From Schwartzia sp. (in: firmicutes) (GTDB lineage Bacteria > Bacillota > Negativicutes > Selenomonadales > Selenomonadaceae), in assembly GCA_017480545.1 (NCBI GenBank), contig JAFVAI010000102.1, forward strand, positions 1 through 64,000: a stretch of 64,000 bases of DNA, given 5' to 3'. The notes below the pieces were generated by a model. That model was not told the DNA's origin. It saw only the letters and a program-made list of their open reading frames with translations, and searched no databases. The first letter of the stretch is position 1. Each line of letters begins with the position of its first letter. Of this stretch, positions 1 to 64,000 are shown piece after piece. Both the position numbers and the translations under genes were made by a program.

Positions 1-85
1 GATTGGTTGTGCGGGAACAACGAGATTTTCATGACTCCGCCCCCTTCCAGACGCGGTCGCCGCGCCGTTTTCGTCGTGTCCAAAT

Positions 86-115
86 GTGTGCCAAAAGGTG
101 TACCTTTTGGCACAC
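86..115. repeat. Perfect palindrome, operator-like (copy 1)
   Basis: A 14-base arm, a 2-base centre and an exactly complementary 14-base arm. The core is CAAAAGGT-N2-ACCTTTTG. A near-copy lies at 214-241, about 127 bp away centre to centre. Two copies of a symmetric site in a non-coding stretch look like a repressor operator or a replication/partition site. No gene here identifies the binder, and the cognate gene may lie left of the window. Confidence 0.5.
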
Positions 116-182
116 CAAAAACTTATTTATTTATAACACAAACTCCCCGTCATTTCAAGGGGTTATTTTTTTGCCCCCCCGA

Positions 183-198
183 AAAATCGGCCGATTTT
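183..198. repeat. Short perfect palindrome between the two operator-like sites
   Basis: AAAATCGG followed directly by CCGATTTT, a perfect 16-base palindrome without a loop. It has no obvious U-tract, so it is more likely a protein site or chance than a terminator. Confidence 0.3.
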
Positions 199-213
199 CG
201 CCCAAAAACAGCC

Positions 214-241
214 TGTCCCAAAAGGTACACCTTTTGAGACA
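214..241. repeat. Palindrome, operator-like (copy 2)
   Basis: It carries the same CAAAAGGT-N2-ACCTTTTG core as 86-115, flanked by TGTC/GACA, with one mismatched pair in the arms. Sharing both core and spacing with copy 1 argues against chance. Confidence 0.45.
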
Positions 242-266
242 CTATGAGATTGTTTCGCAAAAACGA

Positions 267-304
267 AACGACCGCTTCCCGGCGAACGGGAGCGGTCGTT
301 TTTT
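267..304 (+). terminator. Rho-independent terminator, probably for a plus-strand gene left of the window
   Basis: A strong stem (AACGACCGCT...AGCGGTCGTT plus CCCG/CGGG) is followed by TTTTTT on the plus strand. The minus strand also has a T-rich 3' side, so it could act both ways. Confidence 0.65.
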
Positions 305-315
305 GATTACACAAA

Positions 316-362
316 ATCAAGGCCCCTTACGTTTTTCATGAAGCAACGCAAGAGGCCTTGAT
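316..362. terminator. Hairpin, terminator-like
   Basis: ATCAAGGCC pairs with GGCCTTGAT, with further pairing inside, around a loop of about 15 bases. On the minus strand it is followed by TTTTG. It lies beyond the ugd terminator and may be a second or bidirectional terminator. Confidence 0.4.
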
Positions 363-384
363 AATACTGGCGCAACTCAGGTTC

Positions 385-423
385 AAAATTTTTGAGGTAA
401 GAATTTCTTACTTCAAAAATTTT
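385..423. repeat. Dispersed 39-bp palindromic repeat, family B copy 1
   Basis: Two 19-base arms around a single T. The same element occurs at 15256-15292 with 18-base arms. The single-base length difference is present in both arms, so pairing is kept. One non-Watson-Crick pair is conserved and would be G-U in plus-strand RNA. The left flank (CTCAGGTTCAAAATTTTT) resembles the last stem of the larger family A repeat. Confidence 0.65.
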
Positions 424-498
424 CCACGAGAATTATGCCGGCAGAAACTCCTTGTACGACAACGGTTTTCTGTTCACGTGGAAAGGATTGGAGTACAA

Positions 499-549
499 AA
501 AGCGGGGATGCCGCAAGAAGAACATTTCTTCTCACGGCAGCCCCGCTTT
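499..549 (-). terminator. Terminator of the epimerase-ugd unit
   Basis: On the minus strand AAAGCGGGG...CCCCGCTTT encloses inner stems (GCCG/CGGC and GAAGAA/TTCTTC) and ends in a T-run. It lies 17 bp after the ugd stop. Confidence 0.75.
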
Positions 550-565
550 GTTTTGTGATGGCTTG

Positions 566-1894
566 TTACGCGACACCGATCTGGTGGTACTCGATGCCCA
601 GTTTTTTCATCCGTTTTCCGTCGTATTGGTTCCGACCGTCAAAGATGATGGGCTGGTTCAGCAGTTTTTTGATCTCCTCGAAATCCGGCTGGCGGAATTC
701 TTTCCACTCCGTCACCAGCACCAGTGCGTCCGCGTGTTTCACCGCTTCGTATTTGCTTTCCACGTAGGAAATGTTGGATACGTCTTTCAGATAGGCTTTC
801 TTGGCCGTTTCCACCGCTTTCGGGTCGTAAGCGACGACCTCCGCGCCGCGGCGGGTCAGTTCCTCGATCAGCGTGATGGACGGCGCTTCCCGCATGTCGT
901 CGGTGTCCGGCTTGAACGCCAAGCCCCAGACGGCGAATTTGCGGCCCTTCAAATCCTCTCCGAACCGCCGGACGATTTTTTCCGGGAGCACACGCTTTTG
1001 CCGATGGTTGACCGCTTCGACGGCCTCCAGCATTCCCGGCTCGTAGCCGTACGCCTTGCTGGTCCGAATCAACGCCTGCACGTCTTTCGGGAAGCAGCTT
1101 CCGCCGTAGCCGCAGCCCGGATAAATGAAGCTGTAGCCGATGCGCGAGTCGCTGCCGATGCCGAGGCGCACCTTGTTGACGTCCGCCCCGACCCGCTCGC
1201 AGATGCCGGCGATTTCATTCATGAAGCTGATTTTCGTCGCGAGCATCGCGTTCGCCGTGTATTTCGTCATTTCCGCGCTGGCGATGTCCATCAGGACGAA
1301 GCGCTCGCCGCTGCTTTTCACGAAGGACGAATACAGCTCGCGCATGACTTCCGCCGCTTCCTCGTCGTCCGTCCCGATGATGACGCGGTCGGGCTTCATG
1401 CAGTCGCCGACGGCCGCGCCTTCCTTCAGGAATTCCGGATTGGATATGACGGTGAAGGTCAGGTTGGAACCGCGCGCGTCCAGTTCTTTTTGAATCGTTT
1501 CCCGGACGATGGTCGCCGTCCCGACGGGAACTGTGGATTTGTCCACCACGTACATCGGATGCTCCATGAGCTGGCCGATTTCCTTCGCGACGGCTTTCAC
1601 ATATTGCAGGTCGGCGCTGCCGTCCTCGCCCATCGGCGTCCCCACGGCGATGAAGCAGATCGTCGCTTCCCGCAGCGCATCCCGAAGGCTCGTCGTAAAG
1701 GTCAGATGGCCGAGCTTCCGGTTTTCCGCGACCATATCCGCGAGCCCCGGCTCGTAAATCGGGATTTTCCCTTCGTTCAGCGCGGCGATTTTCGCCTCGT
1801 CCACGTCGACGCACCAGACGCGGTTTCCCATTTCCGCGAAGCAGGTGCCCGTCACCAGCCCCACATAGCCGGTGCCGACCATTGCAATCTTCAT
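566..1894 (-). CDS. ugd: UDP-glucose 6-dehydrogenase
   Basis: Oxidises UDP-glucose to UDP-glucuronate with two NAD+ in the cytoplasm, giving a precursor for acidic surface polysaccharides. At 442 aa it has the usual family length. The N-terminal Rossmann motif GTGYVG is at residues 7-12. The catalytic cysteine is C267 in GGSCFPKD, next to the conserved YPGCGYGG. The ATG is preceded by AGGAGG at good spacing. The gene starts 21 bp after the epimerase stop, so the pair is co-transcribed and would carry UDP-glucose through UDP-glucuronate to UDP-galacturonate. No glycosyltransferases are next to it in this window. Confidence 0.96.
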   Translation of the reverse strand: MKIAMVGTGYVGLVTGTCFAEMGNRVWCVDVDEAKIAALNEGKIPIYEPGLADMVAENRKLGHLTFTTSLRDALREATICFIAVGTPMGEDGSADLQYVKAVAKEIGQLMEHPMYVVDKSTVPVGTATIVRETIQKELDARGSNLTFTVISNPEFLKEGAAVGDCMKPDRVIIGTDDEEAAEVMRELYSSFVKSSGERFVLMDIASAEMTKYTANAMLATKISFMNEIAGICERVGADVNKVRLGIGSDSRIGYSFIYPGCGYGGSCFPKDVQALIRTSKAYGYEPGMLEAVEAVNHRQKRVLPEKIVRRFGEDLKGRKFAVWGLAFKPDTDDMREAPSITLIEELTRRGAEVVAYDPKAVETAKKAYLKDVSNISYVESKYEAVKHADALVLVTEWKEFRQPDFEEIKKLLNQPIIFDGRNQYDGKRMKKLGIEYHQIGVA

Positions 1895-1915
1895 GCGATT
1901 TTCCTCCTAAGCAAA

Positions 1916-3034
1916 TTACTCTCGCCCGTCGCCATAAAACGCCCTGTACCATTCCGCGAACGCCCGCAAGCCTTCGCGCAAGGGCGTCCGGGGGCGGAAC
2001 CCGAAATCTTCTTCCAGCGCGCTCGTATCGGCGTAGGTCGCCGGCACATCGTCCGGCTGCATCGGCACGAGCTTCTTGTGCGCCCCAAAATCGTAATCGG
2101 CGGGCAATACCTCGGCGCGCACCAGTTCCTGCTGCAAGATGTCGACGAATTCCAACAGGTCGACCGGCTCGCCATGTCCGATATTATAAACCGCATGAGG
2201 GGCAGATGGCAAGCCGTCCTCCCCCGTCTTTTTTTTCGGCGGCTTTTCCATCACGCGGCAGACGCCTTCCACGATGTCGTCGATATAGGTGAAATCCCGG
2301 CGGCAGTTCCCGTAGTTGAAAATCTCGATGTCCCTGCCTTCGCGCAGCTTGTTCGTGAAGCCGAAATACGCCATGTCCGGCCGTCCTGCGGGGCCGTACA
2401 CCGTGAAGAAGCGGAGGCCCGTGCTCGGGATTTCGTACAGCTTGCTGTAGCAGTAAGCGAGAAGCTCGTCGCTCCGCTTCGTCGCCGCGTACAGGCTGAC
2501 GGGCCGGTCCGCGCGGTCCTCCACGGAAAAGGGGATTGCCGCCTCGCTGCCGTACACGGAGCTGGAGCTGGCGTACACGAGATGCCCGACGCCGGGCGCG
2601 CCCCCGTCGCAGCTGTGCCGGCACGCTTCCAAAATGTTATAAAAACCGATCAGGTTGCTTTCGATATAGGCGTCCGGATTCGTGATGCTGTATCGGACGC
2701 CCGCCTGCGCGGCAAGATGCACGACGATTTCCGGCTCCGCCTCGCCAAACACGCGGAACATCAGTTCCTTGTCCGCCAGATTGCCCTTGACGAAGCGCCA
2801 CGTCCCTTTCGATTGTTTCGCTGTCGCCTCGATACGCCCCAAGCGGTATTCTTTGAGCCGGGGATCGTAGTAATCGTTGAGGTTGTCCAGCCCCACCACG
2901 CGCGCGCCCATGCCCAAAAGGCGAAGGGCCAAATAGCTGCCGATGAAGCCTGCCGCGCCCGTGACCAGAACCGAGCGGCCCGACACGGTTCCCAAGGTGT
3001 TCTTTTCCGTTGTGTGCGAAATTTTTGAAGCCAT
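1916..3034 (-). CDS. NAD-dependent sugar-nucleotide epimerase, probably UDP-glucuronate 4-epimerase
   Basis: Extended short-chain dehydrogenase of 372 aa. The nucleotide-binding motif TGAAGFIG is at residues 25-32, and the catalytic YxxxK is Y182-K186 (YAATK) after an S-rich strand. The start is the ATG after AAAGGAAG; an upstream in-frame ATG at 3085 lies within the terminator region and has no comparable site. Pairing with ugd supports UDP-glucuronate as the substrate (inference); UDP-glucose 4-epimerase activity is the alternative. A strong hairpin lies only about 30 bp before the start, so expression may depend on read-through from pckA. Confidence 0.85.
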   Translation of the reverse strand: MASKISHTTEKNTLGTVSGRSVLVTGAAGFIGSYLALRLLGMGARVVGLDNLNDYYDPRLKEYRLGRIEATAKQSKGTWRFVKGNLADKELMFRVFGEAEPEIVVHLAAQAGVRYSITNPDAYIESNLIGFYNILEACRHSCDGGAPGVGHLVYASSSSVYGSEAAIPFSVEDRADRPVSLYAATKRSDELLAYCYSKLYEIPSTGLRFFTVYGPAGRPDMAYFGFTNKLREGRDIEIFNYGNCRRDFTYIDDIVEGVCRVMEKPPKKKTGEDGLPSAPHAVYNIGHGEPVDLLEFVDILQQELVRAEVLPADYDFGAHKKLVPMQPDDVPATYADTSALEEDFGFRPRTPLREGLRAFAEWYRAFYGDGRE

Positions 3035-3064
3035 CTTTTTTCTTCCTTTATATGTTTTTCCATA

Positions 3065-3102
3065 AAACAGGCGCACAAACCGCAAGGTCGGTGCGCCTGT
3101 TT
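3065..3102 (-). terminator. Terminator after pckA
   Basis: The stem CAGGCGCAC/GTGCGCCTG is followed on the minus strand by TTTTATG. It sits between the pckA stop and the epimerase start, with no clear promoter between hairpin and start codon. Confidence 0.75.
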
Positions 3103-3126
3103 ACTGTTTTCGTCAGAATCTGCCCA

Positions 3127-4731
3127 TCAGAGCTGCGGGCCTGCCGCGACGAGCGCCTTGCCCTCGTCGTTCGTCTCGTACTTCTTGAAGTTTTTGATGA
3201 AGCGTCCCGCCAAATCCTTCGCCTTCTTCTCCCATTCGGAAGCGTCCGCGTAGGTGTCGCGCGGGTCGAGGATCTTCGGGTCGACGCCGGGGAGCTCCGT
3301 CGGCACTTCGAGATTGAACATCGGGATTTTCTTCGTCGGGGCCGTCTTGATGGCGCCGCCGAGAATCGCGTCGATGATGCCGCGGGTGTCCTTGATGGAG
3401 ATGCGCTTGCCGGAGCCGTTCCAGCCCGTGTTGACGAGATACGCCTTCGCGCCGCTCTTTTCCATCTTCCGCACCAGTTCCTGCCCGTACTTCGTCGGGT
3501 GCAGTTCCAGGAACGCCTGCCCGAAGCAAGCCGAGAAAGTCGGCGTCGGCTCGGTGATGCCGCGCTCGGTGCCCGCCAGCTTCGCGGTGAAGCCAGACAG
3601 GAAATAGTACTTCGTCTGCTCCGGCGTCAAAATCGAGACCGGCGGCAGCACACCGAAAGCGTCCGCCGACAGGAAGATGACGCTCTTGGCCGGGGGCGCT
3701 GCGGAAATCGGCTTCACGATGTTCTTGATATGGTCGATCGGATAGGAAACGCGGGTGTTCTCCGTCACGCTCTTGTCCGCGAAATCAATCTTGCCGTCCT
3801 TGTCCACCGTGACGTTCTCAAGAAGCGCGTTGCGCTTGATGGCGTTGTAAATGTCCGGCTCGGACTCCTTGTCGAGGTTGATGACCTTCGCGTAGCAGCC
3901 GCCCTCGAAGTTGAACACGCCCTGGTCGTCCCAGCCGTGCTCGTCGTCGCCGATCAGGAGGCGTTTCGGGTCGGTGGAGAGCGTCGTCTTGCCCGTGCCG
4001 GAGAGGCCGAAGAAAATGGCCGTGTTCTCGCCGTTCATGTCCGTATTCGCCGAGCAGTGCATCGCGGCGATGCCCTTCAGCGGCAGATAGTAGTTCATCA
4101 TCGAGAACATGCCCTTCTTCATCTCGCCGCCGTACCATGTATTGATGATGACCTGCTCGCGGCTCGTGATGTTGAACACGACCGCTGTCTCGGAGTTCAG
4201 CCCCAATTCCTTGTAATTTTTCACTTTGGCCTTGGAAGCGTTGTAGACGACGAAATTCGGCTCAAAATTCTTCAATTCTTCTTCCGTCGGCTTGATGAAC
4301 ATATTGCGGACAAAATGCGCCTGCCATGCCACTTCCATGATGAAGCGGACCGCCATGCGCGTATCCTTGTTGGCGCCGCAGAACGCGTCCACCACATAGA
4401 GCTTCTTGTTGGAAAGCTCCTCCTGCGCCAGCTTCTTCAGCGCGTCCCAAGTGGCCTTCGACGCGCGGTGGTTGTCGTTCGGATAGTCCTCGGAGGTCCA
4501 CCAGACCGTGTCCTTGGAGTTCTCGTCCTCGACGATGAACTTGTCCTTCGGCGAACGGCCCGTGAACTCGCCCGTCATGACGTTCACCGCGTCCAGCTCC
4601 GTGAGCTGCCCTTTGTCGTAGCCCGCCAAGTCCTTCTTCATTTCCTCGTCGAACAAGTATTCATAGGAAGGATTGTGGACGATCTCCGTCGCCCCGGTAA
4701 TGCCGTACTTCGCAAGATCCAATGCTGCCAT
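3127..4731 (-). CDS. pckA: Phosphoenolpyruvate carboxykinase (ATP)
   Basis: Interconverts oxaloacetate + ATP and PEP + CO2 + ADP. In fermenters of this type it often runs toward oxaloacetate for succinate or propionate formation (family knowledge). At 534 aa it is typical of the ATP-dependent class. Visible motifs are RSPKDK at 59-64 for substrate, the P-loop [11 protein letters not shown] at 242-252, and the metal-binding kinase-2 segment [18 protein letters not shown] around 261-278. It is a single gene bounded by terminators on both sides, with a purine-rich ribosome-binding site (GAGGAGAGG) before the ATG. Confidence 0.97.
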
Positions 4732-4897
4732 CTTATCTACCTCTCCTCTTTTAGAATTTCAAGCGTCGCTTTAATTGTATTTTCTACACTGTCACGAAAA
4801 ATCCTTCTAAATTCTGTCCGATTCCAAAATTTTTCCTGCCGCACCTTAGACCCAAGGCAACACAGCAATGCGAATATAACAAAACCAAAACGCAAAC

Positions 4898-4931
4898 GCC
4901 CCGCACCGCAGATCATAATGCGGCGCAGGGC
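4898..4931 (-). terminator. Terminator after thrC
   Basis: GCCCTGCGCCGCA pairs with TGCGGTGCGGGGC on the minus strand with two mismatched positions, followed by a T-rich run. It lies 15 bp after the thrC stop. The remaining sequence up to pckA (4740-4890) is AT-richer and probably holds the pckA promoter, but no convincing pair of hexamers was found. Confidence 0.6.
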
Positions 4932-4946
4932 TTTTTACATCGTCCG

Positions 4947-6431
4947 TTATTTTTCCGCGAACGCCAGCACGGCGTCGCGCATTTTTTCTTTTTCGCAACT
5001 TCCCTCGTGGAGCGTTTGCGCGTCTTTCAAAGCAGCCAAGCCTTTCGGCGCGGTCATCCCGCTTTTTTGCTCCAGGCTTGCCAGCAGCGCGAACGGCTCG
5101 CCCGTCGCGTCCCCGCCCAACGCCTCAAGTACGCTGCCGCTGAATTTGTACGGGCTCGCGGTGGATACCACGACCATCGGGCGCTCGTCGTGGGTGCGGC
5201 GGCGGTACTCCCGCGCCACCGTCCACGCCACCGCCGTATGGGTGTCGAGGACATAGTGCTCCGTTTCGTAAACCTCGCGGATGGTCGCCTTCGTCTTTTC
5301 GTCGTCGGCCCAGCCCGCCCAGAAATAATTCTGGAACCGTTGGATCATGCCGACGCCGGCGTCGTACCGTCCTTCGGTCGCCAAGGCTTCCATCCAGCCC
5401 CGTACGCCGCTCGGGTCGCCGGTCATGTGGTAGAGCATCCGCTCCACGTTGCTGGAAACAAGGATGTCCATCGACGGCGAGATGGTCTTGAAGAAGTCGC
5501 GGTTCCTGTCGTAGTAGCCCGTTTGCAGGAAATCCGTCAGCACGTTGTTCCGGTTCGACGCGCAGACGAGCTTCCCGACGGGAAGCCCCATCTGCCGCGC
5601 GTAAAAGCCCGCGAGGATATTGCCGAAATTCCCCGTCGGCACCGTGAAATTGACGGGGGCGCCGTTTTGGATGGTCCCGGCTTTCACCATGTCGGCGTAA
5701 GCGCTGAAATAATAAACAATCTGCGGCACGAGGCGTCCCCAGTTGATGGAGTTCGCCGAAGAAAGGCGCACACCCGCTTCGCCCAGCTTCGCGGCAAAGG
5801 CCGTGTCGCCGAAAATTTCCTTGACGCCGCCCTGCGCGTCGTCAAAATTCCCTTTGACCGCCACGACGGAAACATTGCCGCCCGCCTGCGTCACCATTTG
5901 GAGACGCTGCATCTCGCTGACGCCGCCCTCGGGATAGAACACCATGATTTTCGTCTGCGGCACGTCGGCAAAGCCCGCCAGCGCCGCCTTGCCCGTGTCG
6001 CCGGAGGTGGCGACGAGAATCAGCGTTTCCTTCGTCTCCCCCGTTTTTTTGAGCGCCTCGGACAAAAGGCGCGGCAAAAGCTGGAGCGCCATGTCCTTGA
6101 ACGCGCTGGTCGGGCCGTGCCAAAGCTCCAGCACGGAAACGTCCCCGACGCTCCTGACCGGGGCAACCGCTTCGTCGTCAAACTTTCCGCCGCCGTAAGC
6201 GCTTTCCACGCACCGGCCGATTTCCTCATCACTATAATCCGTCAAGAACAGCCCAAGGATTTTTTTCGCCCGGTCCGCGTAGGAAAGCCCCGTCAAGGCC
6301 TTCAAAAAATCCGCGTCAACCTTCGGAATCTCCGTCGGCACGAAGAGACCCCCGTCCCCGGCGATGCCCTGCAAGATTGCCTGTGCCGAAGAAACCGGCT
6401 CCGATTTTCCCCGCGTGCTCACATAGTTCAT
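4947..6431 (-). CDS. thrC: Threonine synthase
   Basis: PLP enzyme converting O-phosphohomoserine to threonine. It is the 494-aa long form, with N-terminal YVSTRG and the PLP lysine K112 in HGPTSAFKD. Glycine-rich TSGDTGKAAL and PTGNFGNILAG phosphate/cofactor loops follow. The start chosen is the ATG 6 bases after AAAGGAAG; in-frame starts up to 6458 are poorly placed. It appears to be a single gene, with its own terminator downstream and ybaK 70 bp upstream. No other threonine-pathway gene is nearby. Confidence 0.95.
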   Translation of the reverse strand: MNYVSTRGKSEPVSSAQAILQGIAGDGGLFVPTEIPKVDADFLKALTGLSYADRAKKILGLFLTDYSDEEIGRCVESAYGGGKFDDEAVAPVRSVGDVSVLELWHGPTSAFKDMALQLLPRLLSEALKKTGETKETLILVATSGDTGKAALAGFADVPQTKIMVFYPEGGVSEMQRLQMVTQAGGNVSVVAVKGNFDDAQGGVKEIFGDTAFAAKLGEAGVRLSSANSINWGRLVPQIVYYFSAYADMVKAGTIQNGAPVNFTVPTGNFGNILAGFYARQMGLPVGKLVCASNRNNVLTDFLQTGYYDRNRDFFKTISPSMDILVSSNVERMLYHMTGDPSGVRGWMEALATEGRYDAGVGMIQRFQNYFWAGWADDEKTKATIREVYETEHYVLDTHTAVAWTVAREYRRRTHDERPMVVVSTASPYKFSGSVLEALGGDATGEPFALLASLEQKSGMTAPKGLAALKDAQTLHEGSCEKEKMRDAVLAFAEK

Positions 6432-6503
6432 TTCCATCTTCCTTTCTATACTTTGCAAAAAAATCTTCTTGTTTCTGCCGATGTCAGAATATGGTACAAT
6501 AAA

Positions 6504-7007
6504 TCACGCGCGGCGATTCAGTTTCGCCACCGTCGCGTTCGCGGCGCGGATCAAATCGGCGGGCGCAAGCAAAATTTGTTCGCCGCGTTTTCCCGCGCTG
6601 ATGGAGATTTCCGCTTGTGTTTCCGCGCTGGCGTCCAGATACACGGGATAGGCTTTTTTCGCGCCCAACGGCGAGCAACCGCCGCGCACGTAGCCGGTCA
6701 GCCCCGGCACCTCGTTCAGGTGCACCATTTCGACGCGCTTGTTGCCGGACACCGCCGCGAGCTCTTTCAGATCCAGCTCGCCGTCGCCGGGAATGCACGC
6801 CATCAGGACGCCCGTTTTGTAGCCCCGCGCCACCAGCGTCTTAAAGACCTTTTCTGTCGGCATGCCGACCATTTCCGCGACGTGCACCGCGCTCAGGTCG
6901 TCCAGATCGACGGGGTACTCTTTCAATTCGTATGCGATGCCGATCCCGTCGAGGATACGCGCAGCGTTGGTCTTGCCGGATTTCGCGCCGCTCTTCTTTT
7001 TCGCCAT
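6504..7007 (-). CDS. ybaK: Cys-tRNA(Pro)/aminoacyl-tRNA deacylase, YbaK family
   Basis: Trans-editing factor that hydrolyses mischarged Cys-tRNA(Pro) made by prolyl-tRNA synthetase. The 167-aa protein is one YbaK/EbsC domain: a Lys-rich N-terminus, KVFKTLVARG with the conserved lysine, and the C-terminal GGCSPLGAKKAYPVYLD segment typical of the family. The start is the ATG after GAAAGGAAAAG; an in-frame start at 7037 is less well placed. It is divergent from nadE with only 80 bp between the start codons. Confidence 0.92.
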   Translation of the reverse strand: MAKKKSGAKSGKTNAARILDGIGIAYELKEYPVDLDDLSAVHVAEMVGMPTEKVFKTLVARGYKTGVLMACIPGDGELDLKELAAVSGNKRVEMVHLNEVPGLTGYVRGGCSPLGAKKAYPVYLDASAETQAEISISAGKRGEQILLAPADLIRAANATVAKLNRRA

Positions 7008-7045
7008 AGTATGCACTCTTTTCCTTTCTCTGCTCATATTTTTTT

Positions 7046-7054
7046 ATTATAGCA
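7046..7054 (-). promoter_or_regulatory. Extended -10 promoter for ybaK
   Basis: TGCTATAAT on the minus strand matches the extended -10 consensus. The -35 region is poor, as is common with extended -10 promoters. It lies about 40 bp before the ybaK start. Confidence 0.55.
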
Positions 7055-7087
7055 TAAAACCATATTCATAGGAAAGAAGGCTTTGCC

Positions 7088-8980
7088 ATGCTTCGAATCG
7101 CCCTTGCCCAAATGCGCGTCGTCCCCGGCCATCCCGTCCGCAACACGGAAACGATGCGCGAATTTATCGCCGACGCCAGAAAGCAAAACGCCGACCTCGT
7201 GATCTTCCCGGAAATGACGATTCCCGGCTACCTCTTGGGCGACACTTGGGAGCAGACGGCGTTCCTCGAAGAATGCGAAGCCTGCGGCGAGGAGATCATC
7301 GCGGCGTCGAAGGGCATTGCCGTCATGTTCGGCAACGTCGCCATTGACTGGAAGAAAAAAAACAATGACGGACGCGCGAGAAAATACAACGCATTTTTCA
7401 CCGCAAAAGACGGACGGCTTATAACGCCGGAAGGAATGCCCTATCCTTTCGTCGTCAAGACCTTGCTCCCGAATTATCGCGCGTTCGACGATACGCGCCA
7501 TTTTTTCAGCCTGCAAAAGCTGGCGCGGGAGCTCGGCGCCTCGACGGAGAAGCTGCTTTCGCCCATCCGCCTCTCCATCCGGGGCACGGCCTATGCCGTC
7601 GGCTGCCTGCTTTGCGAGGACGGCTGGAGCGACGATTATGAACTTTCGCCGATGAAAATTCTTGGCGAAAAAGAACGCCCTGATTTTTTCGTCAACATTT
7701 CCGCTTCGCCCTTCACCCTCGGGAAAAACGCCAAGCGGCACCGCGTCTTTTCCCGCCGCGCCGCCGAAGCGCATGCGCCGCTGCTCTATGTGAACAACGT
7801 CGGCATCCAGAACAACGGCAAGACCGTCTACACCTTCGACGGCGCGAACGCCGTTTACGATGCCGCAGGGGTCCTGCGGCTCTCCGGCGCGCCCTATGAG
7901 GAAACGACGCAAATTTTCGATTTGGAAACGATTGCCGGGCGCCCCCCCGTCGAGCTGCCCGACGAGCCGGAGGCCGCGCCGATTTTCCGCGCGCTTTCCT
8001 ACGGTGTGCGCCTGTTCCTTGAATCCATCGGCATGCAGCGTGTCGTCGTCGGCGTCTCCGGCGGCATCGACTCCGCCGTGGCCGCCGCTCTGTACGCGAA
8101 AATCCTGCCCCCCGAAAACCTCTTGCTCGTCAATATGCCCAGCCGTTACAACTCCGAGACGACGAAAACGCTCGCCCGCCGCCTCGCCGAAAATCTCGGC
8201 TGCCGATATGTGACGGTTCCGATCCAGTCGTCCGTCGAGCACACCATCCAACAGTTCGAGACGGCGACGGTGGAAAATCTTTTCAACGGCACGACGGAGC
8301 GGCTTTCCGTTTCCTCCTTCACGGCGGAAAACATCCAGGCCCGCGACCGTTCCTCCCGCGTCCTGGCCGGGCTCGCGGCGGCCTTCGGCGGCGGCTTCAC
8401 TTGCAACGCGAACAAGGCGGAAACCACCGTCGGCTATTCGACGCTGTACGGCGACCAGAGCGGTTTCCTCTCCGCCCTCGCCGACCTTTGGAAATATCAG
8501 GTGTATGACCTCGCCCGCTATCTGAACGAAGCCGTCTACAAACGCGAAGCCATCCCGCAGGAAACCATCGGCATCGTGCCCAGCGCCGAGCTTTCCGACG
8601 CGCAGGACGTGGACAAGGGACAGGGCGACCCGCTCTGCTACCCGTACCACGATTTTCTGTTCCGCGCCTTCGTCGAGCGTTGGCAAAAAGCGACGCCGCA
8701 GGACATCCTTGCATGGTACGCCGCCGGGACGCTGGAAAAGGAAATCGGCTGCGCGCCGGGCCTTGTCGCGAAAATTTTTCCGACGGCCAAGGAGTTTATC
8801 GACGACCTCGAACGCTGGTGGAACCAGTTTTCCGGCCTCGCCGTCGCGAAGCGCATCCAAGCGCCGCCGATTCTCGCTGTCAGCCGCCGCGCCTTCGGCT
8901 TCGACCATCGGGAGGCGCAAAACGGGCCGCACTACACGCGAAAATACAAAGCGATGAAAGCAGAACTATTGGGAGAATAA
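7088..8980 (+). CDS. nadE: NAD+ synthase, glutamine-dependent
   Basis: Last step of NAD synthesis: amidates nicotinate adenine dinucleotide using ATP and glutamine-derived ammonia. At 630 aa it is the two-domain form. The N-terminal nitrilase-type glutaminase has a visible catalytic triad E42 (FPEM), K124 (VVKTLLPNY) and C176 (GCLLCEDGW). The C-terminal synthetase has the ATP pyrophosphatase loop SGGIDS at 324-329. AAAGAAGG precedes the ATG. A LysE-type exporter gene starts 6 bp after the stop, so the two are probably co-transcribed. Confidence 0.97.
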   Translation: MLRIALAQMRVVPGHPVRNTETMREFIADARKQNADLVIFPEMTIPGYLLGDTWEQTAFLEECEACGEEIIAASKGIAVMFGNVAIDWKKKNNDGRARKYNAFFTAKDGRLITPEGMPYPFVVKTLLPNYRAFDDTRHFFSLQKLARELGASTEKLLSPIRLSIRGTAYAVGCLLCEDGWSDDYELSPMKILGEKERPDFFVNISASPFTLGKNAKRHRVFSRRAAEAHAPLLYVNNVGIQNNGKTVYTFDGANAVYDAAGVLRLSGAPYEETTQIFDLETIAGRPPVELPDEPEAAPIFRALSYGVRLFLESIGMQRVVVGVSGGIDSAVAAALYAKILPPENLLLVNMPSRYNSETTKTLARRLAENLGCRYVTVPIQSSVEHTIQQFETATVENLFNGTTERLSVSSFTAENIQARDRSSRVLAGLAAAFGGGFTCNANKAETTVGYSTLYGDQSGFLSALADLWKYQVYDLARYLNEAVYKREAIPQETIGIVPSAELSDAQDVDKGQGDPLCYPYHDFLFRAFVERWQKATPQDILAWYAAGTLEKEIGCAPGLVAKIFPTAKEFIDDLERWWNQFSGLAVAKRIQAPPILAVSRRAFGFDHREAQNGPHYTRKYKAMKAELLGE

Positions 8981-8986
8981 AAAAGG

Positions 8987-9601
8987 ATGGACACAGCGAC
9001 ACTTTTCTATTTTCTGCTCGCCTCGGTTCTCCTGACCCTGGCGCCCGGCCCGGACATCATGTACCTTTTGGCGAAAAGCATCGCCGACGGCGCGCGGAGC
9101 GGCGTCGCGCTGGCGGGCGGCCTCGCCAGCGGCGTCCTGTTCCACACGGCGCTCGTGATCCTCGGCGTGGCGGCGCTGCTCCAAAGCTCCCCGTCCGCCC
9201 TCGCCGCGCTCAAGTTGCTTGGCGCGCTTTATCTCCTGTATCTCGCCCGGGGCGCGTTCCGGGACAGGAGCGAGCTTCGCCCGGAGCGCGCGGGGGGAGC
9301 CGAAAGCCGCGCTTCCCTTTATCGGCGCGGCGTCATGATGAACGTGCTGAATCCCAAGGTGCTCCTCTTTTTCCTCACGTTCTTTCCGCAGTTTCTTCCG
9401 ACCGACGCGGAAACTGTCGGCTGGAGGATCGCGCTTCTCGGTCTTTTGTTCGCGGCGCAGGCCTTCCTGATTTTTTCCGCCGTCGCCCTCTGCGCGGGCC
9501 GGCTCCGCCGCCTGCTGGCGCGAAAAAAGAACATCGGGCGCGTCCTCCACGTCACGGAAGGAGCCGTCCTGCTCCTCATCGCGATCGCGCTTCTGTTTTG
9601 A
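8987..9601 (+). CDS. LysE/RhtB-family amino-acid exporter
   Basis: Inner-membrane protein of 204 aa that is mostly hydrophobic, with about five or six predicted segments. The N-terminal LTLAPGPDIMYLLAKS is the LysE/RhtB signature (TPGPD-like with G-P-D). The central NVLNPKVLLFFLTFFPQF is the second family hallmark. The family exports amino acids or similar metabolites by proton exchange; the substrate cannot be told from sequence. It lies directly behind nadE and is followed by a dispersed repeat and a bidirectional terminator. Confidence 0.88.
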   Translation: MDTATLFYFLLASVLLTLAPGPDIMYLLAKSIADGARSGVALAGGLASGVLFHTALVILGVAALLQSSPSALAALKLLGALYLLYLARGAFRDRSELRPERAGGAESRASLYRRGVMMNVLNPKVLLFFLTFFPQFLPTDAETVGWRIALLGLLFAAQAFLIFSAVALCAGRLRRLLARKKNIGRVLHVTEGAVLLLIAIALLF

Positions 9602-9605
9602 TACT

Positions 9606-9738
9606 ACTCTCTGTTAAGATTTTTAAATCTTTACAGAGAGTGCATGAGACGTCAGACGAGCCGAAGGCTCGGCTGTAGCCTGCGAAGCAGGCGTATCTCA
9701 GGTCAAAATTTTTATTTAAAATTTTGGTCTGAGATACG
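9606..9738. repeat. Dispersed structured repeat, family A copy 1 (about 133 bp)
   Basis: Four hairpins in a row: 9606-9641 (ACTCTCTGT/ACAGAGAGT with inner AGATTT/AAATCT), about 9657-9672 (CGAGCC/GGCTCG), 9678-9692 (GCCTGC/GCAGGC) and 9692-9738 (CGTATCTCAG/CTGAGATACG with an AT-rich inner stem). The second copy is at 48051-48181. The linker between stems 1 and 2 is identical in both copies, while stems 1 and 2 differ but still pair. It lies between two convergent genes. Confidence 0.8.
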
Positions 9739-9753
9739 TATGAAAACACGAAA

Positions 9754-9799
9754 AAAGGGACTGTCGCAAGAAGATTGTTCTTCCTCGACAGTCCCTTTT
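9754..9799. terminator. Bidirectional terminator between the LysE-type exporter and the YitT gene
   Basis: AAAGGGACTGTCG and CGACAGTCCCTTT form a 13-bp perfect stem with A-rich and T-rich flanks, so it works for both convergent units. Confidence 0.8.
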
Positions 9800-9845
9800 G
9801 ATTGCCTGTTTGCACACGACACCTCTATTTTATGCCGCGCTGTTC

Positions 9846-10730
9846 TCATCCATGGCCGCTTTTTTTGAACCTGCCGCCCACGATGTCGCTCACCTGATTG
9901 ATGGTAACAAAAGCCGACTCGTCATTCTCCCGGACGATCTCTTTCACACGCTGCACTTCCAATCGCGTGACGACAGCGTAAATCACCCTTCGCTGCTCCT
10001 TCTTGTAGCCGCCTTCGCCGTAGAGGACCGTGATGCCGCGCCCCAGCTCGCTCATCAACGCCTGGCCGATCGCGTCCGACGCCTGCGTCACGATCATGAC
10101 GGAAAACGATTCATCCAGTCCCTTGATCACGACGTCAATGGTATTCGAGATGACGAAATAGGCGACGATGGAATACATCGCCCGTTCCCAGTCGAAGAGG
10201 AAGCCCGCCCCCGCGAAAATGAACAGATTGATGAACATGACGATTTCGCCGACGGAGAACGCGGACTTCTTGTCCGCGATGATGGCCACAATCTCCGTGC
10301 CGTCAAGCGATCCGCCCGCCCGCATGATCAGCCCGACACCGATGCCGTCAATGATGCCGCCGAAAATGGCCGCGAGAAAAATATCATCCGTCAGCTGCGG
10401 CACCGGCTCGAAATAGTTCGTCCAAACCGCCAAGAGCACAATCGCGACGGCTGTCGCCACGGCGAAATCCTTGCCGATTTGCTTGTAACCGAGATACAGG
10501 AACGGCAAATTGAACAGCACGAGAAAAATGCCGTACTCCTTGCCCGTAATCGCGCCCGCCATGATGGCAAGGCCGACGACACCGCCGTCGATGACGTCGT
10601 TCGGAACGAGAAAAATTTCCAGCCCGATGGACGCGATGAACGCGCCAAGCAAAAGCAGCAAGTATTTGCTCGCCTGCTCTTTCCATGAACGGGCCGCGCG
10701 CCCCAGCGGGGCGGCAACTCCTCTACCCAC
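9846..10730 (-). CDS. YitT family membrane protein
   Basis: Protein of 294 aa with about five hydrophobic segments in the first two thirds (YLLLLLGAFIASIGLEIF, GVVGLAIMAGAIT and others), then a soluble C-terminal DUF2179 domain. These are the two parts of the YitT family, whose function is not established. The start is a GTG with GGGGGA seven bases upstream inside the end of larC; the first 18 residues are basic. It lies 3 bp after the larC stop, so it is in the larB-larC transcription unit. A role linked to the nickel cofactor is only guilt by association. Confidence 0.85.
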   Translation of the reverse strand: MGRGVAAPLGRAARSWKEQASKYLLLLLGAFIASIGLEIFLVPNDVIDGGVVGLAIMAGAITGKEYGIFLVLFNLPFLYLGYKQIGKDFAVATAVAIVLLAVWTNYFEPVPQLTDDIFLAAIFGGIIDGIGVGLIMRAGGSLDGTEIVAIIADKKSAFSVGEIVMFINLFIFAGAGFLFDWERAMYSIVAYFVISNTIDVVIKGLDESFSVMIVTQASDAIGQALMSELGRGITVLYGEGGYKKEQRRVIYAVVTRLEVQRVKEIVRENDESAFVTINQVSDIVGGRFKKSGHG

Positions 10731-10733
10731 GTC

Positions 10734-11348
10734 TTATTCCCCCAGTCTGCGGCGTAGCTCCGCCAACGCGTCCGCCCGAACTTTTTTCAGCGGCACATTC
10801 TTTTCCTGCGCCAGACGGCGGCAGTCCTCATACTCCGCGGAAAGCGAGACGATATGCCCCTTGTACGCGCTGATTTTGCAGGACACCTCTCCGTATGGCG
10901 TTTCCACCGTCGCCGTCCGCCGCGCCGCTTCCAGCCGCTCGCCGACGGGCACGACGCGAAGGCCGATGCTCGTCGTCTCCCGGAACAGAAGATCCGCGCA
11001 CACTTCCTTTTCCGCTTCGCCGACAAGCACGGAAAGCGTCACCGCCGGGCGGTTCTTTTTCATGAAGATCGGCGTTGTCCAGACATCCAACGCCCCCGCC
11101 TCCAGCAGGCGTTCGTAAACATACCCGTAATCCTGCGGGTTCATATCGTCGATGTTGGTTTCCAAGATGGAGAGCCGCTGCGACTCGCGCCCCTGATAGT
11201 CGCCGATATACATCCGCAGCACGTTCGGAATGGAAAGGTTCCATGTGCCCGCGCCGTAAGCGATTTGCTCCGGCTGGAAATCGCCCGGCAGATTCTCGGC
11301 GAACGTCCCCATCGCGCGAATCACTGCCGCCCCCGTCGGCGTCGTCAT
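10734..11348 (-). CDS. larC: LarC C-terminal part (LarC2), nickel-pincer cofactor synthesis
   Basis: LarC inserts nickel into the pyridinium dithiocarboxylate mononucleotide to make the cofactor of lactate racemase and related enzymes. This piece (204 aa) starts MTTPTGAAVIRAM, which matches the ELTTPTGAA region in the middle of full-length LarC, and runs to a normal LarC C-terminus. It is in the same frame as the preceding larC part and is separated from it only by one TAG, directly followed by this ATG. There is no strong ribosome-binding site before the ATG. Read-through, TAGATG reinitiation or a nonsense mutation are all possible. Confidence 0.85.
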   Translation of the reverse strand: MTTPTGAAVIRAMGTFAENLPGDFQPEQIAYGAGTWNLSIPNVLRMYIGDYQGRESQRLSILETNIDDMNPQDYGYVYERLLEAGALDVWTTPIFMKKNRPAVTLSVLVGEAEKEVCADLLFRETTSIGLRVVPVGERLEAARRTATVETPYGEVSCKISAYKGHIVSLSAEYEDCRRLAQEKNVPLKKVRADALAELRRRLGE

Positions 11349-12074
11349 CTACTTCGCGTCCGCCGCGTGGTAGAACGGGAAGCCCGCCAAAAGCTCCGCC
11401 GTGGCGGGCGCCGGCACCGGCATCGTGCCGTGGGCGCACTCGAGGAAGCCGCTGCCGGTATTGACCCGGGAAACGAAGACTTTTTCCACGCCGAAATGGT
11501 CGAGGGCAATCGCCGTGCCGACAATATCGGCAATGGAATCCGTCGCGCCGACCTCGTGGAAGTGAACCTCGTCGGGCGGCAGGCCGTGCACCTTCCCTTC
11601 CGCCTTCGCGAGCGCCTCAAAAATCGCGAGGCTCGTTTTCTTGACGGCCTCGGAAAGAGACGAGCCCTCGATCATATCGCGAATGACCGCCATCGTGCGA
11701 TGGACGTGCGCATGGGCATGGCCTTCCCCGCCATGGTGATGCGCCGCATGATGCGGGCAATGGGCATGCTCATGCTGGTGCTCATGTTCGTGATGTGGCT
11801 CTTGCTCATGTTCGTGCCCATGGCAGTGGCCATGCCCGTGCGCCGCGGCCGTCGCGCGGAACTCCGCCGGTTCGCCGTGGACAAGCACCCGCACGTATTT
11901 GGCGCGGATTCCGTTCTTGGAAACGTCCTCGGCCTCGATCGAAAACTCGTCCGGCGGCAGCACCTTCCGAAGTTCCCCCGTCAAAATCTCCACGGGAAGA
12001 CCCGCCTGCAAAAAAGCGCCGAGCAGCATATTCCCGCTGATTCCCGCGAAACAGTCCAGATAAATCGCTTTCAT
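11349..12074 (-). CDS. larC: LarC N-terminal part (LarC1), with His-rich metal-binding segment
   Basis: This part ends at a TAG after YHAADAK, and the larC frame continues uninterrupted beyond it. The N-terminal YLDCFAGISGNMLLGAFLQAG is a LarC hallmark, and PPDEVHFHEVGATDSIADIVG is the conserved middle. Between them about 47 residues are dominated by histidine (HGHGHCHGHEH and similar), presumably a nickel store or sensor. The chosen start (MKAIYLDC) is seven bases after an AGGA; an ATG two codons upstream is possible. In Lactiplantibacillus plantarum the two larC parts are joined by programmed frameshifting; here the barrier is an in-frame stop instead. Confidence 0.88.
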   Translation of the reverse strand: MKAIYLDCFAGISGNMLLGAFLQAGLPVEILTGELRKVLPPDEFSIEAEDVSKNGIRAKYVRVLVHGEPAEFRATAAAHGHGHCHGHEHEQEPHHEHEHQHEHAHCPHHAAHHHGGEGHAHAHVHRTMAVIRDMIEGSSLSEAVKKTSLAIFEALAKAEGKVHGLPPDEVHFHEVGATDSIADIVGTAIALDHFGVEKVFVSRVNTGSGFLECAHGTMPVPAPATAELLAGFPFYHAADAK

Positions 12075-12083
12075 TCCCATTCC

Positions 12084-12839
12084 TCATCTCATGTGATTGA
12101 TTTTGCTCGCGAGCACGCCCGCGCCGTAGCCGTTGTCGATATTCATGACCGCGACGCCCGCCGCGCAGGAATTCAGCATCGCGAGGAGCGCCGACAATCC
12201 GTGAAAGCTCGCACCGTAGCCGACGCCGGTCGGCACCGCGATCACGGGGCGGGCTGTCATGCCGCCCACGACGCTGGCCAGCGCGCCTTCCATGCCCGCG
12301 ACGACGATGGCAACATTCGCCCGACGGATTTCCCCCTCGTGGGCGAACAACCTGTGGATGCCCGCAACACCGACGTCAAAACAGGTGTCCACCGCGTTTC
12401 CCATCAGATCCGCCGTCAGCGCGGCCTCCCGCGCCACGGGAATGTCGCTGGTGCCCGCCGTCAGGACCAGAATCCGGCGGGATTCGTCCACGGCCTCCGT
12501 CTCCCGGCGCACATACAAAATGCGCGCCGTCTCGTCGTAAACCGCCTCCGGCGCGTCCTCCCGCACGAAAGCCGCCGCCTCCGCCGAGATCCGCGTCGCC
12601 ATGACACTCTTTGCGCTCTCCGAGAGCAGCCGCAGGAAAATCGCCTTCGTCTGCTCCTTCGTCTTCCCCTCGGCGTAAATGACTTCGGGAAACCCCTGCC
12701 GAAGCTCCCGGTGGTGATCGATCTGCGCGAAGCCGATATTCTCATACGGAAGCTTCGCCAACGCCTCCACGCTTTCCTCCAGCGTCGCCCCGCCCTGCCG
12801 GTACCGTTCGAGCAGGCCCCGGATTTCTTCTTTGTCCAA
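12084..12839 (-). CDS. larB: LarB, pyridinium-3,5-biscarboxylate mononucleotide synthase
   Basis: First enzyme of the nickel-pincer cofactor pathway: carboxylates and hydrolyses nicotinate adenine dinucleotide. The 251-aa protein has a short N-terminal helical part with the DHHRELRQGFPEVIYAEGKT motif and a C-terminal PurE-like domain (LTAGTSDIPVA, GMEGALASVVGG, VPTGVGYGAS). The start is a TTG, with GGGAGG at good spacing. larC begins 9 bp after the stop. larA and larE are not in the window. Confidence 0.92.
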   Translation of the reverse strand: MDKEEIRGLLERYRQGGATLEESVEALAKLPYENIGFAQIDHHRELRQGFPEVIYAEGKTKEQTKAIFLRLLSESAKSVMATRISAEAAAFVREDAPEAVYDETARILYVRRETEAVDESRRILVLTAGTSDIPVAREAALTADLMGNAVDTCFDVGVAGIHRLFAHEGEIRRANVAIVVAGMEGALASVVGGMTARPVIAVPTGVGYGASFHGLSALLAMLNSCAAGVAVMNIDNGYGAGVLASKINHMR

Positions 12840-12858
12840 AACCGCGCCTCCCTCTTTA

Positions 12859-12891
12859 CAAAAAAAGCCCCTCCCGCGTTTGGGAAAGGCT
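12859..12891 (-). terminator. Terminator of the rsmD-coaD unit
   Basis: On the minus strand AGCCTTTCCC pairs with GGGAGGGGCT (two G-U pairs), followed by seven T residues. It separates the coiled-coil gene from larB. Confidence 0.75.
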
Positions 12892-12899
12892 CGTTTTCA

Positions 12900-13454
12900 T
12901 CACGCCTCCGGCGGCAGATTCACCGGAGCCATCGGCTGCGGTTGCTGGGGTTCCTGCGGCGGCATTTCCGGCTCGACGGGCATCTTTTGCAGTTCGTCCC
13001 GCGCTTGGTTCAAAACCGCGAGAATATTGCCGACATTCAAGATCAAGTGATCGAACACCTGGCTCGCGTAATTGTTCGCGTTCACGCGAAGCTGGCGCGC
13101 CTGCTGGAACGCGTACTCGGTCAGTTCCTTCTGCTGCGCCGTCGCCTGCTCCATGAGCAGCTCCGCCTTTTCCCTCGACTCGCGGACAATCTTGCTCTCG
13201 TCCGTCATCTGCTCCGCCATGTCGCGCGCTTTCGAAATGATCTGCTCCGCCTCGCCCCGCGCTTCGTTCAGAATGTCGTCCTTGCTGTCCATGATTTCCT
13301 GCGCGTTCTGGATTTCGTTCGGCAGCTCCTGGCGCAAATTGTCGACAAGATGCACCAACTCCATCTCGTCAATCAGGCTTCGGTTTGTCAGCGGGATCCG
13401 CTTTCCATCGACGACAAGATTTTCGATTTCGTCCAAAATCGTGTTTACTGACAT
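12900..13454 (-). CDS. Coiled-coil protein, weakly like F0-ATPase subunit b / DivIVA
   Basis: Protein of 184 aa with no membrane segment. Residues about 25-140 are a charged heptad-rich coiled coil (EARGEAEQIISKARDMAEQM), with a proline/glutamine-rich tail (QEPQQPQPMAPV). Such proteins are often named ATPase or ATP synthase subunit B-like, but there are no ATP synthase genes here and the N-terminal membrane anchor of subunit b is missing. It is co-transcribed behind rsmD and coaD and followed by a terminator. The function is unknown; a scaffolding role is a guess. Confidence 0.7.
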   Translation of the reverse strand: MSVNTILDEIENLVVDGKRIPLTNRSLIDEMELVHLVDNLRQELPNEIQNAQEIMDSKDDILNEARGEAEQIISKARDMAEQMTDESKIVRESREKAELLMEQATAQQKELTEYAFQQARQLRVNANNYASQVFDHLILNVGNILAVLNQARDELQKMPVEPEMPPQEPQQPQPMAPVNLPPEA

Positions 13455-13487
13455 CTTTCATCCTGCTTTCTTGCTAGTATCTATATC

Positions 13488-13976
13488 TCAACCCTCGCCC
13501 TTCTTCATCTTCCGGGCGACGGCCCCCTCCACGCATTCCGGCACAAGGCCGTGGATATTTCCGCCAAACAGCGCCAGCTCCCGGATGCCGGACGAACTGA
13601 CAAAATAATATTCCTGGCCCGTCAGGATAAAAACCGTTTCGATATCGGGCGCGATATGCTTGAGCATCTGCGCCTGCTGGAGCTCGTACTCAAAATCGGT
13701 CACGGACCGAAGCCCGCGCACGATGACGCCCGCCCCCGCCTCGTGCATATAGTCCGGCAACAGGCCGGAAAACGAATGCACCGATAGATTCGGAATATGC
13801 CCGGTGGCCTCGCGGATCAGGCGGACACGCTCTTCCACGCTGAAGAACGGTTCCTTGCGGATATTGTGAAACACGCCGACGATGATCTCGTCAAACATGC
13901 GGCTCGCCCGCTCAAAAATATCAATATGCCCCATCGTCACCGGATCGAAACTGCCGGAGCAGACCGCTTTCCTCAT
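13488..13976 (-). CDS. coaD: Phosphopantetheine adenylyltransferase
   Basis: Penultimate step of coenzyme A synthesis: 4'-phosphopantetheine + ATP gives dephospho-CoA. The 162-aa length is standard. The nucleotidyltransferase motif GSFDPVTMGH is at residues 8-17, GVIVRGLRSVTDFEYE binds phosphopantetheine, and YYFVSSSGIRELA is the C-terminal ISSxxxR-type motif. It overlaps the upstream rsmD by 4 bp (ATGA-type), a pairing common across bacteria. Confidence 0.96.
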   Translation of the reverse strand: MRKAVCSGSFDPVTMGHIDIFERASRMFDEIIVGVFHNIRKEPFFSVEERVRLIREATGHIPNLSVHSFSGLLPDYMHEAGAGVIVRGLRSVTDFEYELQQAQMLKHIAPDIETVFILTGQEYYFVSSSGIRELALFGGNIHGLVPECVEGAVARKMKKGEG

Positions 13977-14533
13977 ACGCCATCCTCCCGCGCCGCAAAA
14001 ATCCGCACCAGCGTCGTATGCCCGTAATGTTCCTCGCGCGACAACGAAAGGCGCGACAGCGGAGGAACCGTTCGCTCATCGCCGCCGCACTCCGCGACGA
14101 CCAACGCGCCCTCCGACAGGACAGGCGAAGTGTCGAGCATGGCCAGCGTACGCTCCCAAAGCCCTTTGGCGTACGGCGGGTCGCAAAAAACGAGGTCGAA
14201 CCTCTCTCCCTCGGCGGCGAGCCGGGACAGCGACGCGAACACATCCCCGCGCATCACGCGAGCCGACGCCGCGAGGCGCGTATGCTCCGCGTTGTCCCGC
14301 AGCAGATTTCCCGTCGCGCGGTCCACGAGCACCGCGAACGACGCGCCCCGGGACAGCGCTTCCAACCCCAAGCTGCCCGTCCCCGCGAAAAGATCGAGCA
14401 CGCGGCGGCCCACGACGCGACCGCCGAGAATGCTGAAAAGCGACTCCTTCACGCGGTCCGACGTCGGCCTTGTGGAAAGCCCCTTCGGCGCCTTCAGGCG
14501 GGCGCCCCGCGCCTTGCCGGTGATAATTCGCAT
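13973..14533 (-). CDS. rsmD: 16S rRNA (guanine(966)-N2)-methyltransferase
   Basis: Methylates G966 of 16S rRNA with S-adenosylmethionine. The 186-aa protein begins MRIITGKARGARLKAPKGLSTRPTSDRVKES, characteristic of RsmD. It has the SAM loop LDLFAGTGSLGLEALSRGA and the catalytic (D)PPY in FDLVFCDPPYAKG. GGGAGGGGCG precedes the ATG. It is first in the rsmD-coaD-coiled-coil unit. Confidence 0.95.
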   Translation of the reverse strand: MRIITGKARGARLKAPKGLSTRPTSDRVKESLFSILGGRVVGRRVLDLFAGTGSLGLEALSRGASFAVLVDRATGNLLRDNAEHTRLAASARVMRGDVFASLSRLAAEGERFDLVFCDPPYAKGLWERTLAMLDTSPVLSEGALVVAECGGDERTVPPLSRLSLSREEHYGHTTLVRIFAAREDGV

Positions 14534-14556
14534 GACGCCCCTCCCAAACTTTGTCT

Positions 14557-14585
14557 ATTGTATCATATTTTTTTCCGTTCGTGAA
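14557..14585 (-). promoter_or_regulatory. Promoter of the rsmD-coaD unit
   Basis: TTCACG, 17 bases, TACAAT on the minus strand, about 25 bp before the rsmD start. Four of six -35 positions match and the flanks are AT-rich. Confidence 0.45.
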
Positions 14586-14672
14586 TAAAAAATCGAATAA
14601 AATGACAGAAACATATCTGCGTTGATTGCCAAAAAAAGACTTGGCAGCCGCCCCGCACAAAGTTCTTGCCGA

Positions 14673-14728
14673 CGCAAAAACAAACGACCGCCAAGCGCGA
14701 ATGCGTTTTGCGGTCGTTCGTGTTTGCG
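14673..14728 (-). terminator. Terminator after the YbjN-like gene
   Basis: A long stem (CGCAAACA and AACGACCGC with complementary right arms) is followed by GTTTGTTTTTG on the minus strand. Confidence 0.65.
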
Positions 14729-14775
14729 CTTGGCGACGAAGAGGATTCTCTGCCGCCTGCATCCAATCGCTGCGG

Positions 14776-15210
14776 TTATCCCTGCACGGCCTTTTCCAGC
14801 GCCGCGTACTGCTCCTTCAGATGATCCCAGACCATGTCGATGACGACGGCGACGGCCTCCGGATCGAAATGCTCCGCATCCGCCGGAATCGAAGCGTCAA
14901 TCAGGATGTCGCCGTCCTCGTTTTCATAATGCTTGAACTTGTACAGGCGGTTCATTTCCGCCAGAAAGTCGCGCACCCGCGCCCGGTTTTCGTCGTTCAC
15001 GGCATCCAGCATCGCGGCCACGCGCACGACGGAGAACATCGAATCGTCGATAAAAACGCCCAGCGGGACGTAAAAATCCTTTTTCGCCTCAAGGCTCGAC
15101 TGGAACAGGACAAGATGGTCGCCGCCGTCCTCGATCTCGCGCGTCTCAAACACGTTGTCGTCCGGGATCCGCCGCAGCATCTCCGCAAATTTTTCCGCCT
15201 TCTGGTTCAT
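14776..15210 (-). CDS. YbjN-domain-like protein
   Basis: Soluble acidic protein of 144 aa with the alternating strand/helix pattern of the YbjN/type III secretion chaperone-like fold (LVLFQSSLEAKKDFYVPLGVFIDDSMFSVVRV). No catalytic motif is visible. GGGGGAGAG precedes the ATG. It is probably a single-gene unit, with its own terminator downstream and a family B palindrome plus the pyk 3' end upstream. The function is not known; the family assignment rests on overall pattern. Confidence 0.6.
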   Translation of the reverse strand: MNQKAEKFAEMLRRIPDDNVFETREIEDGGDHLVLFQSSLEAKKDFYVPLGVFIDDSMFSVVRVAAMLDAVNDENRARVRDFLAEMNRLYKFKHYENEDGDILIDASIPADAEHFDPEAVAVVIDMVWDHLKEQYAALEKAVQG

Positions 15211-15255
15211 GAAAATCTCTCCCCCATTGATTTTATTATGGTTCTATGCCCATGG

Positions 15256-15292
15256 AAAATTTTGAGGTAAGAAATTCTTACTTCAAAATTTT
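15256..15292. repeat. Dispersed palindromic repeat, family B copy 2
   Basis: Two 18-base arms around one A, almost identical to 385-423. Compared with that copy, one T is missing from the left arm and the matching A from the right arm, so the stem stays intact. It lies 30 bp after the pyk stop on the minus strand and could act as a 3'-end hairpin, although it is AT-rich. Confidence 0.65.
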
Positions 15293-15322
15293 TCGGCTCC
15301 CTTTTTTCCCACGACTGCGCGG

Positions 15323-16738
15323 TCATTTCACCGTGTAGACACGGATCGCGTTCGTGTTGCCCGCCGCGACCTTGATGCCCGAAGTGATGACCGTGCGGTC
15401 GCCCTCCGCGACGAAACCCTTTTCCTTTGCCGCGGCCACCGCCAAATCCGCCATTTCTTCCGCGTCCTTCCACGGGGACGGTGACGCCGTCGGCTCCACG
15501 CCCCAACGGAGATTCAAATGACGGGCCACCTGCTCCGACGGCGTGAACGCGAAAATCACCGCCTTCGGCCTGTACTTCGACACCATGCGCGTCGTATAGC
15601 CGCTGGCCGTCGGCGTGATAATGAGCTTCGCGCCGAGCTCGTAAGCAAGCTGCACCGTCGCGTGGGCGATGGCCTCCGTCGTCTTGTGCCGCTCCACGCC
15701 CGCGCCCTCGATAATCTCGCGATAGGAAAGCGCGCGCTCCGTGCGTTCGGCAATCCGCGCCATCGTCCGCACCGCCTCTTCCGGATAATCGCCGCTGGCC
15801 GTCTCGCCGCTGAGCATGATCGCGTCCGTCCCGTCGAGGATCGCGTTCGCCACGTCGCTGGCCTCCGCCCGGGTCGGGCGCGGATTCGACGTCATGGACT
15901 CGAGCATCTGCGTCGCCACGATGACCGGCTTTCCGGCGCGGTTGCATTTCGCGATGATTTCCTTCTGGATCAGCGGCACGTCCTCCGCGGGGATTTCCAC
16001 GCCGAGATCGCCGCGGGCGACCATGATGCCGTCCGCCTCCGCGAGGATTTCGTCAAAATTCTTGACGCCCTCCAGATTCTCGATTTTCGCCAGGATTTCC
16101 ATCCGGCCTCCATGCTTCGCGACAAGCGCCCGAATCGCGCGCACGTCCTCGGCCCGCTGGACAAAGGACGCCGCCACGAAATCCATGCCCTGCTCGAGGC
16201 CAAACACAATATCCTTTTCATCCTGCTCCGAGACCGGCGGCAGACCCAGCGCCACCCCCGGCGCCGCGACGCGCTTCCGCGTGGACATCGGCCCGTCGTT
16301 CTGGACCGTCGTCACGATATCCTTGCCCTCGACGGCCTCCACCTTCAAAGCCACAAGCCCGTCCGACAAGAGCAGCGTGTCCCCCGGCTTCACCTCCGAA
16401 TACAGCCCCTTGTGGTTCACCGAGACACGCGTCGCGTCCCCCGGCGCGTCGTCCGCCGTCAGCACGAAGCGGCCACCCTTTTTCAGTTCGACCTTGCCCT
16501 CCGCGAACTCGCCGAGACGCATCTCCGGCCCCTTCGTGTCGAGCAGCAGCGGCACCACCGCCCCGGCCTTCCGCGCCGCCGCGCGCACGGCCTCGATCCT
16601 GCCGCGCTGCTCCTCGTGGGTGCCGTGGGAGAAATTGAACCGGGCGCAATTCATGCCGCCCGCGATCAACGCGTCCAGCACCCCTTCCCGATCCGTCGCC
16701 GGCCCCATCGTGCAGATGATTTTCGTCTTCTTCCGCAT
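15323..16738 (-). CDS. pyk: Pyruvate kinase
   Basis: Makes pyruvate and ATP from PEP and ADP. It is 471 aa, the short form without the C-terminal PEP-utiliser domain seen in Bacillus. Visible features are KTKIICTMGPATD at the N-terminus, FNFSHGTHEEQ, the nucleotide/metal region and the signature IMVARGDLGVEIP. The start is the ATG preceded by AAGGAGG; an in-frame TTG nine codons upstream precedes that site and is unlikely. Confidence 0.96.
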   Translation of the reverse strand: MRKKTKIICTMGPATDREGVLDALIAGGMNCARFNFSHGTHEEQRGRIEAVRAAARKAGAVVPLLLDTKGPEMRLGEFAEGKVELKKGGRFVLTADDAPGDATRVSVNHKGLYSEVKPGDTLLLSDGLVALKVEAVEGKDIVTTVQNDGPMSTRKRVAAPGVALGLPPVSEQDEKDIVFGLEQGMDFVAASFVQRAEDVRAIRALVAKHGGRMEILAKIENLEGVKNFDEILAEADGIMVARGDLGVEIPAEDVPLIQKEIIAKCNRAGKPVIVATQMLESMTSNPRPTRAEASDVANAILDGTDAIMLSGETASGDYPEEAVRTMARIAERTERALSYREIIEGAGVERHKTTEAIAHATVQLAYELGAKLIITPTASGYTTRMVSKYRPKAVIFAFTPSEQVARHLNLRWGVEPTASPSPWKDAEEMADLAVAAAKEKGFVAEGDRTVITSGIKVAAGNTNAIRVYTVK

Positions 16739-16864
16739 TTCGCTTTGCCTCCTTCCGAGCAAAAAACAACACAGTTTTATTTTACACTATCTCGCCCCCG
16801 CTGAAAAGCACTCCCGAATACCCGAAAACAGTCGCGAAAACCTTTGCTTTTTTCGTGTGCCCTC

Positions 16865-16893
16865 TTTTCTTTCCCTTGTATTTCATTTATAAT
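16865..16893 (+). promoter_or_regulatory. Candidate promoter for the FliD-like gene
   Basis: A perfect TATAAT at 16888-16893 lies about 48 bp before the start codon; the -35 (TTTTCT, 17-base spacing) is weak. It does not look like a flagellar sigma-28 promoter. Confidence 0.4.
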
Positions 16894-16940
16894 ATATAGA
16901 AGAAATAACTGAAAGGATTTTTTTGAAAGGAGTCTTGATT

Positions 16941-17756
16941 ATGGCAACTGTCAGCGCCACCGCGCGAAATACCGGCATGATGTACCAGTTCGCCGCGAAA
17001 TCGATCAACGGCAATACATCGAACAATTCGATGCAGGGACTCATCGGCGGCCTGTCGTCGTCGAACCTGTCTTCCGCGTGGTCGAGCATTACGAGCGCGG
17101 CCAGCAGCGGCCTTTCCTACGCCACCGCCGTCGCCTCGAACCGCAACTCGCTTTCGAGCGTGCTTTCCGAGTACGATTCGACGAAAAAGCAGTTCACGAA
17201 GGAATACGAATCCGCGATGGGCGACCTCAGCAAAGCGGCCACGACCCTGAAAAACACGAACTTCAACGTCGCCCCGGAGGGCGCGTCCGAGGACGACATC
17301 GAGAAAAACACGACGGCCGCCGTCGGCGCGGTGCAGGACTTCGCGAAAAAGTACAACGAGACGATTGCGTTCCTCAAGGACAACAAGGACGTCTCCAAGC
17401 GCGTCGCCGCCCTCGGCAATTCCTTTAATGATGCCGCTTACTTCGGAAAATCGCTGTCGACCGTCGGCATCTCCGTCAAATCCGACGGCGCGCTGTCCGT
17501 CGACACGCAACGGCTGACGAAAGCCCTCAAGGAAAACCCAAGCGCCGTGGAAAATGTGCTCGGCAAAGGCGGCTTCACCGACCGCACAGCGAACAAGGCG
17601 GAGAACGCCCAACGCCAGAGCGACAAAATGTTCCCCTCCGTCTCGTCCATGCTCGGCTCCTCCGTCTCCGACGCCAAACGCATGTACTCGGCGAACACGA
17701 TCAACCGCTCCATGGCCTACGAAAACGTTGGCTCGATGCTGAATATGTACTTCTGA
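16941..17756 (+). CDS. FliD C-domain-like protein, orphan
   Basis: Protein of 271 aa, rich in Ser, Ala and Asn. Residues from about 110 (FAKKYNETIAFLKDN, VGISVKSDGALSVDTQRLTKALKENPSAVENVLG) resemble the C-terminal region of the flagellar cap protein FliD. The N-terminal D0 part is missing, and no flagellar gene is nearby. No signal peptide or membrane segment is seen. The ATG is eight bases after GAAAGGAG; a TTG six codons upstream lies before that site. It is a single gene with its own promoter and terminator. It may be a flagellar accessory protein, or a surface protein that borrowed the fold. Confidence 0.65.
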   Translation: MATVSATARNTGMMYQFAAKSINGNTSNNSMQGLIGGLSSSNLSSAWSSITSAASSGLSYATAVASNRNSLSSVLSEYDSTKKQFTKEYESAMGDLSKAATTLKNTNFNVAPEGASEDDIEKNTTAAVGAVQDFAKKYNETIAFLKDNKDVSKRVAALGNSFNDAAYFGKSLSTVGISVKSDGALSVDTQRLTKALKENPSAVENVLGKGGFTDRTANKAENAQRQSDKMFPSVSSMLGSSVSDAKRMYSANTINRSMAYENVGSMLNMYF

Positions 17757-17776
17757 GATTTGAAAGAATCGCATAC

Positions 17777-17820
17777 AAAAAGCCTTGACGCTTCCCGTTC
17801 AAAAGCGTCAAGGCTTTTTT
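17777..17820. terminator. Bidirectional terminator between the FliD-like gene and copA
   Basis: AAAAAGCCTTGACGCTT and AAGCGTCAAGGCTTTTTT form a perfect 17-bp stem between two convergent genes. Confidence 0.85.
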
Positions 17821-17829
17821 GTCGTCCGC

Positions 17830-18039
17830 CTACCCGACCGAAACCACTTTGTAATCCTGCGCCTCGACGGCCTGCTTCAGCGCGTCGTCGGCGACCTCGG
17901 CGTTCAGCGTGACGACAGCCGTGCCCGTTTCATGGCTGACCTTCGCTTCCGCGACCTCCGGCAACGCCTCCAGCGCTTTTTTGACCCGCGCCTCGCAATG
18001 CCCGCAGGACATCCCCTCGATCTTCATTTTCTTTTCCAT
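17830..18039 (-). CDS. copZ: CopZ copper chaperone domain, possible internal translation product of copA
   Basis: The last 69 codons of the copA frame form a complete Cop[16 protein letters not shown] with the CxxC copper site, then a beta-alpha-beta-beta-alpha-beta pattern ending in KVVSVG. AGAGGTG lies six bases before the ATG, and TGGTATAAT (extended -10) lies 35-43 bases before it, inside the linker. The simplest reading is an ancestral copZ gene whose upstream copA lost its stop. The chaperone could still be made separately. Whether it is cannot be decided from sequence. Confidence 0.45.
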
Positions 18040-20340
18040 GGTCTGCACCTCTTTCTTTTTTGTTTCTTGCTTGATTATACCATTTTCATGCTCGCCGTAC
18101 AGCCGGAAAAAATTCAGCCGCAGGGCGTTGGTGACTACGCAGAAGCTTGACAGGCTCATGGCCGCCGCGCCGAACATCGGCGTCAGCTTCCACCCCGTGA
18201 ACGGAATGAATATGCCCGCCGCCAACGGGATTCCGACGAGGTTGTAGACAAACGCCCAGAAAAGATTTTCTTTGATGTTCCTGAGCGTGGCCCGCGAGAG
18301 GCGAACCGCCGCCACGGCGTCCGCCAGTCGGCTTTTCATCAGCACCATGTCCGCCGCGTCGACGGCCACATCCGCCCCCGCGCCGATGGCGACGCCGATG
18401 TCGGCTCTCGTCAGGGCGGGCGCGTCGTTGATCCCGTCGCCGACCATCGCCGTCACGCCCTTTGCCCGGAGCTCCCGGACGACGTTTTCCTTGCCGTCGG
18501 GCAGTACGCCCGCGACGACCTCTTCGACCCCCGCTTCGCGCCCGACGGCATGCGCCGTGCGTTCGTTGTCGCCGGTCAGCATCACGGTTTTGACCCCCAT
18601 GCCGCGCAAATCGTCAATCGCGCGTCGGCTGTCCTCCTTGATGACGTCGGCGACGGCGATGACGCCCAACACCTTTTCCGCCGTCGCGAAAAACAGCGGC
18701 GTCTTTCCTTCGCCCGCCAATGCCTCCGCGCGTTCGGACAGCGCTTCTGGCATCGCCGTTTTTTCCTCGATGAACGAACGGTTGCCGCCGAAAACGCGCT
18801 GCCCGTCAAGCGTCGCCGCGAGGCCGCGCCCCGGGATGGCCTCAAAACGCTCCGTGGCCTCCGGCGAACGTCCGGCCGTTTCCGCATGGCGCAGAATCGC
18901 CCGCGAAAGCGGATGCTCGCTTTTCGATTCCAGTGCCAACGCGACGCGCAACAGTTCGCCCTCCGTGACGCCGTCCGCCGGAAAAACGCCCGTGACCTCC
19001 GGCTCGCCGCGCGTGATCGTCCCCGTCTTGTCGAGGGCCATGATTTCCGTCCGGCCGAGCATCTCGAGCGCCGCCGCCGTCTTGAACAAGATGCCGTTCT
19101 TCGCGCCGACGCCGCTGCCCGCCATGATGGCGACGGGTGTTGCGAGGCCGAGCGCGCAGGGGCAGCTGATGACGAGCACCGAAACGCCCCGCGCGAAGGC
19201 GAAGCCCGTGTCCGCCCCCATCGCCAACCACGCGAGCGCTGTCAAGACAGCAATCACGATGACAATCGGCACGAACACCCCGGACACGCGATCGGCGAGC
19301 TTCGCGATCGGCGCCTTCGTGGCTGCCGCGTCCTCCACGAGCCGGATGATTTGCGCCAACGTCGTATCCTCGCCGACACGGGTCGCGCGGCATTTCAGGA
19401 AACCGGACTGGTTCAGCGTCGCCGACGAAACACGGTCGCCCTCCGCTTTGTCCACGGGCAGGCTTTCCCCGGTCAGCGCCGCTTCGTTCACCGCGCCCGC
19501 GCCTGCAAGCACCACGCCGTCCACGGGAATCTGTTCGCCGGGGCGCACGACGAAAATCTCGCCGAGCCGGATTTCCGACGCGGGGATTGTCGTCTCCGCG
19601 CCGTCCCGCACCACCGTCGCCGTGCGCGGCGCTAGCTTCATCAGCCCCTTCAGCGCGTCCGTGGTCTTGCCCTTCGAGCGGGCCTCCAGCATTTTCCCGA
19701 CGGTAATCAGCGCGAGAATCATCGCCGCCGACTCGAAATAAAAATCCTCATGGTAGGCCATCATCGCGGCCGCATTCCCCGAAACGCCCGTCATCGCGAG
19801 CAACGCGACGACGCTGTAGGCAAACGACGCGAAGGAGCCGAGGGCGACCAACGTGTCCATGTTCGGCGCGCCGCCGAGCAAGCTCTTCGTGCCGCTGATG
19901 AAAAACGCCTGATTGATGACCATCACGACGCCCGAAAGGAGCATCTGCAAAATGCCCTGCGCCGCCATATTGCCGTCGAGGAAAGCCGGGAGCGGCCAGC
20001 CGAGCATCATATGGCCCATCGACAAATACATCAGCGCCGCGAGGAATCCCAACGACGCGACGAGCCGACGGCGCAGCGCGGGCGTCTCGCGGTCCTCCAA
20101 AAGCGCCGCGTCCGTCGGAGCGTCGGCGTTTTTCTTCGCCTCGTTCCTGACCGACGCGCCGTAGCCCGCCTCCGCGACGGCGGCAATCACCGCCGCGGGA
20201 TCGGCGCTGCCCTCGACGCCCATGGAATTCGTCAACAGGCTCACCGCGCAATCGTCCACGCCCTCGACCTTCTTCACAGCCTTTTCCACCCGGGCGACGC
20301 AGGCCGCGCAGCTCATGCCCGTGACTGTATATTGCCTCAT
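17830..20340 (-). CDS. copA: Cu(+)-exporting P-type ATPase with a C-terminal CopZ domain
   Basis: P1B-type ATPase that pumps Cu+ out of the cytoplasm, 836 aa. In order: an N-terminal HMA domain with GMSCAAC at 8-14, membrane helices, TGES at 290-293, the copper site CPC at 393-395, DKTGT with the phosphorylated aspartate at 437-441, [12 protein letters not shown], and final helices. A Lys/Glu-rich linker then leads to a second HMA domain at 768-836, beginning [15 protein letters not shown]. That domain has exactly the length and start of a free CopZ chaperone and keeps a CopZ-like ribosome-binding site. GGAGGTGAAGCG precedes the copA ATG. No CsoR or CopY regulator is nearby. Confidence 0.93.
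18074..18082 (-). promoter_or_regulatory. Extended -10 sequence inside the copA-copZ linker
   Basis: TGGTATAAT on the minus strand is a perfect extended -10. The -35 position (CTGTAC) is poor. It may be the relic of, or a working, copZ promoter. Confidence 0.35.
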
Positions 20341-20362
20341 CGCTTCACCTCCGTTCCGACCT

Positions 20363-20371
20363 ATTATAGCA
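20363..20371 (-). promoter_or_regulatory. Extended -10 promoter of copA
   Basis: TGCTATAAT on the minus strand, 23 bp before the copA start codon, with a weak -35. No obvious copper-repressor operator was recognised around it. Confidence 0.55.
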
Positions 20372-20409
20372 TACGAACATGAATCTTTCCCATTGACTTT
20401 CTATATTTT

Positions 20410-20889
20410 TCACGCCTGCTTTTCTATGCCTGCCACGGCGTACGCCGATATGCCTTCGCCGCTGCCCGTGAAGCCGAGGCGTTCCTCCGTCGTCGCCTTG
20501 ACGTTCACGGCGTCGCGCTCGATGCCGAGCACCCGCGCGATGTTGTCCGTCATTTGCCCAATATGGGGCGCAAGCTTCGGCGCTTGCGCCACGATGGTCG
20601 CGTCCACGTTGCCGACGCGGTAACCCTTCGCCGCGATCAGCCGCACGACCTCCGCCAAGAGCTTTTGGCTGTCCGCGCCCGCAAATCGTTCGTCGGTGTC
20701 GGGAAAATGGCGGCCGATATCGCCGAGCGCCGCCGCGCCTAGCAGCGCGTCCGCAATCGCGTGCAGCAGCACATCCGCGTCCGAATGGCCGAGCAAGCCC
20801 TTTTCCCACGGAATCTCCACGCCGCCGAGGATCAGTTTTCTCCCCTCCACGAGACGGTGTACATCGTAGCCCATGCCAAACCGCGTCAT
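20410..20889 (-). CDS. ispF: 2-C-methyl-D-erythritol 2,4-cyclodiphosphate synthase
   Basis: MEP-pathway enzyme that cyclises CDP-methylerythritol 2-phosphate with release of CMP. The 159-aa length is standard. The zinc ligands of GYDVHRL (D9, H11) are present, as is the [26 protein letters not shown] block with the third ligand. It overlaps ispD by 4 bp, the usual ispD-ispF arrangement. Confidence 0.96.
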
Positions 20890-21710
20890 TTGTTTTCCCC
20901 CCTGCTATGGTACGCCCGGATTTTCCCGCTGACCGTCGCCGCCAGCTTGTCGGCGAACGCGTCGAGCCCGTCCAACGCGGCCTCGATATCCTCGCCCGCG
21001 CTCTCCATTCTCGCCTTGACGCGACCCACGATGTCTCGCTCCATGAACGTCTCGACGACCCAAAAATCTTCCGGCGTCGTGACCTTCAGATTCCGATCGC
21101 TGCCCTCGACCACGCGCACGGGAAGCCCCATGCGCTCCACGAGCCCCGCGTCGTCCGTGCCAAGAAAGCCGTCCTCATCCGCGCGCCGATACGCCGCTTC
21201 GAGGATGTCCCGCCGAAAGCCTTGCGGCGTTTGGACTTCCCAAAGATTCGCTCGGTTCGGCGTCGACTCGACGACACCGTCGCCGCGCACGATCTTGATG
21301 GTGTTCTTGGCGCGCACCGCCGCGATGGCCGCCCCGCTTCTCCAAGCCTCCGCGACCACCGCCTCGATGGTTTTCAGCGGCACCAGCGGACGGGCCGCGT
21401 CATGGACCAATACGATTTCCGCGTCTGGATGGAGCGCCGCGAGGCCGTTCCTCACGCTGTACTGGCGTTCCGAACCGCCCGCCACCACACGGAAGGGCTT
21501 CAGCCCCGCGACCGTTTGCAGCGCCTCCGAAACCTGCGCCACGTCTTCCTCTCCCACCACGACGACAAAATCATCCACCGCCGCGCACTCCGAAAACCGC
21601 AGCAGCGTCCGGACAAGAATCGGCTTTCCCAAAAGCTCCAGAAGCACTTTGTTCTTTCCCGCGTTCATGCGGCGACCCTCACCCGCCGCCGGGAAAATCA
21701 CAGAAACCAT
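20886..21710 (-). CDS. ispD: 2-C-methyl-D-erythritol 4-phosphate cytidylyltransferase
   Basis: Makes CDP-methylerythritol from MEP and CTP. The signature [20 protein letters not shown] is at the N-terminus, [12 protein letters not shown] is the substrate loop, and [10 protein letters not shown] is the conserved end of the fold. At 274 aa it is about 40 residues longer than usual; the extra charged helical tail (residues about 232-274) has no recognised function. AAGGAGATG precedes the ATG. A hairpin lies about 25 bp upstream, between this gene and the PIN-TRAM gene. Confidence 0.95.
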
Positions 21711-21735
21711 ATTGTCATCTCCTTCCCAACGAAAA

Positions 21736-21777
21736 GGAGCGAATACAAAACATCGTCAAAATGCTCTGCATCGCTCC
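21736..21777 (-). terminator. Hairpin between the PIN-TRAM gene and ispD
   Basis: GGAGCGA...TCGCTCC is followed by TTTTCG on the minus strand. The loop is long (about 28 bases). It is a terminator or partial attenuator within an otherwise continuous gene cluster. Confidence 0.5.
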
Positions 21778-21784
21778 TCAACTA

Positions 21785-22975
21785 TCAACTCTTCGCGTAC
21801 CGCCGCGGCTTCGCGAAAATCATGCGCCCCGCCGCCGTTTGCAGCGCGGACGTCACTTCCACCTCAATCGCTTGGTTCAGATGGCGGTGCCCGCCTTCAA
21901 TGACAATCATCGTGCCGTCGTCGAGATAAGCGACGCCCTGCCCCTGCTCCTTGCCATCCTTCACCACGGTAACGCGCATGGATTCGCCGGGAACGACCAC
22001 CGGCTTCACCGCGTTCGCCAGTTCGTTGACGTTCAGCACGGGAACCCCTTGGAGTTCCGACACCTTGTTCAGGTTGTAATCGTTTGTGACGATCTTGCCG
22101 CCGGCGATGAGCCCAAGCCGCACCAGCTTCGAGTCGACCTCCGTGATGTCGTCGAAATCCCGGCTGTCAATCTCCACCGGCAACTTTGCCTCCGAACGGA
22201 TCTTTTGCAGGATATCCAGTCCGCGCCGCCCGCGCACACGCTTCAGCGCGTCCGCCGAATCCGCGATCCTTTGCAGCTCCTCCAACACGAACACCGGAAT
22301 GAGCAGCGTGCCTTCGAGAAAGCCGCTGTCGATCACATCCGCGATGCGCCCGTCGATAATCGCGCTGGTGTCGAGCAGCTTGTACCGCTTGTCCTCATCC
22401 GCGCCCGCGGGCGGCTCCTGTGGCTCCGGCAATACGGCCGGCTGCGCCGGAAGCGGCTCCGGCCTCGCTTCGCGCGCTTTCAAAATATCTCTGAAAAAGC
22501 GCGGAATGAAGTCGAACATCGCCGCAATCTCCTCGCGCTTTGTCATCGTGACGCGGATGCCCAGATAGCCGAACACGATCGCGAACACCACCGGGAGATA
22601 ATTCCCCACGATGGGAATCCGTGAAAACGCGGCACCTAATAATGTAGCAAGAATAAGTCCGAGAGAAAGCCCTGCCGCGCCCGCAATCACGTCATGAATC
22701 GGCATTTTGCCGAGCTGCGCCTCCACCCAAGCGGAAAACCGCTTCAGCGCCGAGACAAAATAGGACGCCGTCAGCGATCCGACCAGCGCGCCAAGCGCCG
22801 CGCCCATCAGAATACAGAGAAGCCCCGCCAGCGTCATGCGGAAAAACCCCATGTCCGCTTTCAGGATCTCCGTTCCGATGAATTGCGTCAACGCGGGGCT
22901 CGCGAGCTGCATCAATGCGGCTCCCGTCACGCCCATGACAGCAACGATGAAAAAGCGAAAGACCTTGTCAAGCAT
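21785..22975 (-). CDS. Membrane-anchored PIN/TRAM-domain protein (YacL type)
   Basis: Protein of 396 aa. Four hydrophobic segments occupy roughly residues 1-150. A charged, proline-rich linker follows, then a PIN nuclease-like domain (YKLLDTSAIIDGRIADV carrying the first acidic residue, later acidic positions conserved) and a C-terminal TRAM domain for RNA binding. This matches Bacillus YacL-type proteins, which are conserved between carD and ispD in Firmicutes. A membrane-tethered RNase role is likely but unproven. Confidence 0.9.
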   Translation of the reverse strand: MLDKVFRFFIVAVMGVTGAALMQLASPALTQFIGTEILKADMGFFRMTLAGLLCILMGAALGALVGSLTASYFVSALKRFSAWVEAQLGKMPIHDVIAGAAGLSLGLILATLLGAAFSRIPIVGNYLPVVFAIVFGYLGIRVTMTKREEIAAMFDFIPRFFRDILKAREARPEPLPAQPAVLPEPQEPPAGADEDKRYKLLDTSAIIDGRIADVIDSGFLEGTLLIPVFVLEELQRIADSADALKRVRGRRGLDILQKIRSEAKLPVEIDSRDFDDITEVDSKLVRLGLIAGGKIVTNDYNLNKVSELQGVPVLNVNELANAVKPVVVPGESMRVTVVKDGKEQGQGVAYLDDGTMIVIEGGHRHLNQAIEVEVTSALQTAAGRMIFAKPRRYAKS

Positions 22976-23052
22976 AGATTCACCCCCTTCCTAAAAACAG
23001 ATAAAAAAACGGACAAATTCATAATAAACAATTCATCCGCTTTTGTCAAAAC

Positions 23053-23553
23053 TTATGAGGATTGCTCGAAACCGTTTTTTTCCAAAATTCCGTCCATCCA
23101 TGCGCCAACTTCGTCCGGTGTCTTGCCGCAAGCATAGACGAGCTCGCTGACGAGAATCTGCTTCGCGAGATCCAGCAGTCTGCGCTCGCCGCTGGAAATT
23201 TTTCGGACACGGTCCTGCAAAATCAGGTTGCGGGCCACCGCCGCCACATCGCAGATATCGCCGGACTTCATGCGGGCGAGCGTCGCGTGGAAGCGTTTGT
23301 TCCAACTTCCGATCGCGCGCTCCGGAGCGTCCGCCAACACCTCCGCCACTTTCTCGACTCCCTCCTCGGAAATCACATCGCGCAGCCCAATATTCTCCAC
23401 ATTGTCCGTCGGGATCATCACCTTCATGTTCCCGATTGGCATCCGAAGGACATAGTAGGACTTCACTTCGCCCATCATTTCACATGTTTCAATATCCGCA
23501 ATCACGCCCGCGCCGTGCATCGGATAAACGACCTGATCCCCAACCCGCAGCAA
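23053..23553 (-). CDS. carD: CarD-family RNA polymerase-binding transcription regulator
   Basis: CarD/CdnL proteins bind the RNA polymerase beta subunit and stabilise open promoter complexes. The protein (166 aa) starts LRVGDQVVYPMHGAGVIADIE, the Tudor-like interaction domain, followed by a helical DNA-binding domain (SGERRLLDLAKQILVSELVYA). The start chosen is a TTG just after GGGGGTGA. The in-frame ATG at 23586 overlaps a -10 hexamer and is therefore rejected. It is first in the carD-yacL-ispD-ispF cluster. Confidence 0.9.
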   Translation of the reverse strand: MLRVGDQVVYPMHGAGVIADIETCEMMGEVKSYYVLRMPIGNMKVMIPTDNVENIGLRDVISEEGVEKVAEVLADAPERAIGSWNKRFHATLARMKSGDICDVAAVARNLILQDRVRKISSGERRLLDLAKQILVSELVYACGKTPDEVGAWMDGILEKNGFEQSS

Positions 23554-23584
23554 ACGCTCACCCCCTCTTATACCTTTCGGTTTC

Positions 23585-23614
23585 ATTATATCACAAAAAT
23601 TTCCATCCGTGCAA
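23585..23614 (-). promoter_or_regulatory. carD promoter P2
   Basis: TTGCAC, 18 bases, TATAAT on the minus strand, about 32 bp before the TTG start. Confidence 0.6.
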
Positions 23615-23623
23615 AAATTTTTT

Positions 23624-23652
23624 AGTATATCACGCTTTATATAGTGTGTCAA
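23624..23652 (-). promoter_or_regulatory. carD promoter P1
   Basis: TTGACA, 17 bases, TATACT on the minus strand, nearly a perfect consensus and 39 bp upstream of P2. Tandem promoters suggest strong or dual control. Confidence 0.7.
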
Positions 23653-23659
23653 ATTATGA

Positions 23660-23694
23660 AAAAATCCCCGCCGCAGGCCGCGCCCGGAGCGGGG
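23660..23694 (-). terminator. Terminator of the asp23-to-M50 operon
   Basis: CCCCGC...GCGGGG with a GC-rich interior is followed by ATTTTTT on the minus strand. It lies 29 bp after the M50 stop and directly upstream of the carD promoters. Confidence 0.8.
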
Positions 23695-23723
23695 AAACTC
23701 GCGCAAGACATCACGCCGCTATG

Positions 23724-24353
23724 TCACAAAACCACAAGCCAAATGCCGCTGAACAGCGTCAGCACGAATTGCGCGATGGGAACCAAAATATAGCCCAGAA
23801 TCGGCGTCGCGAGGAAGATGATGAAAATAATCATGCTGTACCGTTCCAGTCCCGCGAAACGGTACTGCATCTCGTAAGGCAGGAGCGTCATCAGGATGCG
23901 GGAGCCGTCCAACGGCGGCAACGGAATCAGGTTGAAAATGCCGAAGTTGATGTTGTAAACGACAATCAGCCAGAGCACCGCGCGCAAGCCGTAGCTCATT
24001 TCCATGCGGAGCGTATGCGTAAGGAAAATCATCACCCCGAGGGCGAGAAACGCCAACAAAAAGTTCATGCCGGGCCCCGCCAGCGCCACGAGGATTTCCC
24101 CTTTCTTCCGGTCACGGAAGTTGTGCGGATTGATGACCACGGGCTTCGCCCAACCGAACCGCGCCACCAGCAGCATCAAGAGGCCGATGGGGTCGATGTG
24201 CGCCATCGGGTTCAGCGTGAGCCGCCCCATCATCTTCGGCGTGAAGTCGCCCATCGCCACCGCCGCCCGCGCGTGCGCGTATTCGTGCAGAGCGAGGGCC
24301 ATGATCAGCCCCGGCAGGCCCGCCACCATTTCCATGAAATTGAAGCCAAACAT
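23724..24353 (-). CDS. Site-2-protease family (M50) membrane metallopeptidase
   Basis: Intramembrane zinc protease of the small YwhC-like group, 209 aa. The zinc-binding HExxH is H23-E24-Y-A-H27 (HEYAHA) in the first membrane helix, and the third ligand region is NPMAHIDP/NLIPLPPLDGSRIL. About five hydrophobic segments; no PDZ domain. The start is the ATG after AAGGAGAC. It is the last gene of the 14-gene operon, one base after the NUDIX stop. Confidence 0.92.
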   Translation of the reverse strand: MFGFNFMEMVAGLPGLIMALALHEYAHARAAVAMGDFTPKMMGRLTLNPMAHIDPIGLLMLLVARFGWAKPVVINPHNFRDRKKGEILVALAGPGMNFLLAFLALGVMIFLTHTLRMEMSYGLRAVLWLIVVYNINFGIFNLIPLPPLDGSRILMTLLPYEMQYRFAGLERYSMIIFIIFLATPILGYILVPIAQFVLTLFSGIWLVVL

Positions 24354-24354
24354 A

Positions 24355-24900
24355 TCAAGTCTCCTTTTTTGCCGCATACATCAAAAGCGCGGTTACGGTC
24401 TTGCCGTCGACAATCGTGTTGTCGTAGACCTTTTCGATTGCCTCTGCCAACGGCATTCGAACGACATGGATGAACTCGTCCTCGTCCGGGCAGTCCTCGC
24501 CCGCCGCCAGCCCTTTCGCGAGGTAAATGTGAATCCATTCGTTGGAAAAGCCTACCGTCGTCGCCAACGAAAACAGCTTCGCATAGCGTTCGGCGGTGTA
24601 GCCCGTCTCTTCCTTCAATTCACGTTTCGCGCATTCCAGCGGATCTTCCCCCGGCACGTCGAGCTTGCCCGCGGGTATCTCCAACGTGACGCGTTCAACG
24701 GGGTAGCGGTATTGGCGCACGAGAACCACGTTGCCGTCCTCCGTCACCGGCAGCACCGCCGACGCGCCGGGATGCGCCACCCACTCGCGGGTCGTCTCAT
24801 GCCCGTTCGGGAGCAGCACCGTATCGCGCCGCACATGAAGCAGCTTCCCGTCAAAAACGCTTTCGCTCGAAAGTTTCTTTTCCATCAAATCTTCGTTCAT
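24355..24900 (-). CDS. NUDIX hydrolase, probably ADP-ribose pyrophosphatase
   Basis: Hydrolyses ADP-ribose or a similar nucleoside diphosphate derivative. The 181-aa protein has EIPAGKLDVPGEDPLECAKRELKEETGY, an intact NUDIX box (G-x5-E-x7-REL-x2-EE-x-G). The preceding VRQYRYPVERVTLEIPAGK is typical of ADP-ribose pyrophosphatases. It begins 1 bp after the recN stop. Confidence 0.92.
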   Translation of the reverse strand: MNEDLMEKKLSSESVFDGKLLHVRRDTVLLPNGHETTREWVAHPGASAVLPVTEDGNVVLVRQYRYPVERVTLEIPAGKLDVPGEDPLECAKRELKEETGYTAERYAKLFSLATTVGFSNEWIHIYLAKGLAAGEDCPDEDEFIHVVRMPLAEAIEKVYDNTIVDGKTVTALLMYAAKKET

Positions 24901-24901
24901 G

Positions 24902-26611
24902 TCACGTCTCCCGTCCCGCGCGCAGCCTCTTTTTGGTTTCTGCGGCCCGCGCGATCATTTCCTTCGCATTTGTCAGCGAGGCCGCCGTCGCGTCCGCCCC
25001 CGACGCCATGCGGGCGATTTCCTTCGCGCGCTCCCCGGGCGGCAAAGCGCGCACATCGGTGGATGTCTTGCCATCCTTCGCCGATTTTTCAAGATAATAG
25101 TGGATGTCAGCCATGCAGGCGATTTGCGGCAAATGCGTGATGCAAAGCACCTGCTTCCGGGCCGCGACGAGGGCGATGCGCTCGGCGACCATCTGCGCCG
25201 TCCGCCCGCCGATTCCCGTATCGATTTCGTCGAAAACCATGCTCTGCGCGACGGAGTCTCCCGCCGCCGCCACGGCCTTGATCGCCAGCGCAATCCGTGA
25301 CAACTCGCCACCGGAGGCAACCTTGGAAAGCGGTTTTTCCGTTTCCCCCGTGTTCGCCGAAAAGAGCAGATCAATCTCGTCCGCGCCCCGAACGGAAAGC
25401 TCCGACGGCGAAAGGACAACCGACAGTTTCGCGTCGGGCATCCCCAGCGCGGAAAGCTGCTCGACAATGGCGGCGGACAACGCCCCCGCCGCTTTTTCCC
25501 GCCGCCCGGTCAAAAGCGAAGCGCGGCGCTTCGCTTCCGCTTCCGTTTCCGCGCATTTTTTCTCCAGCGCCGCCACGCGCCCGTCAAAATTCTCGGCGCT
25601 TTCGATTTCCTTTTCAATCTCGTCCCGATAAACGAGCACCGCCTCAATGGACGCGCCATATTTCCGTTCCAGCTTGTCGATGACATCCATGCGGGACTGG
25701 AGCGCGTCCAACCGCTCCGGGTCGAAATCCATGCTGTCCCGGTAATTCTGCACGGTATAGGAAATCTCTTTCAGCTGGCAGACGGCATCCTCAAGCATCG
25801 GCGCGGCATCATCAAAAGCCTTGTCAAATTGACGGAGCGCTGCCAAGCGCCGCTGGAGAGCGCCCACCTCGGAAAGGATGCCCTCGCTTTCGCCGCCGCC
25901 CGAAAGCAGCGCATCGGCCTCGCCCAAATTTTCCGTAATGCGCTCGGCGTTTGACAGCCGGTTGATTTCCGCCTCCAGTTCCTCGTCCTCGTGCGGCTGA
26001 AGATTCGCCTCGCCGATTTCCTGCGCCTGCCATCGCAACATATCCATACGGTCGGCGGACACGTTCGCCGACGACCTGGTTTCTTCCAGCGCTTCCGCCG
26101 CATCGCGCCACGCGCGGTACGCCTCCGCATAGGAAGCCCGCAGCCCCGGTATCCCCTCGTCGCTGCCGTCGAGCAATGCAAACTGGTTGTCCGAACGGGT
26201 GAGTGCAAGATTTTCGTGTTGGCCGTGAATGTCGACGAGAAATTCGCCGATGGCGCGCAAGACACTGAGAGTCACATGGCAGCCGTTGACGAGGATGACG
26301 TTTTTCCCCTTGGTCGCGATTTGGCGCGTGACGATCAAAGTGTCATCCTCGTCGTCGATGGCCTGCTCCGCCAGCAGTGCATGGAGCCGCTTTTCCCCCG
26401 AGATATCAAAAATCGCCTCCACCCGCAGCCAGTCACAGCCCGTGCGAATAACATCGGCGGACAGCCGATGGCCGAGTACCGCGCCGAGAGCGTCAATCAG
26501 GATGGATTTGCCCGCGCCCGTTTCACCAGTCAAAATATTGAGCCCGGCATCGAAATTGATCTCGACGTGCTCGAGCAGCGCGAAATTCCAAACGGTCAGC
26601 GTTTTCAGCAT
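24902..26611 (-). CDS. recN: DNA repair protein RecN
   Basis: SMC-like ATPase of double-strand-break repair, 569 aa. The Walker A GETGAGKS is at residues 29-36. Long coiled coils occupy the middle, and the C-terminal ABC signature SGGELSRIALAIK is followed by Walker B MVFDEIDTGIGG. The start (MLKTLTVWNF) is preceded by GGAGGGG. The original argR frame ends 7 bases into recN, so the two were translationally coupled. The spoIVB-spo0A genes that usually follow in spore formers are absent. Confidence 0.96.
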   Translation of the reverse strand: MLKTLTVWNFALLEHVEINFDAGLNILTGETGAGKSILIDALGAVLGHRLSADVIRTGCDWLRVEAIFDISGEKRLHALLAEQAIDDEDDTLIVTRQIATKGKNVILVNGCHVTLSVLRAIGEFLVDIHGQHENLALTRSDNQFALLDGSDEGIPGLRASYAEAYRAWRDAAEALEETRSSANVSADRMDMLRWQAQEIGEANLQPHEDEELEAEINRLSNAERITENLGEADALLSGGGESEGILSEVGALQRRLAALRQFDKAFDDAAPMLEDAVCQLKEISYTVQNYRDSMDFDPERLDALQSRMDVIDKLERKYGASIEAVLVYRDEIEKEIESAENFDGRVAALEKKCAETEAEAKRRASLLTGRREKAAGALSAAIVEQLSALGMPDAKLSVVLSPSELSVRGADEIDLLFSANTGETEKPLSKVASGGELSRIALAIKAVAAAGDSVAQSMVFDEIDTGIGGRTAQMVAERIALVAARKQVLCITHLPQIACMADIHYYLEKSAKDGKTSTDVRALPPGERAKEIARMASGADATAASLTNAKEMIARAAETKKRLRAGRET

Positions 26612-26712
26612 ACTGCGTCCCCTCCAAGCAGTTCCTTGGCCCGCTGCAAGACGGCAGGCGCGGCGGCTTCCGGCTTCACGACGACGAGGATGGTGTCGTC
26701 GCCCGCCACCGT

Positions 26713-27087
26713 TCAGATGACCTCCGGCCATTCCGCCGTGTCCAGTTCGGAGGCCACGGCGTTCGCCATGCCCGGCAGCGTCCGCAGCACGACGAGATTC
26801 CCGCTGCTGTCCGCGCCCGTGACCGCATCCGTGAAAAAGCCCTCCAAGCGGCTCTGGGGTCGTCCGCCGCCCGCCTCCGGAAACGCGTATCGCGACCGTC
26901 CGCCGCCCATCGGCGCTTTGACGAGCCGAAGCTCCTTGATGTCGCGGGAAACCGTGGCCTGCGTGACTTCGATATGCGCCCGGCGCAAATGCTCCGCCAA
27001 GTCTTCCTGCGTCTCGACAACATGGGTCTCGACGATTTCCCTTATTTTTTCCTGCCGAAGCGGCTTCATCCGCTCGTCCTTTTTCAT
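26713..27087 (-). CDS. argR: Arginine repressor ArgR, cut short by an in-frame UGA
   Basis: Arginine-responsive transcription regulator. The winged-helix DNA-binding domain is intact (KIREIVETHVVETQEDLAEHLRRA, then TQATVSRDIKELRL), and the C-terminal domain starts normally. The frame hits TGA just after WPEVI. Past it the same frame reads TVAGDDTILVVVKPEAAAPAV and runs to a stop at 26605, overlapping recN, as a normal ArgR would. The stop replaces the glycine of the G-T-[IV]-x-GDDTI motif, so the lost part includes the Asp pair that binds arginine and part of the hexamer interface. The start is uncertain between 27087 and 27069. Confidence 0.85.
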   Translation of the reverse strand: MKKDERMKPLRQEKIREIVETHVVETQEDLAEHLRRAHIEVTQATVSRDIKELRLVKAPMGGGRSRYAFPEAGGGRPQSRLEGFFTDAVTGADSSGNLVVLRTLPGMANAVASELDTAEWPEVI

Positions 27088-27101
27088 AACAACGCCCACC
27101 T

Positions 27102-27959
27102 TTACGCGTTATAGAGAAGCTTCGTGCGAAGGGTCCGATAATAATTTTTGTCATCGAACTTGACGATTTTCGTCGGAAGCTGGGCGCGGCGCACGATGAC
27201 CGCGTCTCCCGGCAGAAGATGAAAACTTTCCTGCCCGTCGAAGGTGACGACAATATCCCGATGCAACGCAGCGATGTCGATTTTGATCTCATCGTCCTCG
27301 TCCATGACGATGGGGCGCGCGTTGAAGGTGTGCGGGCAAATCGGCGTCATCAGCAGCACTTTGGCCTTGGGATTGATCAGAGGGCCGCCCGCCGAAAGCG
27401 AATAGGCCGTCGAGCCCGTCGCCGTGGAAACGATCAGGCCGTCAGCCTTGTAATCCATCACATGGCAGCCGCCCACCGTCAGGCCGAGTTGGAGCATACG
27501 CGCCGCGCCGCCCTTCGTGACGACCACGTCGTTGATTGCATGGCCGAGGAACCGTTCGCTCTTTCCCTCGCTCGCCACAAAGCCCGAAATGACCATGCGC
27601 TCCTCCAGATAATATTCGCCGCGCAGGATTTTTTCGAGGTTCGCTTCCAGCTCCGTCGGCTCGATATCCGCCAGAAAGCCGAAGGTACCGATGTTCACGC
27701 CGCAGACGGGGACGTTTTTCTCGTAGACGCGGCGGCAGACGCCAAGCAGCGTACCGTCGCCGCCCAAGGAAAGCGCCATATCCATCGGCCGATTGTCGAT
27801 ATCAGGCACACCGTATGCCTCGCAATGAAAAAAAGCCGCGTCGTCCGGCGGCATCATCAGCTGCACGTCCTTGTCCTCGAAAAATCGGATAATGCGCGCC
27901 AGCACCTGTGGCGCATCCTCCTTGTCGATATTCGGGAACACCGCAATCCGCCGCATCAT
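27102..27959 (-). CDS. nadK: NAD kinase
   Basis: Phosphorylates NAD+ to NADP+. At 285 aa it has standard length. The GGDGT motif is at residues 66-70, with NIGTFGFLADIEP and the glycine-rich TGSTAYSLSAGGPL also present. The ATG overlaps the tlyA stop, and argR begins 14 bp after the nadK stop. Confidence 0.96.
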   Translation of the reverse strand: MMRRIAVFPNIDKEDAPQVLARIIRFFEDKDVQLMMPPDDAAFFHCEAYGVPDIDNRPMDMALSLGGDGTLLGVCRRVYEKNVPVCGVNIGTFGFLADIEPTELEANLEKILRGEYYLEERMVISGFVASEGKSERFLGHAINDVVVTKGGAARMLQLGLTVGGCHVMDYKADGLIVSTATGSTAYSLSAGGPLINPKAKVLLMTPICPHTFNARPIVMDEDDEIKIDIAALHRDIVVTFDGQESFHLLPGDAVIVRRAQLPTKIVKFDDKNYYRTLRTKLLYNA

Positions 27960-28780
27960 CGTTCCCCCTTTCCCTTGCCGAGCGCCTTGTGGGCCTCGGC
28001 CACGGCGTCGCCGATTTTGTCCTCCGTCGCCGCGTCCGGCCCGATTTCTGATTGTGCAAGATACATCAAATATTCGATATTGCCTTCCGGTCCCTTGATC
28101 GGCGAGAATGTCAGACCCGCAGGGAAAAAGCCGAGCATCCTGCTGTACGCCGCGACCTCCCGGATCACGCTTCTGTGTACCTCCGGTTCGCGCACGACGC
28201 CCTTCTTTCCGACATGGCCGCGCCCCGCCTCAAACTGCGGTTTGATCAGCGCGACGATTTCGCCCGTATCCTTCAGGAGAGCCTTCACGGGTTCCAGAAC
28301 CTTCGTCAGCGAGATGAACGCAACGTCAATGGAAGCGAAATCCAGAAGCTCTCCAAGATCCCCGGGCCGAACGTAGCGGATATTCGTCCGCTCCATATTC
28401 ACGACGCGCGGGTCGCTCCGCAACTTCCACGCCAACTGCCCGTAGCCGACGTCAATGGCAAAAATCTTTGCCGCGCCGCGTTGGAGCGCGCAATCGGTGA
28501 AGCCGCCTGTGGACGCGCCGATATCGGCGGCGACTTTTCCTTCCATGGAAAGCCCGAAGGCCTCCATCGCTTTTTCGAGCTTGAATCCGCCGCGGCTCAC
28601 ATAGGGAAGCGCGTTGCCGAGGACGCGAAGCTCCACGTCTTCCTTCACCATCGTCCCGGCCTTGTCCATCTTTTGCCCGTTCACCAGCACGAGCCCCGCC
28701 ATCAGCGTCGTTTTCGCCTTTTCCCGCGTCTCGGCGAGTCCGCGCCTGACCAGCAATACATCCAGCCTTTCCTTTGCCAT
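27956..28780 (-). CDS. tlyA: TlyA-family rRNA 2'-O-methyltransferase
   Basis: SAM-dependent RNA methyltransferase with an N-terminal S4 RNA-binding domain (ERLDVLLVRRGLAETREKAKTTLMAGLVLVNG) and an FtsJ-like domain (AADIGASTGGFTDCALQRGA, FAIDVGYGQLAWKLR). It is 274 aa. In mycobacteria the family methylates 16S and 23S rRNA and affects capreomycin sensitivity. It is tightly packed between dxs and nadK. Confidence 0.94.
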   Translation of the reverse strand: MAKERLDVLLVRRGLAETREKAKTTLMAGLVLVNGQKMDKAGTMVKEDVELRVLGNALPYVSRGGFKLEKAMEAFGLSMEGKVAADIGASTGGFTDCALQRGAAKIFAIDVGYGQLAWKLRSDPRVVNMERTNIRYVRPGDLGELLDFASIDVAFISLTKVLEPVKALLKDTGEIVALIKPQFEAGRGHVGKKGVVREPEVHRSVIREVAAYSRMLGFFPAGLTFSPIKGPEGNIEYLMYLAQSEIGPDAATEDKIGDAVAEAHKALGKGKGER

Positions 28781-28781
28781 G

Positions 28782-30662
28782 TTACGCGAGCCCCGCCCAT
28801 CGTTCCGCGATTTTTGCCGCCACCTGCTCCGGCATGAGCCCGCAGAACTCCAAAAGCTTCTGCCGCGCGCCCTGGGGCACGAACCGGTCGGGAATGCCGA
28901 TGCGGAGCAACGGCGTCGTGTGGGCCGCGTCCATCATATATTCTGCCACCGCCGAGCCGAAACCGCCCGCCAACGCGTTTTCCTCCAGCGTCACAATAAG
29001 CTTCGCCGCGGCCGCGAATTTGTCGATGGCGTCCGTATCCAACGGCTTCACGAAACGCATATTGACAATCGACGCGCGAACGCCTTTTTCTTCGAGCAGC
29101 GCGGCCGCCTTTCCCGCTGCGTCCACCATCGTGCCCACAGCCAGAAGCGCCACATCGCCGCCCTCGGAAAGAATCTCCGCCTTGCCGATCTCCACCTCGC
29201 GGAAGCTCCCGGAAATCGCGACGCCGACCCCCGCGCCGCGCGGATAGCGAATCGCCGTCGGCCCGTCCATGCGCACCGCCGTGTAAAGCATATCGCGAAG
29301 CTCGCCCTCGTCTTTCGGCACGAACACCGTCATCCCGGGCATCATTCGCAAGTAGGACAAGTCGAATACACCATGGTGCGTCGGACCGTCCTCGCCCACC
29401 AACCCCGCCCTGTCGAGGCAAAGGGTGACGGGCAGCTTTTGCAGGCAAACGTCGTGTACAAGTTGGTCATAAGCGCGCTGGGAGAAGGTCGAATAAATCG
29501 CCGCCACCGGATGAAGACCGGCCGCCGCCATGCCCGCCGCCAACGTCACTGCGTGCTCCTCGGCAATGCCCACGTCGAAGAACCGCTTCGGATAGCGCTC
29601 GGCGAATTTCTTCAGGCCCGTGCCGCCGGGCATCGCCGCTGTAATCGCCGTAATGCTCGGCATTTCTTTCGCCAGCTCGATCAGCGCGTCGCCGAAAACC
29701 GACGTATAAGACGCGGGCGCGTTTGGATCCTTGCGCACGGCGCCCGTCGCCGCGTCGAACTTTCCAACGCCATGGAACTTGTCCGGCTCCGTTTCCGCCG
29801 GAAGATAGCCTCGCCCCTTCTTCGTCCGCACATGGACGAGAATCGGGCCTTCCATCATGCAGACCTCGGTGAATACCTCGCGCATCAGACGGATATTGTG
29901 GCCGTCGATGGGGCCGACATAAGCAAAGCCCATCTCCTGGAAAATCCCGCCCGGCACCAACACGGACTTGACGCCTTCCTTGATATACTCCGCCGTACGG
30001 ACCACCGTGTCGCCGATATGGGGAATACTGCGCAAAAGTTCTTTCAGGTCTTCCTTCGCGCGATTGTACTGCGGCGCGACGCGAATCCTCGAAAGGTATT
30101 CGCTCATCGCCCCCACGTTGCAGTCAATACTCATGCCGTTGTCGTTCAACACGACGATCAGGTTCCTGCCGAGATCTCCCGCGTGGTTCAAAGCCTCGAA
30201 AGCCTCGCCGCCCGTCATCGCGCCGTCGCCGATTACCGCGACGACATGCTCGCCGCGGCCTTGGATGTCACGCGCGACAGCCATGCCGAGAGCCGCCGAG
30301 ATGGACGTGCTGGCATGGCCGACGCCGAAAGCGTCGTATTCCGATTCCGCCCGGGACGGAAAGCCGAGAATGCCTTCCCACTGGCGGAGGCCGGAAAACC
30401 GCGCCTGCCGTCCGGTCAGCAACTTATGCGCGTATGCCTGATGGCCGACATCCCAGACCACCTTGTCCGTCGGCAGATGCAGTACACTGTATAGTGCCAG
30501 CGTCAGTTCCACAGCGCCCAGGCTCGGCGCGAGGTGGCCGCCCGTCTGCGAGACCGTCCGGACGATGACCTCGCGAATCTCCGCAGCCAACGCTTCCAGT
30601 TCTTCGATGGAAAGCCCATGCAGTTTTTCCGGCTCGTCAATCCGCTCCAAAAGATTTCCCAT
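28782..30662 (-). CDS. dxs: 1-deoxy-D-xylulose-5-phosphate synthase
   Basis: First MEP-pathway step: condenses pyruvate and glyceraldehyde 3-phosphate using thiamine diphosphate. It is 626 aa. Visible are GGHLAPSLGAVELT, the WDVGHQAYAHK histidine loop, and the ThDP motif GDGAMTGGEAFEALN ending in NDNGMS, then transketolase-type pyrimidine-binding and C-terminal domains. The start chosen (MGNLLERI) has GGATGA a few bases upstream; an ATG three codons earlier is also possible. It sits between ispA and tlyA. Confidence 0.95.
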   Translation of the reverse strand: MGNLLERIDEPEKLHGLSIEELEALAAEIREVIVRTVSQTGGHLAPSLGAVELTLALYSVLHLPTDKVVWDVGHQAYAHKLLTGRQARFSGLRQWEGILGFPSRAESEYDAFGVGHASTSISAALGMAVARDIQGRGEHVVAVIGDGAMTGGEAFEALNHAGDLGRNLIVVLNDNGMSIDCNVGAMSEYLSRIRVAPQYNRAKEDLKELLRSIPHIGDTVVRTAEYIKEGVKSVLVPGGIFQEMGFAYVGPIDGHNIRLMREVFTEVCMMEGPILVHVRTKKGRGYLPAETEPDKFHGVGKFDAATGAVRKDPNAPASYTSVFGDALIELAKEMPSITAITAAMPGGTGLKKFAERYPKRFFDVGIAEEHAVTLAAGMAAAGLHPVAAIYSTFSQRAYDQLVHDVCLQKLPVTLCLDRAGLVGEDGPTHHGVFDLSYLRMMPGMTVFVPKDEGELRDMLYTAVRMDGPTAIRYPRGAGVGVAISGSFREVEIGKAEILSEGGDVALLAVGTMVDAAGKAAALLEEKGVRASIVNMRFVKPLDTDAIDKFAAAAKLIVTLEENALAGGFGSAVAEYMMDAAHTTPLLRIGIPDRFVPQGARQKLLEFCGLMPEQVAAKIAERWAGLA

Positions 30663-30679
30663 TGCTTTCATCCAATCTT

Positions 30680-31558
30680 TTATCTGTCTCTTGTCACGAG
30701 ATATTCGGCAAGCTCGCTCAAAAACGCCGCCTTTTCGCCCAACGGCACCAGCGCGTGATGCGCCCGGTCCGCCGCCTCCCGCGCGAGGAGCTTCGCCTCG
30801 TCCAACGAGGTCAGCGTCACATACGTCGACTTGTGGTTGCGCTCGTCGCTGCCGACAGGCTTTCCAATCGCCGCCTCGTCCCCCGTTACATCCAGAATGT
30901 CGTCGGTAATCTGAAATGCCAGCCCGAAGGCCTCGGCGTACTCCGTCAGCGCCGAAAGCTGTGCCTCGTCCGCCCCCGCGAGAATCGCGCCGGATCGGAT
31001 CGCCGCGCGAAACAGGGCACCGGTTTTCGCCATATGCATCCGGCAAAGCGTATCGCGGTCAATATGCTTGCCTTCGGATTCCAGGTCGAGCGCCTGGCCG
31101 CCGACCATACCGTTCGCCCCCGCCGCTTCGCTGACCTCCCGCACCACGCGCAGGGCCGTGTCCGCCGGTACGCCCGGCTGCCGCGCCAGCACTTCAAAGG
31201 CCAGCGTCAGAAGCCCGTCCCCCGCCAACGTCGCGATGCCCGCGCCGTACACTTTATGGTTCGTCAGCCGCCCCCGGCGGTAATCGTCATCGTCCATCGC
31301 CGGAAGGTCATCATGGATCAGGGAATACGTGTGAATCATTTCCAATGCGCAGGCCGACGGCAGGTAGTCTTCCCCGCGCCCACCGACCGCGTCCGCCGCG
31401 GCCATCAGAAGAATCGGGCGCAACCGTTTGCCGCCTGCCAGCAGGCTGTACTTCATCGACTCCGCGAGGCGCGCGTCGAAGGCCTCGCCTTCCTGCATCT
31501 CGCGTATAAGCCCGTTTTCGACCAGCGTACGCCGTTTTTCCCATTCCGCCTTCAGCAT
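30680..31558 (-). CDS. ispA: Polyprenyl (farnesyl) diphosphate synthase
   Basis: Condenses isopentenyl diphosphate with allylic diphosphates. It is 292 aa. The first aspartate-rich motif is HDDLPAMDDDDYRRG from D83, and the second is ITDDILDVTGDE. AGGKRLRP is the diphosphate-binding site. Farnesyl product length is inferred from the family and from the usual xseB-ispA-dxs context. Confidence 0.94.
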   Translation of the reverse strand: MLKAEWEKRRTLVENGLIREMQEGEAFDARLAESMKYSLLAGGKRLRPILLMAAADAVGGRGEDYLPSACALEMIHTYSLIHDDLPAMDDDDYRRGRLTNHKVYGAGIATLAGDGLLTLAFEVLARQPGVPADTALRVVREVSEAAGANGMVGGQALDLESEGKHIDRDTLCRMHMAKTGALFRAAIRSGAILAGADEAQLSALTEYAEAFGLAFQITDDILDVTGDEAAIGKPVGSDERNHKSTYVTLTSLDEAKLLAREAADRAHHALVPLGEKAAFLSELAEYLVTRDR

Positions 31559-31559
31559 C

Positions 31560-31802
31560 TTATTCTCCCTCGATTTTCAGTTCCAACGTTTCCGTCTCGC
31601 CCGTTTTTTCCTTCACAAGCAAATCCATGGCCTTTTCCGCCCGTTCCAAAGCCTTCATGCACTTCTGCGAAAGCCGGATGCCCCGGCTGTAATTTTCCAT
31701 CAAATCGGCGAGGCTCGGCTCGCCGGTTTCCATCCGATCCACAATCGCCTCAAGCTCCGCCAGCGATTCCTCAAAGGACGCTTCCTTTCGCGCCGTCATC
31801 AT
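31560..31802 (-). CDS. xseB: Exodeoxyribonuclease VII small subunit
   Basis: An 80-aa helical protein containing SFEESLAELEAIVDRMETGEPSLADLMENYSRG, the family signature. With XseA it degrades single-stranded DNA. The ATG overlaps the xseA stop by 4 bp. Confidence 0.95.
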   Translation of the reverse strand: MMTARKEASFEESLAELEAIVDRMETGEPSLADLMENYSRGIRLSQKCMKALERAEKAMDLLVKEKTGETETLELKIEGE

Positions 31803-33073
31803 TTGCTCCCTCCTCGCTCCACTGCCCGGACGTCCGCGTGGACACGGCCGTCCGCCAATATTACCGTCAGCCTGTCGCCTTGCCGCGTTTCGCTGACCAA
31901 GCGCACCACCCTGCCTTCCTCATTCTCCACGACGCCATACCCGCGCCGCAGCATACGGATCGGATTCAAAAGCTCCAACCGGTCCATCGTCAGATCGAGC
32001 CGCTGCTGCTTTTCGCGAAAGCGCTGCCAAGCGCCTGCGGAAAAGCGTTCGGAGATGCGCGCCAACCGCTCGCGTTTCCCGTCGACAATGCGTTGCGGCG
32101 TCGCCATCGCCCTGCGCCGCAGGCACATCAAAAGCTTCATGCGCTTCGCGTTCATCCAACGGTTCCGCGCCCCCGCAAGGCGAGCCGCCAAACCGGAAAT
32201 CCGGGCCGTCAGCTCCCGCGCGTCCGGCACCGCCAGTTCCGCAGCCTGTGACGGCGTCGCCGCGCGCACATCTGCCGCCAAGTCGGACAGCGTGTAATCC
32301 GTCTCATGCCCCACCGCCGATATGACCGGAATCTTCGATGCGTATATAGCGCGAACGACCGCCTCGGTATTGAACGACCAGAGATCCTCCGCCGAACCGC
32401 CGCCCCGCCCGACAATCATCACATCAACGGGGAATTTCTCGTTGAAATAGCGGATTCCCTCCGCCACCTCCGCCGCCGACGTCTCGCCCTGCACCTGCAC
32501 CGGGTACAACACGAGCCGCACCGATGGAAAGCGCCGCTTTGACACGCGGTAAATGTCGCGGAGCACAGCCCCCGAAAGCGAAGTCACCACACCGATGGTC
32601 GCGGGCAGTTTCGGCAGCGGCTTCTTGTACGCCGCGTCAAACAGCCCCTCCGCCGTCAACTTTTCCTTGATTTGTTGGAACGCCGCGGCAAGGTCGCCCG
32701 TCCCTTCGGGAATCATCGTTTCCACATACAGTTGGTAAACGCCGCCGACCTCGTAAACGCGAACCGCGCCCCCGGCGATGACCTGCATCCCGTCCTTCGG
32801 ATGAAAGCGAAGCCCCTTGTCATGCCAGGAAAACATCACGCACTTCAGGCAGGCGTCTTTATCCTTCAGCGTGAAATACGCGTGCCCCGACCGATACGCG
32901 TTGAAATTGGAAATCTCGCCGCGCACCATGATATTGCGCAGAATCGGATCCCCCGCAATCAGATTCCGAATCCATTTCGTGACTTCACCGACGCTGTGAA
33001 CGGTTCCCATACGCCCCAAACCTTTCCATAAGAAAAAGCCAGACCCCAATTCCGCGAGCCCGGCTCCTTCCAT
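31799..33073 (-). CDS. xseA: Exodeoxyribonuclease VII large subunit
   Basis: Catalytic subunit of ExoVII. An N-terminal OB-fold (VRGEISNFNAYRSGHAYFTLKD) is followed by the catalytic core (VVTSLSGAVLRDIYRVSKRRFP, IVGRGGGSAEDLWSFN, SAVGHETDYTL) and a coiled coil. The start at 33073 uses a TAATG overlap with nusB and an AGGAG five bases upstream. This adds a 21-residue N-terminal extension compared with MGTVHSVGEV, the more usual beginning. Confidence 0.94.
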   Translation of the reverse strand: MEGAGLAELGSGFFLWKGLGRMGTVHSVGEVTKWIRNLIAGDPILRNIMVRGEISNFNAYRSGHAYFTLKDKDACLKCVMFSWHDKGLRFHPKDGMQVIAGGAVRVYEVGGVYQLYVETMIPEGTGDLAAAFQQIKEKLTAEGLFDAAYKKPLPKLPATIGVVTSLSGAVLRDIYRVSKRRFPSVRLVLYPVQVQGETSAAEVAEGIRYFNEKFPVDVMIVGRGGGSAEDLWSFNTEAVVRAIYASKIPVISAVGHETDYTLSDLAADVRAATPSQAAELAVPDARELTARISGLAARLAGARNRWMNAKRMKLLMCLRRRAMATPQRIVDGKRERLARISERFSAGAWQRFREKQQRLDLTMDRLELLNPIRMLRRGYGVVENEEGRVVRLVSETRQGDRLTVILADGRVHADVRAVERGGSK

Positions 33074-33513
33074 TACTTCTCCTCCCGCATCATCGTGCCC
33101 AAAACACCGTTGACGAATCGGCCCGAATCGTCCGTGCCGAATTTTTTCGCCAGTTCCACTGCTTCATTGATGACAATGCCCGGTGTCACGCCCGGCTCGC
33201 TTTGCAATTCATGCACGGCAAGCCGCAAAATGCTCCGGTCGATGCCAGCCATGCGGGACACCTTCCACTCCTTGGACAGCCTGGAAAGCGTCTCGTCGAT
33301 CGACGCGAGTTCCTCGCACGTGCCTGAAACCAACGCCCATGCATACGCGTAGTCCGCTTCCCGGCTGCGCTCGTCCTGTTTTTCCGGCGTGCCGTCCTGC
33401 CACGCCGCATCCAGCGCCTTTTTCCAAGCCTCCCTCGCGCCCTCTGGCGCAGGATTCATGTCAAGCTGGAAAAGCGCCTGCATCGCCGCTTCGCGCGCCC
33501 GTCTCCGGCTCAT
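33073..33513 (-). CDS. nusB: Transcription antitermination factor NusB
   Basis: Binds boxA RNA together with S10 in rRNA antitermination. The 146-aa all-helical protein has RRRAREAAMQALFQLD at the N-terminus and GIVINEAVELAKKFGTDDSGRFVNGVLG at the C-terminus, both diagnostic. It overlaps the DUF2273 gene by 4 bp and xseA by 1 bp. Confidence 0.95.
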   Translation of the reverse strand: MSRRRAREAAMQALFQLDMNPAPEGAREAWKKALDAAWQDGTPEKQDERSREADYAYAWALVSGTCEELASIDETLSRLSKEWKVSRMAGIDRSILRLAVHELQSEPGVTPGIVINEAVELAKKFGTDDSGRFVNGVLGTMMREEK

Positions 33514-33776
33514 AACTTCCCTCTTCCTTGGCTAAACAGCGCCGTCAAATTGCGCACACCGTTTTCCCTGAGGGCCTGCAGCCAACCGTCGTCAGCCTCG
33601 TCCACCTTGTGCCCCAGCCAAAGACCGGCCGCAACGCAAACGCCGATGAACAGCATCTTCCAGAAGCCGAACAGGAGAATCGACACCGCGATCAGCGCAC
33701 CCAAAATAGCGCCAAGCATACAGCCCCGGTGGTTCTCCCACGCCTCCTGAAACAGCCTTGCACATTCTTCCTTCAT
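33510..33776 (-). CDS. DUF2273 small membrane protein
   Basis: An 88-aa protein with two hydrophobic segments (CMLGAILGALIAVSILLFGF and MLFIGVCVAAGLWLGH), then an acidic turn and amphipathic tail. DUF2273 proteins are regularly found beside Asp23/AmaP. The ATG is eight bases after AAGGTGG. It is probably part of the envelope-associated Asp23 complex. Confidence 0.85.
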   Translation of the reverse strand: MKEECARLFQEAWENHRGCMLGAILGALIAVSILLFGFWKMLFIGVCVAAGLWLGHKVDEADDGWLQALRENGVRNLTALFSQGRGKL

Positions 33777-33794
33777 CTTGCCGACCACCTTCGG

Positions 33795-34397
33795 TTAGGA
33801 GACCCGCGACTTCTTTGCCGCGTCCCTGCTCGCAATCTCGGAGATTGAAATATCAATCGTATAATCCGCGAGGCCGAGCACTTCGTTCATCTGCTCCGAA
33901 ACCGCCGTCCGAACAGCATCCGAAACCTGCGCGACATTTTGCCCGCCGCCCAAGCCGATTGCAAGGCCGACCACGACTGCAGACGACGGCTCGGCGCCTT
34001 CGCCCTTGGCGACGCGGCGGGACTCTACCTTCGCGTCAACCGTCTCGACACCGTAAACCTTGAGCGCGGCCCTCTCGGCGAGACCGGACACGGCGGATGT
34101 CGCGACGCGCACTTCGCCCCCCGCGCCGCGCACCACAACCGCTTCCGACTCCTTCTTCGCCTTCTCCTGCGCCCCGTCTGTCGATCCGCAGGTCACAGCG
34201 CAAGCCGCCAAATGGACGCCAAGCAGGAACACCAACGCCGCTCCGGCCATCGTCTCCCAACGGGAGAGCACAAAAGCCGTCTCGTTCAAAATTTCGGGCA
34301 CGGGAATCACCGGCAGGCAAAGCACGATTGCGCCGAGCGCCGCCAACGCGACAGCCAGCGCGAAAACAAACAACAAAAACCGATTGATATATCCCAT
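33795..34397 (-). CDS. amaP: Alkaline-shock membrane anchor protein AmaP
   Basis: A 200-aa protein with two N-terminal membrane helices (LLFVFALAVALAALGAIVLCL and GAALVFLLGVHLAACAV), then a soluble domain related to Asp23. AmaP tethers Asp23 to the membrane in staphylococci. It starts 22 bp after asp23 and precedes the DUF2273 gene, as in other Firmicutes. Confidence 0.88.
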   Translation of the reverse strand: MGYINRFLLFVFALAVALAALGAIVLCLPVIPVPEILNETAFVLSRWETMAGAALVFLLGVHLAACAVTCGSTDGAQEKAKKESEAVVVRGAGGEVRVATSAVSGLAERAALKVYGVETVDAKVESRRVAKGEGAEPSSAVVVGLAIGLGGGQNVAQVSDAVRTAVSEQMNEVLGLADYTIDISISEIASRDAAKKSRVS

Positions 34398-34419
34398 ACG
34401 AATCTATGCCTTCCCAATC

Positions 34420-34827
34420 TCAACGAACGCGAGCGGCTTCCTCTTCCTTCGGCTCCTCCTCGGGAACGCCGACACCCTGCACATGGATATTGACCTCGAC
34501 CACGGAAAGTCCCGTCATCGTCTCGATGGCCTGCTTGACATTCTCCTGCACCGCCAACGCGACCTCGGGAATCCTCACGCCGTACTTCACGATAATGTAG
34601 AGATCCACAGCCGCCTCGGTCTCGCCGACCTCGACCTTGACGCCCTTCGCGAAATTCTTCTTGCCGAGAATCTCCGCGATGCCTCCGGCGATGCCGCCGC
34701 TCATCCCCTCGATGCCTTTGACCTCCGTAGCCGCAAGACCGGCAATGATGCTGACGACTTCGTCCGCGATTCGTACCGCGCCCAACGCGCCCTTCTTGTT
34801 CAAAGCCTCCGATTTGTTTTCTGCCAT
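34420..34827 (-). CDS. asp23: Asp23/Gls24 family envelope stress protein
   Basis: A 135-aa protein: VRIADEVVSIIAGLAATEVKGIEGM is the classic Asp23 block, then VKVEVGETEAAVDLYIIVKYGVRIPEVA and an acidic C-terminal tail. The start is the ATG preceded by GGGGAGG. It is the first gene of the operon that runs to the M50 peptidase at 23724. Confidence 0.93.
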   Translation of the reverse strand: MAENKSEALNKKGALGAVRIADEVVSIIAGLAATEVKGIEGMSGGIAGGIAEILGKKNFAKGVKVEVGETEAAVDLYIIVKYGVRIPEVALAVQENVKQAIETMTGLSVVEVNIHVQGVGVPEEEPKEEEAARVR

Positions 34828-34915
34828 GAAAAAAACCTCCCCATGATTATTATTTCTGCCATTCGGCAGGGCAACTCCCCGCCCTCCCGCGAACGGAAGG
34901 CACATTACCTTTTGT

Positions 34916-34944
34916 ATTATACCAGACATTGAAGAAACAAACAA
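34916..34944 (-). promoter_or_regulatory. Promoter of the 14-gene asp23 operon
   Basis: TTGTTT, 17 bases, TATAAT on the minus strand, with a TG extension (TGGTATAAT). It lies about 90 bp before the asp23 start. No other good promoter or terminator was seen down to 23694. Confidence 0.7.
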
Positions 34945-35017
34945 TCAAGAGAATTTCTTTTTTGCCCGAATTGCGCATTTTGCGCAAAATAATTTGCCCG
35001 CTTGGCATGCAACAAAC

Positions 35018-35052
35018 AAAAAACGCAAGGCACATCGGTTCCCTGCGTTTTT
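35018..35052 (-). terminator. Terminator of the aroC-aroK-aroB-surE operon
   Basis: AAAAACGCA and TGCGTTTTT form the stem, with more pairing inside; a T-run follows on the minus strand. Confidence 0.75.
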
Positions 35053-35055
35053 GGT

Positions 35056-35850
35056 TCACGATATTTTCTTTTGCTCCGCCAGCCGCCCCGAGAACCTCGG
35101 CGCAATTCCGCGCTTTTTTAGCGCGGCCACATCCGTCATGTCCACGGTCAGCGGCGTCACCGCGATGAAGCCCGCCTCCGTGCGGCGGATGTCCGTGTCC
35201 TCGTCGTTGCCCCAGTCATACATCTCGCCGCCGATGTGATAATAGAGCCGACCGTCCCGCTCGATGCGATCGAAGGCGTTGATATAGTCGCGATGCCCGA
35301 GAGACGCCCACACAAATTTCGCTTCGCCATTCCGCAAGGTTTTCGGGAAATTCACGTTCAGGAAAAAATCTCTTCCTGCCTGCTCGAAAATCCATGGCAA
35401 TTTTTCCGCGAACTGTGCCGCCGCTTCCCCAAAAGGCAACGACGAATGGGCGTCCAACGAGAGCGCGATGGCGGGGATGCCGTGCATGTACCCTTCCATC
35501 GCGCCGCCCACCGTGCCGGAATAGAGCACGTCCGTACCGAGATTCGCGCCCTTGTTGATGCCGGAAATCACAAGCTCCGGCCATATCTCCCGCTGTTCCA
35601 GCGCTTCCATGCAAATTTTCACACAATCCGTGGGCGTACCGTCGATGCTCCATGCCTTGACAACTTTGTCGCCAAAGGCCTGACAGGTGCACACCTCAAT
35701 GTCGCGGTGCACTGTCAGCGCGTGGGCCATGCCGCTCTGCTCGGCTGCGGGAGCGGCAACGTAAACCTCATGCTCCGCCGCCAGCGTCCCGACCAACGCA
35801 TGAAGCCCCGGCGCCCCAATGCCGTCGTCGTTCGTCAAAAGAATCCGCAT
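35056..35850 (-). CDS. surE: 5'/3'-nucleotidase SurE
   Basis: Metal-dependent phosphatase acting on nucleoside monophosphates. It is 264 aa. MRILLTNDDGIGAPG carries the Asp-Asp metal ligands, and SGINKGANLGTDVLYSGTVGGAMEG is the second conserved block. The start is the ATG after TTGGAGGG; an in-frame start 14 codons upstream is not supported. It is last in the aro operon, 28 bp after the aroB stop. Confidence 0.95.
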   Translation of the reverse strand: MRILLTNDDGIGAPGLHALVGTLAAEHEVYVAAPAAEQSGMAHALTVHRDIEVCTCQAFGDKVVKAWSIDGTPTDCVKICMEALEQREIWPELVISGINKGANLGTDVLYSGTVGGAMEGYMHGIPAIALSLDAHSSLPFGEAAAQFAEKLPWIFEQAGRDFFLNVNFPKTLRNGEAKFVWASLGHRDYINAFDRIERDGRLYYHIGGEMYDWGNDEDTDIRRTEAGFIAVTPLTVDMTDVAALKKRGIAPRFSGRLAEQKKIS

Positions 35851-35878
35851 ACATTCCCTCCAATGATAACGCACACCA

Positions 35879-36967
35879 TCAATCGGAAACAATCATTCGC
35901 ATACATTTCCGCACTGCGGCTTCCGGCACGTCTGAAGCCACCCTGGCATGACCGACGCTTTCCATCAGGATCCATTTCACCTTGCCGTCCACGGCTTTCT
36001 TGTCATGGAAGATTGCCGCGTACATGCCGTCCTCGGTACAGCCTTCCGCCTGTGTCGGCAGCGAGAATTTTTCCAGCAGCCCGCGCAGCTGCGCCACCTC
36101 CGCGTCACCGACCAAGCCCAGCTCACGGCTCAGATACGCCGCGCCCATCATGCCGACCGCCACGGCCTCGCCGTGGTTGTACCGCACATAGCGCGTTTCC
36201 TTCTCAATGGCGTGGCCCATGGTATGCCCGAAATTCAGGATGGCGCGAAGCCCCGCCTCCTTCTCGTCCTGCGTCACGACTTCCGCCTTGATCTCGCAGG
36301 AGCGGAGCACGATATGCTCCATCGCGGGAAGCTGCATCGCCAGCACCGCCTCGGCGTGCTCTTCCAAATATGAAAAAAACGCCCCGTCATAAATCACGCC
36401 GTACTTGACCACCTCGCCCAGCCCGGTGGAAAGCTCGCGGCGCGGAAGCGTCGACAGGCAGCCAAGGTTGATGAACACGCGCTTCGGCTGGTAAAACGCG
36501 CCGATCAGGTTCTTGCCCAGACGGTGGTTGACCGCGACCTTGCCTCCGACGCTGGAATCCACCTGCGCCAAAAGGCTCGTCGGAATCTGCACGAACGGCA
36601 CACCGCGCATGTACGTCGCGGCGACAAACCCCGCAAGGTCGCCGACGACGCCGCCGCCCAACGCGACAATCGCCGATTTCCGATCCAGTCCCACCTCGAT
36701 AGCCCGCGTGTAGGCACGTTCCGCTTCCGCCAACGACTTCGAGCCTTCCCCCGCGGGCACGAGATGCACCGTTGGCCGTTTTCCGGCACGCCGGAGAAGC
36801 TCCGCGAATTTTTCCCCATGCACCTTTCCCACGTTGGAATCGGAAAAGACCAGAACCTGCGAGGAAAACCCCGCCCCCGCAAAAAAGGAAACGATTTCCG
36901 CTTCCAGATCTTCTCCGATCAAAATATCATAGCCGTTCTCCGGCAAATCGACTCTGACCTCACGCAC
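35879..36967 (-). CDS. aroB: 3-dehydroquinate synthase
   Basis: Second shikimate step, converting DAHP to 3-dehydroquinate with NAD+ and a divalent metal. It is 362 aa. Visible are GGGVVGDLAGFVAATYMRG, QIPTSLLAQVDSSVGGKVAVNH, and metal-ligand histidines in NFGHTMGHAIE and NHGEAVAVGM. It overlaps aroK by 8 bp. Confidence 0.96.
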   Translation of the reverse strand: MREVRVDLPENGYDILIGEDLEAEIVSFFAGAGFSSQVLVFSDSNVGKVHGEKFAELLRRAGKRPTVHLVPAGEGSKSLAEAERAYTRAIEVGLDRKSAIVALGGGVVGDLAGFVAATYMRGVPFVQIPTSLLAQVDSSVGGKVAVNHRLGKNLIGAFYQPKRVFINLGCLSTLPRRELSTGLGEVVKYGVIYDGAFFSYLEEHAEAVLAMQLPAMEHIVLRSCEIKAEVVTQDEKEAGLRAILNFGHTMGHAIEKETRYVRYNHGEAVAVGMMGAAYLSRELGLVGDAEVAQLRGLLEKFSLPTQAEGCTEDGMYAAIFHDKKAVDGKVKWILMESVGHARVASDVPEAAVRKCMRMIVSD

Positions 36968-37487
36968 GAATATAGCCCCCTACCCTCAGAAAACCAACGA
37001 TTGCTTCCGATGCCTCCATCGGCGACAAGCGGCTCGTGTCGATGGTGAAATCGGCGCGGGCATACATCGCGCGGCGGTTTTCCAAAAGCGTCTCCACCGT
37101 CTTGCGCCGATCCTCCTGCCGGTCGAGCATCGGGCGCTCGCCGCGCCGCTCTGTCCGCTGCAAAATGGTATCAATGTCGGCGGTCAGGCAGACGAGGACG
37201 CCCCTCTCTTTCAAAATCCGGAAATTCTCCTCGTCCTTCACCGTGCCGCCGCCCGTGGCAATCACCGTGAACTTCCGTTGCACGACTTCACGCACCGCCT
37301 CGCGCTCCTTTTCGCGAAAATAAGGCTCGCCCTTCGCCGCGAAAATTTCCGGTACGCTCATGCTTTCCTTCGTTTCGATATATTTGTCCAAATCGACCAG
37401 CCCGCAACCGAGCCGGGTCGCCAGCATCCGCCCGCAGCTTGTCTTGCCTGTGCCCATGAAACCAATCAAAACGATATGCTTCATCAT
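36960..37487 (-). CDS. aroK: Shikimate kinase
   Basis: Phosphorylates shikimate at O3. It is 175 aa. The P-loop GFMGTGKTS is at 9-17, the DLDKYIE shikimate-binding motif follows, and FREKEREAVREV and ATGGGTV are typical. The start is the ATG after GAGGGACAATGAT; the neighbouring ATG is one codon later. It overlaps the aroC stop region. Confidence 0.95.
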   Translation of the reverse strand: MMKHIVLIGFMGTGKTSCGRMLATRLGCGLVDLDKYIETKESMSVPEIFAAKGEPYFREKEREAVREVVQRKFTVIATGGGTVKDEENFRILKERGVLVCLTADIDTILQRTERRGERPMLDRQEDRRKTVETLLENRRAMYARADFTIDTSRLSPMEASEAIVGFLRVGGYIRA

Positions 37488-37488
37488 A

Positions 37489-38631
37489 TCATTGTCCCTC
37501 AATTCGCTGCCGGTACGCGCCCACCGCGTCCAAAAGATCGCGCATCGAATCGCCGCCGAACTTTTCCGTGACGGCGGAGGCAAGCGTCAGCGCCGCCATC
37601 GCCTCTCCCACCACGGAGGCCGCCGGCACCGCGCAGACATCGCTTCTTTCCTTGGAGGCCAGCACCGCTTCCCGGGCGGCAATATCCACGGAATGAAGCG
37701 GCGTCATCAGCGTAGGTATCGGCTTCATGACCGCGCGCACGACAATCGCCTCGCCGTTCGTCATGCCGCCCTCGAGACCGCCCGCATGGTTCGTTTTCCG
37801 TACCACGCGCCCGCTTTCACCATAAAACATTTCGTCATGGGCAAGACTGCCAAGAAGCTCCGCGTAGCCAAATCCCTCGCCAATCTCCACGCCCTTGACG
37901 GCCTGAATGGACATCATCGCGCCAGCGAGCTTCGCGTCCAAACGGCGGTCCCACTGGATATGGCTGCCGAGGCCGACGGGAACGCCCGTCACGACCACCT
38001 CGAAGATGCCGCCCAACGTGTCGCCCGCTTCTTTCGCCTCTCGGATTTTCGCCTTCATGCGTTCCTCCGCCGCCCCGTCGCGACAGTTCAACTCCGAAGC
38101 CTCGTTTCCCGTCGTCTTTTCCGCGTCGGCGCGTACGCCGCCGATGTTGATCACACGGGAAGAAATTTCAATCCCCAGCGCCGCGAGAAATTGTTTTGCC
38201 ACCGCGCCTGCCGCGACGCGCACCGCCGTTTCCCGCGCGCTGGAGCGTTCGAGAATGTCGCGGATATCCGTCCGGTCATATTTCCTGATGCCCGTCAGAT
38301 CAGCGTGCCCGGGCCTCGCCGCCGTGACTTTTTCCCCGGCGGGCTCGCCAAACGCCGCCATGCGGTCCGTCCAGTTCGCGAAGTCCTTATTCTTCACTTG
38401 CATCGTAATCGGGCTTCCGAGGGTCTCGCCGAATCGTACGCCGGACACGATTTCCGCCCGGTCCGTCTCGATTTTCATGCGCCCTCCGCGCCCGTAGCCC
38501 TGCTGGCGCCGCGCAAGCTCCCGATTGATTTTTTCAGGGTCGAGCCGCAGTCCTGCCGGAAATCCTTCCAAAATGACCGTCAACGCCGGGCCGTGAGATT
38601 CCCCCGCCGTCAAAAAACGAAGCTCTGCCAT
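37489..38631 (-). CDS. aroC: Chorismate synthase
   Basis: Last common aromatic step, converting EPSP to chorismate with reduced FMN. It is 380 aa. Signatures include [18 protein letters not shown], the [14 protein letters not shown] loop and the C-terminal [15 protein letters not shown]. First gene of aroC-aroK-aroB-surE. Confidence 0.96.
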
Positions 38632-38685
38632 GTCTTTTCCTCATTCCATCCGCCGCGCAAAGGCGAGGCGCAAAATTTCTTTCTC

Positions 38686-38715
38686 ATTATAAGACGGAGA
38701 AATTCCGAAAGTCAA
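38686..38715 (-). promoter_or_regulatory. Promoter of the aroC operon
   Basis: TTGACT, 18 bases, TATAAT on the minus strand, about 55 bp before aroC. It lies directly after the last pilus gene. Confidence 0.75.
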
Positions 38716-38735
38716 CCGAATCGCCGCACAAGCCT

Positions 38736-39200
38736 TCACCGCTCCCAATGATCCATGGCATAGGTTCCGTCCTGTTCCCGCGCCACGCCAACGGCGCGGG
38801 CGCGTTCCGCCCCTTTTGCCCCGATGCCCAGAAGCAAAATCTTTCCGTCTTTTTTCCGCGCGTAAACCGTGTACTTCGCGTCTCCGGAAGCTCCGTCCAG
38901 CAACCGCACATGCTTCGCCGTTGCCGTCTCCGCTTTTGCCGCCGTTTGCGGCTCCGCGTTGAGCTTGGCAACCGCCAACCGCACACCGTCCTCCGCCGCA
39001 TTGCGGAGGACGCCTCGTTCCAAGAAGCGGCGGGCCGACGCCGTATGGTTCATGCTGATGGCGTAAATCGTCGCCGAAAGGAACATCAGCGTCCCCAACG
39101 CGCAAATCCCGAACACGGAAAACATGCCGCGCTCCCCGATGTTACGGAAGGGGGCAAAAATCAATTTTGATATTTCACAATTCCTGATTCGTCCCGTCAT
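38736..39200 (-). CDS. Type IV pilus minor component, PilX-like
   Basis: A 154-aa protein with one hydrophobic segment (FSVFGICALGTLMFLSATIYAIS) preceded by RNIGERG, a possible prepilin cleavage site (G before M-F-S-V-F, without the usual Glu5). The soluble rest is variable. The ATG overlaps the preceding pseudopilin stop by 4 bp, with GGGGAAAGG upstream. It is last in the pil operon. Assignment rests on position and topology. Confidence 0.6.
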   Translation of the reverse strand: MTGRIRNCEISKLIFAPFRNIGERGMFSVFGICALGTLMFLSATIYAISMNHTASARRFLERGVLRNAAEDGVRLAVAKLNAEPQTAAKAETATAKHVRLLDGASGDAKYTVYARKKDGKILLLGIGAKGAERARAVGVAREQDGTYAMDHWER

Positions 39201-39694
39201 GTGCCTTTCCCCGTCCATGTGACTGCCGTTTCCAATTCGTATTCCTGCCCGGTCAGCCGATTTTCTCCGACGAGGCGCAATAATACAGTTCGCGCCCCGA
39301 CGCGCTCCGCCGCAAAGGTTTTCACGGCGATTCTGCCCAGCGTGCTTTGTCCCGTCAGCGGTTGGCCGTCCAACATCATGCGGGGCCACGATTCTTGGGT
39401 TTTCCGGTAGGCGACCCAAACCGCCGAGCCACTCCCCGCCCGGCAAAGCACCTTGAGATCGCCGCTCTCGATTTTCACGTCCTCCGCGTACCGAAGATCG
39501 GCAGTCATTCGCTCCATCGCGTAGCCCACCTGCTCTTGGAGCGCCCAGTCCCCCAACAGGAACAAATAGGCGCGGAGACCGAAAACGAAGGCTGTGGCGA
39601 GAGCCGCGCACAAGATGACCAAGAGAGGCATCGCCGCGACAAGTTCCAAAAGCCCCGCGCCCCGCTCGCTTTCGTTCCCGCCGGTTTCAATCAT
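39197..39694 (-). CDS. Prepilin-like protein, PilW/GspJ-like
   Basis: A 165-aa protein. A short basic/acidic leader is followed by G|AGLLE with Glu at position 5, then a long hydrophobic helix (LVAAMPLLVILCAALATAFVFGL). The soluble part contains the DLRYAEDVKIESGD region seen in PilW/GspJ-type minor pilins. It overlaps the upstream gene by 8 bp. Confidence 0.7.
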   Translation of the reverse strand: MIETGGNESERGAGLLELVAAMPLLVILCAALATAFVFGLRAYLFLLGDWALQEQVGYAMERMTADLRYAEDVKIESGDLKVLCRAGSGSAVWVAYRKTQESWPRMMLDGQPLTGQSTLGRIAVKTFAAERVGARTVLLRLVGENRLTGQEYELETAVTWTGKGT

Positions 39695-40130
39695 GATAGG
39701 CCACAAACTTTCGATAGACGGCCTCACGGCTCCGGCCGCCCGTTTCCCATCGGACGCGGACCTCAGTCTCTGCCAAGCTCTCCGTGTCCGCTCGGGGCGA
39801 GACGGATGAGGACAGCGTGAAGCTGATCCCGTTTTTCTCCACGGAAGAAGCGCCGCCGCCCAGCCACGGAATCTCCCCATGGGTGCGGAGATACGACGCC
39901 GGCTGCGCTTCGATGCGCGCAATCTGCTCCTGCGCGAGATAGGCCGCCGTAATTTCCGCCGCCGCCTCGACGCGGCTCCGGGCTAGCGTCCGGTAGACGA
40001 GCGCCGAGGCCGCGCAGCCGAGTACGAGAAAGGACAACGCCAGCACCTCGACAAGGAAAAAGCCGCGTTCGTCAATCCTACGGCGGCGTGAGCGACACGC
40101 GCACCCGGCCCACCCTGTCAATAATGACAT
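39687..40130 (-). CDS. Prepilin-like protein, PilV/GspI-like
   Basis: A 147-aa protein. A basic leader ends in DERG|FFLVE (Glu5 present), then the helix VLALSFLVLGCAASALVYRTLARSR typical of PilV/GspI. The start chosen has GGGGAGGTG directly upstream. This gives a roughly 23-residue leader and a 50-bp overlap with the previous gene, which is unusual but consistent with the site. Confidence 0.7.
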   Translation of the reverse strand: MSLLTGWAGCACRSRRRRIDERGFFLVEVLALSFLVLGCAASALVYRTLARSRVEAAAEITAAYLAQEQIARIEAQPASYLRTHGEIPWLGGGASSVEKNGISFTLSSSVSPRADTESLAETEVRVRWETGGRSREAVYRKFVAYHD

Positions 40131-40545
40131 ACCGCACCTCCCCACCCGAACGAAGAAATATCGTGACCGGCTGCGCGTTGCCCGCGAGGGTGAACTTCAC
40201 CTTTCCGCTTGCCCCGCCGCTCCAACTGATTGTCATGCCCTCCGGGAACAAATGCCGGGGACCCAACGCTTCCATCTTCGACTTCATGATCCGGTAGCCG
40301 TCCTTGGACAAATCAAATTCCGGCTCGACCTCCGAAGTGGCGCCCGCAAAATCCTGATGCGGCGGCTGGCGCGTCATGATCATTTCCCTGAACCGCACGA
40401 GTTCCGAGGCGAGCCGCGCGGCCTCGCCGTCCATGCGCATGGCGTTGGCCATGCCGGAAAGCCGCGGCACGGCGACCGCCGCCATCACGGAAATCAAAAA
40501 AAGCGCGGCCAGAAGTCCGGCCATGCCGGAGCCGCGCCTATCCAC
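40078..40545 (-). CDS. Pseudopilin, GspH/FimT-like
   Basis: A 155-aa protein with an N-terminal hydrophobic helix ending AAVAVPRLSGMANAMRMD, as in GspH/FimT, and a beta-rich C-terminal part (GGEVRYVIIDRVGRVRVSL). The expected Glu5 of the prepilin motif is missing: the region after RRGSG reads MAGLLAALFL. This may be a non-assembling or initiating subunit. It overlaps the prepilin peptidase by 8 bp. Confidence 0.7.
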   Translation of the reverse strand: MDRRGSGMAGLLAALFLISVMAAVAVPRLSGMANAMRMDGEAARLASELVRFREMIMTRQPPHQDFAGATSEVEPEFDLSKDGYRIMKSKMEALGPRHLFPEGMTISWSGGASGKVKFTLAGNAQPVTIFLRSGGEVRYVIIDRVGRVRVSLTPP

Positions 40546-41008
40546 GACAGTATTCCCCGTACATCGCCAACAGCCTCTCCCCGAAGAAAAAGGCGGCGCC
40601 TATCCCAAAGGCCAGAAACGGACCGAAAGCAATAGAGTCGCGCCTCCGCTTTTTTTCGGAGGCCAACAGGAATATCGCCGCGAGTCCGCCGCTCCAAGCG
40701 GCGAGGGCAAGAGCGAGCAGCGCGCCCTGCCAGCCGAGCCAAAGGCCGCCCGCCGCCGCCAGCTTCACATCGCCGCCGCCGAGGCCGCCGCGGGAAAGCA
40801 TGCGGATCGCAAGCAGCGGCCCGCCGCCCGCCAACAGCCCGAGCAGCAGCGGCACAAAGCCCGCGCCGTCATACAGGCGGAAACCGCAGGCAAGGGCTGC
40901 CATCGGAGCCGTCAGCCGATCATAAATGAAACCGCTGCGAAAATCGACGACCGCGGCCGCGCAAAGAAACCCTGACAGCACAATCCCTTCCAACAATCGC
41001 CCGTCCAC
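40538..41008 (-). CDS. Prepilin peptidase, short form
   Basis: Aspartic membrane protease (A24) that processes prepilins. It is 156 aa with about six hydrophobic segments. Catalytic aspartates are in AAVVDFRSGFIYD and in GGLGGGDVKLAAAGG. The N-terminal cysteine-rich methyltransferase domain of full-length PilD is absent, so pilin N-methylation is not expected from this protein. It starts 3 bp after the major pilin. Confidence 0.88.
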   Translation of the reverse strand: MDGRLLEGIVLSGFLCAAAVVDFRSGFIYDRLTAPMAALACGFRLYDGAGFVPLLLGLLAGGGPLLAIRMLSRGGLGGGDVKLAAAGGLWLGWQGALLALALAAWSGGLAAIFLLASEKKRRRDSIAFGPFLAFGIGAAFFFGERLLAMYGEYCRG

Positions 41009-41011
41009 CGT

Positions 41012-41404
41012 TCAGTCCTTCCGCCCAAATTCGCTGAGTTTCTTCCCTTGGCAGGTCGCTTCCTGCCCGCCTTCCGCGATTTTGTAATCGGTTTCCGTGA
41101 TGTCGATGGTACTGCCGTCCTTCAACCGGCACGTTCCTTTCGGCGGTTTCACATTGCCGATGTCCTGCACATAATCTCCGAGATTGGCGATTTCCGTCGG
41201 ATAGCTGCCCTTTTCCGCCTGATACAACACAATGGCGGAGTTCAGCACTTGCAGATCGGATTGCACCCGCGCCGTATTCGCCAGCATGATCGCGTTGTTG
41301 AACCGTGGCACCGCCACCGCCGCCAATACGCTGACGATGCTGACGACGAGCAGCATTTCCAGAAGCGTGAATCCCTGTTGGTCCGAAAGAACTCCTTTGC
41401 GCAA
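41012..41404 (-). CDS. Type IV major pilin / ComGC-like prepilin
   Basis: A 130-aa protein with leader MRKGVLSDQQG|FTLLEMLLVVSIVSVLAAVAVPRF, a textbook prepilin site with Glu5 and a long N-terminal helix. The rest contains two cysteines near the end (TCRLKDG and EATCQGK), a possible disulfide loop. It could be the structural pilin of a type IVa-like or competence pilus. Confidence 0.88.
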   Translation of the reverse strand: MRKGVLSDQQGFTLLEMLLVVSIVSVLAAVAVPRFNNAIMLANTARVQSDLQVLNSAIVLYQAEKGSYPTEIANLGDYVQDIGNVKPPKGTCRLKDGSTIDITETDYKIAEGGQEATCQGKKLSEFGRKD

Positions 41405-41433
41405 TGTCGTTTCCTCCCGTCCAATCCAGTGTA

Positions 41434-42642
41434 CTACATAAAGGCGGTCATGCTGTCGAGAAGCGGCAGCACCGCCGAAAAGATGATGAATCCCGCCGCG
41501 CCGCCGAGCAGAAGCAACGCCAACGGCGGCAAAAGCGCGCGGACGCGCTCGGCGCCGGTGTCCAGTTCGAGGCGGCAGAAGGACGCGATTTTTTCCAGCA
41601 TCATTTCCATCTCGCCCGTGGCTTCCCCTGTCGCCAAAAGCTCCCAGAGCATCGGTGGCAGCAGCGCTCCCCCGCGCAGCGTATCCGAAAGCCGATAGCC
41701 CTTTTGCACTTCGGCATGCGCGCGCCGCAGCTCCCGCCGAAAAAACGCGTTGCCCGTGACGCCCTCCAAAATCTCCAAAGCCCGGTCAATGACGACACCA
41801 CTGGACAAAAGCACGGACAACGTCCCGGCGAGGCGCATCCGCTCGGCGGAGGCCGCCAACGTCCCGAACACGGGCAGCCGCAGGAGAGCGCGATCGGCAC
41901 GGACGCGGAACGGTTCCCGACGATACAGCCGCCCGGCGGCAACCGCCGCTAAAATCATCGCCGCCAGCAACCAAAGGCCATAGTCCCCCAGAAAACCATA
42001 AACGCCCAACAAAAGACGCGTGGGCAACGGCAGCTCGATGGCCAACGATTGGAACATCGAGACGAACACGGGGAATACGAAAGCCAACAAAAAAACGGAC
42101 GCCGCCGCAACGGCAAAAGCCAGAACACACGGATACAGCATCAACGTCAAAAGCTTTTCCCGCGCCGCGTAATCCGCCTCCAGCGAATCCGCGAGACGCG
42201 ACAGCAAGACATCGAGACTGCCGCTTTGCTCCCCCGCGTCCACGAGCGCCGCCATGCGCGGCTCGAATACCTGCGGCAGGCGCGCCATCGCCTCAGACAG
42301 CCGTTCCCCGTCCGTCACCGCGCGGAAAAGCTCCGAAACAATACCGCCGTTTTTTCCCGCCGCGTCCTGCTCCGAAAGCACACGGAGCGCCTCGCCGACT
42401 GTGACGCCCGCCGAAAGCATCACCGCGAGGCGACGGCAGAGAAACACGGGAAAACGCCGATCCGTTCCCGTCCCCATCGTCCACCGTCTGCGGGCCGGAC
42501 GGAGCCGCAGCACGAAAAGGCCGCCCTCCGTGATCCGCTTCGCGGCTTCCCGGCGCGACGCTGCGCGGAGCCGTCCCCGGACAGCCCTGCCCTCCGCGTC
42601 CCGCGCCTTGTAGTCGTATTCCGTCATGGCACTCGCGCTCAT
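41434..42642 (-). CDS. pilC: Type IV pilus inner-membrane platform protein PilC/GspF
   Basis: A 402-aa protein with two GspF domains, each ending in hydrophobic helices (LLTLMLYPCVLAFAVAAASVFLLAFVF and the C-terminal ALLLLGGAAGFIIFSAVLPLLDSM). The N-terminus YDYKARDAEGRAVRGRL is typical. The ATG overlaps the pilT stop by 4 bp; an ATG five codons in is possible. Confidence 0.92.
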   Translation of the reverse strand: MSASAMTEYDYKARDAEGRAVRGRLRAASRREAAKRITEGGLFVLRLRPARRRWTMGTGTDRRFPVFLCRRLAVMLSAGVTVGEALRVLSEQDAAGKNGGIVSELFRAVTDGERLSEAMARLPQVFEPRMAALVDAGEQSGSLDVLLSRLADSLEADYAAREKLLTLMLYPCVLAFAVAAASVFLLAFVFPVFVSMFQSLAIELPLPTRLLLGVYGFLGDYGLWLLAAMILAAVAAGRLYRREPFRVRADRALLRLPVFGTLAASAERMRLAGTLSVLLSSGVVIDRALEILEGVTGNAFFRRELRRAHAEVQKGYRLSDTLRGGALLPPMLWELLATGEATGEMEMMLEKIASFCRLELDTGAERVRALLPPLALLLLGGAAGFIIFSAVLPLLDSMTAFM

Positions 42643-43679
42643 CGGGCTTCTTCCAGACGACGGCGCGCCAGCGCAGAATCAATCTTTTTCTGCGCCGCCA
42701 GCCGCTCAATATCCTGCCGCATGGCCTGCATCCCGACGGAAGCGCCGGAGACGATGCAGGAAGCGAGCTGCTCCGGCTTGCCGACGCGAATCAGGTGGCG
42801 CACAGCGTCCGTGGCCACCAGAACTTCGGAAGCAAGCGCCCGCCCTCCGCGCAGCCCCGGCAAAAGTTCCTGCGAAACCATGGCTTCCAGCACGGCGGCG
42901 AGCTCCGCGCGAATCTCCTGCTGCTGTGCCGCCGGGAAGAAACTTTCCAACCGACGCGTTGCCTCAACGGCGGAACGTGTGTGCAAACTCGCCAAAACGA
43001 GCTGCCCCGTCTCCGCCGCGCCGATGGCCGCCCGTGCCGCGTCAGCGTCCCGCAACTCGCCCACGAGAAGAATATCGGGATCTTCACGAAGCGCGCTTCG
43101 GATCGCGCGCCCAAAGGAGGCAAAATGTACGCCCAGCTCCCGTTGGCTGATCAAGCTCTTCCCCGAAGCGTACACATACTCAATCGGGTCTTCCAAGGTG
43201 ACGATATGCGCCGCCCGCTCGCGGGAGATGGCGGCAAGGAAAGCCGCCAGCGTCGTCGTCTTGCCCGCGCCCGTTTTTCCCGATACGAGGACGAGCCCGC
43301 TCCGCAGGGAAAGCAGCTTTTGAAACACGGGCGCTACGCCCAACGACTCCAACGGCGGAATTTCCCTCGGCACGAGGCGAATGGAAAGCGCGAGGCCGCC
43401 CCGGGCCGCGAAGGCATGAACGCGAAGGCGGGTGTCCGGTTCCTCCCGCGCGAAATCCAGCTCGCCCTGCGTCCTGAGCCGCTCCCGTTGCGCGGCCGTC
43501 GTCCAACCCTCGACGAGCGACGAAATTTCCCCCGCCGTCGGCCCCGCGCCCGCCTCCGTCATATTGCCGCATACGCGGAAAAAGGCCGGCGCCCCCGGCG
43601 CGAGATGAATGTCGGAGGCTCCGCTTGCTGCTGCCCGCGCAATCAATTTTTCCCAAGCCGGTTCGTCAAAGGCCGCCAT
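42639..43679 (-). CDS. pilT: PilT-type twitching/retraction ATPase
   Basis: Hexameric ATPase for pilus retraction. It is 346 aa. Walker A GKTGAGKTT is at 134-142, the Asp box is LEDPIEYVY, Walker B is LLVGELRD, and the His box is ASLHTRSAV. The C-terminus lacks a clear AIRNLIRE, the motif linked to retraction in classical PilT (the region here reads AVRHLIRVGKPEQL), so retraction ability is uncertain. It overlaps pilB by 14 bp. Confidence 0.9.
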   Translation of the reverse strand: MAAFDEPAWEKLIARAAASGASDIHLAPGAPAFFRVCGNMTEAGAGPTAGEISSLVEGWTTAAQRERLRTQGELDFAREEPDTRLRVHAFAARGGLALSIRLVPREIPPLESLGVAPVFQKLLSLRSGLVLVSGKTGAGKTTTLAAFLAAISRERAAHIVTLEDPIEYVYASGKSLISQRELGVHFASFGRAIRSALREDPDILLVGELRDADAARAAIGAAETGQLVLASLHTRSAVEATRRLESFFPAAQQQEIRAELAAVLEAMVSQELLPGLRGGRALASEVLVATDAVRHLIRVGKPEQLASCIVSGASVGMQAMRQDIERLAAQKKIDSALARRRLEEAR

Positions 43680-44925
43680 ACACCACTCGCCTCACTTCAG
43701 CCAAAGTCGTATCGCCCGCCGCCGCTTTTTTCACGCCGTCCTCCGCCAACGAGACGATGCCCGCCGCTTTGGCCGCGGCTTCCAGATCCTCCCGCTCCTC
43801 CGAGACGGCGCGCCGCAACTCGTCGTTTGCGGGGAGCAACTCATGAATGGCCATGCGTCCTCGATAGCCCGTTCCGCCGCATTTTTCACAGCCTCTCGGA
43901 CGGAACAGCCGATGCGCGTCGCAACCATGCGCCGCCAAAAAACGCTTCTCCTCTTCTCCGGCCTCGTAAGTTTCGCGGCAGTCGGGGCAAAGCCGCCGCA
44001 CCAAACGCTGCGCCATAATCCCGAGCAACGCAGCCGCCAAAAGATATGGCTTCACGCCCATATCGAGCATACGGAAAACCGCGCCCGCCGCAGTCCCCGT
44101 GTGCAACGTCGAGAAGAGCAGCCGCCCCGTCATCGCCGCGCGCACGGCAATCTCCGCCGTTTCCTCGTCGCGGATCTCGCCGACCATGCCGACATCAAAA
44201 TCCTGCCGCATCAAAGATCGGACACCCCGCGCAAAGGTCAGCTTCGCGTCGGTCCCGATTTGAATCTGATTGACGCCCGGCAGAAAATACTCAACCGGGT
44301 CTTCGATGGTCACGATATTTTTGTCCGCTGTGTTCAGTTCATTCAGCGCGGCATAGAGCGTCGTCGTCTTCCCCGAATTGACAGGACCGCAATTCAGGAT
44401 CAGGCCCGACGGGCGGCTGCACCAGTCCGCGAACAAGCGGCGGTTTTCCGGCGCAAAGCCGAGCTCGTCCAAACGCAAAAGCCGCCGCGCACCGGAAAGG
44501 AGGCGAAGCACCGCCGTCTCGCCCAAAAGCACCGGCATGGTCGAAACGCGGATATCCACCGTCCCGTTCTCCGTCGCGAAGGCAATGCGTCCGTCCTGCG
44601 GCACACGCCGCTCCGTCGTGTCCAGCTTCGCCATAATTTTCAGCCGCGAAACCAGAACGTCCTTCAGCTTCAGCGAAAGCTTGCCGTACGCCTCCCGAAG
44701 CGCGCCGTCGATTCGATAGCGCACACGCAGGCGGTCCTTCATCGGCTCGATGTGGATATCGCTGGCGTCCATCGAAATCGCCTCGCGAATCATCGCGTCC
44801 ACGAAGGCCACCACCGGCGCCGCGCCCACGGACGGCGACAGGACGGCGCGACCGTCCCCCGCGGAAATGCCCTGCGCCGCCCGTTCCGCCAACGCGGCGA
44901 CGCTCTCATGGGTTGCCGGCTTCAT
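43666..44925 (-). CDS. pilB: PilB/GspE-type pilus assembly ATPase
   Basis: Powers pilus extension. About 419 aa, with a reduced N-terminal domain compared with the roughly 560-aa PilB. ASDIHIEPMKDRLRVRYRIDG is conserved. Walker A is GPVNSGKTTT, an unusual P-V-N-S where P-T-G-S is usual but with G-K-T intact. IEDPVEY and VGEIRD follow. The zinc site is CPDC...CEKC. The ATG at 44925 follows CGGAG; a GTG at 44943 that overlaps the previous gene is an alternative. Confidence 0.92.
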   Translation of the reverse strand: MKPATHESVAALAERAAQGISAGDGRAVLSPSVGAAPVVAFVDAMIREAISMDASDIHIEPMKDRLRVRYRIDGALREAYGKLSLKLKDVLVSRLKIMAKLDTTERRVPQDGRIAFATENGTVDIRVSTMPVLLGETAVLRLLSGARRLLRLDELGFAPENRRLFADWCSRPSGLILNCGPVNSGKTTTLYAALNELNTADKNIVTIEDPVEYFLPGVNQIQIGTDAKLTFARGVRSLMRQDFDVGMVGEIRDEETAEIAVRAAMTGRLLFSTLHTGTAAGAVFRMLDMGVKPYLLAAALLGIMAQRLVRRLCPDCRETYEAGEEEKRFLAAHGCDAHRLFRPRGCEKCGGTGYRGRMAIHELLPANDELRRAVSEEREDLEAAAKAAGIVSLAEDGVKKAAAGDTTLAEVRRVVYGGL

Positions 44926-44939
44926 GGCCGAGGCTCCGC

Positions 44940-45515
44940 TCACAGCACCAGCGTCGCGATCACCGACGCGGCGTTCAGTCCCGCGCGCCCGTCGCTGGCC
45001 GTCTTGGAAATCGTATACGCATAGCGGTTGTCGCCGAAATAAACCAAATTGTAATGCTTGCCCGTGCCGCTGATGATGAAGCCAAACTTTTGCAGGCGGT
45101 TCCGGACGGCGGCGTCCATGGAAACGTAACCGCGCAAGATGGATTTCAATTCCTTTTCCCGCTGCTTCTGGCGCTCCCCGCCGCCATTCGCCGCCAAGAC
45201 GGACGCCGTCACGTCGTACCGTCGGCTCCCTTTTTTCATCGAGGACAGCGCGTCCTCCAGAACGGACAACAGGATATCCTTCCGCTCCCCCGTATAGAAA
45301 TCGTTTTCGCCGCCCGGTTCGAGGAACTGCCCGCCGTCATACTCCACCCGCGGCGGCCGGACAATCTCCGCCACATATTGCTGGAGCTTGTCGTATTCCT
45401 CCTTCAGCACATCGTACCGCTGTTTCAAATGCTTCCTGTCCGTTTCCAGGCTGTCGTATTTTTGCCGCAATATGGAAAGCTCTTTCTGCAAAGCTTCGGC
45501 GTCATTCGGTTTCAT
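44940..45515 (-). CDS. Unknown coiled-coil protein in the pilus operon
   Basis: Not recognised. It is a 191-aa protein. Residues 1-50 form a coiled coil (LQKELSILRQKYDSLETDRKHLKQRYDVLKEEYDKL) and the rest is mixed alpha/beta. No signal peptide or membrane segment is seen. AAAGGAG precedes the ATG, and it overlaps aroE by 4 bp. Translational packing between aroE and pilB suggests a role in pilus assembly or its regulation, but no motif shows this. Confidence 0.75.
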   Translation of the reverse strand: MKPNDAEALQKELSILRQKYDSLETDRKHLKQRYDVLKEEYDKLQQYVAEIVRPPRVEYDGGQFLEPGGENDFYTGERKDILLSVLEDALSSMKKGSRRYDVTASVLAANGGGERQKQREKELKSILRGYVSMDAAVRNRLQKFGFIISGTGKHYNLVYFGDNRYAYTISKTASDGRAGLNAASVIATLVL

Positions 45516-46378
45516 GCGTCAGTCTCCTTTCCGGTCTGCAATGCCTCCAAAAGTGCGCGCTCCATCGCGTCCTCGTCCGGCCGTACGCCCGTCCACAGCT
45601 CGAAGGCCTCCGCCCCCTGCCCGACCAGCATCGCCGTGCCGTTCAGTGTCCGGCAGCCGCGCGCCTCCGCCGCGCGAAGGAACCTCGTGCGGGCCGGCGT
45701 ATAAATGATATCGCAAACAAAAGCCGAAGGCTGCACGAGTCCCCAGTCCACCGGGGGCGTCGCCTCGACCTTCGGCGCCATGCCGAGGGGCGTCGTGTTG
45801 ACGAGAATTTCCGCCGCCCCCAGCGCGTCCAAAAACGCGCCGTCGCTCCATGAAAAAACTTCCGCGCCCGCAAAATCGGAAAGCGCCGCCCGTGCCTTGC
45901 CCGGATTTCGCGCGCCGACAACCAGCCGCCCCACGCCTTCCCGAAGGAGTCCCCAGACCACAGCCCGCGCCGCGCCGCCCGCGCCGAGCACGACCGCCCG
46001 TTTTGCCCGAACCGTCACGCCCTGCCGCAAAAAGCCGCGCAAAAATCCCGTCACGTCTGTATTGCGGCCCAAAAGCCGCCCGCCTTCATGGAGGACGGTA
46101 TTCACCGCGCCGATCCGTCGCGCGTCCTCGTCGATCTCGTCCAAACAATCCATAATCGCCGTCTTGTGCGGAATCGTGACGTTGAATCCGCGAAACCCGA
46201 GGCTTCGGAGCCCTTCCACCGCCTGCTTGAGCGTCTCCGGGCGCACGGGCATGGCGATATACGCGTAGTCGAGACCCGCCCTTTGGATGGCCGCCGCCTG
46301 CATCGCGGGGGACAGCGAATGCGCGATGGGCCAGCCGATGACGCCAAGATTTTTTGTCGCGCCGGAAACGCCGTTCAT
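45512..46378 (-). CDS. aroE: Shikimate dehydrogenase
   Basis: Reduces 3-dehydroshikimate with NADPH. About 288 aa. Substrate site LGVIGWPIAHSLSPAMQ, catalytic lysine in FNVTIPHKTAIM, Rossmann loop VLGAGGAARAVVWGL and the NADP-binding VVGARNPGKA are all present. The start is the ATG six bases after GGGGGAG. It is separated from the other aro genes and placed in the comM-pil unit. Confidence 0.95.
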   Translation of the reverse strand: MNGVSGATKNLGVIGWPIAHSLSPAMQAAAIQRAGLDYAYIAMPVRPETLKQAVEGLRSLGFRGFNVTIPHKTAIMDCLDEIDEDARRIGAVNTVLHEGGRLLGRNTDVTGFLRGFLRQGVTVRAKRAVVLGAGGAARAVVWGLLREGVGRLVVGARNPGKARAALSDFAGAEVFSWSDGAFLDALGAAEILVNTTPLGMAPKVEATPPVDWGLVQPSAFVCDIIYTPARTRFLRAAEARGCRTLNGTAMLVGQGAEAFELWTGVRPDEDAMERALLEALQTGKETDA

Positions 46379-46390
46379 AAACAACTCCCC

Positions 46391-47923
46391 CTATCCTTGC
46401 TCCAGTCCTATATCATTCCGCAGCTGCACCGCCTCGCCGACGTGCTTCGCCCCGATATCTTTTGCGCCGTCCATATCCGCAATCGTCCGCGCCACCTTGA
46501 TGATGCGGTCATAGGACCGCGCCGACAAGCCCATTTTCTTGAACGCCATTTCCAAAAGGCTCTGCGCCTCATTTCCCAGCGGGCATTGCTCCTTCAGCAT
46601 GGCATGGTTCATCTGTGCGTTGGTGAAGATGCCGGTTCCCTTGAAGCGTTCCAGCTGGATATTCCTTGCGGCGACCACCCGCTTGCGGATGGATTCGGAG
46701 CTTTCCGCCTTGCTCTGGGAGGCCAAGTCCTTGTACTCCACTTGGGGAACGCGGATGTGAATGTCGATTCGATCCAGAAGCGGGCCAGAGATTTTGCTTT
46801 GATATTTTTTTATTTCCTGCGGCGTACATGTGCATTTATGAACCCCATCCGAAATTCCAGCCATCCCACATGGGCAATTATTTGCAGCTGCAAGGAGTAT
46901 GAAGTTCGCGGGAAATGTCAAGGTGGCGTTCACCCGCGAAATGGTCACCTTCCTGTCCTCCAACGGCTGGCGCAAAACCTCCAGCGTCGCCTTGTTGAAC
47001 TCCGGCACTTCATCCAAGAACAATACACCATGCTGTGCCAACGTGACCTCGCCGGGACGCGGGTATGTGCCGCCGCCGATGAGCGCCGTGGTCGACGCGG
47101 TATGATGCGGGCTTCTGAACGGACGCTTCCGAACCAAGCCGCCGCCCGGAGGAAGAAGCCCCGCAATGCTGTATATTTTCGTGACCTCCAAGGCCTCCTG
47201 CGTGGTCAGGCCCGGGAGGATGGAATTCATCCGCCGCGCCAGCATGGTCTTCCCGGAGCCGGGCGCGCCGCTCATCAACACATTGTGCCCTCCGGCCGCA
47301 GCTATTTCCAGCGCGCGTTTTGCTTGGAACTGCCCCTGCACGTCGGCAAAGTCATCGGCGAAAATGTCTTCTGCTTTTTCCTCATTGGTCGGCCTTGCCG
47401 GGGACAGCTCTGTCCTCCCCGAGAGATAATCCACCAACTCGCGGAGATTGTCGACGGCATAAACGGTCAGCCCGTCCACCAGCAAGGCTTCGTTGGCATT
47501 GTGGCGGGAAGTGAAGATTTCCTTGAATCCCATCTCCCGCGCTTTCACCGCCATCGGCAGGATACCGTTCACGCCCCGAAGCTCCCCCTCCAACGAGAGT
47601 TCCGCTGAAAAAAGCCGCCCCTCCAACGCTTCCTGTGGCAGGACGGCATAAGCCGTGAGAAGCCCCATGGCAATAGGAAGGTCAAGCCCCGGATTGTCCT
47701 TGCGAAGGTTTGCAGGCGCCAAGTTCACGGTTACCTTCTCCGCCTTGAGCTTCAGGCCGGAGTTCTTGATGGCAGTCCTCACCCGTTCCTTCGCTTCCTT
47801 CACCGAGGCATCGGGAAGCCCGACAATGTCGAAGCACGGCAGGCCGTTGGCGCAGTCCACCTCCACATCAATCATTACGCCGTCCACGCCCAACGTGGTC
47901 GCGCCATGAGATTTCGCAAACAA
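46391..47923 (-). CDS. comM: ComM/YifB-type Mg-chelatase-like AAA+ ATPase
   Basis: About 510 aa. In Haemophilus and Vibrio, ComM is a branch-migration helicase needed for natural transformation. An N-terminal Lon-protease-like fold (VDVEVDCANGLPCFDIVGLPDASVKEAKERV) is followed by an AAA+ core with GAPGSGKTMLARR, LFLDEVPEF and a C-terminal Mg-chelatase domain. The start chosen is a TTG with GGAAGGGGG upstream (LFAKSHGATTLGVDG). It heads the operon that continues into aroE and the pil genes, consistent with a role in DNA uptake. Confidence 0.93.
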   Translation of the reverse strand: MFAKSHGATTLGVDGVMIDVEVDCANGLPCFDIVGLPDASVKEAKERVRTAIKNSGLKLKAEKVTVNLAPANLRKDNPGLDLPIAMGLLTAYAVLPQEALEGRLFSAELSLEGELRGVNGILPMAVKAREMGFKEIFTSRHNANEALLVDGLTVYAVDNLRELVDYLSGRTELSPARPTNEEKAEDIFADDFADVQGQFQAKRALEIAAAGGHNVLMSGAPGSGKTMLARRMNSILPGLTTQEALEVTKIYSIAGLLPPGGGLVRKRPFRSPHHTASTTALIGGGTYPRPGEVTLAQHGVLFLDEVPEFNKATLEVLRQPLEDRKVTISRVNATLTFPANFILLAAANNCPCGMAGISDGVHKCTCTPQEIKKYQSKISGPLLDRIDIHIRVPQVEYKDLASQSKAESSESIRKRVVAARNIQLERFKGTGIFTNAQMNHAMLKEQCPLGNEAQSLLEMAFKKMGLSARSYDRIIKVARTIADMDGAKDIGAKHVGEAVQLRNDIGLEQG

Positions 47924-47956
47924 TGCGCCGCCCCCTTCCAATCACAAACTTTTATT

Positions 47957-47985
47957 ATTATACACGGGAAACCGCGATTCGTAAA
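47957..47985 (-). promoter_or_regulatory. Promoter of the comM-aroE-pil operon
   Basis: TTTACG, 17 bases, TATAAT on the minus strand, about 34 bp before the comM TTG. Four of six -35 positions match. Confidence 0.6.
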
Positions 47986-48050
47986 CAAGAAAAGCCCGAA
48001 GAGACAGGGCAACCGCATTTGCTTTTTTAGGAAACACCGCCACATCATAC

Positions 48051-48181
48051 GAATCGCAGTTAGGATTTTTAAATCCTTACTGCGATTGCATGAGACGTCA
48101 GACGCGCTTTGGCGCGGCTGTAGCCTGCGAAGCAGGCGCATCTCAGATCAAAATTTTATTTAAAATTTTGGTCTGAGATAA
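48051..48181. repeat. Dispersed structured repeat, family A copy 2 (about 131 bp)
   Basis: It has the same layout as 9606-9738. Stem 1 is AATCGCAGT/ACTGCGATT with inner GGATTT/AAATCC. Stem 2 is CGCGC/GCGCG, stem 3 GCCTGC/GCAGGC, and stem 4 ATCTCAG/CTGAGAT around an AT-rich inner stem. Stems 1 and 2 differ from copy 1 on both sides so that pairing is kept, whereas linkers and stem 3 are nearly identical. It lies between the comM promoter and the end of the Nif11 peptide unit. Confidence 0.8.
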
Positions 48182-48247
48182 GTATCAGTTGCAGCAGAAG
48201 CAGGAAACCACGTGGCAAAAAATATGCGGTCTGGACTCTTAATAATC

Positions 48248-48274
48248 AAAAAAGCCGACAGGCTGCCGGCTTTT
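48248..48274 (-). terminator. Terminator of the Nif11 peptide unit
   Basis: GCCGGCAG and CTGTCGGC form the stem with one mismatch, followed by six T residues on the minus strand. It lies 44 bp after the second peptide gene. Confidence 0.7.
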
Positions 48275-48317
48275 CGTTGTATGGTTTCCTTCTGTCCTTT
48301 TGAAATTTTATTTTCGC

Positions 48318-48581
48318 TTAATGATCCCACTCACACCAAGTATTGCAATAGTTAGGATCGTTAGCCATGTAGCAGGCGCCTCCGGCAATTTTTTTCAAAT
48401 TTTCTTCGTTTATTTCGAAGTCTGCCAGCTCCGCCACATACGCTTCGGCTTCATCCTTTGTCAGCGCAATGCCTTCGGTGTCCGCCAACTCAATAAGTTC
48501 GTCAGCATTTTTGCACTTCATCGCCTTAATCATCTGTTCTTTCGTAAGTTCATTTTTGTTGACTGGCTTGTTGACTGGCAT
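48318..48581 (-). CDS. Nif11-type RiPP precursor peptide, Cys-rich core
   Basis: An 87-aa precursor of the Nif11-like leader family. The leader has the typical pattern (ELTKEQMIKAMKC, DELIELADTEGIALTKDEA, AYVAELADFEI) ending IAGG, a double-glycine cleavage site. The predicted core ACYMANDPNYCNTWCEWDH has three Cys, two Trp and a His, suited to thioether, disulfide or other ring formation. GGGGGAG lies seven bases before the ATG. No modification enzyme, protease or ABC transporter is adjacent. The leader is paralogous to that of the neighbouring gene. Confidence 0.85.
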   Translation of the reverse strand: MPVNKPVNKNELTKEQMIKAMKCKNADELIELADTEGIALTKDEAEAYVAELADFEINEENLKKIAGGACYMANDPNYCNTWCEWDH

Positions 48582-48633
48582 TTTAGAGCTCCCCCCCAAT
48601 ACTTGAAGTATAAAAAACTAACCTTTGCCCATG

Positions 48634-48873
48634 CTATTTCAGATGTTTATATCTGGCTGAGCCGTAGCTTCTTCCCCACTTGCCGCCGGCCACGTTTTGC
48701 AACGTGTCGCTGTCAAGTTCAAAATCGGCAAGTTCTTCCAAGTACGTTTTTGCTTCTTCTTCGGTGATAGCAACGCCTCCGGATTTGGCCAGCGCCATTA
48801 ATTCTTCCGCAGTGCTGCACTGCATCGCTTTTTCAAGCATTTCTTTTGTGAGTTCGCTTCTGTTGATTGGCAT
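48634..48873 (-). CDS. Nif11-type RiPP precursor peptide, basic core
   Basis: A 79-aa precursor with a Nif11-like leader (ELTKEMLEKAMQC, EELMALAKSGGVAITEEEA, TYLEELADFELDSDTLQNVAGG). The predicted core KWGRSYGSARYKHLK is 15 residues, basic, with no Cys or Thr. It is quite unlike its neighbour's core although the leaders align along their length. GGTGGAGG precedes the ATG. It is first in a two-gene unit with a strong promoter; the second peptide starts 52 bp after its stop. Confidence 0.85.
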   Translation of the reverse strand: MPINRSELTKEMLEKAMQCSTAEELMALAKSGGVAITEEEAKTYLEELADFELDSDTLQNVAGGKWGRSYGSARYKHLK

Positions 48874-48933
48874 TTTCAGAACCTCCACCAAAAATTAAAG
48901 AAACCGTACTTTCATAGTACTTTCTGAATCGCG

Positions 48934-48962
48934 ATTATAACAAAAAAATTCGTGAATTGCAA
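48934..48962 (-). promoter_or_regulatory. Promoter of the Nif11 peptide unit
   Basis: TTGCAA, 17 bases, TATAAT with a TG extension (TGTTATAAT) on the minus strand, about 60 bp before the first peptide gene. It is one of the best promoter matches in the window. Confidence 0.7.
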
Positions 48963-48993
48963 ACCGAGACGATGAGGCGTGAGGTTTCTTGCA

Positions 48994-49039
48994 AAAAAGC
49001 TGTCGCGGGAAGAGAGCTTTCTTTCCGCGGCAGCTTTTT
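48994..49039. terminator. Terminator of the glycogen operon
   Basis: AAAAAGCTGTCGCGG and CCGCGGCAGCTTTTT form a 15-bp stem with one mismatch. It lies 8 bp after the stop of the GH13/GH77 gene. Confidence 0.8.
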
Positions 49040-49046
49040 GCTTTGT

Positions 49047-52000
49047 TTACCGACCGTAAGTTTTCACCAACGCCGACAGTTTTTCCGCGACTTGGTCGTT
49101 CAGTTTTCCTTCTTTGATGCGCCAACCCCAGTTTCCCTCCGGGGTGCCGGGGAGGTTCATTCGGTGGCGGCCGCCGAGGGCCAAGATATCCTGCGCGGGT
49201 ACGATGACCAACCTTGCTTCGGAGGCGTAGGCAAGTTCGACGAGTTTTTCCGCTGCCTGCTTTGCCGTTTCCGCGCCGTTCTGCTCCGTCTCGGGCATGA
49301 CACCGAGCCATGCGGCGACTTTCGCTCGATCCTCATAGCCAAGGTCTTCCGCGTACCACCCCGCCGCCGTGTTGTTGTCATGGGTGCCGGTGTAGAGCGC
49401 GCAGTTTTCGGGCGCGGCGACACCCGCCCGGGGCGTGCCGTTGCCGAGGCATTCAAACTCGATGACTTTCATGCCCGGCAGGCCGCTGGTTTCCAACAAC
49501 TGTGCCACGTCGTCGGACTGCACACCGAGGTCTTCGGCAACGATGGGCAGATGGTCGCCGAGCCGCTGACGAAGCGCGTGCAAGAGCGCGATGCCGGGCC
49601 CCTTTTGCCATTTCCCGTTTTTCGCGGTGGTCTCCTTCGCGTCGACTTCCCAATAGGAAGCAAGGCCCCGGAAATGGTCGATGCGCACGATGTCCACCAG
49701 CCGAAGGAGGCGCGCCACGCGCTCCACCCACCAAGAGAAGTTGTCTCTTTTCATCTCATCCCAGTTGTAGAGCGGGTTGCCCCAAAGCTGGCCGTCTTCG
49801 CTGAAATAGTCCGGCGGGACGCCGGCGACTTTTTCCGGCCTGCCCTTTTCGTCGAGGGCGAACAGGGACCGATGCGCCCAGACATCGGCGCTGTTTTGCG
49901 CCAGATAGAGCGGCATATCGCCAAAAACGCGCACCCCCTTGGCGGCGGCGATATGATGGAGCGCCTGCCATTGGCGTTCAAACAAATATTGCTGGAATTT
50001 CACAAAGGCGATGTTGTCCGCCGCCCGCTTCCGGAGATCGGCGAGAGCCGAGGAATCGCGGTCGCGAAGGGCGGGCTCCCATTCCGTCCAAGCTTTGCCG
50101 CCGTTTTCCTCCGAAGCCGCCGTGAAGAGGGCGTAATCGTCGATCCACGAGGCTTCTTTCTCGCAGAAGTCCGCGAAGTCTTTCGGCGGGTTCTGGCGGA
50201 AGCGCTGCCACGCGCGGCGCAAGAGGCCGTTCTTGACCGCGCCGACGCGAACGTAGTTCACGGCGCTCGCGGTGCAGGGGCGAGCCTGCATAGAACCGCC
50301 CGCGTAAGAGCGGGCGACGCCGAGGGCGGTTTTGCCCCATTCGAGATCGACATCGGTGAGCCAGCCGTCCTCCGCGATTTTTTCCGGCGACAGGAGCAAC
50401 GGGTTCCCGGCGAAGGCCGAGGGCGGCTGGTATGGCGAATTGCCCGGGCCGACGGGGCCGAGGGGCAAAATCTGCCAGACGCTCTGGCTCGCTTTTTGCA
50501 GGAAGCCGAGGAATTTCTCCGCCCGGTCGCCGAGGTCGCCGATGCCCCATTCCGAGGGGAAAGAGGTCGGGTGCAGCAACACGCCCGCCATGCGCGGGAA
50601 ACGGCGCGGCGGTTTCTTTTCCTGCCAGACTTCGGCAGAGAGCGGCGCGAGGGTTACGCAGAGCTTGCCGCCCGTGATGGCGAGCGGCTGTTTCCCCTCG
50701 CCCTCCCGCGTGTTCGAGGTCTTGTCCGCCGCGTCCTGCCAAGCGTCCGTCCGGTACACGGACAGGAATTTTCCCGTGGCGAAGTCGCCGACGGGCAGCT
50801 CGACTTTGACCGTTTCCCGTCCCCGGTTCAGCGCGATAACGAAGGCGCCGTCCGCCGCCGCCTCGCCAAAACGGTCCGCGCCGCCGCGCACGACGCGGGC
50901 GTAAGCGTAGAGGTCGCCCTCGGCAACGAGCGGGATAAAATCGCCCGTGGAAAGGGCGGCGTTCTCATTGCGAAGGCGCACGGCCTCCCGCACTTTGACG
51001 CGGAGCGCGGCATCGCCGCCGCTCCAGTCGTACGGGGCGCGGTTGTACGGGTCGCGATAGCCTTGCATGGCAATCTCGTCGCCGTAATAAATCGACGGCA
51101 TGCCGGGGAAGGTCATTTGCCAGACGAAGGCGATTTCCAGCCGTGCCCGTGCCAACGCCAGATGCTCCGCATCGAGCCGGAACCCCGCCCGCTCCTTTTC
51201 GCTGGCGCCCGGCTCCGGCGCTTCGCCGAGGAGGGTGGTGACGCGCTCCACGTCGTGGCTGCCGACGAGATTCATCATCGCGTAAAAATTGTGCGCTGGA
51301 TAATTTTCCCGCAGGCTCTCGACACGGCGGCAGGCTTCCCGTCCGTCCGCGCGCCCTAGCAGGAAGTCCAAGAGAATCGTGCGGAACGGATAATTCATCG
51401 CGCTGTCGATCTCATGCCCCGCGAGGTACATGCGCTGCTCGCCGTAGCTAGACTTGTTCGAGGCATCCTCCCAGACTTCGCCGATCATCGCCAAGTCTTT
51501 GTCCGTCTTTTTCAGTTCGCGGTAAAACGCTTGGGAAAATTTCGGCGGCAGCTCGTCGATGACATCCAGCCGCCAGCCGGAAACGCCGAGCTTCGCCCAA
51601 TGATGCAGCACACTGTCCTCCGCCGTGATGATGAAATCCATATAGGAAGGCTCGGTCTCTTTCACGTTCGGCAACGTGTCGAAGCCCCACCAACTGTGAT
51701 ATTTGTGCGGGTATTCGATGAAGTCGTACCACTTCGCGTAGGGCGAATCCGGCGACTGCCACGCGCCCACCGAATCATAAGCGCCTTTTTTGTTGAAATA
51801 GCGGCTGTTCGAGCCTGTATGGCTGAAAACGCCGTCCAGAATGACGCGGATGCCCTGCGCCTTTGCCTCGCGGCAGAAGTCCGCGAACTCCTCGTTGGTG
51901 CCGAGGAGCGGGTCGATGTTTTTGTAATCGCCGGTGTCGTAACGGTGATTGCTCTCCGCCTCAAAGACGGGATTGAAGTAAATGACGGAAATGCCCAGTT

Positions 52001-52658
52001 CTTTCAGATACGGCAGCTTGGCGCGAACGCCGGCGATATTTCCGCCGTAAAAGTCATAGGCGATGATTTCCTTCGTGTCGGGATCCTTGTAATAGCAGGG
52101 CGCGTCCTTCCATGAGGCGTGGAGCACCGCGCCGTGCTTTTCCGCCTCGCGAATGTGCTCGCGATAGAAGCGGTCGGGAAAAATCTGGTACATGACCGCC
52201 CGGCGCATCCATGCGGGCGTTGCCGCGCCCACGTCGTAGACCGTGATCTGGAAAGACCCGGGCGGCACATCGCAAAGGCCGCCTTCGCCGCCGAGACCGC
52301 CGGTATTGCCGTAATAATAGACGCGATGGTCGACGATCAAAATGAAATAGTACCAAAGCAACCCGCCCGCTTCGGGCAAGTCGATGACCGCGCCGAACCA
52401 GCGCGCCGCATCAGAAAGAGGCAACGGCTGTCCCGTTGCCTCTTGTTCTTCCGTATCGTTTTCCCCGCGGGCATACTCCGCCAACGGAACCAGCGTTTCA
52501 CCGACGCCGTCGCGCCAGACGCGCACTTGCCCCTCCAAAGACGCCGCGCCTGCGACAGAGATCGCGAGGCGCACACGGCCGCCGGCCTCGGCCGCCCCCA
52601 ACGGGAAGCGAAAAGCCGCGTCCCGCGAATCATGCTTAACCGTGAGCTGTACAGCCAA
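49047..52658 (-). CDS. Bifunctional GH13 amylase/debranching enzyme fused to GH77 4-alpha-glucanotransferase
   Basis: A 1203-aa fusion. The first part has a starch-binding-like N-domain (1-150), then a GH13 barrel with nucleophile D365 (GWRLDV), acid/base E394 (IGEVWED) and D469 (VGSHDVE). A beta-sandwich end follows (to about 690). The last roughly 500 residues are a MalQ-type GH77: GDMPLYLAQNSADVWAH, VRIDHFRGLASYWE with the nucleophile, VAEDLG and GTHDNN. Together they could trim and rearrange glycogen branches left by phosphorylase. The start is a TTG after AAAGGAGTGA. The exact GH13 specificity (neopullulanase or GlgX-like) is not certain. Last gene of the glg operon. Confidence 0.92.
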   Translation of the reverse strand: MAVQLTVKHDSRDAAFRFPLGAAEAGGRVRLAISVAGAASLEGQVRVWRDGVGETLVPLAEYARGENDTEEQEATGQPLPLSDAARWFGAVIDLPEAGGLLWYYFILIVDHRVYYYGNTGGLGGEGGLCDVPPGSFQITVYDVGAATPAWMRRAVMYQIFPDRFYREHIREAEKHGAVLHASWKDAPCYYKDPDTKEIIAYDFYGGNIAGVRAKLPYLKELGISVIYFNPVFEAESNHRYDTGDYKNIDPLLGTNEEFADFCREAKAQGIRVILDGVFSHTGSNSRYFNKKGAYDSVGAWQSPDSPYAKWYDFIEYPHKYHSWWGFDTLPNVKETEPSYMDFIITAEDSVLHHWAKLGVSGWRLDVIDELPPKFSQAFYRELKKTDKDLAMIGEVWEDASNKSSYGEQRMYLAGHEIDSAMNYPFRTILLDFLLGRADGREACRRVESLRENYPAHNFYAMMNLVGSHDVERVTTLLGEAPEPGASEKERAGFRLDAEHLALARARLEIAFVWQMTFPGMPSIYYGDEIAMQGYRDPYNRAPYDWSGGDAALRVKVREAVRLRNENAALSTGDFIPLVAEGDLYAYARVVRGGADRFGEAAADGAFVIALNRGRETVKVELPVGDFATGKFLSVYRTDAWQDAADKTSNTREGEGKQPLAITGGKLCVTLAPLSAEVWQEKKPPRRFPRMAGVLLHPTSFPSEWGIGDLGDRAEKFLGFLQKASQSVWQILPLGPVGPGNSPYQPPSAFAGNPLLLSPEKIAEDGWLTDVDLEWGKTALGVARSYAGGSMQARPCTASAVNYVRVGAVKNGLLRRAWQRFRQNPPKDFADFCEKEASWIDDYALFTAASEENGGKAWTEWEPALRDRDSSALADLRKRAADNIAFVKFQQYLFERQWQALHHIAAAKGVRVFGDMPLYLAQNSADVWAHRSLFALDEKGRPEKVAGVPPDYFSEDGQLWGNPLYNWDEMKRDNFSWWVERVARLLRLVDIVRIDHFRGLASYWEVDAKETTAKNGKWQKGPGIALLHALRQRLGDHLPIVAEDLGVQSDDVAQLLETSGLPGMKVIEFECLGNGTPRAGVAAPENCALYTGTHDNNTAAGWYAEDLGYEDRAKVAAWLGVMPETEQNGAETAKQAAEKLVELAYASEARLVIVPAQDILALGGRHRMNLPGTPEGNWGWRIKEGKLNDQVAEKLSALVKTYGR

Positions 52659-52694
52659 CTCTTGTCACTCCTTTGCGGGAATCGTTTTCCTGCC

Positions 52695-54143
52695 TTACCC
52701 GATCAGCCGCTCGTAGAGCGACTTATATTCCTTCGCCGAACGCGCCCAACTGTAATCGGAGTGCATCGCGTTCGTCATCAGAGCCTTCCAGCTGTTGAAA
52801 TCGCGGAACAGCGTCAACGCCTTCTTGAGCGTGAACATCATGTCGTGGGCGTTGTAGTTCGGGAACAGGAAGCCATTGCCCTGCTGCGTCAGTTTGTCAT
52901 AAGGGATGACCGTATCCACAAGGCCGCCGGTGGCGCGCACCACAGGGACCGTGCCATAGCGCATGGCGATGAGCTGGCCGATGCCGCAAGGCTCGTAAGC
53001 CGAAGGCATCAGGAAAATCGAAGCCGATGCGTAAATGCGCTGCGCCATCTCGTCGGAGAAGTAGATATTCGCCGACACCTTCGTCGGGTGGCGCCATGCC
53101 AGTTCGCGGAACCAATCCTCATAGACGCGGTCGCCGACGCCGAGCAGCACGAACTGCATATCCTCGTGCTCCAAAAGCTCGTCGAGAATCCGCACGACGA
53201 GGTCAAAGCCTTTCGGCTCCACGAGGCGCGAAACCATCGCGACAAGCGGCGTCTGCCGCGCCACCGGCAAATCAAGCATGCGCTGGAGCGCGACCTTGTT
53301 GTCGATTTTCTTTTCCATCGCGTCCGCCGCTGTGTATTTCGTGAACGGCTCGGTCAAGTACGGGTCGGTGGCGGGGTTGTAAAGATCCGTGTCGAGCCCG
53401 TTGACGATGCCGTAAAGATCGTCCGAACGTTTGCGGAGCAGGCCGTCGAGGCCCTCGCCGAAATACTCGTACTGGATTTCCTGCGCGTAGGTCTTGCTGA
53501 CCGTCGTGATATTGTCCGCATAGACAATCGCGCCTTTCATGAAGTTCACGGCATCGTAATATTCCAAGTCGCCGTTGGTGAAATACTGCCAGTCGAGGCC
53601 AAGGATGTCCTGCATGACATCCTTCGGGAACACGCCCTGATATTTCAGGTTGTGGATCGTGAAGACGGTCTTGATTTTCTCATAGCGCGCGTCGCCGATG
53701 TGGTCGAGGCGCAGATAAACATTGACGAGCGCCGTGTGCCAGTCGTTGGTGTGGATGACATCGGGCCAGAAGTCGTCCTGCGGCAGGATTTCCAGCACCG
53801 CGCGGCTGAAGAACGCGAAGCGCTCCGCGTCGTCGCCGTAACCATAGAAGCCGTCCCGATAGAAATATTCCTGGTTGTCGATGAAATAGAACGTGACGCC
53901 GTCCAGCTCCAGCTTGTCGATGCCGAGGAATTTCGTCCGCCAAGCCATCGTAAACTCGCCGTCATAGACGTGCTCCATCTTGTCGAGATATTCATGGGAA
54001 ATTTTGCCGTACTTCGGCATGACGACGCGCACGTCCACGCCTTGCTGTTTCAACGCTTTCGGCAGGGAACCGGCCACGTCCGCCAATCCGCCCGTCTTGA
54101 TGAACGGAACGGCCTCGGACGCGACATAGAGAACCTTCAACAT
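52695..54143 (-). CDS. glgA: Glycogen synthase (ADP-glucose)
   Basis: GT5 glycosyltransferase that adds ADP-glucose to alpha-1,4-glucan. It is 482 aa. The N-terminal ADP-glucose site KTGGLADVAGSLPKAL is intact, HTNDWHTALVNVYLR is conserved, and the C-terminal PSAYEPCGIGQLIAMRYGTVPVVRATGGL holds the catalytic region. GGAGG precedes the ATG. A 139-bp inverted-repeat element lies between glgB and glgA. Confidence 0.96.
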   Translation of the reverse strand: MLKVLYVASEAVPFIKTGGLADVAGSLPKALKQQGVDVRVVMPKYGKISHEYLDKMEHVYDGEFTMAWRTKFLGIDKLELDGVTFYFIDNQEYFYRDGFYGYGDDAERFAFFSRAVLEILPQDDFWPDVIHTNDWHTALVNVYLRLDHIGDARYEKIKTVFTIHNLKYQGVFPKDVMQDILGLDWQYFTNGDLEYYDAVNFMKGAIVYADNITTVSKTYAQEIQYEYFGEGLDGLLRKRSDDLYGIVNGLDTDLYNPATDPYLTEPFTKYTAADAMEKKIDNKVALQRMLDLPVARQTPLVAMVSRLVEPKGFDLVVRILDELLEHEDMQFVLLGVGDRVYEDWFRELAWRHPTKVSANIYFSDEMAQRIYASASIFLMPSAYEPCGIGQLIAMRYGTVPVVRATGGLVDTVIPYDKLTQQGNGFLFPNYNAHDMMFTLKKALTLFRDFNSWKALMTNAMHSDYSWARSAKEYKSLYERLIG

Positions 54144-54238
54144 ATATAAAACCTCCTTACGGAAACTGCGGAGCCAGAACGGCTTCCGCGCTCCTGCTTA
54201 TTTGCTTTGCCTATATCTTTCTTGATTGTCGTTATACT

Positions 54239-54377
54239 GCCTTCCCCTTGAGGGGAAGGTGGCGCGCGAAGCGCGACGGATGAGGTGTTCTCAACGTTGC
54301 GGCTGCGTTTATCGTTACGGCTTTCCACCTCATCCGTCAGACCTGCGGTCTGACACCTTCCCCTCAAAGGGGAAGGC
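54239..54377. mobile_element. MITE-like inverted-repeat element (139 bp)
   Basis: The terminal inverted repeats are about 23 bp (GCCTTCCCCTTGAGGGGAAGG and its mirror, one base different). Inside lie a second inverted pair (ACGGATGAGGTG/CACCTCATCCGT) and two short hairpins (CGCGCGAAGCGCG and CAGACCTGCGGTCTG). There is no coding capacity and no clear target duplication. It is inserted between glgB and glgA within one operon. Only one copy is in the window, so mobility is inferred from structure. Confidence 0.65.
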
Positions 54378-54392
54378 AAATCAAGCAATCCC

Positions 54393-56291
54393 TTATGTCT
54401 GCATTTTCAAATATACCGTCGCCAACGGCGGAATCGTCAGGGCGATGGACTGCGGGCGGTTGTGCCACGGGATGGTTTCCGTCTGGTGCGGTCCGCCCGT
54501 CGAGACGCCGGATCCGCCGTACTGCGTATCGTCGCTGTTGAACACCGCAAGATACGTTCCCACTTCCGGCACACCGATGCGATAGCCGTAATGAACCTCC
54601 GGCGTGAAGCTCGACACGACCACCACATGATCCCGTCCGTTTTTCGCGCGGCGCACGAAAACGAGGATGCTGTGGTCCATATCGCTGCAATCGATCCACT
54701 CGAAGCCCCGCCAGTCGAAATCCACCTGCCAGAAAGCGGGCTGGTCGTTGTAAAACTTGTTCAGCGCCTTTGAGTACCGCGACATTTCCTGATGCTTCGG
54801 GTAGCCCTCGACGAGGTGCCAGTCGAGGCTGTCGTCGAAGTTCCACTCGATGATATGCCCGAACTCGCCGCCCATGAACAAAAGCTTCTTGCCGGGATGC
54901 GCCATCCAGTAGCCGAAGAACGCCCGCAGTCCCGCGAACTTTTGCCAGTAGTCGCCGGGCATTTTCTCGATCAGCGAGCATTTGCCGTGAACTACCTCGT
55001 CGTGGGACAGCGGCAGCACAAAGTTCTCGGAAAACGCGTACATCAGCGAGAACGTCAGCTTGTCCTGGTTCCATTTCCGATAAATCGGGTCGAGGCTCAT
55101 GTACTTCAGGACATCGTTCATCCAGCCCATGTTCCATTTGTAATTGAAGCCCATGCCGCCCATCCAGATTGGCTTCGAGATCATCGGCCAGGAGGTCGAT
55201 TCCTCGGCAATCATCAATGCGTCGGGCAGGTACTCGAACACGGCCATGTTCAGCTGCTTCAGGAAGTCCATCGCTTCGAGGTTGCCGTTGCCGCCGTACT
55301 TGTTCGGCAGCCATTCGCCTTCCTCGCGCCCGTAGTTCAGGTAGAGCATATTCGCGACGGCGTCGATCCGGAGACCGTCGATATGGTATTCTTCCATCCA
55401 GAAAATCGCGTTGGAGATCAAAAAGCTTTTGACTTCGGTGCGCCCGTAATCGAAATTCGTGGTGCCCCAACCCTTGTTCTCCGCGCGCTGCTCGTTGTCC
55501 GACTCGTAGAGGTTCACGCCGTCGAACATCCGAAGCCCTTGGTCGTCCTTGCAGAAATGGCCGGGCACCCAGTCCATGATAATCGAGATGCCCGCCTGAT
55601 GGGCTTTGTCCACAAAATACATGAAATCCGCAGGCGGCCCGTAACGGCTCGTCACCGCAAAGTAGCCCGTCGCCTGGTAACCCCAGGAGCCGTCGAAGGG
55701 ATGCTCGCAAAGGGGCATCAGCTCGATATGGGTGTAGTTCATTTCCACCGCGTAGGCAATGAGCTGGTCGGCCAGCTCCCGGTAGGTCAGGTAGCCGCCG
55801 TCGAGGTGCCGCCTCCAAGAACCGAGATGCACCTCATACGTCAGCATCGGCTTTTCGTAGGACGAGCCTTTTTTCTTCGCCGCCAGAAACTCCGCGTCAT
55901 GCCATTCGTATTCCGGAAAATCGTAGGTGCGCGAAGCCGTCAGCGGTTTTTTCTCGGCGTAAAAACCATAAGGGTCGGCCTTCATGATGTGCGGGCCACC
56001 CCATTGGGGCTCAATCGCGTATTTGTATACCGTGCCGGAAGGGAGCCCCGGAATAAACGCCGCCCATGTTTCTCCGTCACTGAGCCGTTCCATCGGGTGC
56101 TCGCGAGTGTCCCAGTTGTTGAAATCGCCGACGACGCTCACTTCCCGCGCGTGGGGCGCCCATACCGCGAAGCGTACGCCGCGCTCGCCGCCCTGCTCCG
56201 TGTAATGCGCGCCGAGCATTTCGTAGGCGTGGTAATTGGTTCCCTGATGAAAAAGATAAAGGTCATAATCCGCCAAAGCCGCAGTTTTCAT
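54393..56291 (-). CDS. glgB: 1,4-alpha-glucan branching enzyme
   Basis: GH13 enzyme that makes alpha-1,6 branches. It is 632 aa. An N-terminal CBM48-like domain (VRFAVWAPHAREVSVVGDFNNWD) is followed by the barrel motifs MDWVPGHF, DGLRIDAVANMLY, ALMIAEESTSWP and FVLPLSHDEVVHGK. The start is the ATG after AAGAAAGGGAAAG, sixteen codons inside a longer open frame. Confidence 0.96.
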   Translation of the reverse strand: MKTAALADYDLYLFHQGTNYHAYEMLGAHYTEQGGERGVRFAVWAPHAREVSVVGDFNNWDTREHPMERLSDGETWAAFIPGLPSGTVYKYAIEPQWGGPHIMKADPYGFYAEKKPLTASRTYDFPEYEWHDAEFLAAKKKGSSYEKPMLTYEVHLGSWRRHLDGGYLTYRELADQLIAYAVEMNYTHIELMPLCEHPFDGSWGYQATGYFAVTSRYGPPADFMYFVDKAHQAGISIIMDWVPGHFCKDDQGLRMFDGVNLYESDNEQRAENKGWGTTNFDYGRTEVKSFLISNAIFWMEEYHIDGLRIDAVANMLYLNYGREEGEWLPNKYGGNGNLEAMDFLKQLNMAVFEYLPDALMIAEESTSWPMISKPIWMGGMGFNYKWNMGWMNDVLKYMSLDPIYRKWNQDKLTFSLMYAFSENFVLPLSHDEVVHGKCSLIEKMPGDYWQKFAGLRAFFGYWMAHPGKKLLFMGGEFGHIIEWNFDDSLDWHLVEGYPKHQEMSRYSKALNKFYNDQPAFWQVDFDWRGFEWIDCSDMDHSILVFVRRAKNGRDHVVVVSSFTPEVHYGYRIGVPEVGTYLAVFNSDDTQYGGSGVSTGGPHQTETIPWHNRPQSIALTIPPLATVYLKMQT

Positions 56292-56371
56292 TATCTTTCC
56301 CTTTCTTGCCGTAACGCCTTGAAACAAGTTTTGCCGCAAGCAAAACTGCCTATATCAATGAACGCAGTGCG

Positions 56372-58822
56372 TTATTTCACATCCACCGGCTTCAAATGCC
56401 AGATATCGTTCGCATACTCCTCGATGGTGCGGTCAGATGAGAAACGCCCCGACGCCGCAATGTTCATCAGCATCGAGCGGTTCCAGTTCTCCTTGTCGCG
56501 GTAACGGCGCATGATTTCCTCGTGGCCCGCGCGGTACGCGTCGAAGTCTTTCAGGATAAAGAACTCGTCGTTGTTTTGGAGCAGATAATCGAACAGCGAA
56601 CGGAAGTCGCCATAGGTGCCGTCCACCAAGCGGTCGAGCACACGCCGCACCGATTCGTTGTTGTTGTACTCCTCCCACGCCGAATATTTGCCGTTGGCGT
56701 AGTAGTCCATGACCTTTTCCGCCGTCAGGCCGAAAATCACGCAATGCTCGTCGCCGCCCACAGCCTCATGGATTTCGACGTTCGCGCCGTCCATGGTGCC
56801 AAGGGTGATGGCGCCGTTCATCATGAACTTCATGTTGCCGGTGCCGGAAGCTTCCTTGCTGGCAGTGGAAATCTGCTCGGACACGTCCGCAGCCGGGTAG
56901 ACCACTTCGCCGATGGACACGCCGAAATTCTCGATGAACACGACCTTCAGCATATTGTTGGTGTTCGGGTCGTGGTTCACCACATCGGCCACGGCGCAAA
57001 TCAGCCGGATCGTCTCTTTGGCGATATAGTAGCCCGGCGCGGCCTTGCCGCCGAAGAAGTAGGTCGTCGGCACCATGTCCGCGTCCTTGCCCCGACGCAG
57101 ACGGTCGTACTGGTACATGATGTGCAGAATGTTCATCAGCTGCCGCTTGTAGGAATGGATCCGCTTGACCTGGATGTCGAACAGCGTCTCCGGGTCGATG
57201 CGAAGCCCGGTGCGTTCGCGGATGCGGCGGGCAAGGATTTTCTTGCGCGTCAGCTTGATTTCCGCCAGACGTTCCAGCACTTCGGGATCGTCTTTCAGCT
57301 CCGCGAGATGCTCCAGCAGCGACGGCTTCTTCTGCCACGCGGAGGTCAGCTTCTCGTCGAGGAAATCCGCCAGTTCCGGATTCGCCGCGACCAACCAGCG
57401 GCGATGGGTGATGCCGTTCGTCTTGTTGTTGAACTTCGACGGGAAGAACTCAAAGAACGGCCGGAGCGTCGTATGCTTCAAAATCTCGGAATGGATGGCC
57501 GCGACGCCGTTGACGCTGTAACTGCCGACCACGGCGAGCCGCGCCATGTGGACCTGATCGTCCTGGATGATCGAAAGCGCACGGACGCGCTCCTCGTCGC
57601 CCGGATAGCGGCGGCGCACATGCTTCAGGAAGCGCGCGTTGATTTCCTCGATAATCATGTAAATGCGCGGCAGGAGCCCGCGGAACATCCCGACCGGCCA
57701 ACGCTCCAGCGCTTCCGGCATGATCGTGTGGTTCGTATAGGCCATGACATTCGTCGTGACTTCCCAAGCTTCCTCCCAAGGCATCTTTTCCTCGTCGACA
57801 AGAATGCGCATCATTTCCGCCACGGCCAACGCCGGATGGGTGTCGTTGATGTGGATCGCGATCTTGTCCGGCAACTCGTGGAGCATGACGCCCTCTTTGA
57901 TCTGATGGCGAACGATGCTCTGGACGCCCGCCGACACAAAGAAGTATTCCTGCACGAGGCGAAGGTTGCGCCCCTCTTCGGTGCTGTCGTCGGGATAAAG
58001 GAAATGGGTGATGTTTTCCACATAATTGCGATAGCGCATACGGTCCTGGATCTGCTCATGGGTCAATGTGCCGCCGAAGGTGACAAAGTCTTTGTCCACT
58101 TCCGCGTTCCAGAGGCGAAGCGTGTTGACCGTATTGTTCTTCGCGCCGACCACCGGCACATCGTAGGGCACCGCCATGACTGTCATGTAGTCCTCATGCA
58201 CGAGGCGCAGGCTGCCGTCCGGCTGCTCCTTCATATAGGCGTGGCCGCCGAAGCGGACGTTGACCGCCTTGTCCGGCTTCCGGTACTCCCACATGAAGCC
58301 GTCCCGCAGCCATTTGTCCGGCAGCTCTACCTGGTTGCCGTCGATGATTTTCTGCTCAAAGAGGCCGTACTGGTAGCGGATGCTGCACCCGTGGCCGGGA
58401 AGCCCCAGCGCAGCCATCGAGTCGATGAAGCAGGCCGCGAGGCGCCCGAGGCCGCCGTTGCCGAGACCGGCGTCCGGCTCCTCGGAAAGATACCGCGCAA
58501 GGCTCAGGTTCAGCGCGCCTAGCGCTTCCTCCATCGCGTCCTTGACGCCCAAGTTGATCAGGTTCGTGTTCAAAAGACGCCCCAACAGGAACTCGATGGA
58601 GAAATAGTAGACCTGCTTCGCCTGCTTTTTCTGATAGGTCTTGTTCGTCTTGATCCAGTTCTCGGACAGCAGTTCACGGGTTGTCGCCGCGATGGTTCGA
58701 TAAATCTCATGCGGCGTCAGATCGTCAATATCGCGCCCGAACATCACGTGGGCCGTCAAGACAAACCGTTCTTTCAGCGAATTGACAAAATCCGCGCGCT
58801 CTTTGGCTTTAGTCATTGGCAT
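56372..58822 (-). CDS. glgP: Glycogen phosphorylase
   Basis: PLP-dependent GT35 enzyme that releases glucose 1-phosphate from glycogen. It is 816 aa. ARYLSEEPDAGLGNGGLGRLAACFIDSMAAL and the PLP-lysine signature EASGTGNMKFMMNGAITLGTMDGANVEI are intact. Three in-frame ATGs lie within seven codons after AGGGGG; the second has the best spacing and was chosen. It is 50 bp after glgD. Confidence 0.96.
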   Translation of the reverse strand: MPMTKAKERADFVNSLKERFVLTAHVMFGRDIDDLTPHEIYRTIAATTRELLSENWIKTNKTYQKKQAKQVYYFSIEFLLGRLLNTNLINLGVKDAMEEALGALNLSLARYLSEEPDAGLGNGGLGRLAACFIDSMAALGLPGHGCSIRYQYGLFEQKIIDGNQVELPDKWLRDGFMWEYRKPDKAVNVRFGGHAYMKEQPDGSLRLVHEDYMTVMAVPYDVPVVGAKNNTVNTLRLWNAEVDKDFVTFGGTLTHEQIQDRMRYRNYVENITHFLYPDDSTEEGRNLRLVQEYFFVSAGVQSIVRHQIKEGVMLHELPDKIAIHINDTHPALAVAEMMRILVDEEKMPWEEAWEVTTNVMAYTNHTIMPEALERWPVGMFRGLLPRIYMIIEEINARFLKHVRRRYPGDEERVRALSIIQDDQVHMARLAVVGSYSVNGVAAIHSEILKHTTLRPFFEFFPSKFNNKTNGITHRRWLVAANPELADFLDEKLTSAWQKKPSLLEHLAELKDDPEVLERLAEIKLTRKKILARRIRERTGLRIDPETLFDIQVKRIHSYKRQLMNILHIMYQYDRLRRGKDADMVPTTYFFGGKAAPGYYIAKETIRLICAVADVVNHDPNTNNMLKVVFIENFGVSIGEVVYPAADVSEQISTASKEASGTGNMKFMMNGAITLGTMDGANVEIHEAVGGDEHCVIFGLTAEKVMDYYANGKYSAWEEYNNNESVRRVLDRLVDGTYGDFRSLFDYLLQNNDEFFILKDFDAYRAGHEEIMRRYRDKENWNRSMLMNIAASGRFSSDRTIEEYANDIWHLKPVDVK

Positions 58823-58872
58823 TTCCATTTGCCCCCTTGATTGTAGTTTTTCGCCTTGCTTTCTTTCGTGTA

Positions 58873-59985
58873 TTATATTGTGATATGCTTGCCGATCATC
58901 ACAGGGAAATTCATCGCGCCGCGAAGCCGCTTGCCCCGCGTGATGGTCACTTCCTTGTCGGTGATGACCTGCTCGATCTCCGCGTCCGCTTCGACGACAC
59001 AGTCCTCCATCACGACGGAATTGCGGATCGCCGCGCCCGGCATGACCCGCACGTTGCGGAAAATCACGCTGTTTTCCACGATGCCGTGGATCTCGCATCC
59101 GTTCGCGATCAGCGAATTTTTGACCTGCGCCCCTTCCTTGTACTCGGTGGGCGCCATGTCCTTGACCTTCGTGATGATGGGCGCGTTCTCCTGCATGAAC
59201 AGTTCCTGCCAAACCTCCTGCTCCAGCATTTTGAGATTGGACAGGTAAAACGCCGGTGTCGAGCAGACCCGCGCCGAAAAACCTTCATGGATATAGGTAT
59301 AGAACTTCAGTCCCGTTGCCTGCTTCAAAATCGCGTCGCGGCGGAAATCCGTGCCGCCGTGCTCGAAAGCGTACCGGACCACGTTGCAGAACAGTTCCTT
59401 GCTCATCAGGAAAATGCCGAGGGAGCGGTATTCCCCTTCTTTCAGTTCCGGCTTGATGGCGGCGTCGCGGATACGTCCATTTTTTTCCGGCTGCACGATC
59501 AGGCCGGAGCAGGGATCGCTGTGCCATGCCTTGCTGGTGACCACCGTCACGTCCGCGCCGCGGTCGAGGTGGAATTTCAACACTTTGTTGAAGTCGATGT
59601 TGTAGACCGACGTGGCCCGGGCCAGCAGAACGAATTCCTCGTTGCTGTTCTCGACGAAATTGAGGTTGTAGTAAATGTTCCGAAGGTCGCTGGCCTTCTC
59701 GCCGTTCTCCGGGCGCACCGGCGGCAGATAAAAAAGCCCCTTGTGATGGCGCGCCAGATCCCAATCCTTGCCCGAACGGAGATGGTCGAGAATCGAACGC
59801 GACTTGTTCTCCGGCAGCAGCACGCCCACGTTCCGAACGCCCGACGTCACCATGCTGGAAAGCGCGAAATCCACGAGGCGGTAGCGCCCCGCGAAGGGCA
59901 GGGACGCGATCGGCCTGTCTTCCGTCAGTTCCTTGATATACGTTTCCTCGCGCTGCAAATCCACGAGGCTCATAACTCTTTTCAT
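58873..59985 (-). CDS. glgD: ADP-glucose pyrophosphorylase regulatory subunit GlgD
   Basis: A 370-aa paralogue of GlgC with the nucleotidyltransferase fold and a left-handed beta-helix end (ENSVIFRNVRVMPGAAIRNSVVMEDCVVE). The GGQG-type catalytic loop of GlgC is absent (the N-terminus reads MSLVDLQREETYIKEL). This is characteristic of Firmicute GlgD, which modulates GlgC in a heteromer. It begins 13 bp after the glgC stop. Confidence 0.94.
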   Translation of the reverse strand: MKRVMSLVDLQREETYIKELTEDRPIASLPFAGRYRLVDFALSSMVTSGVRNVGVLLPENKSRSILDHLRSGKDWDLARHHKGLFYLPPVRPENGEKASDLRNIYYNLNFVENSNEEFVLLARATSVYNIDFNKVLKFHLDRGADVTVVTSKAWHSDPCSGLIVQPEKNGRIRDAAIKPELKEGEYRSLGIFLMSKELFCNVVRYAFEHGGTDFRRDAILKQATGLKFYTYIHEGFSARVCSTPAFYLSNLKMLEQEVWQELFMQENAPIITKVKDMAPTEYKEGAQVKNSLIANGCEIHGIVENSVIFRNVRVMPGAAIRNSVVMEDCVVEADAEIEQVITDKEVTITRGKRLRGAMNFPVMIGKHITI

Positions 59986-59998
59986 ACGCTCCGCCTCC

Positions 59999-61132
59999 TC
60001 AGCCCGCCGCTTTTACGACTTCGTTCTCGCCCGTCACCGCGATGGAGTCCGGTGTGCCCTTGACCCGCGCGCCCGGCTCGACTTTGGTATGCGGGCCGAG
60101 AATCGCGTGGTCGACCACCGCGCCGTCCTCGATGACCGCGAACGGCATGACCACCGAGTCGGTGACTTTCGCGCCTTTTCCGATGCGCACCCCCGACGAG
60201 ATGACCGAATGGGCCACCGTGCCGAGCACTACCGCGCCCTCGTTCAAAAGCGCGTGGGAAACCTCCGCCTCCGGGCCGATATAGTGGGGCGGCAGCGACG
60301 GATTCGCCGAGTGGATGCGCCAATGCCCGCCAAAATCAATGGGCGGCTCGTCCGCGAGGAAGTCCATGTTCGCCTGCCAAAGGCTCTCGATGGTTCCCAC
60401 GTCCTTCCAGTAGCCGTCGAAGGAATAGGAATAGAGCTTCGCGCCGTCGGCCAGCATCTTCGGGATGATGTCCTTGCCGAAGTCGTGGCTCGATTCCTCG
60501 CGCTTCGCGTCCTCCACCAGATAGTCGCGCAGGAAATCTTTCGTGAAGATATAAATGCCCATCGACGCCAGATCGCTGGTGGGCTGCGCGGGCTTCTCGG
60601 TGAACCGCGTGATGCGCCCGTCCGGCTCCGCGTCGAGAATGCCGAAGCGGGACGCTTCCTCCATCGGCACACGAATGACGCCGATGGTCGCCTCCGCCCC
60701 CTTCCCGATATGCGCGTCCAGCATCTTCGAGTAATCCATCGAATAAATGTGGTCGCCGGACAGGATCAGCACATAGTCCGGGTCGGACATCTCGACGAAG
60801 TTCAGGTTTTGGTAAATCGCGTCCGCCGTGCCGCTGTACCAGTCCGCGCCCTTCGCCCGCGCGTAGGGCGGCAGGATGAACACGCCGCCCTCCCGGCCGT
60901 CGAGATCCCACGCGTTGCCGTTGCCCAGATAATTGTTCAGCTCAAAGGGCCGATACTGGGTCAGCACACCCACACGCTCGATGCCCGAGTGCGCGCAGTT
61001 CGACAGCGGGAAATCAATGATGCGGTATTTTCCCCCAAAGGGCACCGCCGGTTTCGCCACCTTCGCCGTCAAAACCCCAAGACGGCTCCCTTGGCCTCCG
61101 GCCAAGATCATGGCCAAGCACCTCGTTTTCAC
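59999..61132 (-). CDS. glgC: Glucose-1-phosphate adenylyltransferase
   Basis: Makes ADP-glucose, the committed step of glycogen synthesis. It is 377 aa. [34 protein letters not shown] holds the catalytic loop. [28 protein letters not shown] and [12 protein letters not shown] are conserved, with a C-terminal beta-helix. The start is a GTG preceded by GGAGGGGAAGG. First gene of glgC-glgD-glgP-glgB-glgA-GH13/GH77. Confidence 0.95.
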
Positions 61133-61167
61133 GTTCCTTCCCCTCCTGTTGCAAAATGATTCACGCA

Positions 61168-61197
61168 TGTATATTTATTGTAATAATTCTCCGTAAA
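61168..61197 (-). promoter_or_regulatory. Candidate promoter of the glycogen operon
   Basis: TTTACG, 18 bases, TATACA on the minus strand, about 36 bp before the GTG of glgC. It lies in an AT-rich stretch just after an upstream terminator. TACAAT nearby is an alternative -10. Confidence 0.4.
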
Positions 61198-61235
61198 TTT
61201 AGATTTTCCTGCAAGAGCCGGAAAGGAATTTTGGC

Positions 61236-61281
61236 AAAAAAGAGAGCCCTCGCAAAAAATCCATCGTTTTTTTCGCAAGGG
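61236..61281 (-). terminator. Terminator after the AmrS/small-membrane-protein unit
   Basis: GCCCTTGCGAAAAAA and TTTTTTGCGAGGGC pair with one mismatch on the minus strand, then TCTCTTTTTTG. Confidence 0.7.
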
Positions 61282-61358
61282 CCTTGGAATTTTATCATTT
61301 CATTTTCAGGTTATGTTCGTTTGTTTCACGTGAAACATTTTTTCGGAAATTGTTTGCC

Positions 61359-61685
61359 TTACAAAAAAGCCAACACCAACGCGCCGATGCCGAGCGCGAT
61401 GGAAAAGCCCTTGATCGCCCTGGCCAGCCACGGGCCGACGGATTTTTCCGCCAACGGGCGCAGCAAAAAGCCGAGGAACGAGAGCACCAGAAACGCCAAC
61501 GGCACATCCTGTGTCAAAACCGCGTAAACGAGCAGCGCCAGAGAAATCACCATGCTCATTTTTTGCCCGCGGGAAAACATCGGGCCTTCCGGTTCCGGCT
61601 CGATGACGGGGTGCATATTCAGCCTGTGCGTCGAGGAAATCCGTTTTTCCTCGTCGTCGAAATCAAAACTGTAGTCGCGCCGCAT
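61359..61685 (-). CDS. Small membrane protein, unknown
   Basis: Not recognised. It is a 108-aa protein: a charged cytoplasmic N-terminus (RRDYSFDFDDEEKRISSTHRLN) is followed by hydrophobic segments at about 45-75 and 90-108 (MVISLALLVYAVL, PLAFLVLSFLGFLL, GFSIALGIGALVLAFL). AAGGAAGG precedes the ATG. It starts 14 bp after the radical SAM gene, so it is co-transcribed. Confidence 0.75.
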   Translation of the reverse strand: MRRDYSFDFDDEEKRISSTHRLNMHPVIEPEPEGPMFSRGQKMSMVISLALLVYAVLTQDVPLAFLVLSFLGFLLRPLAEKSVGPWLARAIKGFSIALGIGALVLAFL

Positions 61686-61699
61686 AATTGTTTCCTTCC

Positions 61700-62527
61700 T
61701 TAACAATTTCCAGCGTAAACATATCGCAAATGCCGCCGCGCCCTCGCGCAAAGCTTTTCCATCGTCGCGAGCGGCGTCGGCGGCTCCGCCATTTTCCAAC
61801 GGGGGAAATAGCGGCTGATGTGGAGCGGCAAGCCCTCGGAAATCGACGCGAGCCATGCCGCTTCCTCGTCCATCGCGTCCGTGTCGTCGCCGAAGCCCGG
61901 CGCCGCCAACGTCGTGACCTCCACATGGCAGGACTTCGCCGCCCGCAAAATCGTTCCTTTTACCGTTGCAAGGTCGCCGCCGAGTTTTTTGTAAGCGTCC
62001 GCCGACCATGTCTTGAGGTCGATGTTCATGGCGTCCACATAAGGCAGAAGCGTTTCCAGAATTTCCGGCGCCGCCGTGCCGTTCGTCACCAGCGCGACGA
62101 GCAGGCCCTTTTCGCGCAGCAGCTTCGCTGTGTCGTAGACGTATTCCCAGCCCACCAGCGGCTCGTTGTAGGTAAACGCCGCGCCGACGTTGCCCCGCGG
62201 CGCGAGCTCTGCCGCGAGTTCCGCGAGGCGCGCCGGGGACAGCGCTTCCGTTTCCGTCTCCGCGCCCACCTGCGAGATCGCCGCATTTTGGCAGAACGCG
62301 CAGGACAGGTTGCACCCGAAGGTGCCGACGGACAAAATGAATTTGCCGGACTGCCAACGGGCAAAGGGCTTTTTCTCCACGGGGTCGAGGGCGATGGAAG
62401 TCACGCGCCCATAGGAAAGGCTCACGACCGCGCCGTCCCGGTTCGCCCGCGCGCGGCAAAGCCCAGTCTGCCCCTTGGCAAGGGCGCAATGATGGAAACA
62501 GACCGGGCAAATCGCTTTGCGTGTCAT
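61700..62527 (-). CDS. amrS: AmmeMemoRadiSam-system radical SAM enzyme (AmrS-like)
   Basis: A 275-aa radical SAM protein with the pyruvate-formate-lyase-activase-like architecture of AmrS. The [4Fe-4S] cysteines C72, C76 and C79 (GCNLSCAFCQN) bind SAM. An N-terminal cysteine set is also present (CPVCFHHC and GLCRAR). GNVGAAFTYNEPLVGWEYV is the glycine-rich SAM site. GAAAGGAAAAG precedes the ATG. The partner AmrA/Memo gene is not in the window. The substrate is unknown. Confidence 0.9.
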   Translation of the reverse strand: MTRKAICPVCFHHCALAKGQTGLCRARANRDGAVVSLSYGRVTSIALDPVEKKPFARWQSGKFILSVGTFGCNLSCAFCQNAAISQVGAETETEALSPARLAELAAELAPRGNVGAAFTYNEPLVGWEYVYDTAKLLREKGLLVALVTNGTAAPEILETLLPYVDAMNIDLKTWSADAYKKLGGDLATVKGTILRAAKSCHVEVTTLAAPGFGDDTDAMDEEAAWLASISEGLPLHISRYFPRWKMAEPPTPLATMEKLCARARRHLRYVYAGNC

Positions 62528-62545
62528 ATTCTTTTCCTTTCTGCG

Positions 62546-64000
62546 TTATTGCGTTGCAGCCAAGAGTTTCCATGTTGTTTCTGGCACATATGTTTTGCAT
62601 TCTTCCCGTCGTCCCTCAGCAATCAAGCGGCGTATTTTTGTCGCGCTGACTGCCTCGTCTCCTATCGTATAACGTGGAATCTCTACGACCTCAATGCCAT
62701 ATTCCGGCAAAAGTTCTTTCATCGTTTCATTGTACTGTCTTGTAACGCGGTCAAATGGCTCTTCGCCGACAAAACGCTTTGTGATATGAAGGCACGGTGC
62801 AATATGTTCTCCGAAAATCTGGACGTCATCTGTGGGGATAATAGTCACATTTTGTAACTCCTCTTTTCGGAAATATGCCGCAAATGTCAAATCGGACAGA
62901 ATAAATCTTCCAGAAGGGACTACCGTTGTATCGTCAAATGTTTTGCAATAGGCCTTTGCCATTGCAAACCGCTCGCAGAATGGGAATAAGGACTTGTTCT
63001 CTTCAACCACAAAAACATAGAGAAAATCAACTTGGCAACGCGCTTTATTAACAAGATATGCATGTCCAAGCGTGAATGGGTTGCAATTCATAACAATCGC
63101 GCCAACGATTCCGTCCGAACTTCCATATTTTTCCAATTCATGCAGATAGGTGTTCAGCTCATCCATGGTTACTGCTTCAGGCAGAGTATTCGTATAAAAC
63201 GGGGATATTTTTTCGCCCTTTTTCAATAAATGGATTGCTAGACGTGCTTTTACTTTCTCGCAAATCGCCTCTGCGACTGCTCTATTTCCCGCTGCATTGA
63301 AATGAAGCCAGTCATCCTCTTTAAAACATATCAATCCCTGATTGTGTGGAAGAGTTAAAATTTCCTCTATGGAATACATATTTCGTTCATTTATGATGGA
63401 ATGCTCAGAAAAGTACGCTTCATTTTCGATAAATATTACGATGTCCCCATGGCGGAAAGGAGTGTCCAACATCCGATATACCGAATTCAAGGCAGGATTT
63501 GCAAGCGCACTTATTCCCCAACCGCAATTTACTATGCGTATTGAGAAAAATCCTTGTTTTTGTAATGCGGATTGCAAAAAACTTTCTATTGTTTCTTCAT
63601 CCTTTGAAAAAAGGCCGAAAGCAGTACAAGGGCCAAAAAAGAAAATTGATCTTTCATATGAATCGGGATTTCCATATGTAAAGCGAATGCCGTTCTTAAC
63701 ATTAGCTTCCTGTGTTTCACCGTCTGCGCTACAGCAAACGTCGACTCCGCATGTAATCTGCCGCCAAACGGCACCAAAGCCATAAGACTGAAATTGGTCA
63801 TCGGGCAAAAAACGTTCTTTAGGGATTGGCATTGGAATGAATCCTCTACTGTTGCTAATCCAATAAAAAGAAATATCGTTTTCATCCAATTTTTGCAAAA
63901 TTACTTTAAGCAAGAATTCCAAATATAGTTGGCCAAGATTCCAAGACGGTTTCCAAAAAAAATTTGGTCCGTCGTCATAAAGTACGCAATCTGCCCATTC
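62546..64000 (-). CDS. SGNH-like / citrate-lyase-ligase-type adenylyltransferase fusion (5' end outside the window)
   Basis: The frame stays open to the window edge. A TTG at 63922 is an internal codon more likely than a start, because the upstream residues (WADCVLYDDGPNFFWKPSWNL) look coding. The N-terminal part resembles an SGNH/GDSL hydrolase fold (FFFGPCTAFGLFSKDEETIESFLQ, GDIVIFIENEAYF, then D-x-L-H in WLHFNAAGNRAVAEAI). The C-terminal part is a nucleotidyltransferase like the citrate lyase ligase domain (GAIVMNCNPFTLGHAYLVNKA with the HIGH-type site, SATKIRRLIAEGR). The gene is clearly AT-richer than its neighbours, which suggests recent transfer. The reaction is not known. Confidence 0.75.
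   Translation of the reverse strand, partial: EWADCVLYDDGPNFFWKPSWNLGQLYLEFLLKVILQKLDENDISFYWISNSRGFIPMPIPKERFLPDDQFQSYGFGAVWRQITCGVDVCCSADGETQEANVKNGIRFTYGNPDSYERSIFFFGPCTAFGLFSKDEETIESFLQSALQKQGFFSIRIVNCGWGISALANPALNSVYRMLDTPFRHGDIVIFIENEAYFSEHSIINERNMYSIEEILTLPHNQGLICFKEDDWLHFNAAGNRAVAEAICEKVKARLAIHLLKKGEKISPFYTNTLPEAVTMDELNTYLHELEKYGSSDGIVGAIVMNCNPFTLGHAYLVNKARCQVDFLYVFVVEENKSLFPFCERFAMAKAYCKTFDDTTVVPSGRFILSDLTFAAYFRKEELQNVTIIPTDDVQIFGEHIAPCLHITKRFVGEEPFDRVTRQYNETMKELLPEYGIEVVEIPRYTIGDEAVSATKIRRLIAEGRREECKTYVPETTWKLLAATQ

Follow-up and report, generated by a model that had tools for sequence, protein, structure and literature searches.

The window analysed here, a stretch of 64,000 nt, carries two short genes in tandem on its minus strand, P2 followed by P1, with 52 nt between them. 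P2 (48634..48873; ATG at 48873, stop ending at 48634) and P1 (48318..48581; ATG at 48581, stop ending at 48318) are both complete and encode putative Nif11-leader precursors of 79 and 87 aa, respectively. The leader of P2 comprises residues 1-64 and ends in VAGG, and it is followed by the basic, Cys-free core KWGRSYGSARYKHLK. The leader of P1 comprises residues 1-68 and ends in IAGG, and its core, ACYMANDPNYCNTWCEWDH, has three Cys and starts with C-Y, as do many cores of the genus. An earlier note on this DNA had described two tandem genes with parallel leaders and unrelated cores, and the genes, the leader ends and the core compositions read as it claimed. The two leaders align end to end with 48-50% identity, far above chance (E 2.6e-18).

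The Shine-Dalgarno sequence of P2, GGAGG (48882..48886, minus strand), lies 8 nt 5' of the ATG, and a Shine-Dalgarno-like sequence, GGGGGGGAG (48589..48597, minus strand), lies 7 nt 5' of the P1 ATG. With good ribosome-binding sites 7-8 nt before both ATGs, the longer TTG starts given in the list of open reading frames are unnecessary. The promoter and the terminator that the same note had placed around the pair were both found by scanning, as consensus-based predictions. The predicted promoter is of the sigma-70 type (48934..48963, minus strand; TTGCAA-17-TATAAT), matches the consensus with a TG before the -10 box (extended -10), and lies about 60 nt upstream of P2; it would transcribe P2 and P1 together as the single promoter of the pair. 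The predicted intrinsic terminator 3' of P1 (48249..48275, minus strand) has a 12-bp stem followed by a T run. Promoter-like sites were in excess in the region (6 versus 1.1 expected from shuffled sequence), while terminator-like sites as a class were not (5 versus 3.9).

Both neighbors of the pair are housekeeping genes outside the system. Downstream is a YifB-family Mg-chelatase-like AAA ATPase (46391..47941, minus strand; TIGR00368, 597 bits), and upstream is a GlgX/4-alpha-glucanotransferase fusion (49047..52658, minus strand). Scans for tRNA genes and Rfam elements found none anywhere in the window. No maturase and no transporter adjoin the pair within the window, and thus any modification of P1 or P2 would be in trans. 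At 48047-48188 and 9601-9741, the window contains a repeat of about 142 bp that has inverted repeats inside it and may be a MITE or REP-like element; it recurs in L073, L160, L024, L071, L017 and other loci.

Both proteins matched the Nif11 leader profile TIGR03798, P2 with 29.7 bits (E 5.6e-7) and P1 with 20.8 bits (E 3.3e-4), scores that are under the curated cut-off of 32.3 bits. The alignments cover the C-terminal two thirds of the profile and reach its last position (68 of 68) at the Gly-Gly. P2 also had a weak match to PF07862 (20.0 bits), and its sole match in a sequence search of the PDB was a marginal one to the Nif11 protein 9zn4 (E 0.12). Among the 12 Nif11 leaders of the genome, P1 scores lowest and P2 third-lowest. 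Since the two are clearly homologous to paralogues of the same genome that pass the TIGR03798 cut-off, their membership in the Nif11-leader class is secured. The identification as Nif11-type precursors of ribosomal peptides is therefore supported, and P1 and P2 are best regarded as additional members of an established class, the N11P precursors. Outside the pair, the P1 leader is nearest to leaders on another contig of its own genome (C112) and in congeners G005 and G006 (61-63% identity), and the P2 leader to leaders in congeners G003 and G006 (61-68%). A recent tandem duplication was rejected because both leaders have nearer relatives elsewhere (61-68%) than each other (48-50%). A search of the plasmid collection gave no match to P0001, and a single-protein search of the genome contigs with P0001 found nothing, while an alignment query did find relatives.

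The host is a Schwartzia-like rumen member of the Selenomonadaceae, with a genome assembly of 115 contigs that totals 2.25 Mb and is 82% complete. It contains 12 credible Nif11 precursors, including P1 and P2, on six contigs (C40, C48, C70, C84, which holds the window, C88 and C112). Four of the 12 pass the TIGR03798 cut-off alone and a fifth passes it together with its in-frame neighbors. Eleven of the cores contain Cys, P2 being the only Cys-free one. We compared this genome with 10 congeners (11 genomes of the genus in all). Nif11 leaders were present in all 11 and in only 1 of 14 other sampled genera of the family, and the number of precursors per genome ranged from 1 to 22. Scattered precursors are the rule in the genus. 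A conserved yifB-linked locus was rejected, since no precursor adjoins yifB in the eight congeners in which the upstream flank of yifB is covered. The sequence thus shows complete genes, homologous leaders, Gly-Gly ends, unrelated cores, expression signals and ten further paralogues. From established knowledge of the family, P1 and P2 are very probably precursors whose leader is cleaved and whose core is exported. A search of the open-access literature found no account of the Nif11 precursor repertoire of Schwartzia, which is weak evidence of novelty.

Several unusual precursors were seen in the genus and beyond. In one congener, L098:4113-6751 holds at least seven tandem precursors, the same as those of L059 and L067 of congener G006, and the run includes broken frames or frames that continue through more leader-like repeats. 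At L045:1144-1692 and L056:1144-1692, a Nif11 leader is joined to a conserved domain that is about 115 aa long, starts near CFLTTAVCEYLGK and was not recognized by Pfam. A Hint-like (hedgehog/intein) domain follows the core in other precursors, one of them on contig C112 of the same genome (L072:419-1129). That copy is just under the Pfam cut-offs (PF01079, 27.8 versus 29.7 bits; PF13403, 28.1 versus 28.4 bits). More precursors of this kind are at L093:630-1334, L105:4729-5436, L123:2943-3722 and L132:1710-2489, and L146 is similar. A literature search found no paper that combines Hint domain, RiPP and precursor peptide.

When the P1 and P2 cores alone were searched against 380 genomes of the class, both searches recovered just the window itself, apart from one marginal match for P1 (E 0.0096, 42% identity); no convincing relative of either core was found in the 379 other genomes. 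A control core matched in 12 genomes in the same kind of search, and thus the method is able to detect such cores. The P1 and P2 cores therefore appear private on present sampling. By simple counting, the substitution proportions between P1 and P2 are pS 0.61 and pN 0.27 in the leaders and pS 0.77 and pN 0.70 in the cores, whose alignment is not meaningful. One could suppose that the pair has been severed from its maturation machinery and has fallen into disuse, the private cores being a product of drift. The machinery is indeed not local, the cores were not found elsewhere, and yifB is without precursors in the eight congeners mentioned above. However, the frames are intact, strong ribosome-binding sites, a promoter and a terminator are in place, the excess of pS over pN in the leaders points to constraint now or until recently, and dispersed precursors are usual in the genus. 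We consider such decay very unlikely.

Candidate machinery is encoded elsewhere in the genome. Two C39-peptidase transporters of the NHLM_micro_ABC1 type are on contigs C93 and C112 (959 and 964 bits versus a cut-off of 853). C93 also carries an RND-type adaptor, NHLM_ABC2 (749 versus 709 bits) and NHLM HlyD (236 versus 156 bits), and on C112 an ABC2 homolog was found by tblastn near the second ABC1. The export set TIGR03794/03796/03797 is thus represented on these two contigs. Contig C70 encodes a radical SAM/SPASM protein of 524 aa; its gene stops 21 nt short of a Nif11 precursor, and homologs of the protein adjoin Nif11 precursors in many rumen genomes. Contig C48 encodes a B12-radical SAM C-methyltransferase (TIGR03975, 447 bits), and four precursors lie some 4 kb away from it. 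In L122 and L125, the SPASM enzyme, the B12-radical SAM enzyme, the RND-type adaptor, HlyD and ABC1 occur with a Nif11 precursor in one stretch, and therefore they probably form one system. A LanM route of the prochlorosin type was rejected, since no LanC-like protein (PF05147) was found in this genome or in six congeners. The link of P1 and P2 to the machinery on C70, C93 and C112 is one of co-occurrence in the genome, and at 82% completeness the assembly may lack further maturases.

Other genes near the maturases were also observed. A protein of 623 aa, with a SPASM-like domain at its C terminus and no radical SAM match, is encoded downstream of a SPASM maturase and a precursor (L070:2649-4520), and it is conserved in L122, L124, L127, L132 and L135. 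A small, perhaps regulatory protein with an LFR-x-ADF motif (L070:2417-2599) is encoded near precursors and the maturase, with homologs in L072, L127 and L139. In L129, a stretch resembling it lies ahead of a precursor.

The SPASM enzyme was present in one copy in 9 of the 11 congeneric genomes and in two copies in one, while the search of one incomplete genome yielded none. By comparison of coordinates, a precursor or core match lies no more than about 300 bp from 9 of the 11 copies. Across the family, the CxxxCxxC radical SAM motif and seven SPASM Cys are invariant. The N-terminal domain of the predicted structure consists of three strands and three helices (pLDDT mostly 91-97), and its topology suggests that it is RRE-like. 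The nearest solved fold to the C70 enzyme is 5wgg/5why, a thioether-forming sactipeptide-type enzyme, over 516 columns or nearly its whole length, followed by TigE (8vpo); 5wgg is the nearest solved structure by sequence as well. In its RRE-like N-terminal domain, CxxxCxxC core and 7-Cys SPASM domain, the C70 enzyme thus resembles the SPASM peptide maturases (5wgg, TIGR04463 and TIGR04064, the last of which is the nif11-like peptide radical SAM maturase). Unlike the named maturases, it scores far under all equivalog cut-offs (TIGR04463, 135 versus 525 bits; TIGR04064, 71.5 versus 518.7 bits), and its chemistry here is a prediction. One SPASM enzyme may serve all precursors of the genome, including P1 and P2.

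Our preferred explanation, which we consider probable as a whole, is that P1 and P2 are co-transcribed Nif11-leader precursors that are processed in trans by the C70 enzyme and exported through the C39 systems. From what is known of the family, the leader would be bound by the RRE-like N-terminal domain of this sole SPASM radical SAM maturase of the genome. The enzyme would then install Cys-based crosslinks in cores such as that of P1, with thioether as the nearest solved precedent, and a C39-peptidase NHLP exporter (C93 or C112) would cleave after the GG and secrete the core, again as expected for its family. Modification of P1 by the SPASM enzyme in trans is the step for which the balance tips only slightly in favor. 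P2 lacks Cys and might be exported unmodified, or altered at other residues by the C70 SPASM enzyme or the B12-radical SAM enzyme; that it is modified at all is rather doubtful.

It is also conceivable, though unlikely, that neither peptide is modified and that the leader serves export and C39 cleavage only, the free cores being secreted bacteriocins or signals, possibly acting as a pair. Weak matches to TIGR01847 and Bacteriocin_IIc at the leader end, a general double-glycine signal, agree with this, as do the basic, Cys-free core of P2, the C39 transporters of the genome and the absence of a maturase beside P1 and P2. However, the leaders are of the Nif11 type and much longer than usual double-glycine leaders, precursors of congeners directly adjoin the SPASM maturase, and 11 of the 12 cores of this genome contain Cys. 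Still less probable is that the main modifier of these cores is the C48 B12-radical SAM C-methyltransferase rather than the SPASM enzyme. This protein is a strong TIGR03975 member close to four precursors, and L122 and L125 have it together with the SPASM enzyme and NHLP genes. In the sampled loci, however, it is seen beside precursors much more rarely than the SPASM enzyme is.

Some cores of relatives are shared between lineages. We compared the cores of 144 precursors, mostly from rumen genomes, in an exploratory analysis whose thresholds were set after seeing the data; the relatives retrieved from the genome collection include many rumen MAGs. Near-identical cores occur in Spirochaetia or Lachnospiraceae and in Selenomonadales/Acidaminococcaceae, while the leaders follow the host lineage (L105, L114, L117, L118, L123, L126, L131, L134, L135, L144, L145 and L148). 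Of the 26 cores from spirochaetes, 8 have a counterpart in Selenomonadales/Acidaminococcaceae with at least 80% identity, a level that no core reached in 30 shuffled sets (best 0.62). For each of the 26 spirochaete precursors, the closest leader on any other contig again comes from a spirochaete precursor. Mis-binning of MAG contigs may account for part of the cross-phylum sharing, but the spirochaete-type leaders on the contigs with shared cores argue against it as a full account. In most shared-core pairs, third codon positions are about as diverged in the core as in the leader; in the GCYSDCKAEAWL example, 12 of 12 residues but 1 of 11 third positions are the same. Diverged third positions with conserved residues point to selection on the shared cores. 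Between L105 and L114, identity is 92% in the core, 87% in the 3' flank and 68% in the leader, a pattern suggestive of an exchange at the junction of leader and core. The earlier note had taken a conserved leader with a hypervariable core as the hallmark of these peptides. Within the genome this holds. Between phyla, however, several core types found among relatives are better conserved than the leaders. P1 and P2 are absent from the set of cross-phylum shared cores, and without core relatives, selection on these two cores cannot be shown.

The pair can be compared with several known systems. N11P precursors were described with TIGR03798 (Haft, Basu and Mitchell 2010, PMC2887384) in nitrogen fixers, most of them photosynthetic, whose machinery is of the cyclodehydratase or LanM kind. 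The present set shares with them the Gly-Gly-ended Nif11 leader, the short variable core, the large paralogous sets and the TIGR03794/03796/03797 export genes, but it comes from rumen Selenomonadaceae that have no LanC protein and have radical SAM candidates instead. In the prochlorosin system, a single promiscuous enzyme, ProcM, makes lanthionines on many ProcA precursors (PMC10783134). There too, many Nif11-leader precursors with a conserved leader and differing cores face one modifying-enzyme gene; in the present case a SPASM radical SAM enzyme is the candidate, and promiscuity has been shown for ProcM whereas here it is inferred. Unlike ranthipeptide and sactipeptide loci, which we compare in the way they work, the P1/P2 locus has no SPASM maturase beside it, although there is one beside the C70 paralogue. 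In spliceotides, PlpX excises Xaa-Tyr-Gly, and Nif11/NHLP leaders occur with a radical SAM enzyme (PMC11002830). The P2 core has Ser-Tyr-Gly like the spliceotide substrates, but a three-residue motif may be due to chance.

As a wider and more tentative picture, possible rather than probable, one RRE-SPASM enzyme per rumen genome would process scattered Nif11 precursors in trans, and the cores would be selected, exchanged units that are rejoined at the Gly-Gly to the lineage-specific leaders of Selenomonadales, Spirochaetia and Lachnospiraceae, with P1 and P2 being private and recently arisen. P1 and P2 themselves bring two core sequences not recorded before into an established precursor class, but their wider setting is of more use. 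The conservation of several cores between phyla with diverged synonymous sites suggests a selected function and marks which peptides to study first. With about 22 precursors at most against a single RRE-SPASM enzyme, this rumen genus offers a radical SAM system that can be tested as a counterpart of the prochlorosins, and if the enzyme is promiscuous, it would be usable for making libraries of crosslinked peptides.
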